From Methylobacillus glycogenes JCM 2850 (GTDB taxonomy: Bacteria > Pseudomonadota > Gammaproteobacteria > Burkholderiales > Methylophilaceae): a DNA stretch of 64,000 bases. Where the stretch lies: positions 248,001 through 312,000 of the forward strand of contig NZ_BAMT01000002.1 of the NCBI RefSeq assembly GCF_000617925.1, written 5' to 3'. Below the pieces are notes generated by a model. The model was not told the DNA's origin and did not search any database. It saw only the letters and a program-made list of their open reading frames with translations. The position numbers and the translations under genes were made by a program. This document shows, one piece after another, positions 1-64,000 of this stretch (its first letter is position 1; each line of letters begins with the position of its first letter).

Positions 1-2
1 GG

Positions 3-494
3 TTGTATGTCAGCGCAGAAGAAGCCAAGTATGTCGATGTGGTGGATATTGCCAAGCGCACCTCCATCAAGCTGGTGGAAGTGGGCGACAGGCCCCGTGG
101 CATAGGCTTCCTGCCTGATAGTTCACGCGCTTATGTGGCCAATGAGGCTGCAGGCACGGTGTCGGTGTTTGATACCAGCAAGCACGAAGTGATTGCCACT
201 ATCCCTGTAGGCAAGCGCTCCAACGGCGTGAAAGTCCTGCCTAATGGCAAAAAGGTGTATATCTCCAATGGCGGTGACGGCACTCTGTCTGTGATTGATA
301 CTGCCAGCAACAAGGTGACCGCGACTATTCCAGTAGGCAAGCGCCCCTGGAATATGGATGTAACGCCTGATGGCAAAAAGCTCTATGTTGCCAACGGCAA
401 GTCCAACTCGGTTTCGGTGATTGATACTGAGCATGACAAGGCGCTCAAGGAAATTACCGTAGGTGATACACCTTGGGGTGTGTTTGTTCGGTAA
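3..494 (+). CDS. YVTN-type beta-propeller protein, quinoprotein-associated (5' end missing)
   Basis: The open frame runs off the left edge, so only the last 163 residues are present and the first codon here is not a true start. The visible part is made of repeats of about 42 residues, each with a GxxPxG-type turn, a YVAN or YISN strand and a VSVIDT strand, which is the YVTN beta-propeller pattern. It most resembles the periplasmic beta-propeller family found beside PQQ-dependent dehydrogenases (PQQ-dependent catabolism-associated beta-propeller). Neighbouring cytochrome b561 and SoxYZ-like genes support that setting. Its exact role is not known; a scaffold or electron-transfer partner for a quinoprotein is an inference. 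Confidence 0.75.
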   Translation: MYVSAEEAKYVDVVDIAKRTSIKLVEVGDRPRGIGFLPDSSRAYVANEAAGTVSVFDTSKHEVIATIPVGKRSNGVKVLPNGKKVYISNGGDGTLSVIDTASNKVTATIPVGKRPWNMDVTPDGKKLYVANGKSNSVSVIDTEHDKALKEITVGDTPWGVFVR

Positions 495-506
495 TATGTT
501 GGCATA

Positions 507-536
507 GCCAGCGCTTGAGGCGCTGGCATGAGTTTT
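507..536 (+). terminator. Hairpin after the beta-propeller gene
   Basis: GCCAGCGC (507-514) and GCGCTGGC (520-527) form a perfect 8-bp stem with a 5-base loop, 12 bases after the stop codon. A short T run (533-536) follows. The weak T tract makes it a moderate intrinsic terminator. Confidence 0.6.
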
Positions 537-561
537 ATGCGTTGTTTTGTATGACCCTGGC

Positions 562-590
562 CTCAGGTCTTGATGGACGCAAGACCTGAG
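562..590 (+). repeat. Perfect 11-bp inverted repeat upstream of cytochrome b561
   Basis: CTCAGGTCTTG (562-572) and CAAGACCTGAG (580-590) are exact inverted copies around a 7-base spacer. The element ends 22 bases before the cytochrome b561 start and has no T tract. It could be an operator or an mRNA leader hairpin near the ribosome site; the sequence does not decide. Confidence 0.5.
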
Positions 591-612
591 CCGTTTGCAT
601 GTTGGAACCCAA

Positions 613-1212
613 ATGAATCAAACCACCCGCTATACCAAAGTAGCTATCCTGCTGCATTGGCTCGTTGCCCTTGGCATCATCGCCCTGCTGGGGCTAGGGT
701 GGTATATGAATGAGCTGCCCAAGGGCGGCCCCAAGGTCAGCAGTTTTGATCTGTTTGATCTGGGCTTGTACACCGTGCAGCTGTCGGAAGCTGCCTCACC
801 TCGTACCTTCTACTTCAACCTGCATAAATCCATAGGCCTGACCGTGTTCTTCATCATAGGTCTGCGCGTGTATTGGCGCTTGATGCATCAGCCGCCTGCC
901 TTGGCAGCCAGCCTCAAACGTTGGGAGCAGGTTGTGGCCCATGGCACGCATCACCTGCTGTATGTGCTGATGGTGCTGATGCCAGTGACAGGTATGCTCA
1001 CCACGCTTTATAGCAAATATGGCCTAAACTGGTTTTCCATCCCGGTGCTGCCGGGGCTGGATGACCCTGCTTTGCGGGATTTCTTTGTGGCAGCGCATGA
1101 GCTTACGGCAACGCTGCTGGTGATTCTGATAGGCTTGCATATCGCGGCTGCCCTGAAGCACAGCCTGATAGACCGCGATGACACCATGAAGCGTATGTCT
1201 ATATTCCGCTAA
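613..1212 (+). CDS. Cytochrome b561 family membrane protein
   Basis: A 199-residue integral membrane di-haem cytochrome b that would pass electrons between the quinone pool and a periplasmic partner. The sequence begins with the family signature TKVAILLHWLVALGII (TM1, with the haem-ligand type His) and has further hydrophobic segments near residues 75-95, 120-140 and 165-185, with histidines at HKSIGL, HGTHHLLY, HELTA and GLHIAAALKH. Length fits the bacterial b561 (CybB) family. I chose ATG 613; a longer reading from TTG 595 adds six non-conserved residues. Sitting between two quinoprotein-associated genes, it may be the electron acceptor for that system (inference). Confidence 0.88.
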   Translation: MNQTTRYTKVAILLHWLVALGIIALLGLGWYMNELPKGGPKVSSFDLFDLGLYTVQLSEAASPRTFYFNLHKSIGLTVFFIIGLRVYWRLMHQPPALAASLKRWEQVVAHGTHHLLYVLMVLMPVTGMLTTLYSKYGLNWFSIPVLPGLDDPALRDFFVAAHELTATLLVILIGLHIAAALKHSLIDRDDTMKRMSIFR

Positions 1213-1235
1213 ACATCGCTGCCGCCGCTCAAGCA

Positions 1236-1260
1236 AAAGGACGCATCCGCGTCCTTTTTT
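1236..1260 (+). terminator. Intrinsic terminator after cytochrome b561
   Basis: GGACGC (1239-1244), a 4-base loop and GCGTCC (1249-1254) are followed by six T (1255-1260). This is a standard Rho-independent terminator in the space between the convergent cytochrome b561 and SoxYZ-like genes. Confidence 0.85.
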
Positions 1261-1330
1261 ATTGCCTGTAGTCTGGGCGATTAGCGCAATGCCCTGCCTA
1301 TCAATTCACAGTCTTTTAATTTACAGCTAT

Positions 1331-2131
1331 TCAATTTACGGCAAGAGCATGTTCAAAGTGAGCACCTTCATTATCCGTGGCCTGAATTTCCAGTTTGCCG
1401 GGCTTGGGCGGGATAAAGCTGAAACGCAGGTAGGGGTCTTCACTGGTGCCCACGCCAAAATCAGCCTCTAACACTGGTTTGCCGTCATAGCTGAAACTGG
1501 CTTTGTTGATATAAAGCGCGGGGCGGAAGCCCTGCGAAACCAAATCGCGCTGCAAACCAGTAAACATGGGGTGCTTGATATTGAAGGTGGTCACTGTTGC
1601 CTGATTAAACTGCACTGGCGTTTCGACATTGAGCTTGATTTTGCCAGCATGGGCCAGCAGTTCTTTTTCCTCCGCCCCCAGCGTGCCGCCACAGCCACCA
1701 GAGGCGCGAATTTGTATGGCGGTCATATAGAGCTTGCCGTCAGCGGTTTCGCCTATGGCATGTACAAAGGAATCGGTTTCCAGACGGATACGTGTAGAAA
1801 GCTGCAACTGCCCTAGTAATTCAGACAAATGGTAAGTGGCCGCCAGCTGTATGGGGTTGGCATCAACAATGATATAAACAGACTTGATGGCATCAGGCGC
1901 ATTCTGCGGCTTGTCTATGGTGAGCGTAATTGGCACCTGGGCGCCACTCTCCGCGCGCTTGGGTGCTGAAAGCTTGATGAAATCCACCTCTTCAATCTGG
2001 CGCTTGGGGAAGAAACCTTCCTTGATCACGGGCCAGATTTCGGCAGAAGCTTCGGCATGGGCGTGGCTGGCTGTGGTCAGCATGGTCACGCTGAGTAAAG
2101 TGGTTACAACAACGGCCTGGATACATTTCAT
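1331..2131 (-). CDS. Quinoprotein dehydrogenase-associated SoxYZ-like carrier protein
   Basis: A 266-residue exported protein. Residues 1-27 form a signal peptide with a likely cut after SHAHA. The mature part carries a SoxY-like domain with a cysteine in ASGGCGGTLG (about residues 144-153), and a C-terminal SoxZ-like immunoglobulin domain (about 170-266, with TTFNIKHPMFTG and RFSFIPPKPGKLEI). In sulfur-oxidising Sox systems SoxY carries substrate on a C-terminal Cys while SoxZ binds it; the fused SoxYZ-like family occurs next to PQQ-dependent alcohol dehydrogenases and its cargo is unknown. Convergent with cytochrome b561 and downstream of the receptor gene on the same strand, 157 bases apart. 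Confidence 0.85.
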   Translation of the reverse strand: MKCIQAVVVTTLLSVTMLTTASHAHAEASAEIWPVIKEGFFPKRQIEEVDFIKLSAPKRAESGAQVPITLTIDKPQNAPDAIKSVYIIVDANPIQLAATYHLSELLGQLQLSTRIRLETDSFVHAIGETADGKLYMTAIQIRASGGCGGTLGAEEKELLAHAGKIKLNVETPVQFNQATVTTFNIKHPMFTGLQRDLVSQGFRPALYINKASFSYDGKPVLEADFGVGTSEDPYLRFSFIPPKPGKLEIQATDNEGAHFEHALAVN

Positions 2132-2229
2132 GATGCTCTCCTCACGCTTTATTCAAGCAGCCCGTTCGGGTGATGGCTGTTGATGACAAGTCGAATAATG
2201 ATGCTGTCTTGTCGACTAGCATACAACAG

Positions 2230-2261
2230 CAGGGGCCGACTGCACAGACAGTCGACCCCTG
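2230..2261 (-). terminator. Strong hairpin downstream of the TonB receptor gene
   Basis: CAGGGG (2230-2235) plus CGACTG (2237-2242) pair with CAGTCG (2249-2254) plus CCCCTG (2256-2261), with one C/A mismatch and a 6-base loop. It lies 27 bases past the receptor stop codon on the minus strand. There is no clear T tract, so it may act as a 3' stabiliser or a weak terminator. Confidence 0.5.
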
Positions 2262-2288
2262 AATTTGAACGCCTAAAAACGCTGCAGT

Positions 2289-4409
2289 TTAGAACATATA
2301 AGTCGCGTTCAGACCCATCAGCCAGTTACGACCAGCAGAAGGTTCATAGTAGCGGCCATTGTTATCATTAACTCGTACTGAACCTATGTATTCCTTGTCG
2401 AAGATATTCTCTACACGCACATATTCGCTAAAGCGCCAGTGCTCTAGTTTCTGCTGGAAGCCAGCGCGAATATTGAAGATGGTATAGGAATTGGCAGACG
2501 CTGAGTTCAGATCGTCGGTATACACCTGACTATTGCGACGGCCTTCGAAAGCTGTGTTAAAGCCACTGGCTTGGTGCCTCCAAGCAACTTCACCATAAAT
2601 CTGTGAACGATATGTGCCCGGGATATAGTTGCCAGAAGCCACTGTGCGAGAAGCGCCATTGACTGTATAGCTGTAACTGTCATCAAACTTGGCATCCAAC
2701 AATGTGTAGGAGCCAAATAAGGAAATGTTGTTCTCGAATTTGGACTCAATCGAGAATTCGGCACCATTACGTCTGGTCTTGCTGGCGTTCATATAAGTGA
2801 CGTTGTTGTTCAGATTCTGCTGAACCACAATTTCATCATCGGTGCGCACATGGAACAGGGTTAGGTTGGCAATGCTATTGCTCCCCAGGAAGACCTTGGT
2901 GCCGACTTCAAGATTACGGCTTTCACTTGGCTTGAGGCGCAAATTGGGGCCGGTAATCGGTGATACGGTAGCATAAGCTGCTTCAATGAAGGTCGGTGTT
3001 TCAAAGCCTTTGCCGTAGTTGGCATAAATATTCCAGGTAGGCGTTACCTTCCACACCGCACCCACTACTGGAGTGGTTTTCTCATATGTCACGCTGCCGC
3101 CATTGTCTCCGTTTGAGCCAGTGCCAGTAACAAAGTTATCATTCACTTCCAGTTTGACCTTGGTTCTCCGTGCACCCAGGTGCAAATCAAGGTTATCCAA
3201 TACCGACCATTGTCCTTGCACATATTTATCGGAATTGGTGGCGATGTTTTCTTCGTCGCGATTCAGCGCAGTTGTCTTAATGCCATTGCTAGCACCAATG
3301 TCCATGCGGTCATCAGTCATCTTGGCATAGGTCAAACCCAAGCTCAGTGTATATGGACGATTGAGTAGCTGGCCTTGATTATTCCAGCGCAAATCTGTAC
3401 CCCAGAATTCTCTATCAATCGAGCTGGCACGGCCTGCGCCTGTGGTTTGGCTGATGGAAAGGTATTGCTCATTCTTGCGATTACCTACATAGGAAATCAG
3501 GTTGATCGAATTGTTCTCGTTGATTTTATGCTCAAGGTTAAATCCAACCTGAGTTTGACTGCGCGATACACGCGTATTGGCGCGCAGTGCACTTGCTGCA
3601 GCCTGTTTGCGATCAGCACGTACTTCAGCTAGTTGTAGTCCCAAGGGATCATCGGCTTCTTGGTCGAACCAATTGATTAAGGTAGTAAGTTTGGTATCTT
3701 CATTGAGATTGAAGCGGAACTTGGCTGTACCTTGCTCTTTTTTGTTACTGCTGTGATCACGATAGCCATCGGAGGAATAGTTGGAGTAGTTGATCAAGTA
3801 TTCCAGACCATCGGCATTACCAGCAGCACGCACGTTTTCACGTCTTGTGTCATAGCTGCCGAACAGAACTCCTGCCGACAGTTCATGGCCTTGTGGAGCA
3901 TTTTCTGTAAATAGCTGCACCACGCCGCCAGATGAGTTGCCATAGAGTGCGGAGAAAGGACCACGCATGACTTCAATGCTTTGCATGGAACCGAGATCTA
4001 CACTTCCTGGCTGACCACTACCATCAGGATAGGTGAGGGGAATCCCATCAACATACAGCCTGATACCCCGCACGCCAAATGATGAACGTGCACCAAAGCC
4101 GCGTGTAGAAATTTGTGGGTCTTGTGACATCTGGGTACGGTTTTGCGCCGTAATGCCGGGCACACGAATCAGGCTTTCTGAAAGCGTCATTTGTGCCTGG
4201 CCATCCTGAATGTTTTCCTTGGTCACCACATCAATTGCCACAGGCAGATCAAAGCTTTTTTGCGCTGCGCGCGTGGCGGTGACCACCACCGGGGAGACAA
4301 CTTGCAGGGATTCTTTATTATCTGCAGCGCCTTCTTCTGCCATGGCGCTGGCATAAGGCCAGACACTGAGCACAGCCAGTGGAATGAGTTTGAGGTGGAA
4401 TGTGTTCAT
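2289..4409 (-). CDS. TonB-dependent outer membrane receptor, PqqU/YncD-like
   Basis: A 706-residue outer-membrane transporter. It has a signal peptide (residues 1-24, cut near ASAMA), a TonB-box-like SPVVVTATR, a plug domain (about 45-160) with ISTRGFGARSSFGVRGIRLY and VMRGPFSALYGNSSGG, then a 22-strand barrel ending in the aromatic NATYMF. From memory the plug and C-terminus (NGRYYEPSAGRNW) closely match E. coli YncD, now known as PqqU, a receptor for pyrroloquinoline quinone. The gene lies beside quinoprotein accessory genes, which fits PQQ uptake. Alternatives are a siderophore or lanthanophore receptor; a weak Fur-like site upstream keeps that open. Family call is strong, substrate is inference. 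Confidence 0.9.
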   Translation of the reverse strand: MNTFHLKLIPLAVLSVWPYASAMAEEGAADNKESLQVVSPVVVTATRAAQKSFDLPVAIDVVTKENIQDGQAQMTLSESLIRVPGITAQNRTQMSQDPQISTRGFGARSSFGVRGIRLYVDGIPLTYPDGSGQPGSVDLGSMQSIEVMRGPFSALYGNSSGGVVQLFTENAPQGHELSAGVLFGSYDTRRENVRAAGNADGLEYLINYSNYSSDGYRDHSSNKKEQGTAKFRFNLNEDTKLTTLINWFDQEADDPLGLQLAEVRADRKQAAASALRANTRVSRSQTQVGFNLEHKINENNSINLISYVGNRKNEQYLSISQTTGAGRASSIDREFWGTDLRWNNQGQLLNRPYTLSLGLTYAKMTDDRMDIGASNGIKTTALNRDEENIATNSDKYVQGQWSVLDNLDLHLGARRTKVKLEVNDNFVTGTGSNGDNGGSVTYEKTTPVVGAVWKVTPTWNIYANYGKGFETPTFIEAAYATVSPITGPNLRLKPSESRNLEVGTKVFLGSNSIANLTLFHVRTDDEIVVQQNLNNNVTYMNASKTRRNGAEFSIESKFENNISLFGSYTLLDAKFDDSYSYTVNGASRTVASGNYIPGTYRSQIYGEVAWRHQASGFNTAFEGRRNSQVYTDDLNSASANSYTIFNIRAGFQQKLEHWRFSEYVRVENIFDKEYIGSVRVNDNNGRYYEPSAGRNWLMGLNATYMF

Positions 4410-4488
4410 GCTGGCTCCCCGCTACTTTCTTAGACACTTATTGGTAAAGGCGCCGAGCATAAGCGAATCAGCGGCGGCTGACCATCAG

Positions 4489-4501
4489 GATAATCATTAA
4501 T
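4489..4501 (-). promoter_or_regulatory. Weak Fur-like site upstream of the PqqU-like receptor
   Basis: GATAATCATTAAT resembles the Fur unit GATAAT-N-ATTATC with two mismatches in the second half. It sits 80 bases before the receptor start. In this AT-rich gap such a match may be chance. Confidence 0.25.
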
Positions 4502-4528
4502 TTGCGCTGTTAGCTTGTCACTAAAGCG

Positions 4529-5491
4529 CTACTGCGCTGAGATAAAGGTTTGCAGCGAGGTGGGCGTGGGCAGGTTGTCTATCACGCCGCGCTGGCGTAT
4601 CAACAGGCTGGCGCTGGCACAGCCATGCTCTAGGGCGCGTGTGAGGTCAGAAGATTGCAGCAGGCTGGCCAGCAGGGCGCTGGCAAAGGCGTCACCTGCG
4701 CCCAGGCTGTCTACCACTGTGGTGCTATAAGCCGCATGCTCATGCCAGCTGCCGTCATCCAGCAAGGCGATGGCACCCTGGTCACCCAGGGTCAGAATCA
4801 GAGATTTGCCTGGGTAGCGCTGGGTGAATTGCAGTTCATGCAGCACATGTTGGGCAGCTTGGCGCGTAGCCAAGGCAGATTGATCGACTTGCAGCCAGGC
4901 TGCGGCTTCGCTCTGGTTCATGATCAGCACATCGCTGAGCGCAAGCATGCTGGGTGTGAGGGGTTTGAATGGGGAAGGGTTGAGTACGGTCAGGCGGCCT
5001 GCGGCTTGTGCCAGGGTAAAGGCCGCGCAAATCGCTGTCTCTGATGATTCAAAGCTGGCATACACCAGGCTGGCCTGTTGTATGGCGCTAGTCTGGGGTT
5101 GAATATGCTCAGCCGTCAGCAGGGCATTGGCGCCTGCATGCACGGTAATCTGGTTTTGGCCTGCCTCATCGATGAGTGCTACGCCGTGGCCGTTATATTC
5201 CCCCACGGTCACACGGTTGATATGCGTCAATTGATGCAGGCTGAGAATATCCTGGCACTGATGTTGCGAGAGTGGGGTAGTGCCACAAGGGATCAAGCCA
5301 TGGAGCGGTATGCCCAGCTTGTGCAGGCCCAGCAACACATTTAAACCTTTGCCGCCAGTTTCGCAGTACAAGTCCAGGGCCTGTAACGATTCGCCGGGCT
5401 GGGGGAAGCGCCTGACAAAGTAAATTTGCGCCATCATCAAGCTGGCAAGCACAAATGCCGGGGCAGGGTTGGGCTTGAAGCTTGATAGCAT
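4529..5491 (-). CDS. PfkB-family carbohydrate kinase
   Basis: A 320-residue cytoplasmic sugar or nucleoside kinase of the ribokinase/PfkB fold. The N-terminal substrate motif GGKGLN is at about residues 47-52, and the C-terminal ATP and anion-hole motif DSLGAGDAF, with the catalytic Asp, is near residue 262. The middle contains MNQSEAAAWL, like the NxxE Mg-binding motif of the family. Length is normal (about 310). The start is 6 bases beyond the stop of the upstream GntR regulator, so the two are probably one transcription unit. Substrate cannot be told; ribose, fructose 1-phosphate or tagatose 6-phosphate are family options. Confidence 0.85.
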   Translation of the reverse strand: MLSSFKPNPAPAFVLASLMMAQIYFVRRFPQPGESLQALDLYCETGGKGLNVLLGLHKLGIPLHGLIPCGTTPLSQHQCQDILSLHQLTHINRVTVGEYNGHGVALIDEAGQNQITVHAGANALLTAEHIQPQTSAIQQASLVYASFESSETAICAAFTLAQAAGRLTVLNPSPFKPLTPSMLALSDVLIMNQSEAAAWLQVDQSALATRQAAQHVLHELQFTQRYPGKSLILTLGDQGAIALLDDGSWHEHAAYSTTVVDSLGAGDAFASALLASLLQSSDLTRALEHGCASASLLIRQRGVIDNLPTPTSLQTFISAQ

Positions 5492-5497
5492 TGGGTG

Positions 5498-6283
5498 TTA
5501 TCCCTTCATTTTGACGCGATAGGCGTAGGCGTCACCACGGAAAGTACCTTCGACATATTCCAGCAATATGCCATCTGGCGAATAGCTACGGCGCTTGATC
5601 AGCAGGCAGGGCTGAGGGCTGGTGAAGCCAAAGGCCTGGTTTTCAATATCATTGGAAAGCACGGCCTCTACGGTTTGTTCACACCAGTCCAACGGGTGCT
5701 GACACTTTTGATTGATGACCTGATACACCGAGCCTTGTAAATCAGCCGTGGCCAGCTCTGGCAGGTGATGCAGGTTGTACCAGGCAACCTCGTGCGATAA
5801 GGGCTTATCGTCACCACAGCGTATACGCTCCAGCTTTAGCAGCGATGAGTTGGAGTTAAGGCCAAACATGGAGGCCATGCCTCTGTCATTGATAATGGCT
5901 TGGTCAAGAATGCGGGTGGAAGGCTTCATTCCCAGCTCCTGCATTTCCTGGGTAAAGCCCCGCAGCTTGAACATATGGGTGTCTAGCCGCCCTGGCGTCA
6001 GTACCGTGGTGCCGCCCTTGCGATTGCTGGTAATCAGCTTGCGGTTGCGTAGCTCCATATAGCCGCGCTTGATGGTGATCTTGCTGACACCTAGGGTTTC
6101 AGAGAATACGGTTTCTGTCGGTAGCTGTGTGCCCGGTTTGATATCGCCCTGAAGAATCAGGGTTTCAAGTTGCTGGAACAGCTGCGCGTACAGAGGCTCA
6201 GGAGCGTCTTTGTTCAGGGTGATCAGGCTGGGGATGGTGCTGGCGTGAGCTTTGGCGTTTTTCAATGGTGACAGACGTGGCAA
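5498..6283 (-). CDS. GntR/HutC-family transcriptional regulator
   Basis: A 261-residue regulator. Residues about 25-95 are a GntR winged helix-turn-helix (PLYAQLFQQLETLI, PGTQLPTE, LGVSKITIKRGYMEL). Residues about 110-258 form the UTRA ligand-binding domain of the HutC subfamily (LKLERIRCGDDKPLSHEVAW and a C-terminal FRGDAYAYRVKMKG). UTRA domains usually bind phosphosugars or small metabolites. It lies directly upstream of and close to the PfkB kinase, so it probably controls it in response to that pathway's substrate (inference). About 190 bases upstream hold no gene and probably contain its promoter. Confidence 0.88.
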   Translation of the reverse strand: MPRLSPLKNAKAHASTIPSLITLNKDAPEPLYAQLFQQLETLILQGDIKPGTQLPTETVFSETLGVSKITIKRGYMELRNRKLITSNRKGGTTVLTPGRLDTHMFKLRGFTQEMQELGMKPSTRILDQAIINDRGMASMFGLNSNSSLLKLERIRCGDDKPLSHEVAWYNLHHLPELATADLQGSVYQVINQKCQHPLDWCEQTVEAVLSNDIENQAFGFTSPQPCLLIKRRSYSPDGILLEYVEGTFRGDAYAYRVKMKG

Positions 6284-6426
6284 CTAAAATTCCAATGCAT
6301 AGTAACGTCCTGACTCCCATGTGTCCAACAGGAATGTGGAGGCACTAGTGACATGAGCGTACTTATTTTTTGTCTTGCAGCACTGCGCAACCAGACCAAG
6401 CCCTGTATTGGCGGCGATCAAGAGTG

Positions 6427-6458
6427 GCTATGCAGGTGGGATTAAAAATCTGCATAGC
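6427..6458 (-). terminator. Inverted repeat downstream of moeA
   Basis: GCTATGCAG (6427-6435) and CTGCATAGC (6450-6458) are perfect inverted copies, 18 bases past the moeA stop. The 14-base loop has a T run when read on the minus strand. It is a possible end-of-transcript structure. Confidence 0.4.
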
Positions 6459-6476
6459 GCCTGGCCTGAATGCGGT

Positions 6477-7738
6477 TTAAATAATCCCTTCCAGCACTTG
6501 CACCTGGACTTCAGTGCCAGCAGGTAAATTGCCTACTGCATCTTCCAGCACAATAAAGCAATTGGCCTCAGACATTGAGCGCAGAATGCCTGAGCCTTGA
6601 TTGCCAGTGGGGCGTACTTGCCAGTGACCGTCTTCATCGGCAAACAAGATGCCGCGCTGAAACTCTGTACGGCCAGCCAGCTTGCGTATCGGTTCTACAC
6701 AGATGGCCTTGAACAATGGCTGGCTGGGCAGGGGTGTTTGGCCCATAAGATGCAGCAATGCCTCGCGCACAAACTGATAGAAAGTCACCATCACCGCCAC
6801 CGGGTTGCCAGGCAAGCCAAAGTAATGCGCATTACCCACTTTGCCGTAGCCAGTGGTCGACCTGGCTTCATGGCGATTTTCCAGAACACCACCTGGCCTA
6901 GTTTTTCCAGAATCTGTTTCATGAAATCGGCTTCACCTACCGATACGCCACCACTGGTCAGCACCACATCCGCCACGGTAGAGGCATGCAGCAAGGTAGC
7001 TTCCAACTGCGCGGGGTCGTCACCGACCACGCCCAGGTCTATCACGTCCACACCCAGGCGTTCCAGCATGCCATGCAGGGTGTAGCGATTGCTGTCGTAA
7101 ATCTGACCCTGTTGCAGGGTTTGCCCTATGCTGACCAGCTCATCGCCCGTGGAAAAGAATGCCACACGCAGTTTGCGGTATACCTCCACCTCGCCTATAC
7201 CTAGCGAGGCTATCAACCCCAGATCAGCGGCGCGCAGCATGCGGCCAGGTGCAAACACCGCTTGTCCTGCGCCTATGTCTTCACCTGCGTAGCGCACATT
7301 GGCTTGGGGTTTGGGCTGCTCAACGATGCTGAGCGTGTCGCCTGTCACTTCGGTACGCTCCTGCATGATGACGGTGTCTGCCCCCTCGGGAATTACCGCC
7401 CCCGTCATGATGCGGATGCATTGCCCGGCTTGCAGGGTGCCTGTGTAAGGTCGGCCAGCATAAGCAGTGCCGACAATAGTCAGGCTGGCGTTGCCTATAT
7501 CGCGGCTGTGCAGGGCAAAACCATCCATGGCCGAGTTGTCGTGGCTGGGCACGTTGTGCGGCGAAAGAATATCGCTGGCAAGCACACGGCCTAGCGCGCT
7601 CTTCAGAGCCAGTTTTTCCGTGCGTTGTATGGGCTGCAGGTAATCGCGGATCAACTTTCTGGCCTGTAGCACAGGCAAAGAGTTAGGGTCGTAATCGTCC
7701 TGGCAGCTAATAAGCTGGTTTAATGTGGCGCGTGTCAT
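6477..7738 (-). CDS. moeA: Molybdopterin molybdenumtransferase MoeA (broken by one missing base)
   Basis: MoeA inserts molybdate into adenylylated molybdopterin, the last step of molybdenum cofactor synthesis. Visible landmarks are the N-terminal PIQRTEKLALKSALGRVLA, the conserved HDNSAMDGFAL, VLTSGGVSVGEADF and KPGRPLATAK, and LPGNPVAVMVTF near the C-terminus. The frame breaks at about 6840, where one A (or G) seems missing in the Lys codon before GNAHYFGLPGNP; with it the protein is 420 residues, normal for MoeA. ATG 7738 overlaps the mobB stop as ATGA, so mobA, mobB and moeA form an operon. A longer start at 7759 is less likely. Confidence 0.9.
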
Positions 7739-8313
7739 GATGTTTGGCCTTGCATCCATTGCAAAATATAGTCAGCGATTGCCGCTGGGTCGTTGAGGTC
7801 TAGCCGGGGTATGGCGCTGGTTTCAGCGAGCGCTACGTCGCTGGCGATGGCCATGATGCTGCTGTCGGTGCTGGCCAGTAGCGGATAGCCCAAGCTAGGG
7901 CGGTGCACCTCGATCTTGGCAATATCTGCCTGCTTGAAACCTTCTACCAGCACCAGGTCTATTGCCGAAGCATCCAGCTGTGGCAGCAGCTCAGCCAGGC
8001 TGACCTCGGCGGCAGGGTTGGGCAGGCGCTGGCGTTCTGTCATCAAGGCCCAGCGTATATCCGAGCCTACCAGGGTTTGCACTGCGCCTGCTTCACGCAG
8101 GCGATAACTATCCTTGCCCGGCTTGTCCACATCAAACTGGTGATGGGCATGCTTGATCATGGAAAGCCTGATGCCACGCTGCTGTAGCGCTGGAATCAGT
8201 TGGGTCAATAAAGTGGTCTTGCCTGAGCCGCTGCCATAAGCGCATATGCCCAGCACTGGGCGGGGATACGGCAGGGTTGCGGATGCCGAGGTCACGCGGC
8301 CTGTTCCAGCCAC
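7735..8313 (-). CDS. mobB: Molybdopterin-guanine dinucleotide biosynthesis adapter MobB
   Basis: A 192-residue P-loop GTPase-like protein that assists MobA in making the guanine dinucleotide form of molybdenum cofactor. The Walker A motif GSGSGKTTLL is near residue 28, followed by KHAHHQFDVDKPGKDSYRL and LVLVEGFKQADIAKIEVHR, all typical of MobB. The frame overlaps the end of mobA; a GTG at 8295 gives a neat GTGA overlap with the mobA stop and may be the real start, while ATG 8313 gives the longer form annotated here. Confidence 0.9.
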   Translation of the reverse strand: MAGTGRVTSASATLPYPRPVLGICAYGSGSGKTTLLTQLIPALQQRGIRLSMIKHAHHQFDVDKPGKDSYRLREAGAVQTLVGSDIRWALMTERQRLPNPAAEVSLAELLPQLDASAIDLVLVEGFKQADIAKIEVHRPSLGYPLLASTDSSIMAIASDVALAETSAIPRLDLNDPAAIADYILQWMQGQTS

Positions 8314-8870
8314 TGCAGTTCTTCCGGGGTGTTGATGTTGGCAAAAGCCAGGGCCTGGTCGGTGAATGAGACGGCCACCGTATCCAGCGTTGCCATCCAG
8401 TCACCCACTTTGCGCCCACCTGCTTGCAGGTATTGTTCAAGCCCGGGCAGCAATGAACGGCGGCACAGACAGAATACCGGGTGATTTTGCTGCCCGGTTT
8501 TGGCAAACGCCAGATCGGCATCCCGCTCAATCAAGCCATTCATCAGCCTCTTGGCCAATTGCGGCGGCAACAGCGGGGAATCACAGGGCACGGTCAATAC
8601 ATAAGGGTGGCTAGCCTGCTGCAAGCCTGCATGCAGGCCAGCCAGTGGCCCGGCAAAGCCGCTGATGGCATCTTCTATCACCGGGTAACCTAGTTGCTGA
8701 TATTGCGCCAGCTCACGATTGGCGCTGATGAGGATTTCATCCACTTGCGGGCTCAGGCGTTGCAGCACGTGGGAAATCATGGCTTGGCCCTGGAAATTCA
8801 CCCAGCCTTTATCTTGTCCGCCCATGCGTTTGCCCTGGCCACCTGCCAGGACGATGCCAGTGATGCTCAT
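8292..8870 (-). CDS. mobA: Molybdenum cofactor guanylyltransferase MobA
   Basis: MobA joins GMP from GTP to molybdopterin, giving the cofactor used by DMSO-reductase-family enzymes such as formate dehydrogenase. The N-terminal nucleotide motif GIVLAGGQGKRMGGQDKGW, then LTVPCDSPLLPPQL and QNHPVFCLCRRSLLPGLEQYL, match the family, and 192 residues is the normal length. ATG 8870 is chosen because the longer reading starts at GTG 8882 and adds only four residues. In a C1-using organism a likely client is molybdenum-dependent formate dehydrogenase (inference). Confidence 0.92.
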   Translation of the reverse strand: MSITGIVLAGGQGKRMGGQDKGWVNFQGQAMISHVLQRLSPQVDEILISANRELAQYQQLGYPVIEDAISGFAGPLAGLHAGLQQASHPYVLTVPCDSPLLPPQLAKRLMNGLIERDADLAFAKTGQQNHPVFCLCRRSLLPGLEQYLQAGGRKVGDWMATLDTVAVSFTDQALAFANINTPEELQWLEQAA

Positions 8871-9008
8871 AAATTTGGTCACTTTATCGGTGGAATGTCA
8901 GCTAGCGCTTGCCACCAGAAATTGAAAAGCTAAATTTTACTTGAATTCAGTGAGGGGCTATAGCGGGACAATGGTAATTGTCGGGTGGTGCGCATTGTGC
9001 GCAAATAG

Positions 9009-10014
9009 CTAGCCACCAGTTTGCGACATAAAGCGTATCACCGCTGGGGCCTGGCGCTGCAAATCAAAATCGTGACCCTTGGGCTTGACTCGCATGGAAG
9101 CCAAAATGGCCTCTATCAAAGGCGTATCGTCGTTAGGATAAGCGCGCAGCAAAGGCATGAGGTCTACGCGATCTTCCTGTCCCAGGCATAGATAAAGCTC
9201 ACCTTTGCAGGTGATACGCACGCGGTTGCAGGCCTCACAGAAATTATGGCTATGCGGAGAAATAAACCTATGCGGGTGTTGGCATGCGCTACCCGCCAGT
9301 ACTTGGCCGGGCCGCCTGTGCTCTCAGCACTGCTGATCAAGGGGAAATGGCCTTGCAACAGCTTGAGTGTGGCCTGGTTGCTGACATAGGTCGAATCACG
9401 CTGATGATCGACTGCACCCAGCGGCATTTCCTCAATAAAGGCGATATCCAGCCCCTGGGCGATGGCAAAGTCAACCAGCGGAATCGCTTCATCATCATTG
9501 ATGCCACGCATCAATACCGTATTCAGCTTGATATTGGCAAAGCCTGCGGCCTGAGCCGCCTCTATGCCGCGCAAGACCTTGCTCAAGTCACCGACGCGGG
9601 TAATCTTGCGAAAGCGTTCTGGGTCCAGACTATCGACGCTGATATTGATGCGGCTGAGTCCGGCCTGTTTCAGTGGCTGGGCAAAATGCTCAAGTTGCGA
9701 GCCGTTGGTGGTCATCACCAGTTCTTTCAAACCCGGTAAATGCCCAATCTCTTCAAACAGGGACAAAGCATTCTTACGCACCAAGGGCTCACCCCCGGTA
9801 ATACGTACCTTGCTGACGCCCAGTGCCACAAATACTTTGACCAGGCGCGCACATTCTTCCAGCGTTAATACTTCTTCCCTGGGCAAAAAGCTCATGTCTT
9901 CACTCATGCAATACACGCAGCGGAAATCGCAGCGATCCGTAATGGAAAGCCGGATGTAATCAACCCGTCGACCAAACTGGTCTATCAGTTGATGAGCTTG
10001 CTCGGTGTAAGCAT
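9009..10014 (-). CDS. moaA: GTP 3',8-cyclase MoaA (two missing bases)
   Basis: Radical-SAM enzyme that starts molybdenum cofactor synthesis by cyclising GTP. The N-terminal cluster motif is [11 protein letters not shown] (three Cys), followed by [10 protein letters not shown]; the C-terminal cluster motif [21 protein letters not shown] is spread over two frames, and the protein ends in the conserved Gly-Gly. One break is near 9265, where a T is missing in a T run ([14 protein letters not shown] is restored by adding it). A second is near 9988, where adding C joins the only good ATG (10014) to [14 protein letters not shown]. Repaired length is 335 residues, normal for MoaA. The second break is less certain than the first. 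Confidence 0.88.
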
Positions 10015-10097
10015 GGTATGGTTAGAAATAACGCCTCAGGGTGTTAGGTAAATATGGGGGTGATTGCCTATGATACAAGCCGCAATGCTTTAAAGAA

Positions 10098-10140
10098 GCT
10101 GGATTGCAAAGAGGCTGGATTGCTCAAAGAAACTGGATTG
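10098..10140. repeat. Three direct copies of RCTGGATTG between moaA and the ModE-like gene
   Basis: GCTGGATTGC occurs at 10098-10107 and 10114-10123, and ACTGGATTG at 10132-10140, each preceded by an AAGA/AGAG/AAGA-like stretch. Spacing is 16 and 18 bases. The array lies in the divergent promoter region, about 90-130 bases before the regulator gene, and could be a regulator binding array. Confidence 0.4.
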
Positions 10141-10230
10141 TAAGTCTAGCTTCTAGTATAAACAATGCCTGAACCATGCTTTTGAACTGCCATACCTGTT
10201 CTGACTGACTTGCTATCTGGAAATTCCACT

Positions 10231-10578
10231 ATGAGTACTATCAGCATCAAAATTCGTTTGCCGCATCAACATCTTGTGGCCATAGGCCCAGGCAAGGCCG
10301 ATCTGCTGGAAGCGATAGGCCGTAGCGGATCAATCTCCGCAGGTGCGCGTGAAATGGGCATGTCATATAAGCGCGCCTGGGATCTGGTAGATGCCATGAA
10401 CAAAAGCTTCCGTCAGCCCCTGGTGTCTACCGCAACGGGAGGTAGCCATGGCGGGGGTGCCAAGGTAACTGAATTTGGCCAGGAAGTGCTTGAACGCTAT
10501 CGGCAGCTGGAGCAGATCGCCAGTCAAAGCATAGCGTCTGAGGCTCAGGCGCTCTCAGCATTGCTTCAGCCTGTTTAG
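10231..10578 (+). CDS. ModE-type molybdate-responsive regulator, DNA-binding domain only
   Basis: A 115-residue protein with the LysR-like winged helix of ModE: GPGKADLLEAIGRSGSISAG, AREMGMSYKRAWDLVDAMN and GGSHGGGAKVTEFG. It lacks the C-terminal molybdate-binding (TOBE) domains of E. coli ModE, so how it senses molybdate, if it does, is unclear; short ModE-like proteins of this size are common. ATG 10231 is chosen over TTG 10210 for the conserved N-terminus and a GGAAA about 10 bases upstream. Divergent from moaA, so it may control the molybdenum cofactor genes or a molybdate transporter elsewhere (inference). Confidence 0.82.
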   Translation: MSTISIKIRLPHQHLVAIGPGKADLLEAIGRSGSISAGAREMGMSYKRAWDLVDAMNKSFRQPLVSTATGGSHGGGAKVTEFGQEVLERYRQLEQIASQSIASEAQALSALLQPV

Positions 10579-10616
10579 TGCCTAGCTGCGTGCGCAGCCA
10601 TCCATCACCCTAAAGC

Positions 10617-12275
10617 TTATTCTTGCCTGATAAATAGGCGGAAGCTTTCTCGTCTATCCATCGCCCGACTGCCAGACCATAGTAACTGCCATTCTGGCCC
10701 CGGCGTCATGCTGGGGTGGCTGCGGTCTTCCTGAATCAAATACAACTTACACTGCGGTTTGGCGGCGTTGAGGCTGGCCTGCGGCTGTAGACGTAAGCCA
10801 GTGTAATAGTCTAGCAGTGCCGTCTGCGCCAGACCCACGCCATAGCTGTTGATGCAGTGCTGCCCGGCTGGCATGGCTTGCTGCAGCGGCTTCATCACAT
10901 GTTTGTAGCCACGTGCATTGTCTATCCAGGGTAACCACAGACTCATCAACAAACCCCATGCCATGGTCATGCCCACGGCCCAGTTGGTAATGGCACCACG
11001 GTTGGAGCGTTTGCTGTTGGCAATGACAAATAACCAGATAATGGTGACCGTCAGCCCGGCAGCCAGAGCCGGGAAGTTCAGATGAGCTTCCTGCGTGGCG
11101 GCGAGGAACTGCATACGCTCTGCAATTTTGGCTGGCTTGCCAGTCAACATGGCAAACCATCCCAACCAAATCAAGGAGCCCATGAGGCCAAACAGCAACA
11201 TGCCAAACCAGTCCAGTGCACCCGCTGCTCCGCGCTTGAGCGTTTCTACGCTGCCGCCAGCCAGGGCCGCAAGTGGCAATAACAAGGGCAGGATTTGAAT
11301 TTCACGGCGCTCGAAGGCAAAGCCTATGAGCAACAGGCTGACAAAAAAGAACACCAACAGCAGTTGCAGCTTGGGTTTTTGCAGCAGCACAGCGCGGTAG
11401 CGCCAGGCACCCCAGGCTGCTATGGGCAAGGCAGGCCAGGAGAACCATAGCAAGGTGCGGCTGATATAGAGGTGATTAATGGTGGCAGGCCCGGCCAGCA
11501 GCGTTTGCCACCACAGGCTTAGCTGCGCAGGCTCGTAATAAGACATCAGCAAGGGCCAGATCACTAGCCAGGGGCTGGCCACTAACAGGCTCAGGCCACT
11601 CACGATGGCAAAGCTCTTGCTGCGCCATTGGCTGAATAGTGCAGGCAATAAAGCCATGGTCAGGATGACGATTAAAGCACTAGCAGGCCCGGTTGCGAGA
11701 AAACTCAGACCTATGCCACTGCCAAGCAAAGCCGCGGCACGGAAGGGGCGGCGCTTGGCGAGTGCCAGGGCATACAGCGCCATGGCCAGCCCGGCCAGGC
11801 CAGCGACCTGGGGCATCAATAAGTGCGCAGAAGCTACCAGGCCAATGGAGGCAATGAAAATAAAGGTAATCTGCCTGCCTATGCCCACGCCCCAAAGCTC
11901 ACGCCCCAGCATACCCACCATCAGCAGGGTGATAGCCATCCATAGGCTATTGATCAGCCTAGCGCCATCGTGCATGGGCAGAATGGCGGAGAATAGCTTG
12001 GCACTGGCGGCCGCACTCCAGTAGTACAGTGGTGGATACTCTATGCCATGTTGACCAGCGGCAATTGGCGTCAATAGGTGCTCACCCTGGGTCATATGCT
12101 TGACGATGCTGATGGTTTGCGCCTCGTCTGGTTTCCAGGGTTCATGGCCAATCAGGCCAACGAAAATCCAGGCAATGCAGAGCAGCAGCAGCAGGTGTGT
12201 CTTGGCCCTTTCACCAACGCGCGCACGCGGGGTGGCCAGGTGTGCCTGCCAATCATGCTCAAGCTCAAATGCCAT
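10617..12275 (-). CDS. ArnT-like membrane glycosyltransferase (GT-C fold)
   Basis: A 552-residue polytopic membrane protein. After a short cytoplasmic start it has a transmembrane segment (about 25-45) followed by the periplasmic motif HEPWKPDEAQ, whose acidic residue is catalytic in the ArnT/PMT family, then YPPLYYW and roughly ten more hydrophobic segments to residue 430, and a soluble C-terminal domain. The family transfers sugars, for example aminoarabinose or mannose, from lipid-phosphate donors to lipid A, protein or glycolipid at the periplasmic face. Acceptor and donor cannot be told from sequence. Stands alone on the minus strand, followed by the gap to the ModE-like gene. Confidence 0.8.
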   Translation of the reverse strand: MAFELEHDWQAHLATPRARVGERAKTHLLLLLCIAWIFVGLIGHEPWKPDEAQTISIVKHMTQGEHLLTPIAAGQHGIEYPPLYYWSAAASAKLFSAILPMHDGARLINSLWMAITLLMVGMLGRELWGVGIGRQITFIFIASIGLVASAHLLMPQVAGLAGLAMALYALALAKRRPFRAAALLGSGIGLSFLATGPASALIVILTMALLPALFSQWRSKSFAIVSGLSLLVASPWLVIWPLLMSYYEPAQLSLWWQTLLAGPATINHLYISRTLLWFSWPALPIAAWGAWRYRAVLLQKPKLQLLLVFFFVSLLLIGFAFERREIQILPLLLPLAALAGGSVETLKRGAAGALDWFGMLLFGLMGSLIWLGWFAMLTGKPAKIAERMQFLAATQEAHLNFPALAAGLTVTIIWLFVIANSKRSNRGAITNWAVGMTMAWGLLMSLWLPWIDNARGYKHVMKPLQQAMPAGQHCINSYGVGLAQTALLDYYTGLRLQPQASLNAAKPQCKLYLIQEDRSHPSMTPGPEWQLLWSGSRAMDRRESFRLFIRQE

Positions 12276-12379
12276 GGAAATCCTTTTTTATTCGGTTTTG
12301 TTCAAACGCCAATCCCGTTTATTACTGGCAATATCAGGGTGGCTGGTGCAGCCTGGGGATATTGTATAAAACAAATCCC

Positions 12380-12414
12380 AGAAAAAACAAAAAAGGCAGC
12401 CCAGGCTGCCTTTT
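12380..12414 (-). terminator. Intrinsic terminator after rpmE2
   Basis: GGCAGCC (12395-12401) pairs with GGCTGCC (12404-12410), flanked by A and T runs on both sides. On the minus strand the stem is followed by a long T-rich stretch ending rpmE2 transcription. Confidence 0.85.
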
Positions 12415-12437
12415 GATCAAAAATAAGCGTTGATAGC

Positions 12438-12680
12438 TTACATGCCGTATTTTTGACGGAACTTCTCAACACGACCAGCAGTATCAAGAATCTTCTGCTT
12501 ACCAGTGTAGAAAGGATGGGACTGGGAAGAAACTTCGATCTTGATCAGTGGGTATTCCTTACCGTCTGTCCACTTGATGGTTTCTTTAGCTGCAATAGTG
12601 GAGCGGGTTACGAAGCTGAAATCAGCACCGATGTCTTGGAATACAACTTCACGATATTCTGGATGAATGCCGGGTTTCAT
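12438..12680 (-). CDS. rpmE2: 50S ribosomal protein L31, type B (no zinc cysteines)
   Basis: An 80-residue ribosomal protein. [18 protein letters not shown] and [21 protein letters not shown] are L31 type-B signatures. The four cysteines that bind zinc in type-A L31 are absent, so this is the zinc-independent version. ATG 12680 is chosen; the open frame upstream is not L31-like. In other bacteria type-B L31 replaces the zinc form during zinc shortage under Zur control, but no clear Zur site is seen here. Lies 122 bases downstream of rho on the same strand, with its own terminator. Confidence 0.95.
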
Positions 12681-12802
12681 AGTGTTTGCCTCAGTTTTGC
12701 CGGTTTGTGCGGCGGGTGTATAGATGTGTACGGGTTCCGCCAATTGCGGAAAGACCGGGATTATAGTAAGCCTGTCAATAAATTGCAAGACTGTTGAATG
12801 GC

Positions 12803-14061
12803 TTAGCCTCTGCGCATGGAGTCGAAGAAGTCGGCGTTGTTCTTGGTGGCCTTGAGCTTGTCGAGCAGGAATTCCATCGCCTCAAGGTCGTCCATGGGGT
12901 ACAGCAGTTTACGCAGCACCCAGATTTTTTGCAGCACGTCTTTTTCTATCAGCAGTTCTTCACGGCGGGTGCCAGACTTGTTGACGTTGATGGCAGGGTA
13001 GATGCGCTTTTCAGTCATGCGTCTATCCAGATGTAGCTCGGAATTACCAGTACCCTTGAATTCTTCGTAGATCACATCATCCATGCGTGAGCCAGTATCG
13101 ACCAGGGCCGTACCTATGATGGTGAGTGAGCCACCTTCTTCAATATTACGCGCCGCGCCAAAGAAGCGCTTGGGGCGTTGCAGGGCATTGGCATCCACAC
13201 CACCCGTCAGCACCTTGCCAGAAGCAGGAACTACGGTGTTGTAGGCGCGGGCCAGTCGGGTAATGGAGTCCAGCAGGATAACCACGTCTTTTTTGTGCTC
13301 AACCAGACGCTTGGCTTTTTCCAGCACCATTTCTGCGACTTGTACGTGACGGGTGGCAGGTTCATCGAAAGTCGATGCCACTACTTCGCCACGCACAGAG
13401 CGCGTCATTTCTGTTACTTCTTCCGGGCGCTCGTCTATCATCAAAACGATGAGTACAACATCGGGATGGTTGGCGGTAATCGCATGGGCGATATGCTGCA
13501 TCATCACGGTTTTACCGGATTTGGGCGGGGCTACCAGCAGTGCGCGCTGGCCCTTGCTATAGGCGCAATCATGTCGATGACGCGGCCTGTGATGTTTTCT
13601 TCACCACGGATGTCACGTTCAAGCACTAGTGGCTTGGTCGGGAACAATGGGGTGAGGTTTTCAAACAGTATCTTGTGCTTGCTGTTTTCCGGGGCTTCGC
13701 CGTTGACGCTATCTACCTTGACCAGTGCGAAATAACGCTCGCCATCCTTGGGTGTGCGAATCTCGCCTTGTATGGTGTCGCCAGTATGCAGATTGAAGCG
13801 GCGAATCTGGGAAGGGGAGACATAAATGTCATCCGGCCCGGCCAGATAGGAAGTATCTGGTGAACGCAGGAAACCAAAACCATCCTGCAGCACTTCCAGA
13901 GTACCGTCACCGTAGATGCTGTCACCCTTCTTGGCCTTGTTCTTGAGAATGGCAAAGATCAGGTCTTGCTTGCGTATGCGGCTGGCACCCTCAATCTCGT
14001 TGGCAATGGCCATCTCGACTAGTTCAGTGACAGGAAGGTGCTTTAGGTCGGATAAGTGCAT
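12803..14061 (-). CDS. rho: Transcription termination factor Rho (broken by one missing base)
   Basis: Hexameric RNA helicase that ends transcription. The N-terminal part has the Rho leader [18 protein letters not shown] and the RNA-binding cold-shock domain with [22 protein letters not shown]. The ATPase part has Walker A APPKSGKT, Walker [17 protein letters not shown] and the Q-loop region [19 protein letters not shown]. The frame breaks at about 13557 in [13 protein letters not shown]: the sequence reads ATAGCAAGG where ATAGGCAAGG is needed. One added G gives exactly 419 residues, the same length as E. coli Rho. Because rho is essential in most proteobacteria, an error in the record is more likely than a true mutation. 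Confidence 0.95.
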
Positions 14062-14120
14062 AGGGAGGGCTCGTTGGGTCGAAGCAAAGCGGAAAACGGG
14101 GATTGATTTGAAGGTGTGGG

Positions 14121-14171
14121 CGCCAGGGCCCCGGAACTGGAATCAGGAATGATCCGGGAAGGAACCTGGCG
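14121..14171 (-). other. Nested hairpin in the trxA-rho gap (possible rho leader structure)
   Basis: CGCCAGG (14121-14127) pairs with CCTGGCG (14165-14171), and inside it CCCGGA (14130-14135) pairs with TCCGGG (14153-14158). The structure lies 60-110 bases upstream of the rho start. No T run follows on the minus strand, so it is not a plain terminator; an autoregulatory leader is possible. Confidence 0.35.
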
Positions 14172-14185
14172 TCAGGGTAGCGTTA

Positions 14186-14512
14186 TTAAATATTGCTGTC
14201 AATGAAAGCGGTCAGTTGCGATTTGGACAGTGCGCCTACCTTGGTGGCTTCGACATTACCGTTCTTGAACAGCATCAGGGTAGGAATACCGCGAATGCCA
14301 TACTTGGGTGGTGTGTTCTGGTTGTCGTCAATGTTGAGCTTCGCAATCTTGAGGCGACCAGCGTACTCTTTGGAAATCTCGTCCAGAATGGGAGCGATCA
14401 TTTTGCAAGGGCCACACCACTCCGCCCAGTAATCTACCAGTACGGGAACCTGTGATTGCAGGACTTCCTGGTCGAAATTGTCGTCGCTGATATGGGTAAT
14501 ATGTTCGCTCAT
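14186..14512 (-). CDS. trxA: Thioredoxin 1
   Basis: A 108-residue cytoplasmic disulfide reductase. The active site WCGPCK is at residues 32-37, with [18 protein letters not shown], the cis-proline segment [13 protein letters not shown] and the final helix around LTAFIDSNI. Length and motifs match E. coli TrxA. It is reduced by thioredoxin reductase and supplies electrons to ribonucleotide reductase and others. The trxA-rho order is conserved in many proteobacteria. An 11-base tandem duplication lies immediately upstream of its ribosome-binding region. Confidence 0.97.
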
Positions 14513-14520
14513 GTGAACCT

Positions 14521-14542
14521 CTAGAAAATGGCTAGAAAATGG
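14521..14542. repeat. 11-bp perfect tandem duplication upstream of trxA
   Basis: CTAGAAAATGG is repeated twice without a gap, beginning 9 bases upstream of the trxA start codon. It is probably a replication-slippage duplication and changes the leader length. Confidence 0.7.
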
Positions 14543-14745
14543 ATATTTACGCCGTGCTGCTGTGGCATTGCCAGCAAAGAGCCTGGGTTAGCCAGGGCGG
14601 CAGACAGGCAATTCCGTTATCCTAGCGAAAAAAATCTCTCAAGTGAAGTCTTGTATGCAGGCATGGATATTGCAGAGCAGCATTGATTTTTGATGAAACG
14701 ATGGCTGGATATGATGCGTGATGACCAGTTCTATGCGAATGCAGG

Positions 14746-16011
14746 ATGATGGAGAAAATTTTGGACGCATTCCAGTTCAAGGCTGAACCCGGTGCTAATG
14801 GCAAGGTGTTTTCCCATTATGAGGGTTTCAAATTACATAGCGCCTTTCAGCCTATTTACAGCTTGTCGCACTGCCGCATTGTCGGCTACGAGGGCTTGCT
14901 GCGCGCTTCAGAAGGCCGCAGGCAACTTTCTCCCTACCAGATATTTTCACTGGCGAGAGACGAAGCCAGCATTGTGCATCTGGATAGACTTTCACGTGCG
15001 CTGCATCTGAAAAACTATTGCAGCATGAGCACTGAAGATGCGGGTTGGCTGTTTCTCAATGTAGATCCGCGCGTGATCGTGCAGGGCAAGCACTATGGTT
15101 CTTTCTTCCAGCAATTACTGGAACACAACCAGATGCCGCCAGAGCGTGTGGTGGTGGAAATCATGGAGGGTGCCATTGATGATGAAATGCAGTTGTCTGA
15201 ATCCGTGGGCTTCTACAAGGATCTGGGCTGTCTGGTGGCGATTGATGACTTTGGTGCGGGGCAATCCAATTTTGAACGCATCTGGCGGCTAGCCCCAGAT
15301 ATCGTCAAGCTCGATCGCTCCATGATAGTGCAGGCCATGCAAAAGCCCATGGCAAGAAGGCTGCTGCCCGGTATTGTTTCCCTGATTCACGAGGCTGGCA
15401 GCCTGGTGCTGATCGAAGGCGTGGAAACCATAGACGAAGCGCTGGTGGCGATGGAGACTGATGTTGATCTGGTGCAAGGGCATTATTTTGGCATGCCTTC
15501 CAACCTGCTGGGAGAAGAGCATGGTGCCGCCAGAATCACCAATCTGTTCCAGCAATATCAAATGGCCTCCTCGCTTGATGCCAGCCAGAAATGCCAGGCT
15601 TATTATCGCGGCGCCTTTATGGATGCGGTACACAAGCTACAGGCTGGGGTGGTACCGGAGATTGCCTATAACAAATTACTCACACTGCATGGCGCAGACC
15701 GTTGCTATATGCTGGATCAGCAAGGGGTGCAGGTGGGTGCCAGTTGCATGGCGGTTGTGGATAGGCAGGGGCAGGTGGCAGATCTACGCTACCAGCCACT
15801 GGCTGAGGCAGAAGGGGCCATCTGGTCCAGAAGGCCTTATTTGCGTAGAGCACTGCAAAACCCCGGCTCGCTACAAATGACGCGACCTTATCTTTCCATT
15901 GCGACAGGCACTTTGTGCGTGACTTTATCCATGGCCATAGTGCTGAATGGCCAGGTCAATGTGCTGTGTTTTGACATCCACTGGGTGGAAGATCGATTTG
16001 TTGCAAAATAG
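14746..16011 (+). CDS. EAL-domain cyclic di-GMP phosphodiesterase with C-terminal sensory domain
   Basis: A 421-residue soluble protein. Residues about 25-270 form an EAL domain with the catalytic set intact: EGLLR (EAL motif), FLNVDP, VVVEIMEG, DDFGAG, VKLD, LIEGVE and QGHYFGMP. This predicts an active enzyme that breaks c-di-GMP to pGpG. Residues about 285-420 look like a Cache-type sensor (RRPYLRRALQNPG, TRPYLSIATGTLCVTLSMAI) but no transmembrane segment is visible, so the sensor would be cytoplasmic. Convergent with a PilZ gene, a c-di-GMP receptor type, so the two may be functionally linked (inference). ATG 14746 or 14749 could be used. Confidence 0.88.
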   Translation: MMEKILDAFQFKAEPGANGKVFSHYEGFKLHSAFQPIYSLSHCRIVGYEGLLRASEGRRQLSPYQIFSLARDEASIVHLDRLSRALHLKNYCSMSTEDAGWLFLNVDPRVIVQGKHYGSFFQQLLEHNQMPPERVVVEIMEGAIDDEMQLSESVGFYKDLGCLVAIDDFGAGQSNFERIWRLAPDIVKLDRSMIVQAMQKPMARRLLPGIVSLIHEAGSLVLIEGVETIDEALVAMETDVDLVQGHYFGMPSNLLGEEHGAARITNLFQQYQMASSLDASQKCQAYYRGAFMDAVHKLQAGVVPEIAYNKLLTLHGADRCYMLDQQGVQVGASCMAVVDRQGQVADLRYQPLAEAEGAIWSRRPYLRRALQNPGSLQMTRPYLSIATGTLCVTLSMAIVLNGQVNVLCFDIHWVEDRFVAK

Positions 16012-16020
16012 GGCGTGACT

Positions 16021-16062
16021 TCATGCATGCGCACTTTAATGGTGCACATGCATGAGTTTTTT
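16021..16062 (+). terminator. Strong intrinsic terminator after the EAL gene
   Basis: TCATGCATG plus GCAC (16021-16034) pairs with GTGC plus CATGCATGA (16042-16055), with one C/A mismatch and a 7-base loop, followed by six T (16057-16062). It ends the EAL transcript before the convergent PilZ gene. Confidence 0.85.
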
Positions 16063-16115
16063 CGAGCGCTCGCTGCTTAGCGTTTAATTTTTTGCAGTAT
16101 TTAAAGTGGCTGAGT

Positions 16116-17650
16116 TTAAAGTGGGCTGAATTGGAAGTGGTCGAAGTGGTTGGTGCGTTCTATCAGCCGGGTAATCATAATCCGCTGCATGCCCTCTTCC
16201 TGCTCAATATCCAGTATCTTGGCTGGCCCATAACTGCCAGGGTTGCCAATCAGGGAAGCAGTCTGCTTGATCACGGGGATTTCTGGTAGCAAGAGCATGG
16301 GAATCCCGGATGTCAGCGTCGCAGAGTGCACATTGATCGCGCTTGCATCGGGTGCCAGCATCTGCAAGCCAATATCCAAATGACGATTTTCGGTATGGTT
16401 GGCCCAGCGTAGTACTCCCAGGGCCCAATGCGAAGTTGGGTTGATCTTGATGCACACCAGATCACCAACATGGACTTGCACTTCTGCCGCAGGCAATTTG
16501 CGTAAGGCCATGCCCCCTGCACTGATGTTGAGCACTTGCCAGCGCGAGCTCAAGGGGCGGGAAATGACGGGAATATTGTCCTCGTTAGGCGTTGCGGGTT
16601 GGTTGCTCAACACCCGATGTATTGCGGGCAGGCCAATCACCAGTTCAATGCCGTCATTTTTTGGCGTGCGGCTGTAAATTCGCTTGGGTGCGGCCCCCCA
16701 ATGTCTGAGCAGGTAATTGAGCAAGTCCAGGTATCTGGGCTGGTTGGCACTGTCGGGTAATCCTGCGCCTGGCGGGAATGGTCCGCTTTGGCCCTGCTTG
16801 ATATGCAGATGCACCTGGCGTGCCACATCCATGGTCAATAACAGCAAGTCATTCTCGCCATCAATATTGCGCAAGCGCTTGCTCAAGGGCACAGGTGGCT
16901 TATCGCGGCCAGTAGACACCAGGAAAATGGCCGCAGTGTTTTCGAGATTGTTGGCTGGCTGCAATTGCGCCAGGTGCGCAAAGCGCATGATGTAATCACA
17001 TACCAGTTTGATTTCGCGTGGCGAAAGATGCTGCGGATCGGTCAGGCTCAATAACAGGGCTTGTTTGTAGACATGGCTGATAGAAACTTCGCGCTCTTGG
17101 CTGCCGCTATCGATTTCCTGATCTGCCAGGTCGCGCGCGCGTGCCAGGCTGAAAATCTGGTGCAGCTCTGCCCATAAGGATCTTGGCAGGGCGCGATAGG
17201 TTTCGTAATAGATCACGATTTGCATGCGTAGCGCATCCAGCGCACGCTGCAGCTTAACGCCAATAACTTGTTGCTGCCAAACTTGAATAGCTTGGCTTCA
17301 AGATCAATCACGGCCAATTTATAGCCAAAAGCAATTTCTGCCCACAGCGTGTTGGCGATCACCGCGTATTGTTTTTCTTGCTCGGGTAAAGGCAGGGCGG
17401 TGGTGCAGTAGTGTGAAGCCAGGGACTCGGTGGCGGAGATGACTGCGGGTCTGTAAGTCTCAAGTGCCTTGATCCGCGTATCGGGGGCTACTTTCTGGCG
17501 GTTGAGAATCTCCAGCTCATCTTGCAGGGCTAGAGATGTTTCCAGGGCATTGGTGACCGGAAGGGCGCTGAGAAACTTGGTAATCTTGGCGGGTCTGGTC
17601 TCGGCCACAATCAGCGGCTGCTCCGAAAGTACCGGTACATTCAGATTCAA
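16116..17650 (-). CDS. PilZ-domain protein (broken by one missing base)
   Basis: Two adjacent frames join into one 511-residue protein when one base is added near 17258 (GCGTT to GCGGTT), giving KLQRALDALRMQIVIYYETYRALP across the join. The C-terminal half contains a PilZ-like domain (about residues 370-440) with the NISAGGMAL loop, corresponding to the D/NxSxxG motif of c-di-GMP receptors; the upstream arginine-rich motif is only weakly seen as SRPLSSRW. The N-terminal part is helical and unrecognised. The protein is probably cytoplasmic, with no signal peptide. It ends convergently with the EAL phosphodiesterase, which suggests a shared c-di-GMP pathway (inference). Confidence 0.75.
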
Positions 17651-17802
17651 GATCTTCCCCTTATCCCCTAGTTAATAAGAGGATGGTAATTACTCTTTAG
17701 TGATTTGTCACCGTTTTGCGCAGTAATTGACGATAGGATTGAAACTGGCTCCAGTATTGGGATAGAGCGCGATTGGCCGCTGGGGCGAGGGCGGCAATGT
17801 GC

Positions 17803-18117
17803 TTAGTGGTGATCGGGAACCGGGATGCTGTTGCCTTCAGCATCAAGTACACTCAACTGGTTTTCGTCGGCAAAGTGCATGAGCTGATTAAATTCGGGGT
17901 TGGTGTCCCTGAGCTTAAGATCTACCGCCAGGCAGCGCACACCCTCAATCACCCGCGGTTTCAGGTAAGGCGAATAGCGCAGCTTGCGATCGGCACCAAA
18001 GCTGGCGTAGGTGCTGCACATACGATCTACCCAATCACTGGGGCGAAATGGCTTACCCGCGCGGGTAATGCCCTGGATGATGATTTCGTTGATGCCGGAT
18101 TTGTCTGTCGTACTCAT
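17803..18117 (-). CDS. DUF3579 family protein
   Basis: A 104-residue cytoplasmic protein of unknown function. The pattern IIIQGITRAGKPFRPSDWVDRM, then LRYSPYLKPRVIEGVRCLAVDLKLRDTNP and a middle FNQLMHFADENQL, fits the DUF3579 family, which as I recall is known mainly in betaproteobacteria. No catalytic motif is evident. It stands on the minus strand between the PilZ gene and dolP, with 95 bases to dolP, so it may be the last gene of the dolP transcript or independent. Confidence 0.75.
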   Translation of the reverse strand: MSTTDKSGINEIIIQGITRAGKPFRPSDWVDRMCSTYASFGADRKLRYSPYLKPRVIEGVRCLAVDLKLRDTNPEFNQLMHFADENQLSVLDAEGNSIPVPDHH

Positions 18118-18212
18118 GGGATAACCATATAAGCGCTGATTAAGGCTGGAATTGTAGCATCTCCAGCATGTCCGGGCCTGTGTTGAAATTGCCGCAGGCC
18201 CGGGAGCTAGTT

Positions 18213-18782
18213 TTAGTCTATATATTCAAACACTTTGACAACCTTGCCCACGCCGCTGGTGCTACGGGCTAGATCTACCGCGTCTTCGGCTTCCTGGTGG
18301 GTAACAACGCCCAGCAGGAACACGGTGGTAGCTTCAGTCACGACCTTGACATAGTTGGAGGGGAAGCGATTTTCCTTGATCATGCGCGCCTTCACCTTGG
18401 AGGTGATGTAAGTGTCATTGTTGCGCTCGCTCAGCGTGCTCTTGGTATCAATGACAATCTCGTTGGTGACGTTGCGCACGCTTTCAACATTACGAGCGGC
18501 TTTCTCGGCAATATCCTTGCTGGCCTGATCTACGGCCTCGCCTGTCAGCAGCAGGTTGCGGTTGTAGCTGGTGACATTGATATGGTTCTTTTCGCCCAAC
18601 TCCTGGGAGATGGCCTTGCTGGCCTTAAGCTCAATATTCTGGTCTTCAATATAGTTGCCGGATGTTCTGCGGTCAGCAGCCATTGCACCGCCAGCAGCGG
18701 CACCGCCAACAACAACGGGGAAACAGGCTGTCAGCTGACTACTCAGAATCAGGGCCAGTATCAAGGGGCTTATGATGCGCAT
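18213..18782 (-). CDS. dolP: Outer membrane BON-domain lipoprotein, DolP (YraP) type
   Basis: A 189-residue lipoprotein. The signal ends in the lipobox LTAC (Cys at residue 20), so it is probably anchored in the outer membrane. Two BON domains follow, about residues 47-115 and 125-189 (second one ending VGKVVKVFEYI). DolP in E. coli supports outer-membrane integrity and BAM function, and sits in the same gene order after diaA. ATG 18782 is chosen because it gives the signal peptide and has GGAGT about 10 bases upstream, just beyond the diaA stop. The longer reading from 18830 is not a signal peptide. Confidence 0.88.
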   Translation of the reverse strand: MRIISPLILALILSSQLTACFPVVVGGAAAGGAMAADRRTSGNYIEDQNIELKASKAISQELGEKNHINVTSYNRNLLLTGEAVDQASKDIAEKAARNVESVRNVTNEIVIDTKSTLSERNNDTYITSKVKARMIKENRFPSNYVKVVTEATTVFLLGVVTHQEAEDAVDLARSTSGVGKVVKVFEYID

Positions 18783-18784
18783 GT

Positions 18785-19378
18785 TTAATTTACTCCTAAC
18801 AAAAGACAGTCTATGGCATCGCAGATGCAATGCAGGGTGAGAATATACACTTCCTGGATTCTGGCCGGGTGTTCGTGTGGTACCCCGATATGAATATCAT
18901 CTTCACCGAGAAGTTCCACCAGGCCGCCGCCATCGCCACCGCTGAAGGCAATCACATGCATGCCGTTTTCGCGGGCGGCAGTAATGGCCTGCAGAATATT
19001 GCCAGAATTGCCACTAGTGCTCATGGCCAGCAGAATATCGCCATGATGACCCAGTGCCGTGACTTGTCGTGCAAACACTTGCTCAAAGTGGTTGTCATTG
19101 GCAATCGAAGTCAGCGTGGAAATATCCGCAGGTAGCGCAATTGCAGCTAAACCTGGCCTTTCCAGGTAATAGCGGTTGAGCATGCGTGAGGCAAAATATT
19201 GTGCGCTGGAGGCTGAGCCACCGTTGCCACAGGCCAACACCTTTTTTTCGCTGAGCAAGGCTTGAACTATCATTTCGGCAGAGCGGGCAATAGGCCCGGC
19301 CAGCAGTTCGGCCAGTTCAATTTTCAGTCTGCCGCTTTCTTCGAATTGCGCGCTGATGCGCGTATGTAAATCAGTCAT
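18785..19378 (-). CDS. diaA: SIS-domain protein DiaA / phosphoheptose isomerase family
   Basis: A 197-residue SIS-fold protein. Visible motifs are VLACGNGGSASSAQYFASRMLNRY, ADISTLTSIANDNHFEQVF and LAMSTSGNSGNILQAITAA. The same fold serves GmhA (sedoheptulose 7-phosphate isomerase for LPS heptose) and DiaA (a DnaA-binding initiation factor). Its place between yraN and a dolP homologue is the E. coli diaA setting, so I favour DiaA; GmhA activity cannot be excluded because the SIS core is well kept. The downstream gene starts 3 bases after the stop codon, so it is co-transcribed with dolP. Confidence 0.85.
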   Translation of the reverse strand: MTDLHTRISAQFEESGRLKIELAELLAGPIARSAEMIVQALLSEKKVLACGNGGSASSAQYFASRMLNRYYLERPGLAAIALPADISTLTSIANDNHFEQVFARQVTALGHHGDILLAMSTSGNSGNILQAITAARENGMHVIAFSGGDGGGLVELLGEDDIHIGVPHEHPARIQEVYILTLHCICDAIDCLLLGVN

Positions 19379-19438
19379 GGGTGTGTCTCATAGGTATATC
19401 TAGTGCTTGGATGTTCGAAACAGGGTATGCATGTGCGC

Positions 19439-19779
19439 TTATGCACTGAAGGCATCCTTGAGCCAGTGCATATCGGTCTGGGATAGTTGATCCAGCAGCA
19501 GGGCGTCAAACCTGCATGGGTAGTTGCCGTATTGCTGCAAAAAATGCTGGGCGGTCAAGATCAGCTTTTGTTGCTTGGCGCTGGTGATGCTGTAAGCGGC
19601 ACCGCCAAATGCTCCATGCTACGTAGCCTGACCTCAACAAGCACCAGGGTTTTCTCATCGCGCATGATCAGGTCTATCTCGCCAAAGCGGCAATGATAAT
19701 TGCGGGCAATCAAGTGCAGGCCCTGCGCCAGCAAATACTCGGTGGCAATTTGCTCGGCCAGGTCACCCTCAGCCTTCAA
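19439..19779 (-). CDS. yraN: YraN family protein, UPF0102 (broken by one missing base)
   Basis: An endonuclease-like protein of unknown role. The core is [29 protein letters not shown], with the nuclease-type Glu-Asp-Glu residues. After [10 protein letters not shown] the frame is lost at about 19608; adding one T gives [16 protein letters not shown] and a normal end at 19439, for 113 residues. The start is probably TTG 19779 ([20 protein letters not shown]), since the frame upstream belongs to lpoA and is joined only through another missing base. It overlaps the repaired lpoA end by 11 bases. Confidence 0.85.
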
Positions 19780-21459
19780 GCATCGCTTCCAGTACAACGC
19801 CATCAGGCTGAAATGCGCGCTGGCCAGTGCACGTTCTACCTCGCCTTGTGTCGTGACCTGTATCTTGCCAGTTAGGCCAGATAAAGTGACTTCATGTCCG
19901 CTTTTGCTTGATTGCCACAGACCCAGCAAGCGATAGGCGTCTACCCCCAGCGCAAACCAGCGTTGCATCTCACCTGGCGGCAGGTCAGACGCCGCAGGCT
20001 TGAGGCTGGCAAAATCTTCGCGCTCGGGTTTGAGTAACCAAGGCAGGTCGAAAAAGCGTACGGCATTGAGGCTGTCATCACTGGGGTCCTGCAAAATGCC
20101 GGAGAAAGCGTGAGAAGTTGCAAAAGTCGGTGTGGCCTTGCTTAGTGCCGGGCGTATGCTGCGCGCTTCGTCGCTATTGGCAGCCAGGAATACCATATCG
20201 GCAGGCCTGGCTTCAATGCGCGCTTGTACATCTGGCGGTAACGCTGCTTCGGTAAGCTGCAATTCAAGATTGATACGGCCACCACCTGCTTCCCAGGCAG
20301 CGCGGAAAGCCTGGGCCAAACGTCCGGCCAGCGGGCTGCCGCTGCCTATAATATTGGCGGTCTGCATCCCCAGGCGCTGCGCAGTGCTGACGATTTGATC
20401 GACCTCGGCATCTAGTGGCAAGCCAAACTGCAAGAGTTTTGCGTCTGTCGTGCCGGCTTGTACGACGTTCAGGGTCAGGGTGGGTACAGGTAAGGCAGCT
20501 TGTTGTTGGACAAGTACGCTGATTTCATCACGTGTTAATGGCCCGATCACGGCCTCTACGCCATCTTCTACGGCACGTTGATACACGGCCGCGATATTCT
20601 CCGCGCTGCCGTCAGTAGCATACAGGCGCAACTCACGGGTATCTTTGGCCTGGGCTTGCGCTGCCGCTATGCCCTGGGCAATCGCATCAGCAGCCGGGTA
20701 ATAGGCTTGCACCGATAATGGCAGTATCAATGCCAGACTGCCTGATTGTTGCGTCTCTGCCGTTGTCACCGTGTTGGCTTCGCTAGCTGCTGGTGCAGTG
20801 TCGGGTAGCTCTGCCAGCAGTGCAGCACTAAAACCTGCCGCCGCTGGGTGGCCAGGGTAGTAGCTGGGCCATTGCTTGAGCGCATTGCGGTCTTGATCCA
20901 GCTTGGCCAAGGCTAAGTCTATCCAGCCTTGAATATCGGTATCGCGGCTTTCACCACGCATGGTCACCAGCGTGGCTCTATCCTGCGCACTAAGGCTTTG
21001 CCAAAGGCTGGCGTGCAATTGCTCGCGTTGCTGCGCGCTGGTGCTGCCTTGCGCCAACAGCCTGTCCACGGTAGTGCGTTCCTCCAAGGCACGCAGGGGG
21101 TCGCCCTGCTTGTCGTAGGCGAGCGCCAGGCTTGCGTGTAAACTTGCGGCTGTTTCGTCATCCAGACTGCTGTTGGATTTCAGTGGCAGCAACAGGCGGA
21201 ATGCGCTGTCTACATCGCCAGTGCTGGCGGCAATCTGGCCGGACAGTATCTTGGCGTAGACAGACTGGCTGGGAATCTTGTTGAGTGCCAGATTGGCACA
21301 ATCGGTATCGCCGCTTTGCAGGCAATGCAGACCATTGCGGAATTGCTGCTGTTGGTTCTGCGCAGCGTCCTGGCCTGTGGCGGCATGGGCGGCAGCAGGG
21401 GCCAACAGCCACACCAGAGTTAGAAGGACTAGCGCACGTTGAATCACGGATTGGGACAT
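19769..21459 (-). CDS. Penicillin-binding protein activator, LpoA-like (end broken by one missing base)
   Basis: A periplasmic protein of about 563 residues that in E. coli LpoA stimulates the peptidoglycan synthase PBP1A. It has an N-terminal tetratricopeptide-like helical part and a C-terminal type I periplasmic-binding fold ([33 protein letters not shown]). As read, it runs on into yraN; adding a G near 19804 gives the ending [16 protein letters not shown] and a separate yraN. Signal peptide residues end near AHA with no lipobox Cys, unlike E. coli LpoA, so it may be soluble in the periplasm. ATG 21459 or 21471; both overlap the divergent rsmI start. Confidence 0.82.
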
Positions 21460-21462
21460 GGC

Positions 21463-22311
21463 TTGAATCATAGCGGCTCATTATATGTGGTAGCCACGCC
21501 AATTGGAAACCTGCAGGACATTACACTACGGGCATTGGAGGTATTGAAGCACGTAGATGTGATTGCTGCGGAAGATACCCGACATACATCAGGTTTGCTG
21601 GCGCATTTTGCTATCCAGAAAAAGCTGTTGCCTGTGCACGAGCACAATGAACGCAAGGCGGCAGAACAATTGCTGCAAAGACTGCAAGCTGGCGAATCGG
21701 TAGCGCTGGTGAGCGATGCTGGTACGCCGGGCATTAGTGACCCGGGTGCTGTGGTGGTAGCAGCAGTGCGTGCTGCTGGCATTAAGGTGGTGCCAGTGCC
21801 CGGCCCCGCTGCGGTGATTGCGGCCATGTCAGTGGCGGGTATTGCTGCCTCTGGTTTTTATTTTCATGGCTTTTTGCCTGCCAGCGGTGGGCAGCGCCGC
21901 TCTACGCTGCAGGCGCTGGCTAGCCTGGAAAGCACCCTGGTGTTTTATGAAGCACCGCATAGAGTGGTGGATAGCGTCACCGATATGGCGGCCATACTCG
22001 GCCATGACCGCAAGCTCACCATCGCCCGCGAGTTAACCAAGACCTTTGAGACTATTCACCAATTAACGCTAGGCGAGGCGGTGGCCTGGCTAGAGGCGGA
22101 TAGCAATCAGCAGCGTGGCGAATTTGTCTTGCTGGTGGAGGCAGCCCCTCCGGTTGAGGAGCAGGCCGTGAGCGCCGAGGCTGAGCGTGTGCTGCGCTTA
22201 CTGCTAGAGGCTTTGCCCTTGAAGCAGGCGGTCAAGCTGGCAGCCGATATTACCGACGCCAAGAAAAACGCACTCTATGAATTGGCGCTGACCCTGAAAA
22301 ACACGGATTAA
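21463..22311 (+). CDS. rsmI: 16S rRNA (cytidine-1402-2'-O)-methyltransferase RsmI
   Basis: A 282-residue SAM-dependent methyltransferase that 2'-O-methylates C1402 at the ribosomal P site. It begins [20 protein letters not shown] and contains [46 protein letters not shown] and [15 protein letters not shown], all RsmI/YraL marks. No ATG is available in frame; TTG 21463 is the nearest start to the conserved region, with other TTG codons at 21451 and 21439. The start overlaps the divergent lpoA start, the usual arrangement for this gene pair. Confidence 0.92.
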
Positions 22312-22374
22312 GTTTCAATACGCCAGCACAAGTTTTTATTAAGTACTTTCAGTCATTGAATAGGCAGACATGCA

Positions 22375-23415
22375 ATGAGCACCAAAATCACCATTACCAA
22401 ACCAGACGATTGGCATCTGCATCTGCGCGATGGCGCAGCTCTGGCAGCTGTGCTGCCCGATAGTGCCCAGCGCTTCGCACGCGCCATTGTCATGCCCAAT
22501 TTGCGCCCGCCAGTCACCACCACGGCATTGGCGCAGGCTTACCGTGAGCGCATTCTGCAGGCATTACCTCAAGAGCAGAAGTTTGAGCCCTTGATGACTT
22601 TATATCTGACAGACAAGACCACGGCTGCGGATATTGAAGCCGCCAAGCAAAGTGGGGTGGTGCATGGGGTTAAGCTCTATCCGGCAGGGGCCACTACCAA
22701 CTCCGATTCCGGCGTCACCAATCTGGGTCACTGTGTTGCCGCGCTGGAAGCCATGGAAAAGCACGGTATTCCTTTGCTGGTGCATGCTGAAGTGACAGAT
22801 GCACATATTGATGTGTTTGATCGCGAGAAAGTGTTTATAGAGCGCAATATGGTGCCGCTGCTGCAACGCTTCCAGGGCTTGCGTGTGGTGTTCGAGCACA
22901 TCACCACGCGTGAAGCGGCAGAGTTTGTGGCTGCGGCACCTGATCATGTAGCAGCCACCGTCACCGCGCATCATTTACTCATGAACCGCAATGCCATGTT
23001 CAGTGGTGGCATACGCCCGCATCACTACTGCCTGCCTGTACTCAAGCGTGAAGAACACAGGCTGGCGCTGGTGGCAGCGGCGACTTCAGGCAGTGCCAAG
23101 TTTTTCCTGGGGACCGATAGCGCCCCGCATGCCAAGTCGGCCAAGGAGGCAAGCTGTGGTTGTGCGGGCATGTATACCGCGCATGCCGGTATAGAGCTGT
23201 ACGCTGAGGCTTTTGATGAAGCTGGTGCTTTGGATAAGCTGGAAGGCTTTGCCAGTCATCATGGCCCAGATTTCTACCGTCTACCGCGCAATCAAGAGCA
23301 AATCACGCTAGAGAAGCAAAGCTGGGATGTGCCCGAGAGCCTGCCGTTTGCCGATGGCGATGTTTTGGTGCCGCTACGCGCTGGTGGCCAGATTGCCTGG
23401 CGCTTGCTGGACTGA
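22375..23415 (+). CDS. pyrC: Dihydroorotase, class II
   Basis: A 346-residue zinc amidohydrolase that closes carbamoyl aspartate to dihydroorotate in pyrimidine synthesis. Metal-binding [10 protein letters not shown] (HxH) is near residues 13-15, the carbamylated Lys lies in [16 protein letters not shown], His ligands are in LLVHAEVTD and [10 protein letters not shown], and the catalytic Asp is in [10 protein letters not shown]. Length and motifs are those of E. coli PyrC rather than the longer class I enzymes. Single gene, 63 bases after rsmI and followed by a shared terminator. Confidence 0.96.
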
Positions 23416-23442
23416 GTATTCATAAGTAGTGATACACATCAT

Positions 23443-23470
23443 AAAAGAGCCCGCTGATGCGGGCTCTTTT
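23443..23470. terminator. Bidirectional terminator between pyrC and the PEP-CTERM gene
   Basis: GAGCCCGC (23447-23454) and GCGGGCTC (23459-23466) form a perfect 8-bp stem with a 4-base loop, flanked by AAAA and TTTT. It serves both convergent genes. Confidence 0.92.
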
Positions 23471-23488
23471 ATTGCTGATAAGTCAGAC

Positions 23489-24250
23489 TTAAACGCGTGC
23501 TATCAGCATTCTGCGACGCTGCCAGCCTATAAGGCCCAGACCTAAACCCAGCAAAGCATAACTTTCTGGCTCAGGCACGGCGACCACAGTGCGGGTGAAG
23601 GCGCAGGAGAGTTCCTGGGAGCTGCAGGTGCTGCCTATATCGTAGTCAAACCACCTAGGCTCTATAGGGTTACCTTCATCGTCCAGCTTGAGGTTGCCTT
23701 GGTCATCGTAGTCTGTGAGCAGGTAGCCTTTGAAGTTCACGGTGAATCCAGTGTTGTAAAACACATAAGTGCCAGCAGCTACCGGGCCAGCGCTGGGAGT
23801 GAACACACCAAATTCATAATCCAGGCTTTCACCAGCGCCGAGAGACAAGGTGTCTACGTCAAAGAAGCCTCTGCCGTCTGTCAGCTTATTGCTGAAGGTG
23901 AAGTTGTAAGGGGGGCCGTCACTACATCCGCTGGTGAAGCTGCCTGAGCATAGAAACCAGGTATTGATATTGAGGCTGACCACTTGAGCTAGCTCGCCCT
24001 CTGGGAAATTGCCATTTTGTGTGGCAGCTTCATTGGCAAAATTCAACCATGCCTGTGGTTGGGATTGATCAAACACCAGCGCATCTGAATCTGCATCCAG
24101 TGTCAGCCTGAGGTTGACGGTGATGCTGTCTGTGGCAGACACGGTAGCATGTTGTTCGACAAAGCTGACGGTGCCCTTGATAGCTGCCTGGCTGCTGGCC
24201 GGATAAATCGCGGCCAAGGCTAGCAGCGACATGTAAAGCATGTTCTTCAT
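23489..24250 (-). CDS. PEP-CTERM-anchored exported protein
   Basis: A 253-residue exported protein. Residues 1-22 are a signal peptide ending near SSQA. The C-terminus has the full PEP-CTERM sorting signal: VPEPESY, a hydrophobic stretch ALLGLGLGLIGW and QRRR. Such proteins are cut and handled by exosortase in bacteria that make exopolysaccharide. The body is Asp, Asn and Ser rich with beta-strand character, and two closely spaced cysteines (FLCSGSFTSGC), but I recognise no domain. No exosortase gene lies in this window. A palindrome lies about 70-95 bases upstream of the start. Confidence 0.82.
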   Translation of the reverse strand: MKNMLYMSLLALAAIYPASSQAAIKGTVSFVEQHATVSATDSITVNLRLTLDADSDALVFDQSQPQAWLNFANEAATQNGNFPEGELAQVVSLNINTWFLCSGSFTSGCSDGPPYNFTFSNKLTDGRGFFDVDTLSLGAGESLDYEFGVFTPSAGPVAAGTYVFYNTGFTVNFKGYLLTDYDDQGNLKLDDEGNPIEPRWFDYDIGSTCSSQELSCAFTRTVVAVPEPESYALLGLGLGLIGWQRRRMLIARV

Positions 24251-24322
24251 TGTTAACTCCCCAATTGATAAAAAATATATCCTAAAAGCCGTTTAACAAT
24301 ATATCCAAAACTGCATTTTGGA

Positions 24323-24344
24323 CATTAGTCCATTAGGACTAATG
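24323..24344. repeat. Palindrome upstream of the PEP-CTERM gene
   Basis: CATTAGTCC (24323-24331) and GGACTAATG (24336-24344) are perfect inverted copies around ATTA. It lies 73-94 bases before the PEP-CTERM start and about 90 bases before rnpB, so it could be an operator for either. Confidence 0.4.
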
Positions 24345-24433
24345 CTGAGGGTTTGAAAGGTGTTGCGGAGCTGGGTTTGCTGTGGCCTGCGCCGCTGCTG
24401 CCTTGGTTCCAGATTCCCTGTGTTAAACTGCGC

Positions 24434-24745
24434 GGGAAGCTGGCCAGGCAGTCGCCGCCCACCTTGGTGGGGGGAGGAAAGTCCGGGCTCCGCAGAGCAG
24501 GATGACGGCTAACAGCCGTACGCCGTGAGGCGAGGAATAGGGCCACAGAGACGAGTATGCCGTAAGGCGGACGTGAAACGCGGTAACCTCCATCCGGAGC
24601 AAGACCAAATAGGGTAGCAATGGCGTGGCTCGCGCTGCTACCGGGTAGGTTGCTTGAGCCCAGTGGTAACGCTGGGCCTAGATGAATGACTGCCGCCCCG
24701 CTTGCGGGGAGACAAAACCCGGCTTATCGGCCAGCTTCTTCATTT
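24434..24745 (+). ncRNA. rnpB: RNase P RNA, bacterial type A
   Basis: The catalytic RNA that trims tRNA 5' ends. The P1 helix is formed by GAAGCTGGCC (24436-24445) and GGCCAGCTTC (24729-24738). Between them lie the hallmark conserved pieces GAGGAAAGTCCGGGCTC, CACAGAGACGAG, GAAACGCGGTAACCTCC, AGCAAGACCAAATAG, GAATGACTGCC and ACAAAACCCGGCTTAT, in the expected order. About 310 bases is the normal type A length. A TTCATTTTT run directly after P1 is the likely transcript end. Boundaries are set from the P1 helix and may be off by a few bases. Confidence 0.96.
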
Positions 24746-25086
24746 TTACACTCAAAACAAATCCCACGATATCTGCAATGACCCGGCCGCATGATGTTTT
24801 TGCCCTGCGGCAAGGTGCGCTTGTCTGATTTACGGATTGATGGCTGACGGAATTTAAAACGTCTGTCTGACACAGTAGTTTTGGGTGCCAATTTTTTGCC
24901 GTTGCGCTTCACTTCAAGACCTGAGTGGGTGATGTATGACTTCAATGCTGAATAAAGACGGCTATAGAACAAGTTTGTCCATGGTTGAGCTTCAGTATGA
25001 CAAGCCATAGGCGTGTTTGCGACGTCTTCTCACAAGTTACTTTCACTACATTTGATATCTCTTTATTTTTTAAGGATAAAGATTTT

Positions 25087-25160
25087 CTAGCAAAATCCGC
25101 TAAGTGATTGTCCCGTAAAGGAAAAACCTCAAAAAGCGCTTGCATGGCGCTTTTTTTTTA
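25087..25160 (+). ncRNA. Candidate small RNA or terminated leader before the dcw cluster
   Basis: TTGATA (25052-25057) and GATAAA (25075-25080), 17 bases apart, look like a sigma-70 promoter, and about 50 bases after its expected start is a strong terminator with no gene before it. This would produce an RNA of about 70 bases. It could be a small RNA or an attenuated leader of the division cluster. Promoter match is moderate, so this is a candidate only. Confidence 0.3.
25131..25159 (+). terminator. Isolated intrinsic terminator upstream of mraZ
   Basis: AAAAAGCGC (25131-25139) pairs with GCGCTTTTT (25147-25155) around a 7-base loop, followed by a T run to 25159. It separates rnpB and any small transcript from the mraZ promoter region. 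Confidence 0.75.
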
Positions 25161-25167
25161 TCTATAG

Positions 25168-25202
25168 TGGGTGCCAGTGGAGAAAAGTGGAGTTTTGTGG
25201 GA
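25168..25202 (+). promoter_or_regulatory. MraZ operator: four TGGRN repeats at 10-base spacing
   Basis: TGGGT (25168), TGGAG (25178), TGGAG (25188) and TGGGA (25198) are spaced exactly 10 bases apart, one helical turn. This is the known MraZ binding pattern of TGGGN direct repeats with 5-base spacers upstream of mraZ. It predicts autorepression of the dcw cluster by the MraZ encoded about 200 bases downstream. A TAAAAT (25209-25214) just after the repeats could be the -10 box. Confidence 0.8.
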
Positions 25203-25404
25203 GTTTTGTAAAATTTCTCGAGACATCGCCAGTCAGAAAGTTGATCGCTCATCTCCTGCAGGCTGGTGATTCTCCCTCCACTCAAAATCGGATCTGGCAG
25301 TTGGTCCACTGGCGGCTGATCCAGTAATAAATCAAGCAGCACTTGTTTCATCTATGTAATACCTGCACACCTTGTGCGCAGTCGTTGTCCGATAAAGGGG
25401 CCTC

Positions 25405-25851
25405 ATGTTTCGCGGTGCGACATCTTTGAATATGGATGCCAAAGGTAGGCTGGCTGTGCCAGCCAAGCACCGTGACGCCCTGCACGCGCAAAGTGAGGGT
25501 AACCTCGTCCTGACCGCCCATCCTCATCGCTGTCTGTTGCTGTACCCACAGCCCGCTTGGGAGCCTATCCAGGCCAAGATGATGGGTCTTTCCAGTTTTG
25601 ATAAACAATCCAGTGCCTTGCAGCGCCTGCTGGTGGGTTTTGCCGAAGACATAGAGCTTGATAGCGCTGGTCGTCTGCTGGTCTCACCTGTGCTGCGCGA
25701 GTTTGCCCAACTGGAAAAGCAAGTCATGCTGGTCGGTCAAGGCAGCCACTTCGAGCTTTGGAGCATGGATGCCTGGCGCGCGCAGTTGCAACAGGTGATG
25801 GATGCCGATGCCATGAGCTTGCCCGCCGAGCTTGAGGGCTTCTCACTATGA
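25405..25851 (+). CDS. mraZ: Transcriptional regulator MraZ
   Basis: A 148-residue DNA-binding protein made of two SpoVT/AbrB-like halves. Signatures are [26 protein letters not shown] at the start and [19 protein letters not shown] in the second half. MraZ forms rings that bind TGGGN repeats and represses the dcw cluster, including its own gene; a four-repeat operator lies upstream. First gene of the cluster, overlapping rsmH by 4 bases. A protein near 150 residues is normal. Confidence 0.96.
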
Positions 25852-26813
25852 GTGCAGGCCTGAGCCAGCCACCTGCTGCCACAGAATTCCAGCATGTCAC
25901 CGTGCTGCTGGACGAGGCGGTAGAGGCCTTGAACATAAAGCCAGACGGAATCTATATCGATGGCACCTTTGGTCGAGGTGGCCACAGTCGGCGGATTCTA
26001 CAGCAGCTAGGGCCCAATGGGCGCCTGATAGCACTGGATAGAGACCTGGCCGCGGTATCCGCGGCTTCTGCCATTCAGGATGCCCGTTTTTCCATCGTGC
26101 ATCATCACTTTGCTGCATTGGGTCAGGTATTGGCCGATTTGCAGATTCATCAAGTCCATGGCGTGCTGCTGGATTTGGGTATTTCATCGCCACAAATAGA
26201 TGAAGGCGAGCGTGGCTTTAGTTTCCGTTTCAATGGTCCGCTCGATATGCGTATGGATCAGAGCCGTGGCCAGACCGCGGCCGATTTTATTGCAGCTGCG
26301 ACAGAACAAGAACTTACGGGGGTAATAAAAGAATATGGTGAAGAACGGTTTGCTAAACAGATTGCAAGGGCGATTATTGCGCAGCGCACAGGAGGGGTGG
26401 GCATCACCACTACCGGACAACTTGCCAAGATCGTGGCAAGCGCGGTCCCCAAAATCGAGCCTGGGCAAGACCCGGCGACGCGCACCTTTCAAGCTCTACG
26501 GATTTTCATCAATCAGGAGCTTGAGGAGTTGTCGCTAGTTTTACCGCAATGCCTGGCAGCGCTTGCGCCGCAAGGGCGTCTGGCGGTGATCAGCTTCCAC
26601 TCTCTGGAAGACAGGCAAGTAAAACGCTTTGTGCGTGCCGAGCAGGACAGGGATGATCTGCCTGCCAATTTCCCGGTGCGTGCCAAGGATTTGCCGCAGC
26701 CACGCATGCTGGCCGTTGGCCGTGCGATTCGCCCCTCAGCGGCTGAAGTGAAGCGTAATCCACGCTCACGCAGTGCGGTGCTGCGGGTGGCGGAAAGGAC
26801 TGCGGTCGCGTGA
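25848..26813 (+). CDS. rsmH: 16S rRNA (cytosine-1402-N4)-methyltransferase RsmH
   Basis: A 321-residue SAM-dependent enzyme (MraW) that N4-methylates C1402 of 16S rRNA, the same nucleotide modified by RsmI, whose gene is also in this window. Motifs: [69 protein letters not shown] and [20 protein letters not shown] 25848 overlaps the mraZ stop as ATGA. The gene ends overlapping ftsL. Confidence 0.97.
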
Positions 26814-27073
26814 TGACCAAGCTCAATCTTATTCTCTTTGTTTTGCTGATTCTGGCAGCGCTGGGCGTGATTACGGCCCAGCACAAAGCGCGCAAACTCT
26901 ATATTGAGTTGCAGCAGCAAGAAGACGCGGCCAAGCAATACGAGATTGAATGGGGGCAGTTGCAGCTTGAGCAAAGCACCTGGGCCATGCATTCCCGCAT
27001 AGAACAAATTGCCGAGAAGCGCCTTAACATGCAGGTGCCGGACGGTGCGCGCATACAGGTGGTGTCACCATGA
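26810..27073 (+). CDS. ftsL: Cell division protein FtsL
   Basis: An 87-residue bitopic inner-membrane protein of the divisome, partner of FtsB and FtsQ. It has one transmembrane segment (about residues 5-22, [19 protein letters not shown]) followed by a periplasmic coiled coil (about 25-70) and a short tail. Size and position between rsmH and ftsI identify it, since FtsL sequence is poorly conserved. Start is GTG 26810, overlapping the rsmH stop, or ATG 26813 one codon later. The end overlaps ftsI by 4 bases. Confidence 0.9.
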
Positions 27074-28830
27074 TGCGCTCCGCACGTGTAGGCATGGGGG
27101 CAGGCATAGGCTCCAAGCATAAGGTAGTGGTCAAGATCCCTACCTGGCGCAGACGTATTCTGCTGGCCATGGTGCTGGGTGGTTTTGTCGTGCTGCTGGG
27201 GCGTGGTGTCTACCTGCAGAGCGTGCACAAGGCCTTTTTGCAGCAAAAAGGCGATGCACGCTACAGCCGTGTGATGACCTTGCCTGCGCATAGAGGCAAG
27301 ATCACCGACCGCTACGGCGAGCCGCTGGCCATTAGTACCCCGGTTGAATCCATCTGGGCCAGCCCTCCTGATGTCAAGGCGGGTCCAGAACAATTAGCCA
27401 AGCTGGCGACAGTGCTCAAGCTCAAGCCTGAGGTGGTCAAGAGCAAGCTACTCAATACCCAGCGCGAATTCGTCTATATCAAGCGCAGACTGCCGCCTGA
27501 ATTGGCAGCACAGGTCATGCGCATTGGTATCCCCGGTGTATTTATGCAGCGCGAATATCGCCGTTACTATCCTGCAGGCGAAGTAACTGCCCACCTTGTA
27601 GGCTTTACTGGCATTGATGACAATGGCCAGGAAGGCTTTGAACTGCATTCCCAATCCTGGCTGTCCGGCAAGGCGGGTAGCAGGCGCGTCATCAAGGATA
27701 GGCAGGGCCATATTGTCGAGGATTTGGAAGCCGTCAAAGTGCCACAGGATGGGCACGACCTCACTCTGTCCATAGATCGCAAGATTCAATATCTGGCGTA
27801 TCGTGAGCTTGCTGCCGCGGTTGAAGAACATAAGGCCAAGGCAGGTTCGGTTGTGGTGCTGGATGCCAAGACTGGCGAAGTGCTGGCCATGGCCAATATG
27901 CCAACTTACAACCCGAATAACCCCGTCAACATGGCTGGACGTTCACGTAATCGCGCCATTGTTGATATCTTTGAGCCAGGCTCCACCCTCAAGCCATTTA
28001 CCGCAGCGGCAGCGCTGGATAGCGGCCGCTACAAGCCGGAAACCCTGATTGAAACTTCGCCCGGTGCCATGCGCATAGGCACGGCCACCATACGTGATGC
28101 GCACCCACAGGGCTTGTTGACGGTTGCTCAGGTGATCCAGAAATCCTCCAACGTAGGCTCAGCCAAAATGGCCTTGAGCCTGGAGCCGCAATATCTGTGG
28201 AGTGTGTTCAATCAGGTTGGCTTTGGCAGCATCACGCGCATAGGCTTCCCCGGTGAAGCCTCAGGCAAGCTGCGTAATTACAAGTCCTGGCGGCCTATTG
28301 AACAGGCCACTATGTCCTATGGTCACGGCATCAGCCTGACATTGCTGCAATTGGCGCGCGCTTATACCGTCTTTACCAATGACGGTGCCTTGCTGCCAGT
28401 CTCACTGCTCAAGCTCAAGGAAGCCCCAGTGGGACATCAGGTCTACAAGCCCGCCACCGCCAACCACCTCAAGGACATGATGGAAACCGTGATCCAGCCT
28501 GGCGGCACCGCACCGCGTGCGCAGGTGCTGGGCTATCGCGTGGCTGGCAAGACTGGCACTGCGCACAAGCCTGGTGTCGGTGGCTATCAAGCCAATCACT
28601 ACGTATCTTCCTTCGTCGGATTTGCGCCCGTCTCCAATCCCAAGTTCATCATCGCCGTGATGATAGATGACCCCAGTGCGGGCAAATACTACGGCGGTAC
28701 TGTGGCGGCTCCGGTGTTTAGCAAAGTCATGGCGGGTGCATTGCGCATGCTGGCGATTCCGCAGGACGCACCTAATAACAATGTCGTGATCCCCGTGGAT
28801 GAACTGCCGGAAATCAAGGAGGTGGTATGA
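27070..28830 (+). CDS. ftsI: Peptidoglycan transpeptidase FtsI (PBP3)
   Basis: A 586-residue division-specific transpeptidase that cross-links septal peptidoglycan. One N-terminal transmembrane segment (about residues 29-50) is followed by the pedestal domain (PAHRGKITDRYGEPLA) and the penicillin-binding domain. Active-site motifs are visible: the acylated Ser in EPGSTLKPF (SxxK), KSSNVG (SxN) and AGKTGTAHK (KTG). Length is normal. It works with FtsW, encoded 5 genes downstream, and overlaps both neighbours by 4 bases. Confidence 0.97.
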   Translation: MMRSARVGMGAGIGSKHKVVVKIPTWRRRILLAMVLGGFVVLLGRGVYLQSVHKAFLQQKGDARYSRVMTLPAHRGKITDRYGEPLAISTPVESIWASPPDVKAGPEQLAKLATVLKLKPEVVKSKLLNTQREFVYIKRRLPPELAAQVMRIGIPGVFMQREYRRYYPAGEVTAHLVGFTGIDDNGQEGFELHSQSWLSGKAGSRRVIKDRQGHIVEDLEAVKVPQDGHDLTLSIDRKIQYLAYRELAAAVEEHKAKAGSVVVLDAKTGEVLAMANMPTYNPNNPVNMAGRSRNRAIVDIFEPGSTLKPFTAAAALDSGRYKPETLIETSPGAMRIGTATIRDAHPQGLLTVAQVIQKSSNVGSAKMALSLEPQYLWSVFNQVGFGSITRIGFPGEASGKLRNYKSWRPIEQATMSYGHGISLTLLQLARAYTVFTNDGALLPVSLLKLKEAPVGHQVYKPATANHLKDMMETVIQPGGTAPRAQVLGYRVAGKTGTAHKPGVGGYQANHYVSSFVGFAPVSNPKFIIAVMIDDPSAGKYYGGTVAAPVFSKVMAGALRMLAIPQDAPNNNVVIPVDELPEIKEVV

Positions 28831-30263
28831 GCATAACCATAACCACCTTGAAACTGACGCAGCAGCATTACACAGGCATCACCGCAGATAGCCGCAAAGT
28901 GCTCGCAGGCAATGTGTTCCTGGCTTATCCCGGTGAGCATGCCGATGGCCGCCAATACATTACCCAGGCCATAGACAAAGGCGCCAGTGCCGTGGTTTGG
29001 GAGAGCGAAGGTTTTACCTGGAACGCCAACTGGCAGTTGGATAATCAGCCCGTTGCCAAACTGCGCGAACAAGCCAGCGCCATCGCTGGCAGCTATTACG
29101 GCCAGCCTTCGCACAAGCTGTGGATGATAGGCGTGACTGGCACCAATGGAAAAACCTCATGCAGCCACTGGCTGGTGCAGGCTTATACCGCGCTGGGTAA
29201 GCGCAGTGTGGTGATAGGCACCTTGGGCAATGGTTTTGCCGAGTCTCTCAGCCCTGCTGTGAATACCACGCCAGACCCCATATTGTTGCAAGCCATGCTG
29301 GCCGACTATGTGGCGCAGCATGCGGAGGTTGCCGCCATGGAAGTCTCATCGCATGGCCTGGATCAACATAGGGTGGATGGCATTGCCTTTGATGTGGCGG
29401 TGCTGACCAATCTCACGCGCGATCATCTGGATTATCACGGTGATATGGCGCACTACGCGGCTGCCAAGCGTCGCCTGTTCAGCTTCCCCGGTCTGGCTCA
29501 CGCCATCATTAACCACGATGATGCGTATGGCCGTGTGCTGGCGAATGAATTGCGGGCTGAAGGCAAGGCTGTGCTGAGTTACGGTTTATCTGGCGGTGAT
29601 GTTTACGGCACCAGCCTGAGTTTTGATGAGCAGGGACTGAAAATGCAAGTCAGCACCCCGCAAGGCGAGGCGGAAGTGCGTGCCGCGCTGTTGGGCCGCT
29701 TCAATGCCAGCAATTTGCTGGCCGTGCTTAGCGTGTTGCTGGTGTCTGGCGTGGCGTTGGCAGATGCTGTCAAAGCCTTGTCCGGCTTGCGCGCTGCACC
29801 CGGTCGCATGCAGCAGATCGGCGGTGGCACACAGCCGCTGGTGGTGATTGATTACGCCCATACCCCCGATGCACTGGAAAAAGTCTTGCTGACGCTGCGT
29901 GAACAAACTAACGGTCGCTTGGTATGTGTATTCGGTTGCGGTGGCGATAGAGATAAAGGTAAGCGCCCGCTAATGGGTGAGGTGGCTTCACGCCTGGCAG
30001 ATAAGGTGGTGGTGACTTCGGATAACCCACGTAGTGAAGAGCCCGCCAGCATAGTGGCAGAGATTAGCGCAGGCTTGCAGCGCCCTAGCCAAATTGAGCT
30101 GGATAGAGCCGTGGCAATTCAAACCGCAGTACAGAATGCCCAGGCTGGCGATGTGGTGCTGATCGCTGGCAAAGGCCATGAAGATTATCAAGAGATTGCG
30201 GGTGTACGCCATGCGTTCAGCGATCTGGCAGTGGCCACTCTGGCCTTGGAGCACGCAGCATGA
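28827..30263 (+). CDS. murE: UDP-MurNAc-L-Ala-D-Glu:meso-diaminopimelate ligase
   Basis: A 478-residue cytoplasmic ATP-dependent ligase adding the third residue of the peptidoglycan stem peptide. The P-loop is GVTGTNGKTSCSHWL; substrate and metal residues lie in EVSSHGLDQHR and TNLTRDHLDYHGDM. The motif DNPRSEEP is the DNPR signature for meso-diaminopimelate rather than lysine, as expected for a Gram-negative wall. FGCGGDRDKGKR and GKGHEDYQ are also family marks. Overlaps ftsI and murF by 4 bases each. Confidence 0.97.
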   Translation: MSITITTLKLTQQHYTGITADSRKVLAGNVFLAYPGEHADGRQYITQAIDKGASAVVWESEGFTWNANWQLDNQPVAKLREQASAIAGSYYGQPSHKLWMIGVTGTNGKTSCSHWLVQAYTALGKRSVVIGTLGNGFAESLSPAVNTTPDPILLQAMLADYVAQHAEVAAMEVSSHGLDQHRVDGIAFDVAVLTNLTRDHLDYHGDMAHYAAAKRRLFSFPGLAHAIINHDDAYGRVLANELRAEGKAVLSYGLSGGDVYGTSLSFDEQGLKMQVSTPQGEAEVRAALLGRFNASNLLAVLSVLLVSGVALADAVKALSGLRAAPGRMQQIGGGTQPLVVIDYAHTPDALEKVLLTLREQTNGRLVCVFGCGGDRDKGKRPLMGEVASRLADKVVVTSDNPRSEEPASIVAEISAGLQRPSQIELDRAVAIQTAVQNAQAGDVVLIAGKGHEDYQEIAGVRHAFSDLAVATLALEHAA

Positions 30264-31627
30264 TGCGCTTATCTGACATCGCCCGCGCCACCAATGGCCA
30301 ACTAATAGGTGAAGACGTGCTGGTGAGCAGCGTAGGCACCGACAGCCGCAAGCTTGAAGCCGGGCAGCTATTTGTTGCGCTGCGTGGTGACAAGTTTGAT
30401 GGGCACGATTATGCCGCCCAGGTATTGCAGCAAGGCGCCAGCGCCGTGCTGATCTCGGATGCTGCCTGCCAGGCCAGCCCTGCTGTGCTGGTCAGTGATA
30501 CCAGGCTGGCGCTGGGCCAACTTGCCGCTTACTGGCGCAGCCAGTTCACTATTCCTGTGGCTGCGGTCACAGGTAGCAATGGCAAAACCACAGTCAAGGA
30601 AATGCTCGCCAGCATATTGGCGGTGGCGGCTGGCGATGAGCAGGCGGTGTTGGCTACACGGGGCAACCTCAATAACGACATAGGCCTGCCGCTGACGCTG
30701 CTGCGTCTGCGTGCCGAGCACCAGTATGCCGTGGTCGAAATGGGCATGAACCACTTTGGCGAAATCAGCTACCTCACACACATAGGCCGCCCAGATGTGG
30801 CCCTGGTCAACAACGCCACTTCCGCCCACCTTGGCGGCCTGGGCTCCGTGGCCGGAGTAGCCCAAGCCAAGGGTGAGATTTTTGAAGGTTTGGTCAATAC
30901 GGGTGTCGCCATTATCAATGCCGATGATGCCCATGCGTCGCTTTGGTTATCCCTCGCGGCCCAGCATCGCATCGTGCGCTTCGGTCTGGAAAACGAGGCC
31001 GAAGTCAGCGCGCGCTACACCCTGGCCGCCGACGGCAGCCAGGTTGAATTGAATACCCCGGCTGGTGCAGCCAGCCTGCAACTGCCAGTAGCGGGTTTGC
31101 ACAATGTCAGCAATGCACTCGCTGCCACCGCCGTAGCCTTATCCATGGGTGTGACGCTGAGCGATATCGTGCAAGGGCTAGCCACATTCTCAGGCGTGCA
31201 AGGCCGCTTGCAGCGCAAGCCTGGCCACGCAGGCGCTGGCCTGATAGATGACACCTATAACGCCAACCCCGCCTCCATGCGCGCCGCTGTTGATGTGCTG
31301 GCCAGCCAGCCCGGCAAGCGCCTGCTGGTGGTAGGGGACATGGGCGAGCTGGGTGCAGACGAACAAAGCCTGCATGCGGAACTGGGGGCTTATGCAAAGT
31401 CCGCAGGCATAGATGGTTTGTATGCACTGGGTAAATTGAGTCAGCACACCGTGGCTGCCTTTGGCGCGGGTGCGCAGCACGCAGAAAGTGCCGAGCAATT
31501 GGCGGCAGCCTTGCTACCGCAGTTGCAGCCCGGCGTTACCGTGTTGGTCAAAGGCTCACGTTTTATGCGTATGGAAAGCGTTGTAGCCCTGCTGCAGCAA
31601 GAAAAGGAGAAACAACATGCTACTTGA
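30260..31627 (+). CDS. murF: UDP-MurNAc-tripeptide:D-Ala-D-Ala ligase
   Basis: A 455-residue ligase that adds D-Ala-D-Ala to complete the UDP-MurNAc-pentapeptide. The P-loop is [15 protein letters not shown]; other Mur-ligase marks are [34 protein letters not shown] and [17 protein letters not shown]. The last 11 bases overlap mraY. Normal length, no break. Confidence 0.97.
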
Positions 31628-32702
31628 ACTCGCTCGCTGGCTGGCCCAGGACATTCGCGGTTTCAACGTTTTCAATTACCTGACGCTACGTGCGGTGTTG
31701 GCGGTGCTGACATCGCTGGCCATCTCCTTCCTGATCGGCCCTTCGCTGATCCGCAAGCTGACCGAATACAAGGTCGGCCAATCCGTGCGTGATGATGGCC
31801 CACAGACACATCTGGTGAAGGCGGGTACGCCCACCATGGGCGGCTCGCTGATTCTGGTGGCGATTGCGGTTTCTACATTGCTCTGGGCTGATCTTACCAA
31901 CCGCTTTGTTTGGGTAGTCTTGCTGACCACGCTGGGCTTTGGCGTCATAGGCTGGGTGGATGACTGGCGCAAGGTGGTTTACCGCAACCCCAAGGGTTTG
32001 TCGGCCAAGGCCAAGTATTTCTGGCAGTCGCTGATAGGCATCAGCGTGGCTGTATACCTGTTTTTCACCGCCACCGTGCCAGCAGAAACCACGCTAATCC
32101 TGCCTTTCTTCAAGACAGTAGCGTTCCCGCTGGGGGCTGTGAGTTTTATCGTGCTGACCTATTTTGTGATTGTAGGCACCAGCAATGCCGTCAATCTGAC
32201 CGATGGCCTGGATGGTCTGGCCATTATGCCGACAGTCATGGTGGCGAGTGCCCTGGCGGTGTTTGCCTATGTCGCAGGCCATCTGTATTTCTCCAAATAT
32301 CTGGGCGTGCCCTATGTGCCGGGCGCGGGTGAGTTGACCGTGTTCTGTGCCGCCATAGGGGGCGCTGGGCTGGGCTTCCTCTGGTTCAACGCTTACCCGG
32401 CTGAAGTATTTATGGGCGATGTAGGGGCACTGGCTCTGGGTGCCGCACTGGGTACCGTGGCCGTGATCGTGCGTCAGGAAATCGTGCTCTTCATTATGGG
32501 GGGTGTGTTTGTGATGGAAACCATTTCCGTGATGCTGCAAGTCGGCTCCTTCAAGCTCACTGGCAAACGTATCTTCCGTATGGCGCCGCTGCACCATCAC
32601 TACGAACTCAAGGGCTGGAAAGAAACACAAGTTGTGGTCAGGTTCTGGATCATCACCATGATGCTGGTGCTGGTGGGCCTCTCCACATTGAAACTGAGAT
32701 AA
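31617..32702 (+). CDS. mraY: Phospho-N-acetylmuramoyl-pentapeptide transferase MraY
   Basis: A 361-residue polytopic inner-membrane enzyme with about ten transmembrane segments that transfers phospho-MurNAc-pentapeptide to undecaprenyl phosphate, giving lipid I. Conserved pieces are [18 protein letters not shown] (catalytic aspartates), [22 protein letters not shown] and the C-terminal [16 protein letters not shown] 31617 overlaps murF by 11 bases. The gap to murD is only 18 bases and holds the murD ribosome site. Confidence 0.97.
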
Positions 32703-32720
32703 GAGACAACAGAAGACACT

Positions 32721-34125
32721 ATGCTGCAACTCAAGGACAAAAAGGTGTTGGTGCTGGGGCTCGGTGATACCGGGCTTTCGGCATTGCGCTGGCTCAAGCG
32801 CCAGGGTGCCCTGCTGTCCGTTGCCGATAGCCGCCAACTGCCGCCAGGTCTGGAAGCCGTGCAGCGCGAGTTCCCCGGCGTTGCCATTTACCTGGGCGCA
32901 TTCAGCAGGAGAGCTTCGCGGATGCCGAGATTATCGTGGCTAGCCCAGGTGTAGCGCTGGCTGAGCCGCAAATCCAGGCTGCCATCGCGCGCGGTGTGCC
33001 CGTGGTGGGGGATGTGGAATTGTTTGCCCAGCATAGGTCGCCCACGGCCAAGCTGATTGCGATCACAGGTGCCAATGGCAAGAGCACGGTGACTACCCTG
33101 GTGGGTGAGATGTGCAAGGCCGCAGGCAAGCGCACCGTGGTGGCAGGCAATATCGGCCTGCCTGTACTTGAGGCTTTGGATGGCAGCGCTGAAGTCTATG
33201 TGCTGGAACTCTCCAGCTTCCAGCTGGAAACCACTTCCAGCCTGCATGCGGATGCCGCCACTGTGCTGAATATCAGCGAAGACCATATGGATAGATATCC
33301 TGGCATGAAAGCCTATGCCGCAGCCAAGGCCAGGATTTTCAGCCAGGCCGAGGTGCAGGTGCTGAATCGCAGGATGACTGGAGCCTGGCCATGGCGCGGC
33401 CTGGTCATACCCCGATTACTTTTGGCACTGAGCCAAATGATGGCGCACAAGTGGGCGAGCATGCCCAGGATTTCGGTCTGCTTACAGATGCAGGCCAGAC
33501 TTGGCTCGCTCAAGGCTCGCGCAAATTGTTGCCCGTAGCTGAATTGAAAATTGCCGGGCTGCACAATGCTGCCAACGCACTGGCAGCTTTGGCGCTATGC
33601 AGCGTGCTGGGCTTGTTGCAGGAGCCAGCCTCTGAGGCCGCCGTGCTGCAAGTGCTGCGCGATTTCACGGGCCTGCCGCACCGTGTGCAGTGGGTCACCA
33701 AAGTAGCAGGTGTGGATTTCTATGATGATTCCAAGGGCACCAATGTAGGTGCAACCTGCGCTGCCATTAGTGGTCTTGCGCGCAAGCTGGTATTGATTGC
33801 AGGTGGCGATGGCAAGGGCCAGGATTTCTCGCCCATGCTGGGGCCTGTGATTGCTCACGCGCGTGCGTTGGTGCTGATAGGCCGCGATGCCAAGCTGATT
33901 GCAGAAGCGCTGGCAAGCAGCAAGGTGCCCACACTGCATGCCGAGAGTCTGGAGCAGGCTGTGCAACAGGCGTATGAATTGGCTGAGACTGGTGATGCGG
34001 TATTGCTCTCGCCTGCCTGCGCCAGCCTGGATATGTTCCGCAACTATGTGCACAGGGCCGAGGTGTTTGTGCAGGCGAGTCTGGCCTTGGCTAAGACTCA
34101 GTCACCAGCGGAGGGCCACGCATAA
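32721..34125 (+). CDS. murD: UDP-MurNAc-L-Ala:D-glutamate ligase MurD (two missing bases)
   Basis: Adds D-Glu to UDP-MurNAc-Ala. Three frames carry consecutive parts: the N-terminal UDP domain (VLVLGLGDTGLSALRWL), the ATPase domain with ITGANGKSTVTTLVGE and VLELSSFQLETT, and the C-terminal domain with KIAGLHNAANALAALAL and VDFYDDSKGTNVGAT. One base is missing near 32903 (before ESFADAEIIVASPGV) and one near 33372 (before DDWSLAMARPGH). Adding both gives 468 residues, normal for MurD. Ends in TAATG overlapping ftsW. Confidence 0.93.
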
Positions 34126-35287
34126 TGTATATGCTGAGTGGTCGTGAACGCCTGGTGTCTTCCTCCACCTATGATCAGGCTTTGGTCTGGGTCACGCTGA
34201 TCCTGCTGGGCATAGGTCTGGTGATGGTGTATTCCGCCTCCATCGCGCTGGCAGAAGCCGACAAAATGACCGGGCATCAGCTACCTACTTCCTGTTCCGC
34301 CATGCGATTTTCCTGGTGATCAGTCTGGCGGCGGCTTTTGTTACCTTCCAGATACCCACACGGGTCTGGCAGAAGATGGCGCCTTATCTGTTTATTACCG
34401 GGCTATTGCTGCTGGTGCTGGTGTTGATACCTGGTGTGGGCCGCAACGTTAACGGCAGTCAGCGCTGGCTGTCGCTGTTTGTGATCAATTTGCAGCCTTC
34501 GGAATTCATGAAGTTATTCGCCGCCATTTATGTGGCCGATTACACCATACGCAAGGCCGAGGTGATGGATAGCATCAAGCGCGGCTTCCTGCCCATGGTG
34601 ATGGTCATGGTGGTCGTGGGCTGGCTGTTGCTGCGCGAGCCTGACTTTGGCGCATTCAGCGTGATTGCCTCTATCTCCATGGCCATACTCTGGCTGGGCG
34701 GCATCAATGGGCGCATCTTCGGCGGCTTGCTGGCGCTGCTGCCTGTCGCCATCGTTGGCCTGATCTGGAGCTCGCCTTACCGTATGCAGCGCGTGATCGG
34801 CTTTATGGACCCTTGGGCTGACCCCTTCGGCAAGGGCTACCAGCTTTCGCATGCCTTGATTGCCTTTGGCCGTGGCGAATGGCTGGGTGTGGGGCTGGGT
34901 GCCAGCGTGGAAAAACTGCTTTATCTGCCAGAAGCGCATACCGACTTTCTGATGGCGGTGATTGCTGAAGAACTGGGCTTCCTTGGTGTGGCAGTGGTGA
35001 TAGGCCTGTTTGCCTGGCTGATTATTCGTGCCTTCCGCATAGGCAAGGAAGCCGTCAATAACGAACGCTACTTTCAGGCACTGCTGGCGCAGGGCATAGG
35101 TGTGTGGATAGGCGTGCAAAGTATTATCAATATGGGCGTGAACATGGGTGTGCTGCCCACCAAGGGCCTGACCCTGCCGCTGCTGTCCTTTGGTGGTAGC
35201 GGCATTCTCGCCAACTGCATCGCCCTGGCTATCTTGCTGCGCATAGATTGGGAAAACCGCCGCGTGCAGAAAGGGTTGCCAGCATGA
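34125..35287 (+). CDS. ftsW: Septal peptidoglycan glycosyltransferase FtsW (one missing base)
   Basis: SEDS-family polymerase working with FtsI at the division site, with about ten transmembrane segments. The first part is [20 protein letters not shown] and [16 protein letters not shown]; the rest starts at [19 protein letters not shown]. The break near 34280 is repaired by one G (CAGCTAC to CAGGCTAC), giving 387 residues. Conserved pieces include [51 protein letters not shown] and [12 protein letters not shown] 34125 overlaps the murD stop; the end overlaps murG by 4 bases. Confidence 0.94.
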
Positions 35288-36350
35288 GCGACAAAACCCT
35301 GATGGTGATGGCAGGCGGCACTGGCGGTCATGTCTACCCGGCGATGGCGGTGGCAGATTATCTGCGCGCCAAGGGCTGGCGCGTAGTGTGGTTGGCAACC
35401 GAAGGCGGCATGGAAAACCGCTTGATCGCCGACAAGCCTTACGAGGTTTCCGTGATTCGCATGCGTGGCGTGCGCGGCAATGGCATCAAGCGCTGGCTGA
35501 TGCTGCCTGTGCAACTGGCAGTGGCGATTTCGCAAAGCTATGGCGCCATGCGTGAATACAAGCCTGCCGTGGTGCTGGGCATGGGCGGCTTTGCCGCTTT
35601 CCCTGGTGGTGTGGTGGCCTGGCTGCTGCGCAGGCCGCTAGTAATACATGAACAGAATTCCGTGGCTGGTTTGACCAATCGCAGCCTGGCTAATTTTGCC
35701 CGCCGTGTGCTGGCAGCTTTCCCCAGTGCGTTTGGTAACAAGGCCGCACTGGTAGGTAACCCTGTGCGTGAAGATATTGCCAGTGTGCCAGCGCCTGAGA
35801 TCAGGCTTGCGGGACGCTCAGGCCCGTTGCGCCTGTTGGTGCTGGGCGGCAGCCTGGGTGCACAGGCACTCAATGAAGTGGTGCCGCTAGCGATAGCGCG
35901 TCTGCCAGAGGCCGCACGCCCGCAGATTATTCACCAAGCCGGGGTTAAGCATATTGAAGCCCTGCAACAGCATTACGCCCAAGCTGGCGTAGTGGCTGAT
36001 ACCCGCGCCTTTATCAATGATATGGCCGAGATGTACACCTGGGCCGATCTGGTGATCTGCCGTGCGGGTGCCCTGACCATCGCCGAATTGTCTGCCGTTG
36101 GCGTAGCAGCGTGCTGGTGCCATTCCCACACGCGGTGGACGATCATCAAACCCATAACGCTGCTTATCTGGTGCAGGGCGGTGCCGCCCTCCTGGTGCAG
36201 CAGCGTGACCTCACAACAGAAGTGGTAGTGAACATAGTGCAAGACATGACACGTGAGCGCCTGCTAGACATGGCGATCAAGGCAAGAGCGCTGGGCCTGC
36301 CTAAGGCGACAGCAACCGTAGCCAACATCTGCGAGGAGGTAGCGCGATGA
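35284..36350 (+). CDS. murG: UDP-GlcNAc transferase MurG (one missing base)
   Basis: Peripheral inner-membrane glycosyltransferase making lipid II from lipid I. The N-terminal glycine-rich loop is [18 protein letters not shown]; also [30 protein letters not shown] and [16 protein letters not shown]. The frame breaks at about 36111 within [28 protein letters not shown] should read GCAGCGGTG. With one G the protein is 355 residues, as expected. Start ATG 35284 overlaps the ftsW stop; an earlier in-frame start at 35248 is not conserved. Ends overlapping murC by 4 bases. Confidence 0.95.
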
Positions 36351-37792
36351 AGCATAAGGTCAAACAGGTGCACTTCGTCGGTATAGGCGGCTCAGGCATG
36401 AGCGGCATTGCCGAGGTGCTGCTCAATCTGGGCTTTAGCGTCAGCGGCTCTGATCTCGCCGATAATGCCACCACGCGCAGGCTGGCGGGCTTTGGCGCGA
36501 GATTGTCGCAAGGTCATGCCGCAGAACATCTGGGTGATGCCGATGTGGTGGTGGTATCCAGCGCGGTCAAGGAAGATAACCCTGAAGTGGTGGCTGCACG
36601 TGAGCGCAACATCCCCATCGTGCCGCGTGCGCTGATGCTGGCCGAGCTGATGCGCTTCCGCCAGGGCATCGCCGTGGCCGGGACGCACGGCAAGACCACG
36701 ACTACCAGCCTGATCGCCAGCATACTGGCAGAAGCAGGCATGGACCCAACCTTTGTGATTGGTGGCCGCTTAGAAGCTTCCAATAGCAATGCGCGCCTGG
36801 GCGGTGGTGAATACATCGTCGCCGAGGCGGATGAGTCTGATGCTTCCTTCCTGCACCTGACGCCGATTATCTCCGTGGTCACCAATATCGATGCTGACCA
36901 TATGGATACCTATGGTCATGACTTCGAGCGCCTCAAAGGCGCGTTTGTCGAGTTTCTGCAGCGCCTGCCTTTCTATGGCATGGCAGTGGTGTGTATCGAT
37001 GACCCCAATATACGTGCGATTCTGCCGCAGATATCCAAGCAGGTGATGCCCTACGGCTTCTCTGAGGAAGCGCGCATACGCGCGAGCAATGTGCGCGCCG
37101 AAGCTGGCCGTATGCACTTCACCGTGAGCCGCATCAACGGCGTGACCACTACCTTTGATGTCACGCTCAATCTGCCTGGCCGCCACTATGTGCTCAATGC
37201 CCTGGCGGCGATTGCGGTGGCAAGTGAGTTGAACGTGCCGGATCAGGCCATTATCAAGGCACTGGCTGAGTTCAAGGGGGTGGGTCGCCGCTTCGAGCGC
37301 TATGGCGAAGTACCTGCACGTACTGGCGGTCATTTCACGCTGATAGATGACTATGGTCACCATCCGGTGGAAATGCAGGCAGTGATCGCCGCTGCGCGCG
37401 ATGCCTTCCCTGCACGCCGATTAGTGCTGGCCTTCCAACCGCATCGCTACACCCGCACGCGTGATTGCTTTGAAGATTTCGTCAAAGTGCTATCGGGTGC
37501 CGATGTGGTATTGCTGACCGAAGTCTATTCCGCAGGTGAATCCCCCATAGTGGCCGCCGATGGCCGCTCGCTGGTGCGCGCGATACGCGTGGCGGGGAAG
37601 GTGGAGCCTCTGTTTGTAGAAACACCGCAGGAATTGCCACAGGCGATACACGATATGGCGCTGGATGGTGATGTGGTCATCGTCATGGGCGCGGGTTCCA
37701 TAGGCCAGGTGGCGGCGCATACCAAAGAACTTGCCAAAGAATTGGCATCAAGCCAGGCACCGCAGTTTGCGCTTAAGGAGGTAAAGCTGTGA
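36347..37792 (+). CDS. murC: UDP-N-acetylmuramate:L-alanine ligase
   Basis: A 481-residue ATP-dependent ligase that adds the first amino acid to UDP-MurNAc. The N-terminal nucleotide domain has [18 protein letters not shown], the P-loop is [17 protein letters not shown], and [40 protein letters not shown] and [11 protein letters not shown] follow. Normal length with no break. Overlaps murG and murB by 4 bases each. Confidence 0.97.
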
Positions 37793-38675
37793 TGGTTCAG
37801 ACCAGCACAGGCAGCCTGCTGCTGAATGAACCGCTGGCACGCTACACCAGTTGGCGTGTCGGTGGCCCGGCAGAGCGTCTGTATATTCCGGCCGGGTTGG
37901 AAGACCTGCGTGGCTTTCTCTCCAGCCTGGATAAGCAGGAGCCGCTGGTGTTCATAGGCTTGGGCTCCAACCTGCTGGTGCGGGATGCTGGGGTGCGTGG
38001 CACGGTAGTGCTGATGCATGCAGCGCTGACAGGCTTGCGCATGGACGATAAGCAAGTGTTTGCCGAAGCTGGTGTGACCTGCGCCAAGCTCGCCAAGTTT
38101 GCAGCGCGCCAGCACCTGCATGGCGCAGAATTTATGGCCGGGATTCCTGGCACAGTGGGCGGGGCGCTAGCCATGAATGCAGGCTGCCATGGCGGCGAGA
38201 CCTGGGATGTGGTGCAGCAGGTGCTGACTTTGGACAGGCAGGGCGAGTGCATGTGCGTGAGCGTGCGGAGTTTGAAACTGCTTACCGTCATGTAGGCATG
38301 CCAGTGGCGGATGAATGGTTTGTAGGCGCGTGGTTCAGCCTGGTGACAGGCGAGGCCAGTGAGGCGGAATTCAAGATTAAGCAGTTGCTGGCCAAGCGCC
38401 TGGCAACCCAGCCCCTGAACCTGCCCAATGCAGGTTCGGTGTTCCGTAACCCTGAGGGTGATCATGCGGCGCGCCTGATCGAGGCCAGCGGCCTCAAGGG
38501 TTACCGCATAGGCGGTGCGCAAGTGTCGGAAAAACATGCCAACTTCATCGTCAATACGGGTGAAGCCAAGGCAGCAGAGATAGAAGCCCTGATTGCGCAT
38601 GTGCGTGACACGGTAGAAGCGCAACACGGTATTAGATTGCAACAAGAAGTCAGGATTATTGGAGAGGCAGCATGA
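37789..38675 (+). CDS. murB: UDP-N-acetylenolpyruvoylglucosamine reductase MurB (one missing base)
   Basis: FAD-dependent enzyme making UDP-MurNAc. The FAD-binding part has [31 protein letters not shown] and [20 protein letters not shown]; the second part, in another frame, has [13 protein letters not shown] with the catalytic Ser, [25 protein letters not shown]. One G is missing near 38247 (GAGTGCATG should read GAGGTGCATG, giving [10 protein letters not shown]). Repaired length is 295 residues, the short type I form. Start is GTG 37789 overlapping the murC stop, or ATG 37792. Confidence 0.95.
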
Positions 38676-39580
38676 GTAGTGGGTTTGGCAAGGTAGCGGT
38701 GTTGTTGGGCGGCAAATCCGCCGAGCGCGAAGTATCGCTGAAGAGTGGCGCTGCCGTACTGGCTGCACTGCAAAAAGGCGGTGTAGACGCCCATGCCTTC
38801 GACCCTGCCGACCGCCCCTTGCATGAACTGCAAGCCTTTGATCGCGTTTTCATTGCCCTGCATGGCCGCTACGGTGAAGACGGCACACTGCAAGGTGCGC
38901 TGGAACTGATGGGAATCCCTTACACCGGTAGCGGTGTTATGGCCTCCAGCGTGGGTATGGATAAATGGCGTACCAAGTTGTTGTGGCGTGCGGCTGGCGT
39001 GGCAACGCCGGAGTTCGAGCTGGTCACGGCAGAGAGTGATTTTGACGCCATAGAGCTCAGGCTGGGTCTGCCCTTGTTCGTCAAGCCTGCCAACGAAGGC
39101 TCCAGCATAGGCATCAGCAAGGTCAAGACCGCGGGTGGACTCAAGGCGGCTTACGAGTTGGCGGCCAAGTCTGACCCCTTAGTCATCGCCGAGCAGTTTG
39201 TCGGTGGTGGCGAATATACCGTGGGCATACTCGGTGATGAGGCCTTGCCCATCATACGCATAGTGCCTGCCAACGAGTTTTACGACTATGAGGCCAAGTA
39301 TCTGCGTGATGACACGCAATATCTCTGCCCTTGCGGTTTGAATGCAGAGCAGGAAGCCAAGATACAGGCAGAAGCCTTGCAGGCCTTCCGTGTGCTGGGC
39401 GCGCAGGGCTGGGGCCGGGTGGACTTTTTGATGGATGAAGCCGGGCAGCATTATTTCCTGGAGGTGAATACCTCGCCTGGCATGACAGATCACAGCCTGG
39501 TGCCCATGGGGGCGAGAGCGCGTGGCCTGAGTTTTGAGCAACTGGTATTGCAAGTGCTGGAGTTGGCGCATGTGGGATAA
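38672..39580 (+). CDS. ddlB: D-alanine:D-alanine ligase
   Basis: A 302-residue ATP-grasp enzyme making D-Ala-D-Ala for MurF. Marks: [20 protein letters not shown] at the N-terminus, [68 protein letters not shown] and [14 protein letters not shown]. Matches the DdlB form found in dcw clusters. Overlaps murB by 4 bases and ftsQ by 11 bases. Confidence 0.96.
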
Positions 39581-40301
39581 GCCGCGCGTCCTTAACTGGA
39601 TCGCGAATTTTCTTAATGCGCTGGCAGCGGTGATGTTTTTGTACGGCCTGGTGTATCTGGTGGTGCATCTGCCTATTTTTCCGCTGAAGGAAGTGCGCGT
39701 GGAAGGGCAGCTAGGCCACGTTACGCGCGAGCAGATCAAGTGGATAGTGGACAGACACTTGCGTGGCAATTTCTTCACGGTGGATGTGGTGCAGGCGCGC
39801 GATGCCTTCCAGAAGCTACCCTGGGCCCGCAAAGTCAGTGTGCGCAAGCGCTGGCCAGACCAGCTGGAAGTGGTGATAGAGGAACAACATGAGTTGGCAC
39901 GCTGGGGCAATATCGCGCTGGTGAATACCTATGGCGAATTGTTCCATGCGGCTTCGGATAGTGATTTACCCGTGTTTTACGGCCCGGGTGATGGGGTGGC
40001 AGAGGTAGCGCAGTTTTATGGCAAGTTCAGCCAGATTCTGGCGGGTGGTGCGGGCATGAAGATTTCGCAACTGGCACTGACACCACGCCGAGCCTGGCAG
40101 ATCACCACAGATAAAGGCCTGGTGATAGAACTGGGTAGGGAACAGATGGAACAACGCCTGCAGAAATTTGCCAGCGTTTATCAGCACACCCTGGGTGGGC
40201 TGAGAGTAGGGATTAGTTACGCAGATTTACGTTACCCCAATGGTTTTGCCGTACGCAAGCCTGAGCTGGTAGCGCCCAAACGCAAGACAGGAGCAGCCTG
40301 A
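39570..40301 (+). CDS. ftsQ: Cell division protein FtsQ
   Basis: A 243-residue bitopic divisome protein. A short cytoplasmic tail and one transmembrane segment (about residues 15-35) are followed by the periplasmic POTRA domain ([22 protein letters not shown]) and the FtsQ domain ([23 protein letters not shown]). It bridges early and late divisome proteins by binding FtsB and FtsL. ATG 39570 is chosen because the reading upstream is a shadow of ddl. Overlaps ddl by 11 bases and ends 25 bases before ftsA. Confidence 0.95.
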
Positions 40302-40326
40302 GTAATATGGAAAATTGGAGAGATAA

Positions 40327-41564
40327 ATGAGCAGGGTCAGGGAAGATAAAAATCTCATTGTCGGGCTGGATATTGGTACATCCAAGATAGTGGCCATCGT
40401 CGCCGAATTGCAGCCCGAGGGCAGCCTCAAGGTCATAGGCCTGGGCCAGAACACCTCGCGCGGCTTGAAAAAAGGCGTGGTGGTGAATATCGATTCCACG
40501 GTGCAGGCCATACAGCGTGCGCTGGAAGAAGCCGAGCTGATGGCTGATTGCAAGATCAGCACGGTGTTCACAGGCATCGCGGGCAGCCATATCAAGAGCC
40601 TGAACTCGCACGGCATGGTCAAGATCAAGGACGCCGAAGTCACGCAGATGGATGTGGATCGCGTGATTGAGACTGCCAGAGCCATCGCCCTGCCTTCCGA
40701 TCAGCAGATTCTGCATATCCTGACCCAGGAATTCATTATCGACGGCCAGGAAGATGTGCGCGAACCCCTGGGTATGAGCGGCATGAAGCTGGAGGTGAAG
40801 GTGCATATCGTCACTGGCGCGGTGTCTGCGGCCCAGAACATCGTCAAGTGCATCAAGCGCTGCGGCCTGGAAGTCAGTGACCTGATTCTGCAACCGCTGG
40901 CTTCCAGCCTGGCGGTGTTGACTGAAGATGAAAAAGAATTGGGCGTGTGCCTGGTGGATATAGGTGGTGGTACTACCGATATCGCCGTGTTCAAACAAGG
41001 CGCGATACGCCATACCGCTGTGGTGCCAATTGCGGGTGACCAGATCACCAATGATGTGGCGGTGGCATTCCGCACGCCTACGCAATCGGCTGAAGAAATC
41101 AAGATCAAGCATGGCTGCGCGCTGCGTCAGCTGGCAGATGCGCGTGAAGTGGTAGAAGTGCCTGGTGTAGATGGCCGCGACCCACGCCAGCTTTCGGTGC
41201 AGACCCTGGCCGAGGTGATAGAGCCGCGCGTGGTTGAGTTATACGAATTTGTCCTGGGCGAGCTGCGTCGCAGCGGCATGGAAGAAATGATTGCTTCCGG
41301 CATCGTCATTACAGGCGGTTCCTCCATGATGAAAGGCATGGTGGAGCTGGGTGAAGAAATATTCCATATGCCGGTGCGCCTAGCATGCCGCGCAATGTGG
41401 GAGGTTTGTCCGAGGTGGTGGGAAATCCAAGATACGCCACCGGAGTGGGTCTGGTCCTGATGGGCAAGCAGCAGGTGGAACGTCAGTTCCAGGGCCAGAT
41501 GGAATCCAACTCTTTGAGTCAGGTATTTAGCCGGATGAAGAGCTGGTTCCAGGGGAATTTTTAG
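40327..41564 (+). CDS. ftsA: Cell division protein FtsA (one missing base)
   Basis: Actin-like ATPase that tethers FtsZ to the membrane. Phosphate and adenosine motifs: IVGLDIGTSKIVAIVAE, VCLVDIGGGTTDIAVFKQG and GIVITGGSSMMKGM. The frame is lost at about 41383; reading CTAGCATG as CTAGGCATG restores MPVRLGMPRNVGGLSEVV and the C-terminal membrane-targeting helix MKSWFQGNF ending at 41564. Repaired length is 412 residues. Without repair the protein would lose its amphipathic helix, which is essential in E. coli. ATG 40327 has a GGAGAGA ribosome site. Confidence 0.95.
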
Positions 41565-41575
41565 TGGTATCTAGC

Positions 41576-41616
41576 AGTAACCAGCGTGAACAAGTAGTAA
41601 CAGCGTGAACAGGTAG
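41576..41616 (+). repeat. Imperfect 20-bp direct repeat between ftsA and ftsZ
   Basis: The sequence AGTAACCAGCGTGAACAAGT at 41576 recurs at 41596 as AGTAACAGCGTGAACAGGT, with one base lost and one changed. It lies in the 106-base gap before ftsZ, the longest gap inside the cluster, where an ftsZ-specific promoter might sit. Confidence 0.55.
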
Positions 41617-41670
41617 TTATAGAGCAAGTTTTTTCGAGTTTAGGCAGACGTAACTTTAGGAGGATTCAAA

Positions 41671-42834
41671 ATGTTTGAGATTATGGACAGGGACTCTCAA
41701 GAGGCTGTGATCAAGGTGATCGGTGTGGGTGGTTGCGGTGGTAACGCCGTGGCTCACATGATTGCCAAGGAAGTTGGCGGCGTGGAATTCATTTGCGCCA
41801 ATACTGATATGCAAGCACTGAAGAAGAGCAACGCCAAAACTGTGCTGCAAATCGGTACAGATATCACCAAGGGTCTGGGTGCAGGAGCCAAGCCAGAAAT
41901 TGGCCGGGAAGCCGCACTGGAAGATCGCGATCGTATCGCTGAGATTATCGATGGCGCTGACATGCTGTTCATCACTGCAGGTATGGGTGGTGGTACTGGT
42001 ACAGGCGCTGCACCTATCATTGCCGAAGTAGCCAAGGAAATGGGTATCCTCACCGTGGCTGTGGTCACCAAGCCTTTCTCGTTTGAAGGCAAGCGTACCA
42101 AGGTAGCGCAAGAAGGTCTGGAAGAACTTTCCAAGCACGTTGATTCTCTGATCATTATTCCTAATGAGAAATTGATGCAGGTGCTGGGTGAAGATGTTCC
42201 CTTCCTCGAAGCCTTCCGCGCGGCCAATGATGTGTTGCATAACGCAGTGTCCGGCATTGCCGAAATCATCAATTGCCCAGGCATGGTCAACGTCGACTTT
42301 GCCGACGTACGCACTGTGATGTCGGAAATGGGCATGGCCATGATGGGTTCTGCGACTGCCACTGGCAGTGAGCGTGCCCGTATCGCGGCTGAACAGGCTG
42401 TTGCCAGCCCATTGCTGGAAGATGTGAATCTGGCGAATGCACGTGGCGTACTGGTGAACATTACCGCCAGCACTTCCTTCAAGATGAAGGAATACTACGA
42501 CGTGATGAACACCATCAAGGAGTTCACCGCTGAAGATGCGACTGTGATCGTCGGTAACGTCTTTGACGAGTCGATTGGTGATGGCTTGCGTGTGACCATG
42601 GTGGCCACTGGCCTTAATGGTGCGGTAGCGCGCCGTCAGCAAAAACCAGAGCTGCGTGTGATGACTCAGGTGCGTGACGGTACGACCAACCAGCCTATCT
42701 ATGTAGGCGGCATGGAAGATGAAAGCCCTGCGGTTTTCAGCTCCAACGGTCGTCGTGCACAGGTTGAAGCAATGAAGATGTCTGGCGTGGAGGAATACGA
42801 TATTCCTGCATTCCTGCGCAAGCAGGCAGACTAA
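41671..42834 (+). CDS. ftsZ: Cell division protein FtsZ
   Basis: A 387-residue tubulin-like GTPase forming the Z ring. The GTP motif is MGGGTGTGAAPIIA, with VIGVGGCGGNAVAHM before it and NVDFADVRTVMSEMG after. The C-terminal conserved peptide EEYDIPAFLRKQAD binds FtsA. A strong ribosome site (TAGGAGG, 8 bases before ATG) fits high expression. After ftsA with a 106-base gap and before lpxC with a 179-base gap that contains a TATAAT box (42964-42969) likely used for lpxC. Confidence 0.98.
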   Translation: MFEIMDRDSQEAVIKVIGVGGCGGNAVAHMIAKEVGGVEFICANTDMQALKKSNAKTVLQIGTDITKGLGAGAKPEIGREAALEDRDRIAEIIDGADMLFITAGMGGGTGTGAAPIIAEVAKEMGILTVAVVTKPFSFEGKRTKVAQEGLEELSKHVDSLIIIPNEKLMQVLGEDVPFLEAFRAANDVLHNAVSGIAEIINCPGMVNVDFADVRTVMSEMGMAMMGSATATGSERARIAAEQAVASPLLEDVNLANARGVLVNITASTSFKMKEYYDVMNTIKEFTAEDATVIVGNVFDESIGDGLRVTMVATGLNGAVARRQQKPELRVMTQVRDGTTNQPIYVGGMEDESPAVFSSNGRRAQVEAMKMSGVEEYDIPAFLRKQAD

Positions 42835-43013
42835 ATGTGGCGTAGGGTCTTGTGCGGGCTTGTATCTGACCCCAAGTAAGACCCAGGCACAGCCCAGTTT
42901 ACCGGGCTTGATGCTGGCCTCTATGCGGGCTGGCTTAAGCCAGGCTGTGCAGACGTCGCGTGTTATAATCTGGCAATTATTGATGAGTGAGGGCTCTCGC
43001 AAGAGAGGCGACA

Positions 43014-43943
43014 GTGCTTAAGCAAAGAACACTGAAAACGACAATTAGCGCCACTGGTGTGGGCTTGCATTCCGGCGACAAGGTTACCCTGACCTTGCGC
43101 CCGGCGCAGCCTGACACTGGCATCGTCTTCCGCAGGGTCGATCTGCCCGAGACTGCGGAATTCCGGGTGCAACCTCACCTCGTCACCGACACCAAGCTGT
43201 GCTCTGCGCTGGAGTGCAATGGTGCGCGGGTTGCCACGATAGAACACCTGATGTCTGCCCTGGCTGGGCTGGGCATAGATAATATAGTCATCGAGCTCAA
43301 TGCGGGCGAGGTGCCTATCATGGACGGCAGTGCCGGGCCTTTTGTTTTCCTTCTGCAACAGGCTGGCATTGTCGAACAATCTGCGATGAAGAAATTCATC
43401 CGCATCAAAAAACCCGTGGAATACCGCGAAGGCGATAAATGGGTGCGTTTCGACCCCTATTTCGGCTTCAAACTGGATTTCACCATAGAATTCGATCACC
43501 CTGCCGTGGAACACACCGGGCAGCGTGTGAGCATAGATTTTGCCGACAACTCCTATATCAAAGAGATCAGTCGTGCGCGTACCTTTGGCTTTATGCATGA
43601 AGTTGAGGCCTTGCGCTCCATGGGGCTGGCCCGTGGTGGTAGCCTGGATAACGCCATCGTGCTTGATGAATACCGTGTACTGAATAGCGATGGCTTGCGC
43701 TATGACGATGAATTCGTCAAACACAAGATGCTGGACGCCATAGGCGACCTCTACGTACTTGGACACCCCTTGATTGCTGCCTTCAGCGCCTTCAAGGCGG
43801 GTCACTACATGAACAATCAATTGCTGCGGACCTTGCTGGCAGATGCTGAGGCCTGGGAATACGCCACCTTCGACAAGTTCGAAGAAGCTCCCCATGCCTT
43901 CCAGAACCCGATAGGCCTGCCGCCTGCACTGCAATACGTCTAG
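43014..43943 (+). CDS. lpxC: UDP-3-O-acyl-N-acetylglucosamine deacetylase
   Basis: A 309-residue zinc deacetylase that commits UDP-GlcNAc to lipid [21 protein letters not shown] begins the conserved part; zinc ligands are in [16 protein letters not shown] (His) and [13 protein letters not shown] (His and Asp), with MDGSAGPF between. The start is GTG 43014 with an AGAGAGGCG ribosome site; the frame from 42987 adds nine unconserved residues. It follows ftsZ, as in many proteobacteria. Confidence 0.95.
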
Positions 43944-43946
43944 CCC

Positions 43947-44129
43947 ATGCTAGTTCTGCGCATACTCCTGGTGCTGGGTTTAATCTCAGTGGCCGTCTCG
44001 TTTGGGGTTTATGTAATCTCTGGTGACAAGCGTTATCTTAAATTCACCTGGCAACTTACCAAGTTTAGTCTTGTCTTGTTGTTGGTAGTCGCTCTCGTGA
44101 TCGCCATGGGGCGTATCATTCTCTTCTAG
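43947..44129 (+). CDS. Small two-helix membrane protein of unknown function
   Basis: A 60-residue protein starting 3 bases after lpxC. Two hydrophobic segments (about residues 3-23 and 39-58) are separated by a short polar loop ISGDKRYLKFTWQ, so it should be a hairpin in the inner membrane with a basic loop. I do not recognise a named family, but similar small proteins with a YLRFAW-type loop are familiar from betaproteobacteria. Tight spacing suggests co-transcription with lpxC. Function unknown. Confidence 0.65.
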   Translation: MLVLRILLVLGLISVAVSFGVYVISGDKRYLKFTWQLTKFSLVLLLVVALVIAMGRIILF

Positions 44130-44232
44130 CAAGCGGTTCTGCTGCATGCTGGCTCCAAGGGTTTTGTGTGGGTATTTTGCAATGTGGTTAACTAAGCTTG
44201 GCAATCGCGTCTTGGCATCCGTACTCGAATCA

Positions 44233-46206
44233 ATGCCACAACAGTTGAAGGCTGCGTCAATACGTGCGCGCGTGCAGGCTGGCGTGGTGTCTGTGCTAGT
44301 AGGTTCTACCTTCAGTGCCAGCCTGGCCTTGGCTGCCAGCCCCGACGATCAATTCCTCAATGCCCGCACTGCCTATAACACGCGTAACCAGGCGGCGCTG
44401 GCCTCGGCACTGCAAAGCCTGCAGTCGCAGCAATACATCCTTGCCCCCTATGCCGATTATTGGTTGATGCTGCTCAATCTGAGCCAGGCTGACAAAACCA
44501 GCGTGCGTGATTTCCTCAACCGCTATCAGGATCTGCCTTTTGCCGACCGCGTGCGTGGCGAATGGCTGAAATCGCTGGCCAGACGCGGGGATTGGGAGAC
44601 TTTCTTTGAAGAGTATCCCAAGTTCAAGCGCGAAGACCTAGCCGTAAGCTGCTATGCCGCCGATGGTGGCATACAGCAAGGGCTGGAATCCGCGGTGCTG
44701 GATGGCAAAGCCTTGTGGCTGAGTGCCAATGAATTACCCGCCAACTGTGAGGCGGTATTTGATCGCTTGCAAAAGGGCGGTGTGTTGCGTGAGGAAGATA
44801 TCTGGGCGCGTACTCGGCTTTTGCTGCAGGGGGCCAAGATCACCGTGGCCAAAACCGTGCTGCAACGCCTGCCTGGTTTTGACAAGGCCAACCAGAAACT
44901 CCTGGACAAGGTTTACCAGAACCCACAACAGGTGCTGGAAAAGCGCCAGATCAGCCTCAATAGCAAATTAGGCAAAGAGCTTAACCTGTTTGCACTGGAG
45001 CGCTTGAGCCGCACCCAGCCAGCGCTAGCGCTGGATCATTGGGAAAAGCTGCACAAAAGTTTTGAAGTTGCAGATCGCGATTACTTCTGGGGCCGCTTTG
45101 CGCTGCATGCGGCGCGCAAGCATGACCCCATGGCGCTGAGCTATTTTGAGCGTGCGGGCAATGCCAGTCTGGACAAGGAACAACTCGAATGGCGCGCACG
45201 TGCCGCCATGCGTGCCACAGACTGGAAGGCTCTGCAAACTGCGATAGCGCAAATGCCGGAAAGCCAGCGTGATGAGCTGGTGTGGCAATACTGGAAAGCG
45301 CGCGCGCTCAAGGAACAGAAACAGCTGGTGGCGGCCAATTTAATCCTGGTGAAACTGGCGCGCGAAAACAGTTATTACGGTCTGTTGGCCGAAGAGGAAA
45401 TGGGCGATGTGCTTGAAGCCCCGGTGGCGGTGTATAAAGCCAGCGCCGAGGACTTGCGCCTGGCGCTGGAAGTGCCAGGTATACAGCGAGCACTGGCCTT
45501 GCGCAGGCTTGAAATGCGTACCGAGTCACGCGCAGAATGGCAGCTAGCCACCAGTAATTTTGATGACAAGCAGTTGATTGCTGTTGCCGAGCTGGCCTTC
45601 AAGGAAGGTTGGTACGATGTTGCCATCAGTACTTCAGACCGCACCAAGTTGCTGCATGATTTTGGCCTGCGCTACCCCACGCCCTATCGCGACATCATGC
45701 AGGGTTATGCGGCTGAGAATAGCCTGGATGAAGCCTGGGTCTATGGCCTGATACGCCAGGAAAGCCGTTTTGTCAGTTGGGCTAAATCGGTGGCAGGGGC
45801 TTCCGGCCTGATGCAGGTGATGCCTGCCACGGCGCAGTGGATAGCCAAGCGCCTAGGCATGGGCGATTACAAACCTGCCATGATTAACCAGCTGGATACC
45901 AATCTGCGTTTTGGTACGCATTATCTGCGCTATACCATGGACCAGATGAACAACCAGGCGCTGATGGCCACTGCGGCCTATAACGCCGGGCCAGGACGCC
46001 CCAGACGCTGGGCTTCTGACAAACCACTGGAAGGCGCAATTTATGCCGAGACCATTCCGTTCAGCGAGACGCGGGATTATGTGAAGAAGGTGCTGGGGAA
46101 TTCTTACTATTATTCCCAGCAATTGGGCACCAAGAAACAGAGTCTGAAAGAACGTTTGGGCACTGTGCCTGGCATAGGCAGTGCGGTGAGTGCAGAAGAA
46201 GACTAA
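44233..46206 (+). CDS. slt: Soluble lytic murein transglycosylase
   Basis: A periplasmic enzyme of 657 residues from this start that cleaves peptidoglycan glycan strands with 1,6-anhydro ends. An alpha-superhelical U-domain fills most of the length; the C-terminal catalytic domain has GLIRQESRFVSWAKSVAGAS (catalytic Glu), GLMQVMPATAQWIAKRLG and ATAAYNAGPGRPRRW. ATG 44233 gives a good signal peptide (basic start, hydrophobic core, cut near ALA). In-frame ATGs at 44146 and 44185 give longer N-termini and cannot be excluded. Confidence 0.92.
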   Translation: MPQQLKAASIRARVQAGVVSVLVGSTFSASLALAASPDDQFLNARTAYNTRNQAALASALQSLQSQQYILAPYADYWLMLLNLSQADKTSVRDFLNRYQDLPFADRVRGEWLKSLARRGDWETFFEEYPKFKREDLAVSCYAADGGIQQGLESAVLDGKALWLSANELPANCEAVFDRLQKGGVLREEDIWARTRLLLQGAKITVAKTVLQRLPGFDKANQKLLDKVYQNPQQVLEKRQISLNSKLGKELNLFALERLSRTQPALALDHWEKLHKSFEVADRDYFWGRFALHAARKHDPMALSYFERAGNASLDKEQLEWRARAAMRATDWKALQTAIAQMPESQRDELVWQYWKARALKEQKQLVAANLILVKLARENSYYGLLAEEEMGDVLEAPVAVYKASAEDLRLALEVPGIQRALALRRLEMRTESRAEWQLATSNFDDKQLIAVAELAFKEGWYDVAISTSDRTKLLHDFGLRYPTPYRDIMQGYAAENSLDEAWVYGLIRQESRFVSWAKSVAGASGLMQVMPATAQWIAKRLGMGDYKPAMINQLDTNLRFGTHYLRYTMDQMNNQALMATAAYNAGPGRPRRWASDKPLEGAIYAETIPFSETRDYVKKVLGNSYYYSQQLGTKKQSLKERLGTVPGIGSAVSAEED

Positions 46207-46292
46207 ACTCGGAACAAGGCATGGTCAGTCAGCACTTGTTGCCAGAGTCAATAAGATGAAGCCGGTACAAACTGGCAGGAGAAGGGAAAGCG

Positions 46293-47260
46293 ATGCAACG
46301 TATCAGACAAATATGTGTACTGGGTGGCTCCGGTTTTGTCGGCAGTGCGGTGGTGCACAGGCTCAGCAATGCTGGCTATGACGTCAAGGTGCTGACGCGC
46401 AGGCGCGAGAGCAGCAAGCACTTGATCCTGCTGCCCAATGTACAGGTTGTAGAGTGCGATATCTTTAGTGATACGGCCTTGTCTGGCCAGATTCATGGCC
46501 AGGACGCGTGATTAATCTGGTAGGTATTCTGCATGATTCAGCAGAAGCCAGTTTTGAGCGCCTGCATGTAGAGCTGCCACGCCGCGTAGCGGATATCTGC
46601 TGCAAGCAGGGCGTGCGTCGCCTGCTACATTTGGGCGCGCTCAAGGCCGAGCTGAATTCCAGCAGCGCCTATCTGCGCTCCAAGGCCGCAGGTGAAGCAG
46701 AAGTACTGGCCAGACGTGATGAACTGGATGTTACCGTGTTCCGTCCTTCCGTCATTTTTGGCCGTGGCGATCACTTCCTCAGCCTGTTTGCCAATGTGGT
46801 CAAACTCTTGCCCGTGGTTGCGGTAGCCAAGCCTGATGCCAAGTTCCAGCCTATCTGGGTGGAGGATGTGGCGCAGGCACTGGTGAGTGTGCTGGAAAAC
46901 ACCAGCACCTATGGCCGCAGCATAGATCTGGGTGGCCCCAAGGTGTATACACTGCGTGAACTGATTACCTTTGTGGCTTTCCTGCTGGGCAAAAAGCGCC
47001 GCATCATAGGCCTTAACGACAAGCTTTCCTACTATCAGGCATATGCGCTGGAGCTGCTACCCTTGAAGCTGATGACGCGCGATAACCTGCTCAGCATGGA
47101 AGTCGACAGCGTCTGCAATGCGCCTATGACCGAATTGTATGGTCACAGCCTGACTGCACTGGAAGCCGAGGCACCAGAGTACCTCGCTGGCGATACCCCG
47201 CGCAGTGCTTATGACCGATTCCGTAGCCTGGCCGGACGCGGTTTCACGCGGCGCTCATAA
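46293..47260 (+). CDS. NDUFA9-like NAD(P)-binding oxidoreductase (one missing base)
   Basis: An atypical short-chain dehydrogenase-fold protein of 322 residues once repaired. The nucleotide motif is VLGGSGFVGSAVVHRL, followed by VINLVGILHD, LHLGALKAELNSSSAYLRSKAAGE (the YxxxK-like pair) and VFRPSVIFGRGDHFLSLFA. This is the complex I NDUFA9-like family of bacteria, whose substrate is unknown. The frame breaks at about 46508 (GACGCGTG should read GACGCGGTG). It ends 17 bases before cca. Confidence 0.85.
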
Positions 47261-47276
47261 TGCAAAGCCATACGGC

Positions 47277-48524
47277 ATGCAGATCTACACGGTAGGCGGC
47301 GCAGTCAGGGATAGATTATTGGGCCTGTCCGTCAAGGACAGAGACCATGTGGTGGTGGGCAGCACGCCTGAAGCCATGGTGGCGCTGGGCTATCGGCCTG
47401 TGGGCAAGGACTTTCCGGTATTTTTGCACCCCGAAAGCCATGAGGAATATGCGCTGGCCCGTACCGAGCGCAAAACCGCCAAGGGCTACAAAGGCTTTGT
47501 TATCCACGCTGACCCGGAGGTGACGCTGGAGCAGGATCTTGCGCGCCGCGATCTCACCATCAATGCCATTGCTGAAGCTGAGAATGGCCAACTGATAGAC
47601 CCTTATCATGGCCTGGCGGATATCGAGGCCAGAGTATTCCGCCATGTCAGCCCCGCCTTCAGCGAAGACCCGGTACGTATACTGCGCGTAGCACGTTTTG
47701 CCGCCCGATTTACCGACTTTACCCTGGCCGATGAAACCTTGACGTTGATGCGGCAGATGGTGGAGGAGGGCGAGGTAGATGCCCTAGTGCCTGAGCGTGT
47801 CTGGCAGGAGTTGGCCCGTGGGCTGATGGAAGCCAAGCCCAGCCGCATGTTTGAGGTGCTGCGTGCCTGCGGTGCCTTGCAGCGCATACTGCCAGAACTG
47901 GATCAGCTGTTTGGCGTACCGCAAACCGCCAAATATCACCCTGAAGTCGATACTGGTCTGCATATCATGCTGGTGATTGATTATGCTGCGGCACAAGGCT
48001 TCAGCCTGCCTATCCGTTTTGCCGCATTGACGCATGATCTGGGCAAGGGCACCACCCCCAAAGATGTATTGCCACGCCATATCGGCCATGAGGAGCGCAG
48101 CGTCAAGCTGTTGCAGCAAGTAGTCAAACGCATGCGCGTGCCCAATGATTGCAAGGATTTGGGCCTGGTGGTGGCGCGTTTTCATGGCAAAGTGCATCAG
48201 GTGTGTGAAATGCGCGCCGCCACTGTGCTGACGTTTTTACAGGAAACCGATGCCTTGCGCCAGCCGCAGCGTTTCAAGGATTTTCTCAGTGCCTGTGAGG
48301 CCGATGCGCGCGGGCGCACGGGCTTTGAGCAACAGGAACTGCCCTATTTTCAGTTGTTGTTGGATATACTCAAGCTAGTGCAATCTGTGGATGCCGGGGC
48401 GATTGCCCAGGCGCAAACTGACCCCAGTCGCATCAAGGACGCCGTGTTTGCCGCCAGGGTGCACACCATGGAACAACACTATCAGTTTCCGCTGAGCCAG
48501 AGTGTGACTGGTGGAAGCGGCTGA
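47277..48524 (+). CDS. cca: Multifunctional CCA tRNA nucleotidyltransferase
   Basis: A 415-residue enzyme that builds and repairs the CCA end of tRNA. The N-terminal nucleotidyltransferase part has YTVGGAVRDRLLGL, RDHVVVGS and RRDLTINAIAEA with catalytic carboxylates; the C-terminal part has an HD phosphohydrolase domain (THDLGKGTTP), which marks the E. coli-type multifunctional form with phosphatase and phosphodiesterase activity. ATG 47277 is the start giving the conserved MQIYTVGG; the upstream frame from 47205 overlaps the previous gene and is not conserved. Confidence 0.96.
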   Translation: MQIYTVGGAVRDRLLGLSVKDRDHVVVGSTPEAMVALGYRPVGKDFPVFLHPESHEEYALARTERKTAKGYKGFVIHADPEVTLEQDLARRDLTINAIAEAENGQLIDPYHGLADIEARVFRHVSPAFSEDPVRILRVARFAARFTDFTLADETLTLMRQMVEEGEVDALVPERVWQELARGLMEAKPSRMFEVLRACGALQRILPELDQLFGVPQTAKYHPEVDTGLHIMLVIDYAAAQGFSLPIRFAALTHDLGKGTTPKDVLPRHIGHEERSVKLLQQVVKRMRVPNDCKDLGLVVARFHGKVHQVCEMRAATVLTFLQETDALRQPQRFKDFLSACEADARGRTGFEQQELPYFQLLLDILKLVQSVDAGAIAQAQTDPSRIKDAVFAARVHTMEQHYQFPLSQSVTGGSG

Positions 48525-48564
48525 TGGTCTACAGGCTGGTCAGGAATAAAGGGAGGTGATAAAA

Positions 48565-48579
48565 TGAGAACCATTCTCA
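48565..48579 (+). promoter_or_regulatory. Fur-like box upstream of fecI
   Basis: TGAGAACCATTCTCA has perfect 6-base inverted arms and agrees with the Fur 7-1-7 unit TGATAATNATTATCA at 11 of 14 defined positions. It lies 50-65 bases before the preferred fecI start (48630). It predicts iron repression of the FecI-FecR-receptor genes. Confidence 0.65.
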
Positions 48580-48629
48580 ATTTTGTGCGTGCCTTGAGGC
48601 ATGCCCTTGCCCATATCAAACTGCGCTCC

Positions 48630-49190
48630 ATGACTCAGCCTGGCCATTTTCAAACCCTGTATCGTGGGCACCATCATTGGTTGCAAAGCTGGTTGCGCAA
48701 AAAGCTGGGCTGCCCGGAGCAGGCCGCTGATATTGCCCAGGACACTTTCGTCCGGGTGCTGGCCGCTGAAAATGAGCGCCCTCTGCAACAGATTCTGGAA
48801 CCCAGAGCCTATCTCACCACTATCGCCAAGCGTCTGATGGTGGATTTCTTCCGCCGTGCCGATCTAGAGCGTGCCTATCTGGCGGAGTTGGCCGCGCTGC
48901 CCGAAGCCTTGCAACCTTCTCCCGAGCAAAGACTGCAAGCCTTGCAATTGTTGCAGGAAATGGACCAGATGCTGGATGGCCTAAGCCCCAGAGTCAGGCA
49001 AGCCTGGCTTTATAGCCGACTGGATGGTCTCAAGCATGCCGACATTGCCGAGTTGATGGACGTGTCTGTACCCCGGGTGCGGCAATATCTCGCCCGTGCC
49101 GCACGCCAGGCTTATATTCTACGTTTCGGCACAGCTGAGCCTGGTGAGGTCAGTCAGGCGCTGCCTGCGGTGCCTAGTGAATCCCTTTAA
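48630..49190 (+). CDS. FecI-type extracytoplasmic-function sigma factor
   Basis: A 186-residue ECF sigma factor. Region 2 spans FQTLYRGHHHWLQSWLRKKL to EPRAYLTTIAKRLMVDFFRR (with AADIAQDTFVRVL), and region 4 spans LSPRVRQAWLYSRLDGLKHADIAELMDVSVPRVRQYL, typical of the FecI group. I prefer ATG 48630 because the ATG at 48564 falls inside a Fur-like box, although that one has a good GGAGG ribosome site; the longer form would add 22 residues. Followed by fecR after 5 bases. It should drive transcription of the receptor gene on signal from the cell surface. Confidence 0.9.
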   Translation: MTQPGHFQTLYRGHHHWLQSWLRKKLGCPEQAADIAQDTFVRVLAAENERPLQQILEPRAYLTTIAKRLMVDFFRRADLERAYLAELAALPEALQPSPEQRLQALQLLQEMDQMLDGLSPRVRQAWLYSRLDGLKHADIAELMDVSVPRVRQYLARAARQAYILRFGTAEPGEVSQALPAVPSESL

Positions 49191-49195
49191 AGCTA

Positions 49196-50290
49196 TTGTT
49201 GCCAGTGACCACCGTTTCCAATCAGCCTGACTCTTCTGTTTCCAGCCAGGCAGTTTCCAACCAGCCAGTCTCTAGACGCGTACTGGATCAAGCCATTGAT
49301 TGGCAGGTACGCATGAGTTCAGGTGAGGCCACGGAGCGCGATACGTTGGCGCTGGAGTTCTGGCTGTCTGCCCATCCTGATCATGTGCGCGCCTGGCAGC
49401 AATTGGCCAGCCTGGATGCGGCGCTGTTGCCTGCCGAGGCTGGTGCTGTGCGCAGCATATTGACGCGCCCAATCAAATCGCAGCGGCTGAAGCGCATGGC
49501 AGGCTCGCTAGGTATGCTGGCCATGTTGTGCGCGGGCTTGGCCCTGCTCGATCAATACCTCCCTCTGGCGCATATATTGGCGGATTTCCAGACGGTGCAG
49601 GGTGAGCGCAAGCTGGTGGTGCTGGAAGACAATACTGTCATCCGTCTCAATACCCGCAGTGCGGTTGACCTGGCCTACGATGAGCAGCAGCGCACCATTA
49701 TCTTGCGCGAGGGTGAAATAGAAGTTGAAACCGGACACAGTGCGCAGGAAAGCCGACCCTTGGTGGTTGTAACGCCTGCGGGCAGCATGCAGGCGCTGGG
49801 TACGCGCTTTGTGGTGCGAACGCTGGCGGGCGAGTCCAGCCTGGTCAGTGTTACCGAGTCAGCCGTGCTGGTCAGGCCTGCCTATTGCACGGCGGTGCCC
49901 GCAGATCCCTGCGAAGGGCAGCAATTGCTGGAGGAAGGTCAATCCATGATCATGGGGGCGCGCAGTCTGACCCCGGCATTGCCCAGCCCGCCATTCATAG
50001 ACGCCTGGAAGGATGGCATGCTGGTGGTAGAAAACGCTACCCTGGGCGATGTAGTGGCAGAACTGGGACGCTATCACCTGGGCTACCTCAAGGTCAGCCC
50101 GGAAGTGGCAGACCTGCGCATCAGCGGCACTTTCCCTGTGGATGATATTGATTTTGCCGTGCATGCACTGGGTGCGGCCCTGCCTGTGCGTGTACAGAAA
50201 CTAGGTCAGTTCTGGATCAGCTTTGCCCCGCTTAAAGACATAGGCTTTGCGCAAAAGCGCGAGCCAGCGGCTACCAATATCAAGCCTTAG
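49196..50290 (+). CDS. FecR-type anti-sigma / sigma regulator
   Basis: A 364-residue inner-membrane signal protein. Residues about 28-75 are the cytoplasmic DUF4880 domain (LDQAIDWQVRMSSGEATERD, FWLSAHPDHVRAWQQL), one transmembrane segment lies at about 103-122, then the FecR periplasmic domain (TVQGERKLVVLEDNTVIRLN) and a C-terminal STN-like domain (ATLGDVVAELGRYHLG). It passes the ligand-bound state of the receptor to the FecI sigma factor. No ATG is near; TTG 49196 or GTG 49205 are possible starts. Confidence 0.9.
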   Translation: MLPVTTVSNQPDSSVSSQAVSNQPVSRRVLDQAIDWQVRMSSGEATERDTLALEFWLSAHPDHVRAWQQLASLDAALLPAEAGAVRSILTRPIKSQRLKRMAGSLGMLAMLCAGLALLDQYLPLAHILADFQTVQGERKLVVLEDNTVIRLNTRSAVDLAYDEQQRTIILREGEIEVETGHSAQESRPLVVVTPAGSMQALGTRFVVRTLAGESSLVSVTESAVLVRPAYCTAVPADPCEGQQLLEEGQSMIMGARSLTPALPSPPFIDAWKDGMLVVENATLGDVVAELGRYHLGYLKVSPEVADLRISGTFPVDDIDFAVHALGAALPVRVQKLGQFWISFAPLKDIGFAQKREPAATNIKP

Positions 50291-50363
50291 CCTCATGTCT
50301 CAGCGCGCAGTCTTAAGTTCATGCCTTAGCCTCATGCATTAGTCTCATGGCTTAGCTCATTAG
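50286..50363 (+). repeat. Degenerate 12-13 bp tandem repeats between fecR and the receptor gene
   Basis: Variants of CTTAGCCTCATG recur about five times: near 50286, 50313 (TTAAGTTCATGC), 50325, 50337 (CATTAGTCTCATG) and 50351 (CTTAGCTCATT). The array begins inside the fecR stop region. It could be slippage-derived or a binding array for a regulator. Confidence 0.45.
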
Positions 50364-50508
50364 CCAATTGAGTCTTCGCTGGCTGGTGTTCTCACCACAG
50401 TAGATCGCAATAAATATTATTTGCACCCCCTCTCACTTTTTTTATCTGGTTCGGCAAGCAGAAAAGAGCGCTGCTTCTAGATGCTCAGATTGAACCAAGG
50501 GGAATCCA

Positions 50509-53005
50509 TTGCGAAATACTGTATTACCATCCATTGCACCAGCAAACTCTCAGCCTGGCATTGCCAGGCTGAGGCCTATCGTTGCCGCCTTGTTGCTGGC
50601 AACTGCCGCCAGCCCAAGCTTTAATGCCTATGCAGCAAGTACTGTTGCCACATCTGCGGTGCAGCCTTATGCGCTGCCAGCAGCGTCACTGTCCAGCACT
50701 CTGAATCAGATTTCCCATGCGGCCAAGATCACCTTGAGTGTGGAGGCCAGCCTGGTAGCAGGCAAAACTTCCAGCCCGGTCAGTGGCAACTACACGCCAC
50801 GTCAGGCGCTGGAACAGGCGCTGCTGGGCACAGGCTTGAGCCTGGTAGAAAACGAGCCAGGCAGCTATGGCTTGAAGCGGGTGGAACAGGCGGGTAACAC
50901 GCCTGCCGCCAACCATGCGCCACAGCAAGGTAGCTTGCCCGAGGTGGCGGTGGTGGCCAAGAGCGAACGTCGCAGTGCCACTACCGATGGTACGGCTTCT
51001 TATGCCTCGCCAGTAGTCACCATAGGCAAGGGCGAGCAGGCGCTCAAGGATATTCCGCAGTCGGTCAGCGTGCTGACACGCCAGCGCATGAATGACCAAG
51101 GCCTGGTGGATCTCACTGACGCCGTCGACAATATCACCGGGCTGGTAGCGACGCGTGGTGTGGGTGCTGGTACTGTCATCAGTTCACGCGGCTTCCAGAT
51201 CAACACCATGCAATATGACGGTGTGCCGCTGGTGCGCAATATGTATTCACTGGGCAACTGGAGCCAGGACACCCTGGCCATGTATGACCGCGTTGAAGTG
51301 TTGCGTGGGGCTGCGGGTCTGTTGCAAGGCACAGGCAGCCCGGGTGGTGCGATCAATTTCGTGCGCAAGCGCGGTCAGGCCGAACATACGCTCAGCCTGC
51401 AGGCCAAGGCAGGTTCCTGGGATCAGTACGGTGTGCAGCTGGATGTAGGCGGCCCGCTGAATGCCGATGGCTCGGTACGCGGCCGTCTGGTGCTGGATGA
51501 GGACAGGGCTGGCTCTTATATCAATTATGTCTGGCATAGAAACCAGACTGCCTATGCCGCCCTGGATTTTGATCTGGGTGCCAATACGGTGCTGGGTGTA
51601 GGCATCAGCCATCTGGATAATCAGTCGCGCCCCAGTTTTGTGGGTTTCCCGCGTTATGCCAATGGCAATGATATTGGTTTGTCGCGCTCGACTTTTACGG
51701 GCGCCACCTGGAACCGCGCCAGCAATACGCAAACCACGCTTTATGCCGACCTGACGCATCAGTTTAATGCGCAGTGGCGTTATAAGCTGAGTGCGACCAG
51801 CATGACCGAAGATAATGAAAATGTGCATCAGCGCGCTGCCGGGGCAGTCGCCAATGATGGTTCTGGTGTGCGCTATGGCGATTTTGCAGTGGATTTCCAC
51901 GGCCGCAGTCGTGGCCTGGATATGTTTGTGCAAGGCAATTTTGCCGCGGCTGGCTTGCAGCATGAGCTGGTATTGGGTGCCAATTATGCCAACTATCAAA
52001 CTGAGGATGCCTATGCGCGCCGATGGACATCAGGGGCCAATATCTTCAATCTGAACAATCACCGAGCTTGGGAAAACTTTGACAGCATCGCCGCGGGTGG
52101 CGTGCGCGTAGAGAGTGAATACAACACGCGCCAAACCGGGGTCTATACCACGCTGCGTACCAAGTGGAGCGACAATCTGACCTCCACCATAGGCGGACGC
52201 AATAGCTGGTACAAACAAAGTTATGCTCAACCTGGCTCCACGCCAAGCGTGGAACAAGGCAACGGCCGCTTTACGCCTTATCTGGGTCTGGTATATGCCT
52301 CAATGATGCCTGGTCGGTGTATGGCAGTTATACCGATGTTTTTGAAACCCAAAGTGCACGTACTGTTAGCGGCTCTGTGCTGGAGCCAGTGATAGGCAGC
52401 AATTACGAGGCAGGGATCAAGGGTGAGTTTGCCGATGGCAGGCTGACCAGCTCGCTGGCGGTGTTCCGCTACGATCATGAAAACCGTGCCGTGCTGGATT
52501 ATGCCGCAGGCATGGTCTGCGGCACGGGCTATTGCTCCAAGGCGGCAGGTGAGGTGCGTAGCCAGGGGGTAGAGGCTGAAATCAATGGCGAGTTGTTGCT
52601 AGATTGCAAGTGTTCACTGGCTATACCTATAACACCACCAAGTTCCTCAGTGATCCGGTCAATCAGGGCAGCATTTTCAGCACCTGGACGCCTAAACATC
52701 TATTGAAGGTCTGGGCCAGCTATCAACTACCTGGGCAATTCAACAAGCTGACGCTGGCAGCTGGCGTCAATATGCAGAGCCATGTCGTAAGCTATGACAA
52801 TGTTTTTGAGATTCCCGGCTTTGCGGTATGGAATGCCAGGGTGGCTTACCAGCTTAACCCGGAGCTGTTGTTGTCACTCAATGCCAATAACCTGTTCGAT
52901 AAACGCTATTTTGTGCCTTCCTACAATAGTACAGGCAGTAACAACTATTACGGCGAGCCCAGCAGTGTGATGCTGACGCTGCGTTATAGTCCGCGCTTGA
53001 AGTAA
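50509..53005 (+). CDS. FecA-type TonB-dependent siderophore receptor with signalling domain (two missing bases)
   Basis: An outer-membrane transporter of 832 residues after repair. A signal peptide (cut near NAYA) precedes an STN signalling domain (about 52-130, ALPAASLSSTLNQISHAAK), which contacts FecR; then the plug (DIPQSVSVLTRQRMNDQG, VEVLRGAAGLLQGTGSPGG) and the barrel ending RYSPRLK. Frames break near 52302 (before NDAWSVYGSYTDVF) and near 52607 (GATTGCAAG should read GATTGGCAAG, giving DWQVFTGYTYN). The plug resembles ferric hydroxamate or catecholate receptors such as FoxA/FpvA types; ligand not determined. Start TTG 50509 has AAGGGG upstream. Confidence 0.9.
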
Positions 53006-53024
53006 GCACCAGGACGCAAGCAGC

Positions 53025-53051
53025 AAAAAGCCCCGCAGTGCGGGGCTTTTT
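53025..53051 (+). terminator. Intrinsic terminator after the FecA-type receptor
   Basis: GCCCCGC (53030-53036) and GCGGGGC (53040-53046) form a perfect 7-bp stem with a 3-base loop, with AAAAA before and TTTT after. It can serve the convergent slmA as well. Confidence 0.92.
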
Positions 53052-53086
53052 ATTCAAACACTGGCTAGGTGCAGTACAAGAGCAGA

Positions 53087-53665
53087 TTACTCTTCCAGCC
53101 CGTACAGCAAGGTCAATTGCTGCTGCACATATTCCATAGGTTTGCGCTTGAAGCCGCTCTTGCCAAACTGGTGCCAGCGACCAATCACAAAACAGATCAG
53201 CAGATTGGCCTGGGATTCCGGGTCAAACTTGCGGCCAGTCTGCGTCTCGGCGATGCGCAGGCTTTGCTTGAGGGTGGACTCTATGCGGTCAAACAACTGG
53301 TTGATACGGTTTTGTAGGCTGGCATCTTCGTTCACCAATGCATCGCCAATCAGCACGCGCGTCATGCCGTGGTTTTTCTCCGCGAACAACAACAGGATGG
53401 TGACAATACGGCGTGCCTGGCGCAGGCCTTCGGTTTCTTCGGTGGTGATCTTGTTGATCAGGCCAAACAGGGTTTGCTCTATGAATTCAATCAGCCCATC
53501 AAACATGCGGGCCTTGCTTGGGAAGTGGCGGTAAAGTGCCGCTTCACTGACTTCCAGCCTGGCCGCCAGCGAGGCCGTGGTGATCTTTTCGCGCTTGGGG
53601 GATTCCAGCATTTTTGCCAGGGTTTCCAGGATTTGCTGTTTGCGTTCTCCAGGTTTCAAAGCCAT
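53087..53665 (-). CDS. slmA: Nucleoid occlusion factor SlmA (TetR family)
   Basis: A 192-residue TetR-fold DNA-binding protein. The HTH is ITTASLAARLEVSEAALYRHFPSKARMFDGLIEF, and FIEQTLFGLINKI, RVLIGDALVNEDASLQNRINQLFDRIE and LICFVIGRWHQFGKSGFKRKP match SlmA rather than metabolic TetR regulators. SlmA binds sites across the chromosome and blocks FtsZ assembly over the nucleoid, so it acts on the FtsZ encoded elsewhere in the window. It is followed on the same strand only by the shared terminator. Confidence 0.92.
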   Translation of the reverse strand: MALKPGERKQQILETLAKMLESPKREKITTASLAARLEVSEAALYRHFPSKARMFDGLIEFIEQTLFGLINKITTEETEGLRQARRIVTILLLFAEKNHGMTRVLIGDALVNEDASLQNRINQLFDRIESTLKQSLRIAETQTGRKFDPESQANLLICFVIGRWHQFGKSGFKRKPMEYVQQQLTLLYGLEE

Positions 53666-53709
53666 TTCTCACCTCATTCATGCTAATTATTTATGGTTCT
53701 ACTTGATGC

Positions 53710-54344
53710 TTATGCCAGCCCTTGCTGCCGTAATTCCAGTACGCTGGAAATGCGGATATCTACATAGCTGGGGCGCTTGGGCTTGGGCGATACCCAGATG
53801 GTTTTCATGCCCAGGCGCTTGGCAGTCATCAGTGCAGACAAAGTATCTTCTACCAGTATGCAGCGCCCCGGCCTCACATTCAGGGTCTGCAGCAAATGCT
53901 GGAAACCACGCAGGGCAGGTTTGGGGTGGAAACCTGAGGATTCCACGCTGAATACCTGATCAAACACATCATCAATCGCGAGCAATTTTAACACTCTTTT
54001 GGCATATGTCATCGGCGCGTTAGTGAATACTACCTTACGCCCAGGGAGTTGCTGCAAGGTGTGTCTGAGCATTTTTACCTTGCGTACCAGGAGATGTAAA
54101 TCGTCGAGTTGGTGTGTGGTTTGCAGAAAATGATGCGGGTGCACCCTATGATGCCGTATCAGCCCTTGAGCGTGGCGCCATAGATGCGCCAGTAATGCTG
54201 CCTGAGCAGTGTGGCGGCTTCTTCCGCCATGTCCAGTTCAGACATGATGTAGCGCGTCATCTCCACATGCAGACGTGGAAAGACCTCGGCATCCGCATCA
54301 TGCAGCGTATTGTCGAGGTCAAAAAGCCAAATCTTGTTATTCAT
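53710..54344 (-). CDS. HAD-family pyrimidine 5'-nucleotidase (one missing base)
   Basis: A 211-residue HAD phosphatase. Motif I IWLFDLDNTLHDAD carries the nucleophile Asp, motif II is KVVFTNAP, and motif III is in FHPKPALRGF with CILVEDTLSAL. The pattern LYHADAEVFP-type start and YAKRVLKLLAIDDVFDQVFSVE fit the pyrimidine 5'-nucleotidase (SdtA/YjjG-like) family. The frame breaks at about 54162, where one C (or G) is missing in LKGLIRHHRVHPHHFLQ. ATG 54344 is chosen since the frame upstream has no family resemblance. Lies between slmA and argB on the same strand. Confidence 0.88.
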
Positions 54345-54436
54345 GCCAAAATCTTGCGGCACAGGCAAAGCCTGAGAGTAGGGGCTTACTTGATGCCACT
54401 CTGTGGGACTTTGCAAAGCCTGTGTATCTGTCGTGA

Positions 54437-55359
<923 letters not shown>

Positions 55360-55471
55360 TTAACCGCAAACCTGTGAAAATCATGTGGCAGGCGCAAACT
55401 CAAGCGTAAAACGGTAGACTTAATGCGTGATGTCGCAAGCCAGGCCGCCCCCAACCTATTGAGGAATCCGC

Positions 55472-57175
55472 ATGTCCAGTGATATTGAGATTGCACAGCA
55501 AGCCAAACTCAGAAAAATCAGCGAAGTGGCCAGAGGGCTGGGGCTGCAAGAAGACGATATTGCGCTCTATGGACACTACAAAGCCAAGATCAACTGGCCC
55601 GCCATGGCAACTGCCGCCCGGCAAAATGCCGCCTTGCTCAAGCCTGCGCCTGCCAAGCTAATACTAGTGACTGCCATCAGCCCCAGCCCTGCTGGCGAGG
55701 GTAAGACCACCACCACAGTGGGTTTGGGTGATGCACTGCAACGTCTGGGCAAGCGCGCGGTGATTTGCTTGCGTGAGCCTTCGATGGGGCCTGTCTTCGG
55801 TATGAAGGGTGGTGCGGCTGGGGGCGGTCATGCCCAGGTGGTGCCCATGGAAGATATCAATCTGCATTTCACCGGGGATTTTGCTGCGATAGCGCTGGCG
55901 CATAACCTGCTGGCGGCCATGATAGACAACCATATACACCACGGTAACCAGTTGCAGATCGATCCACGCCAGATCAGCTGGAAGCGCGTGATTGACATGA
56001 ACGACAGAGCTTTGCGCCAGATGGTGATAGGCCTGGGTGGCAAGGTGAATGGCCAGCCGCGTGAGGATGGCTTTGATATCGTGGTCGCTTCCGAAGTCAT
56101 GGCCGTGTTCTGCCTGGCAGAATCGCTCAAGGATTTGCGCGAGCGGCTGGGTAATATCGTCATAGGCTATAGCTTTAATGGCGCTGCGGTCACGGCGCGT
56201 GACTTGCAGGCGCATGGCGCCATGACGGCTTTGCTGAAAGATGCGATCAAGCCCAATCTGGTACAGACGCTGGAGCATACCCCGGCGCTGCTGCATGGCG
56301 GGCCTTTCGCCAATATTGCCCATGGCTGCAATTCCGTGATTGCGACACGGCTTGCGATGCAGCTGGGGGAATACGTAGTCACCGAGGCCGGGTTTGGGGC
56401 TGACCTGGGCGCGGAAAAGTTTATTGATATCAAGTGCCGCAAATCTGGCTTGCGGCCAGATGCCTGCGTGGTGGTGGCAACAGTGCGGGCGCTGAAATAC
56501 CACGGCGGCGCCGAACTGCAAGCCTTGCAGCAGGAAGACCTGCTTGCGCTGGAGCGTGGCCTAAGCAATCTGGAGCGCCATGTTGCCAATGTGACCCAGC
56601 GCTATGGCTTGCCCTGTGTAGTGGCGCTGAATCGCTTTAACCATGATACGGCGGCAGAACTGGCCTTGCTGCAACAGTATATGGATAAGCTGGGGGTGAA
56701 AGTCGTGCTGGCCGAACATTGGGCACACGGTGGGGCAGGGGCAGAAGCGCTGGCGCATGAGGTGATACGGCTGGCTGAAGCTGGCAGCGCAGGTGCTTCT
56801 TCAATGCGCTTTGTTTATGAAGACCAGGATAGTCTGTGGGATAAGCTGGGCAAGGTGGCGCGGGATATTTATGGTGCCACGGATATCCATGCCCCCAGAC
56901 GGGTGCGCGCGATTATAGATAAGCTGCAAGAGGAGGGTTACGGCCATTACCCTATCTGCATTGCCAAAACCCAATATTCATTTTCTACCGACGCTTCCAG
57001 ACGTGGCATCCCGCATGAGCATGTGTTGACGGTGCGCGCAGTGCGGCTGTGCGCAGGGGCGGAGTTTGTGGTCATGATTTGCGATGACATCATGACCATG
57101 CCAGGCTTGCCGAAAACCCCTTGTGCCACGCAGATTGATATAGACGATGATGGTCGTATCACCGGGCTTTATTAG
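55472..57175 (+). CDS. fhs: Formate-tetrahydrofolate ligase
   Basis: A 567-residue ATP-dependent enzyme joining formate to tetrahydrofolate, feeding 10-formyl-THF into C1 metabolism. The ATP loop is [22 protein letters not shown], with [45 protein letters not shown] and [14 protein letters not shown] following. Length is normal (about 560). In methylotrophs it handles formate between energy and assimilation branches. Divergent from argB across 150 bases. Its last codons form one arm of an 18-bp inverted repeat. Confidence 0.97.
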
Positions 57176-57202
57176 TACGTTCTGATAAAGCCCGGTGATA
57201 CG
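57155..57202. repeat. Perfect 18-bp inverted repeat spanning the fhs stop codon
   Basis: CGTATCACCGGGCTTTAT (57155-57172) and ATAAAGCCCGGTGATACG (57185-57202) are exact inverted copies with a 12-base loop containing the fhs stop codon TAG (57173-57175). The left arm encodes the end of Fhs (RITGLY). It lies between convergent fhs and argA. There is no T tract; it may be a bidirectional transcript-end hairpin. Confidence 0.85.
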
Positions 57203-57213
57203 GCGGCGGGATA

Positions 57214-58781
57214 CTAGGCCAATAGCTTGCTAAATACCTTAGAGCGGCGTTGCAGGTTGTAAAGCTGCTGCTTTTCACCGGGCAGGGTGGCGACATCCGT
57301 TTCCAGGAAGCCACGCTCCAGGAACCAGTGTTCGGTACGGGTAGTCAGCACGAACACCGAGCGCATGCCCAGTTCCTTGGCCTGTTGTTCACAGTAGGCG
57401 AGCAGGCGGTCACCCCGGCCGCCACGGCGGAATGAAGCGTGAATTGCCATGCAAGCCAGCTCGGCAGTGCGCTCCTGCTTGAAGGGGTAGAGTGCCGCGC
57501 AGCCTATGATCTTGCCGTCATGTTCCATGACGTAGAAATGATGGATTTCCATTTCCAGACGCTCACGACCGCGCCTCACCAGTATGCCTTCGTTTTCCAG
57601 TGGTTCTATCAATTGCAGAATGCCGCCCACATCGCTGATGTCAGCCGGGCGTAGTGATTCCAGCGGGTCTTCGGTCACCATGGTGCCTATACCGTCATGG
57701 GTGAACAATTCCTGCAAAATAGCACCGTCTACATGGCGGCTGATCAGGTGCGTGCGTGCCACGCCCTGGCCGCAGGCGCGTACCGCGGCAGGCAGGTAAT
57801 ACAGCTCATCCTCGGTAATCTGCTGCGCGCCTTTCTGGTCTATATGGCGCAGCAGATTGTTGGCCTTGTCCGTGGTCATCTCGCGCAGCAGTTCGCCACG
57901 GACGTTGTGCACGCCGGACGAGTCCATGAGGAAGATGAGCTTGTCCGCATCCAGCGCAATGGCGGCGCTGGATGCGACATCTTCCAGTGTCAGGTTGAAC
58001 ACCTCGCCCGTGGGGGAATAGCCCAGTGGCGACAGCAACACCAGCTCACCATCATCCAGACGTTTTTGTATGCCAACCGCGTCTACCTTGCGTACCTCGC
58101 CTGTGTGCTGCAAATCCACACCTTCGCGTACGCCTAGCGGTTTGGCGGTGACAAAATTGCCACTCGCCACACGAATATCAGCCCCGGCCATGGGGGAGTT
58201 GATCAAGCCCATGGATAGCAGCGATTCAATTTCCACGCGCACTGCGCCATTGGCTTCTTTCACAGCTCCATGGTTTCATCGTCAGTGACGCGCAGGCCGT
58301 TCACCAGCCGCGTCTGTATTCTTGCGCGCTTGAGGCGGCTATCAATCTGCGGGCGTGAGCCGTGCACCAGCACCAGCCGCACTTCCAGGCTGGCCAGCAG
58401 GTTGAGGTCGTGCGAGAGCGCGACAAACTGCCCGTCATCCACCACCTCGCCACCAAAGGCAATCACAAAGGTGCGGCCACCAAAGGCATGAATATAAGGC
58501 GCAGCAGAACGGAACCAGCGTACAAACTCCTGCGGTTGATGCAGGGTCAGGCGCGAGGTGTTGGTGCTGTTGCCGCTTTCAGATTCACTTTGCGCATAAA
58601 GATGCGCCGCCGTGCAGTCGAGTGCGGTGCAGAGCTTGCGCAGCATGCCTTCGGAAACGCCCTGGGTGCCACGTTCAATGCGCGAAAGATTCCCGCTATT
58701 GGCATTGACGCGGCGCGCCAGCTCTTGCAGCGTCATATTGAGGGATTTGCGGCGCTTTCTAATCGCGTTGCCTATGGACAT
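57214..58781 (-). CDS. argA: N-acetylglutamate synthase ArgA with N-terminal XRE helix-turn-helix (one missing base)
   Basis: First enzyme of arginine synthesis, acetylating glutamate. Residues about 1-66 are a Cro/C1-type HTH (SIGNAIRKRRKSLNMTLQEL, ARRVNANSGNLSRIERGTQG). After a polar linker come the amino-acid kinase-like domain (FVRWFRSAAPYIHAFGGRTF, LVHGSRPQIDSRL) and the GNAT domain (ACMAIHASFRRGGRGDRLL, ending YNLQRRSKVFSKLL). A G is missing near 58263 (CTGTGAAAG should read CTGGTGAAAG); repaired length is 522 residues against about 440 for normal ArgA. No ATG, GTG or TTG occurs in frame in the linker, so a separate argA start is not evident and the fusion looks real. Confidence 0.85.
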
Positions 58782-58906
58782 GGGCAGCTACTCCAGATCG
58801 GGTGAGCTGCTATTTTGCTTTAAAAGCATATTTGCAGGCAAATCTATGTTGCGCGCAGTTTTCAGGCGCAGGCTTTTATTGGGTGAAGCTAGCCGCAGCC
58901 GGGCTG

Positions 58907-59643
58907 CTAGCTGGCGAGATCACCCCATAGCGCTTGCATGGCGGCGATGGTGGCCAGGGCTGCGGTTTCGGTACGCAGGATGCGTGGCCCCAGCCTGACG
59001 CCTTGGTAGCCATGGTCATGCGCCAGGCGAATCTCAGCTTCGCTCAGCCCACCTTCTGGCCCTATCAGCAGGCAGATGTTGCCTGTGGGGGCTGTGAGCT
59101 GGGCCAGACTGGGTTGCGCCATTGGGTCCAGGGTCAGCTTGAGCGCAAATTCATCTGCCGAGGCTAGCCATTGCGGCAGGCTCAAGGGCGCGGCCACTGA
59201 TGGTACATAGGCGCGGCCAGACTGCTCGCAGGCGGAAATGGCCACGTTTTGCCAGTGTTCGCGGCGTTTATCGGCGCGCTCACCACTGAGTTTGACAATG
59301 CTGCGCTGGCTGGAAATAGGCTGAATGCTGTGCACGCCCATTTCTACCGCTTTCTGTATGGTGAAATCCATGCGGTCTCCCGAGGAGATCGCTTGCGCCA
59401 GCGTGATGCGCAGCGGCGATTCATTCTCCTTGGGTATCTGCTGCTCTATGCGGCGCTGACTTCCTGCTTGCGCACGCTAGTCAATATGCCGGTGTAATCG
59501 TAGCCATCACCATTGAATAGAATAACCTGGTCGCCCACCTGCAAGCGCAAGGCGCGCGTGGCATGCACGGCGGCATTCTCTGGCAACTGAATGGTGTGGC
59601 CTGCTGGCAGGGGATTGGGGCAGTAAAAGCGTGGGGTGCTCAT
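58907..59643 (-). CDS. rsmE: 16S rRNA (uracil-1498-N3)-methyltransferase RsmE (one missing base)
   Basis: SPOUT-fold methyltransferase acting on U1498 of 16S rRNA. The N-terminal PUA-like part has PRFYCPNPLPAGHTIQLPENAAVHATRALRL-type sequence; the C-terminal knot has QKAVEMGVHSIQPISSQRS, CLLIGPEGGLSEAEI and RLGPRILRTETAALATIAA. The frame breaks at about 59455: one C restores SRRIEQQIPKENESPLRITLAQAIS between the halves. Repaired length is 245 residues, normal. Divergent from the thioredoxin-fold gene 56 bases away. Confidence 0.94.
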
Positions 59644-59699
59644 GGCTTGGAGTGATACTATTGAGGAATCAGGAAATTCTAATGTAAGGAGCAGGCATT

Positions 59700-60262
59700 A
59701 TGGCAAGTCTTAACCCGCCGGTGTGCGATTTTGGCTGGAAGGCACCCGATTTCAAATTGCCCGGTGTTGATGGGCGGGATTGGTCGCTGGCGGAGGCAAA
59801 AGGTGTCAATGGCACGCTGGTGATGTTTATCTGCAATCACTGCCCCTATGTGCAGGCAATACGTGAGCGGCTGGTGCAGGATGTGCGGGCCTTGCGTGAA
59901 CTGGGCATCAATACCATCGCCATTTCCTCCAATGATGTGATCAATTACCCGGATGATAATTTTGAGCGCATGGCAGAAGTAGCGCGGGAATATCATTTTG
60001 CTTTCCCCTACCTGCTGGATGAAAGCCAGGAGGTGGCAAAGGCCTACGGTGCGGTGTGCACACCAGATTTCTTTGGCTTTAATGCGCATCTTGAGTTGCA
60101 GTACCGCGGACGCTTTGATGATCAGGCCGCAATATGACGCCGCTGGAAAACCCTACACGGGATTTATATCTGGCGATGAAGCACGTGGCTGAGACCGGGC
60201 GTGGCCCGCTGGAGCAGATTGCCTCCATCGGTTGCTCCATCAAGTGGCGCGCTGATCTTTGA
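59700..60262 (+). CDS. Thioredoxin-fold (AhpC/TSA-like) protein (one missing base)
   Basis: A 187-residue protein of the peroxiredoxin-like thioredoxin superfamily. Near the N-terminus are APDFKLPGVDGRDWSLAEAKG and MFICNHCPYVQAIRERLVQD, with the CxxC pair CNHC followed by PYV that marks this subgroup. No signal peptide, so cytoplasmic. As read, the frame ends at 60137; adding one base near 60122 gives the family's usual C-terminus with DLYLAMKHVAETG and IASIGCSIKW, ending at 60262. Function is unassigned; a thiol-disulfide oxidoreductase or peroxidase is possible. Confidence 0.85.
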
Positions 60263-60617
60263 ACTATCACTCAGGCATGCCCCAGTTAAGCTACCCAGGC
60301 ATGACGCAGGCTAGATTAAGCGCTTAGACCGGAATGTTAACTTTATATGTCAAGTTATCAGTCCGAACTAGCGCTTTGCCTAGGCCACTTCAGTAACATT
60401 AATCTTAATACTGGTATTGCTGAATCCTTCCATCTCAGGAATAATTACGGGCTAAATACCTCTGCGAAACTGTAGCTAGTCTGTTGTTTGCGGCAGTTTC
60501 AGCATCGCTTCCCCATTCGGGGATATTTCAAGGGGTTTTCAAGAATTTGAGGCTAGGCTTCCTCCAGCCATGTTGCGCTGGCGGGGCCTTTTTCTCTTCA
60601 ACCGTAGGGAGATAAGT
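60263..60617 (+). other. Leader and promoter region of tkt
   Basis: No gene is seen in these 355 bases. A sigma-70-like pair TTGCTG (60417-60422) and AATAAT (60440-60445), 17 bases apart, could be the tkt promoter, which would leave a leader of about 165 bases. A weak hairpin CCAGC...GCTGG (about 60565-60582) followed by TTTTT (60590-60594) lies shortly before the tkt ribosome site and could be an attenuator. Both are tentative. Confidence 0.35.
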
Positions 60618-62609
60618 ATGGCAGCAACTCGTCAAGATTTAGCAAACGCCATCCGTGCGCTATCCATGGACGCAGTTCAGAAGGCAAATTCTGGACACCC
60701 AGGCGCACCGATGGGCATGGCAGACATCGCAGAGGTTCTCTGGAACCACCATCTGCGTCACAACCCAAGCAACCCTGAATGGGCTGACCGCGACCGTTTC
60801 ATTCTGTCCAACGGCCACGGCTCCATGTTGATTTACTCCTTGTTGCATCTTACTGGCTACGCACTGCCTATTGATGAACTCAAGACTTTCCGTCAACTGC
60901 ACTCCAAGTGTGCTGGCCACCCTGAGTACGGCTATGCCCCTGGCGTTGAAACTACCACTGGTCCTCTGGGTCAAGGTATCACCAATGCTGTTGGTTTTGC
61001 GATGGCTGAAAAGTTGCTGGCTGACCAGTTCAACAAGCCAGGTCACGAAATCGTTGACCACTACACATACTGCTTCCTCGGCGATGGTTGCCTGATGGAA
61101 GGTGTTTCCCACGAAGCTGCTGCTTTGGCCGGTACTTGGGGCCTGGGCAAGCTGATCGCTATCTGGGATGACAACGGCATCTCCATCGATGGTCACATCG
61201 AAGGTTGGTACACAGATGACACCGCTAAGCGCTTTGAAGCTTACGGCTGGCACGTGATTCCTAACGTTGACGGTCACGATGCTGCTGCTGTTGAAGCGGC
61301 TATCCAAGAAGCCAAGAAGGTAACTGACAAGCCTACCTTCATTGCTGCCAAGACCATCATCGGTAAGGGTTCCCCTAACAAGTCCGGTTCCCACGATTGC
61401 CACGGCTCTGCTCTGGGTCTGGAAGAAGTTGCCGCAACTCGCGAAGCTATCGGCTGGACACACGAGCCATTCGTTATTCCTGAAGAAGTTTATGCAGGTT
61501 GGGACGGCAAGGCCAAGGGTGCCAAGCTGGAAAGCGAATGGAACGCCAAGTTCGAAGCTTATGCCAAGATCTACCCAGCTGAAGCTGCAGAATTCAAGCG
61601 CCGCACTGCGGGTGAACTGCCAGCTAACTGGAAGGAAGCGACTGACGCTTTCATCAAGGCAACCAATGAAAAGGCTGAAGCTGTTGCTACTCGTAAGGCT
61701 TCGCAAAACGCGATTGCTGCGCTGGCTCCAGTACTGCCAGAATTCATCGGCGGTTCTGCTGACTTGACAGGTTCCAACCTGACCAGCTACTCCGGCTTCA
61801 AGCACGTTGATGGCAAGAAGCCAGGCAACTACATCTCCTACGGTGTGCGTGAATTCGGTATGTTCGCGATCATGAACGGTATGGCACTGCACGGTGGCGT
61901 ATTGCCATTCGGCGGTACTTTCCACATGTTCTCCGACTACGCCAAGAGCGCTCTGCGTATGGCAGCGTTGATGAAGCAGCGCACTATCGCTGTTCTGACA
62001 CACGATTCCATCGGTCAGGGTGAAGATGGTCCTACTCACCAGCCTATCGAGAACACCGCTGGTCTGCGTTACATTCCTAACATGGATGTATGGCGTCCTG
62101 CTGATTCCGTTGAAACTGCTATCTCCTGGGTAGCTGCTGTTGAGCGCAAGAATGGCCCAAGCAGCCTGGTGCTGAGCCGTCAGAACGTTCCTGGCATCAA
62201 GCATGACGAGAAGCACTTCGACCTGATCCGCAAGGGTGGTTATGTATTCTCCGACGTTGAAGGCAAGGCTGATGTCATCATCATCAGTAACGGTTCCGAA
62301 CTTGATCTGGCGATCAAGGCTGCGGCCGAACTGAATGCTGCTGGCACCAAGGTGCGTGTGGTTTCCATGCCATCTACCAATGTGTTCGATCGTCAAGATC
62401 AAGCATACAAGGACAGCGTATTGACTCCAGGCGTGAAGCGCGTAGCTGTTGAAGCTGGCGTGACCGACTTCTGGCGCAAGTACGTTGGTCTGGAAGGTGC
62501 AGTCGTTGGTATCGATACCTTCGGCGAATCTGCTCCAGGCGGCGTATTGTTCAAGCACTTCGGCTTCACAGTTGAAAATGTTGTGAAGACCGTCAAGTCC
62601 GTGCTGTAA
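60618..62609 (+). CDS. tkt: Transketolase
   Basis: A 663-residue thiamin-diphosphate enzyme that moves two-carbon units between sugar phosphates, needed to regenerate ribulose 5-phosphate in the RuMP and pentose phosphate pathways. Marks: [38 protein letters not shown], the ThDP motif [17 protein letters not shown], and in the second domain [15 protein letters not shown]-type sequence with [24 protein letters not shown] 60618 has GGGAGA upstream; the earlier frame from 60570 is leader. Codons such as GCT, GTT and CCA are much commoner than in neighbours, as in very highly expressed genes. Confidence 0.97.
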
Positions 62610-63680
<1,071 letters not shown>

Positions 63681-63695
63681 TTGCAAGGAGCTGCC

Positions 63696-64000
63696 ATGTC
63701 CGTAATCAAAATGACAGACCTAGACCTTAAGGGTAAGCGCGTATTTATTCGTGCTGACCTTAACGTGCCAGTGAGTGATGGCAAGGTTACCTCTGATGCG
63801 CGCATCACAGCCTCACTGGCGACCATACAGCATGCCGTCAATGCTGGGGCACGAGTGATGGTGACCTCGCATCTGGGCCGTCCTGAAGAAGGTGTGTATT
63901 CCAAGGAAAACTCGCTCAAGCCAGTGGCTGACGTGCTATCTGCCAAACTGGGTAAGCCTGTACGCCTGATCAAGGATTGGGTGGAAGGTGGTTTTGATGT
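63696..64000 (+). CDS. pgk: Phosphoglycerate kinase (cut by the right edge)
   Basis: The first 101 residues of phosphoglycerate kinase, which makes ATP from 1,3-bisphosphoglycerate. The N-terminal signature [20 protein letters not shown] is present, followed by [32 protein letters not shown] and [20 protein letters not shown] 63696 has an AAGGAG ribosome site 8 bases upstream. The gene continues beyond the window. Confidence 0.96.

Follow-up and report, generated by a model that had tools for sequence, protein, structure and literature searches.

A PqqU-type TonB-dependent receptor and its quinoprotein-associated neighbours in Methylobacillus glycogenes

Background

Two questions meet at a locus of the methylotroph Methylobacillus glycogenes JCM 2850 (family Methylophilaceae): by what means a PQQ producer retains the cofactor, and what function the SoxYZ-like and SoxH-like genes at quinoprotein loci serve. 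The stretch analysed here (the window) comprises 64,000 nucleotides of a 3.25 Mb draft genome (contig C27, positions 248001-312000). A first-pass annotation described in it a receptor resembling Escherichia coli YncD, now called PqqU, in a row with three genes of families known from quinoprotein dehydrogenase loci. The PqqU family, its spread and its occasional synteny with pqq genes are already published. The pairing of PqqU with a SoxYZ-like gene, the recurrent linkage of PqqU, SoxYZ and SoxH, the valine at position 274 (E. coli numbering) and the residue pattern at 274, 276 and 672 that are described below were not found in the searched portions of the openly licensed PMC literature. The questions are whether the receptor is a genuine PqqU, and whether its neighbourhood says anything about what it does.

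Identity of the receptor

The receptor gene occupies 2289..4409 on the minus strand and encodes a product of 706 amino acids, in which Pfam profile searches place both the plug (PF07715) and the barrel (PF00593) over cut-off. The likeness of plug and C-terminus to YncD/PqqU, proposed in the first-pass annotation, is borne out: the three motifs on which it was based are present in the translation, E. coli K-12 pqqU has LSIRGFGSRSTYGIRGIRLY, VLRGPFSALYGNASGG and NGRYYEPSPGRNY at the corresponding positions, and 270 of the 680 residues aligned pairwise are identical (40%). The PqqU model is the best NCBIfam family for the protein (4.5e-172, 574 bits), followed by the TonB-siderophor family at 181 bits. 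The score lies below the 1200-bit equivalog cut-off of this model (NF041535), a narrow annotation threshold that is separate from the published defining residues; the PqqU proteins of two loci discussed below, L159 and L114, likewise score under it (726 and 619 bits).

Structural comparisons point the same way. A sequence search of the PDB returned PqqU entries at 4e-139 and 6.7e-139, the next receptor, FecA, reaching only 1.1e-22. An AlphaFold model built from a 28-row alignment has a mean pLDDT of 86.8 and contains the barrel strands; in a structure search it retrieved 9c4o first, 6v81 second and FecA third, and it shares its fold with E. coli PqqU (6v81, 9c4o) at TM-scores of 0.87 and 0.85 by query length. 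In a tree of 85 rows, a quick reconstruction for which the program warned of long branches, 77 PqqU rows including that of E. coli stand apart from eight other TonB receptors of the host genome with an SH-aLRT support of 100. The receptor is also the only strong PqqU match in that genome, the runner-up covering part of the model at 99 bits, and its nearest named relatives, at about 80% identity, belong to Methylobacillus gramineus and M. rhizosphaerae. The sequence, the fold, the tree and the signature residues all identify the product of the gene at 2289..4409 as an orthologue of PqqU (YncD).

Sequence is a poor guide to what a TonB receptor transports, the structure search places FecA next after PqqU, and moeA lies upstream of the receptor gene in many relatives, so that a different ligand has to be considered, be it a siderophore, ferric citrate or, given the adjoining Moco genes, a molybdenum compound. 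Such a ligand is highly improbable in view of the tree, the signature residues, the margin over FecA in the PDB search and the PQQ-linked neighbours of PqqU in other lineages. A siderophore, citrate or heme receptor was accordingly dropped as a candidate, the tree, the PDB margin and the ligand residues all being against it. Placement among siderophore receptors together with loss of the binding residues had been named at the outset as the outcome that would overturn the PqqU assignment; the receptor instead separates from the eight other receptors and keeps all three signature residues.

Searched for the TonB receptor barrel, the host genome gives 64 matches, some of them pieces of one gene, which is a large number for a methylotroph of 3.2 Mb. 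Within the window, another TonB receptor lies at 51625-52894 on the plus strand, in three frame pieces.

Residues of the binding site

Passages of PMC12124388 define PqqU by an aromatic residue at 99 together with R304 and R365, and describe K274 and R536 as important in the E. coli protein, where K274E impaired function, yet not as family-defining. The signature is complete in the window receptor, where the three positions are taken by F111 (codon 4077..4079, minus strand; the E. coli equivalent, Y99, stacks on PQQ), R311 (3477..3479, minus strand) and R368 (3306..3308, minus strand). The last equivalence comes from the PDB search alignment and a further alignment, both of which place R368 at this position, which fell into a gap of the pairwise aligner. 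The same signature runs through 185 distinct PqqU rows that were picked by similarity and not by these residues (39 labelled Methylophilaceae and 146 others): the aromatic residue at 99 is present in 185 of 185, R304 in 182 and R365 in 185. Seven of 200 loci lacking a full-length receptor (5/160 in one set and 2/40 in another) had been dropped before counting.

Among the PQQ contacts, Q84, Q121, R304, Q308, R365 and Y481 are retained (E. coli numbering) and Y99 is replaced by phenylalanine. Four are altered: K274 to valine, Q310 to leucine, N477 to isoleucine and R536 to asparagine. The window receptor thus carries neither of the two basic residues stressed for E. coli, having V281 at the first place and asparagine at the second. 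Plug residues, R304, R365 and the C-terminal motif are shared between the two proteins, which differ in V274, R276, R672 and N536 of the window receptor. The growth-assay passage of PMC12124388 names a variant N447E; since E. coli PqqU has tryptophan at 447 and asparagine at 477, N477E is evidently meant there.

The altered position 274 belongs to a wider pattern. It corresponds to V281 in the segment V281-S282-R283 (codons 3561..3569, minus strand), the counterpart of E. coli K274-T275-I276, and R679 (codon 2373..2375, minus strand) takes the place of E. coli I672, a position that is basic in rows without a basic 274. When 49 distinct rows with V, A or L at 274 were compared with 96 rows with K or R (147 rows in total, two with E being left aside), the most discriminating columns were 274, 276 and 672. 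None of the 39 Methylophilaceae rows has lysine at 274 (V in 37, A in one, L in one), and all 39 have R or K at both 276 and 672. In the 146 other rows position 274 is K in 94, R in 8, E in 17, Q in 17, V in 9 and A in one. Over all 185 rows, a basic 274 without a basic 672 occurs 102 times, the reverse 81 times, neither twice and both never; one row (L201) with a gap at 672 was scored as not basic there. Position 276 did not track 274 in most pairings, the wider exchange being seen at 672 only. The mutual exclusion of 274 and 672 is a strong pattern that comprises few independent events: on the tree, about three changes per site suffice, which leaves shared ancestry as a possible explanation, and statistical proof of coevolution failed, an independent-pairs test having two (starred) or three pairs, too few for significance.

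The strand predicted at 280-295 in the AlphaFold model (window receptor numbering) includes the equivalents of both 274 and 276; being two residues apart on one predicted strand, they should face the same side. We also considered V274 as a trait of methylotrophs and rejected it, as it is inseparable from ancestry and as 10 of the 146 rows not labelled Methylophilaceae likewise have V or A there, some of them being perhaps misbinned or misnamed metagenome-assembled genomes (one record is titled Klebsiella).

For homologues with E274, passages of PMC12124388 propose co-transport of a metal with PQQ. Extended to the window receptor, this would mean import of PQQ bound to calcium or a lanthanide, the loss of K274, at the metal position of PQQ enzymes, making room for the ion. 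That the bearers are methylotrophs, with xoxFJG-like genes about 11 kb from the receptor in the host, is in keeping with the idea. Against it, a metal would find no ligand in V, A or L, and the basic 276 and 672 gained in every Methylophilaceae row would repel one; we regard it as improbable, a lanthanide-PQQ substrate in particular being possible, with the basic residues at 276 and 672 speaking against it. The E274 homologues resemble the window receptor in having no basic residue at 274 and differ from it in that the latter combines V274 with a basic 276, while a basic 672 is common to the window type and to 15 of the 17 E274 rows. This last observation counts against the metal in those homologues as well and suggests that the positive charge may have moved instead, so that an exchange between 274 and 672 could explain the published K274E homologues more simply than co-transport of a metal does.

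Gene neighbourhood and PQQ synthesis in the host

From the adjoining stretch (L001) into the window, the gene order is tonB (minus), a SoxH-like gene of TIGR04559 (minus), a propeller gene (plus), b561 (plus), a SoxYZ-like gene of TIGR04557 (minus) and pqqU (minus). The quinoprotein dehydrogenase-associated SoxYZ-like carrier lies at 1331..2131 on the minus strand and scores 239 bits (NCBIfam cut-off 140), and the SoxH-like gene just left of the window scores 402 bits (cut-off 280). A membrane protein of the cytochrome b561 type, a general family (PF01292), is encoded at 595..1212 on the plus strand. The 3' part of a TIGR03866-like beta-propeller gene occupies 1..494 on the plus strand; the protein of the whole gene (L001:11541-12494) reaches 226.5 bits where the TIGR03866 cut-off is 287.3. 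The initial description of three neighbours from quinoprotein-locus families therefore holds strictly for the SoxYZ-like gene and only loosely for the b561 gene, whose family is general, and for the propeller gene, which falls below cut-off. In E. coli, the divergent neighbour of pqqU, yncE, is a propeller gene too, as near the window pqqU. The surroundings differ from those of the E. coli gene in the nearby Sox-like, b561 and tonB genes. The TonB-family gene lies just left of the window, about 4 kb from pqqU, and further away, ending about 11 kb from the receptor, is a set comprising a quinoprotein dehydrogenase fragment, a MoxJ-type gene (TIGR03871, over cut-off) and a MoxG-type gene (TIGR03872, below cut-off), which from their order and families are probably xoxF (a fragment), xoxJ and an xoxG-like gene. 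On the other side, a PfkB kinase gene and a GntR regulator gene (4529-6283) separate moeA from pqqU, as they do in four of five other loci of the genus.

A hairpin of 14 pairs follows the pqqU stop codon at 2230..2261 (minus strand), found by hairpin scan and folding; it is terminator-like, with a weak T tail. The intergenic stretch folds at a z-score of -3.7, and the terminator scan itself gave no more such sites than shuffled sequences did. The 90 bases after the stop fold at -6.5 to -37 kcal/mol in 13 relatives, a strong hairpin thus being common and not constant; a promoter scan of the sequence returned no more matches than shuffles. Because of this hairpin and because the b561 and propeller genes lie on the opposite strand, a single PqqU-SoxYZ operon is unsupported in the window.

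Unlike E. coli, the host makes PQQ. The genes pqqB, pqqC, pqqD and pqqE are found together at C28:441103-444382, each over its NCBIfam cut-off, and inspection by eye of the 700 bases before pqqB recognised no pqqA. According to passages of PMC12124388, synthesis genes are present in 23% of PqqU carriers. With pqqBCDE in the same genome, recapture of its own PQQ would be the likeliest role of the receptor, and the first-pass proposal that a PQQ-making methylotroph might recover its cofactor in this way appears sensible, substrate and function being read from the genes.

Linkage in other genomes

PqqU is found in 78 of 120 Methylophilaceae genomes and TIGR04557 over cut-off in 98; the two lie at most 5 kb apart in 28 of the 78 PqqU-bearing genomes, spread over 13 of 19 genera, and not in the other 50 (the TIGR04557 hits listed reach down to 110 bits, below the cut-off of 140). 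It could be asked whether the accessory genes are bystanders held near PqqU by inherited gene order and functionally unconnected with it. Genes for Moco (moaA, mobA, mobB, moeA) lie upstream of PqqU in the family and are as constant there as SoxYZ (moeA in 17 of 27 family loci, SoxYZ in 15 of 27), and the accessory block is missing from seven loci of genera g7, g10, g19 and g22, where PqqU sits between coaBC-like and dut genes. These facts, like the hairpin that parts pqqU from the SoxYZ-like gene in the window, would be expected of bystanders. The pair nevertheless survives rearrangement: in genus g20, five of six close pairs are on opposite strands, and in L052, L063 and L070 flhB-flhA is inserted between the two genes. 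In Candidatus Methylopumilus universalis, pqqB, pqqC and pqqE precede PqqU on the same strand, pqqE ending 1.4 kb away.

Wider sampling found PqqU in 132 of 399 genomes of the order, family members included, and in 43 of 370 of the class. PQQ-linked genes (pqqB/C/E, quinoprotein dehydrogenase, TIGR03866-like, SoxYZ and SoxH, at 100 bits or more) lie at most 7 kb from PqqU in 18 of 27 family loci, 19 of 53 order loci, 6 of 40 class loci and 27 of 80 loci of a named set that overlaps the family set; as 11 of the 53 order loci are shorter than 14 kb, the order count is low if anything, and 34 of the 40 class-level loci are without any such marker. A control on 20 other TonB receptors, taken from the 64 receptor matches of the host genome alone, gave 2 of 20, both being quinoprotein dehydrogenase matches. 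In seven loci, a gene of the glucose/sorbosone dehydrogenase family (PF07995) lies at most 0.9 kb from PqqU, all over the Pfam cut-off and four of them weakly (41 to 49 bits).

Two loci outside the family are most informative. In L159, from an uncultured beta proteobacterium, PqqU, TIGR04557 (221 bits) and TIGR04558 (426 bits) stand in a row on one strand. In L114 (family f21) the row runs TIGR04557 (197 bits), TIGR04558 (410 bits), a gene for TonB, PqqU; the first three genes overlap one into the next by 4 bases, and a gap of 59 bases precedes PqqU. To judge from this arrangement, they form an apparent operon. The SoxH subtype in both is TIGR04558, against TIGR04559 near the window, and both receptors have K274 and I672, so that the linkage extends beyond one inherited block and is independent of the V274 layout. 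The linkage of a PQQ receptor with quinoprotein accessory genes, first noted in the window, is thus seen again in several genera and at two loci from beyond the family; together with the persistence of the pair through inversion and insertion and the overlapping genes of L114, this makes mere inherited proximity somewhat unlikely as its explanation.

Proposed function

Taken together, orthology, fold, signature residues, the PQQ synthesis genes and the recurrent linkage suggest that the window receptor is very probably a PQQ importer serving mainly recapture; from these observations we infer its substrate, affinity and direction of transport and the role of its neighbours. PQQ would be bound on the extracellular side between the plug (Q96, F111, Q133) and the basic barrel residues R311 and R368, with R283, R679 or both standing in for E. 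coli K274. Passage of the bound PQQ into the periplasm would be powered by TonB, perhaps encoded by the tonB gene that lies about 4 kb from pqqU. The main task would be to recapture leaked PQQ of the cell's own making, with uptake of PQQ made by others in addition, for use by periplasmic quinoproteins. Downstream, the SoxYZ-like, SoxH-like, b561 and propeller proteins may serve the maturation of quinoproteins, redox control or the protection of PQQ.

SoxYZ-like and SoxH-like genes are tied to quinoprotein loci elsewhere, as here: passages of PMC12997753 describe them in the ped cluster of Pseudomonas putida (PP_2666, PP_2677, PP_2678) and in Methylobacterium extorquens (META1p1703-1705). The roles offered there for the Sox-like pair are disulfide formation, cofactor stabilisation and protection of PQQ from sulfur nucleophiles; its physical link to a PQQ receptor would fit such cofactor-centred roles. 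Unlike the window locus, the main text of PMC12997753 names no PqqU (term search). A TonB receptor and a TIGR03866/YncE propeller gene also occur in the methanol dehydrogenase cluster of the xoxF3 type in Acidobacteria and Gemmatimonadetes, phyla other than that of the window host, and passages of PMC10875860 on these clusters do not call that receptor PqqU. The linkage of a PQQ-type receptor to Sox-like genes in more than one lineage, in one case tightly packed together with a tonB gene, is indicative of a cofactor-centred role and provides a genetic test.

A further, rather unlikely elaboration would unite the residue pattern with the neighbourhood. Two charge layouts would exist, one with the basic residue at 274, as in E. 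coli, and one with it at 672 (and also at 276 in Methylophilaceae), the Methylophilaceae type being tuned to a different chemical form of PQQ, for instance a metal complex or a sulfur adduct. The SoxYZ-like, SoxH-like and b561 proteins would then clean, reduce or load the recaptured cofactor, so that the whole would be a line for its capture and repair and more than a simple importer.

Other features of the host genome

Frame breaks were noted at window 6477-7759, L001:484-1407, L001:8148-10340 and L206:9936-10613, affecting moeA, the quinoprotein dehydrogenase, a histidine kinase, the start of tonB and a second SoxYZ-like gene; since the moeA and tonB families are unbroken in related genomes, indel errors in the draft assembly are likely. 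This second SoxYZ-like gene (L206, C27:62001-80000, at 9936-10613) lies about 5 kb from a mau-like (methylamine dehydrogenase) set, named from its ORFs. A second quinoprotein alcohol dehydrogenase-like gene is found at 2090-3994 of L275 (C15:20307-37731), and two large FecA-type receptors and a FecR-like gene lie some 4 kb and more from it.
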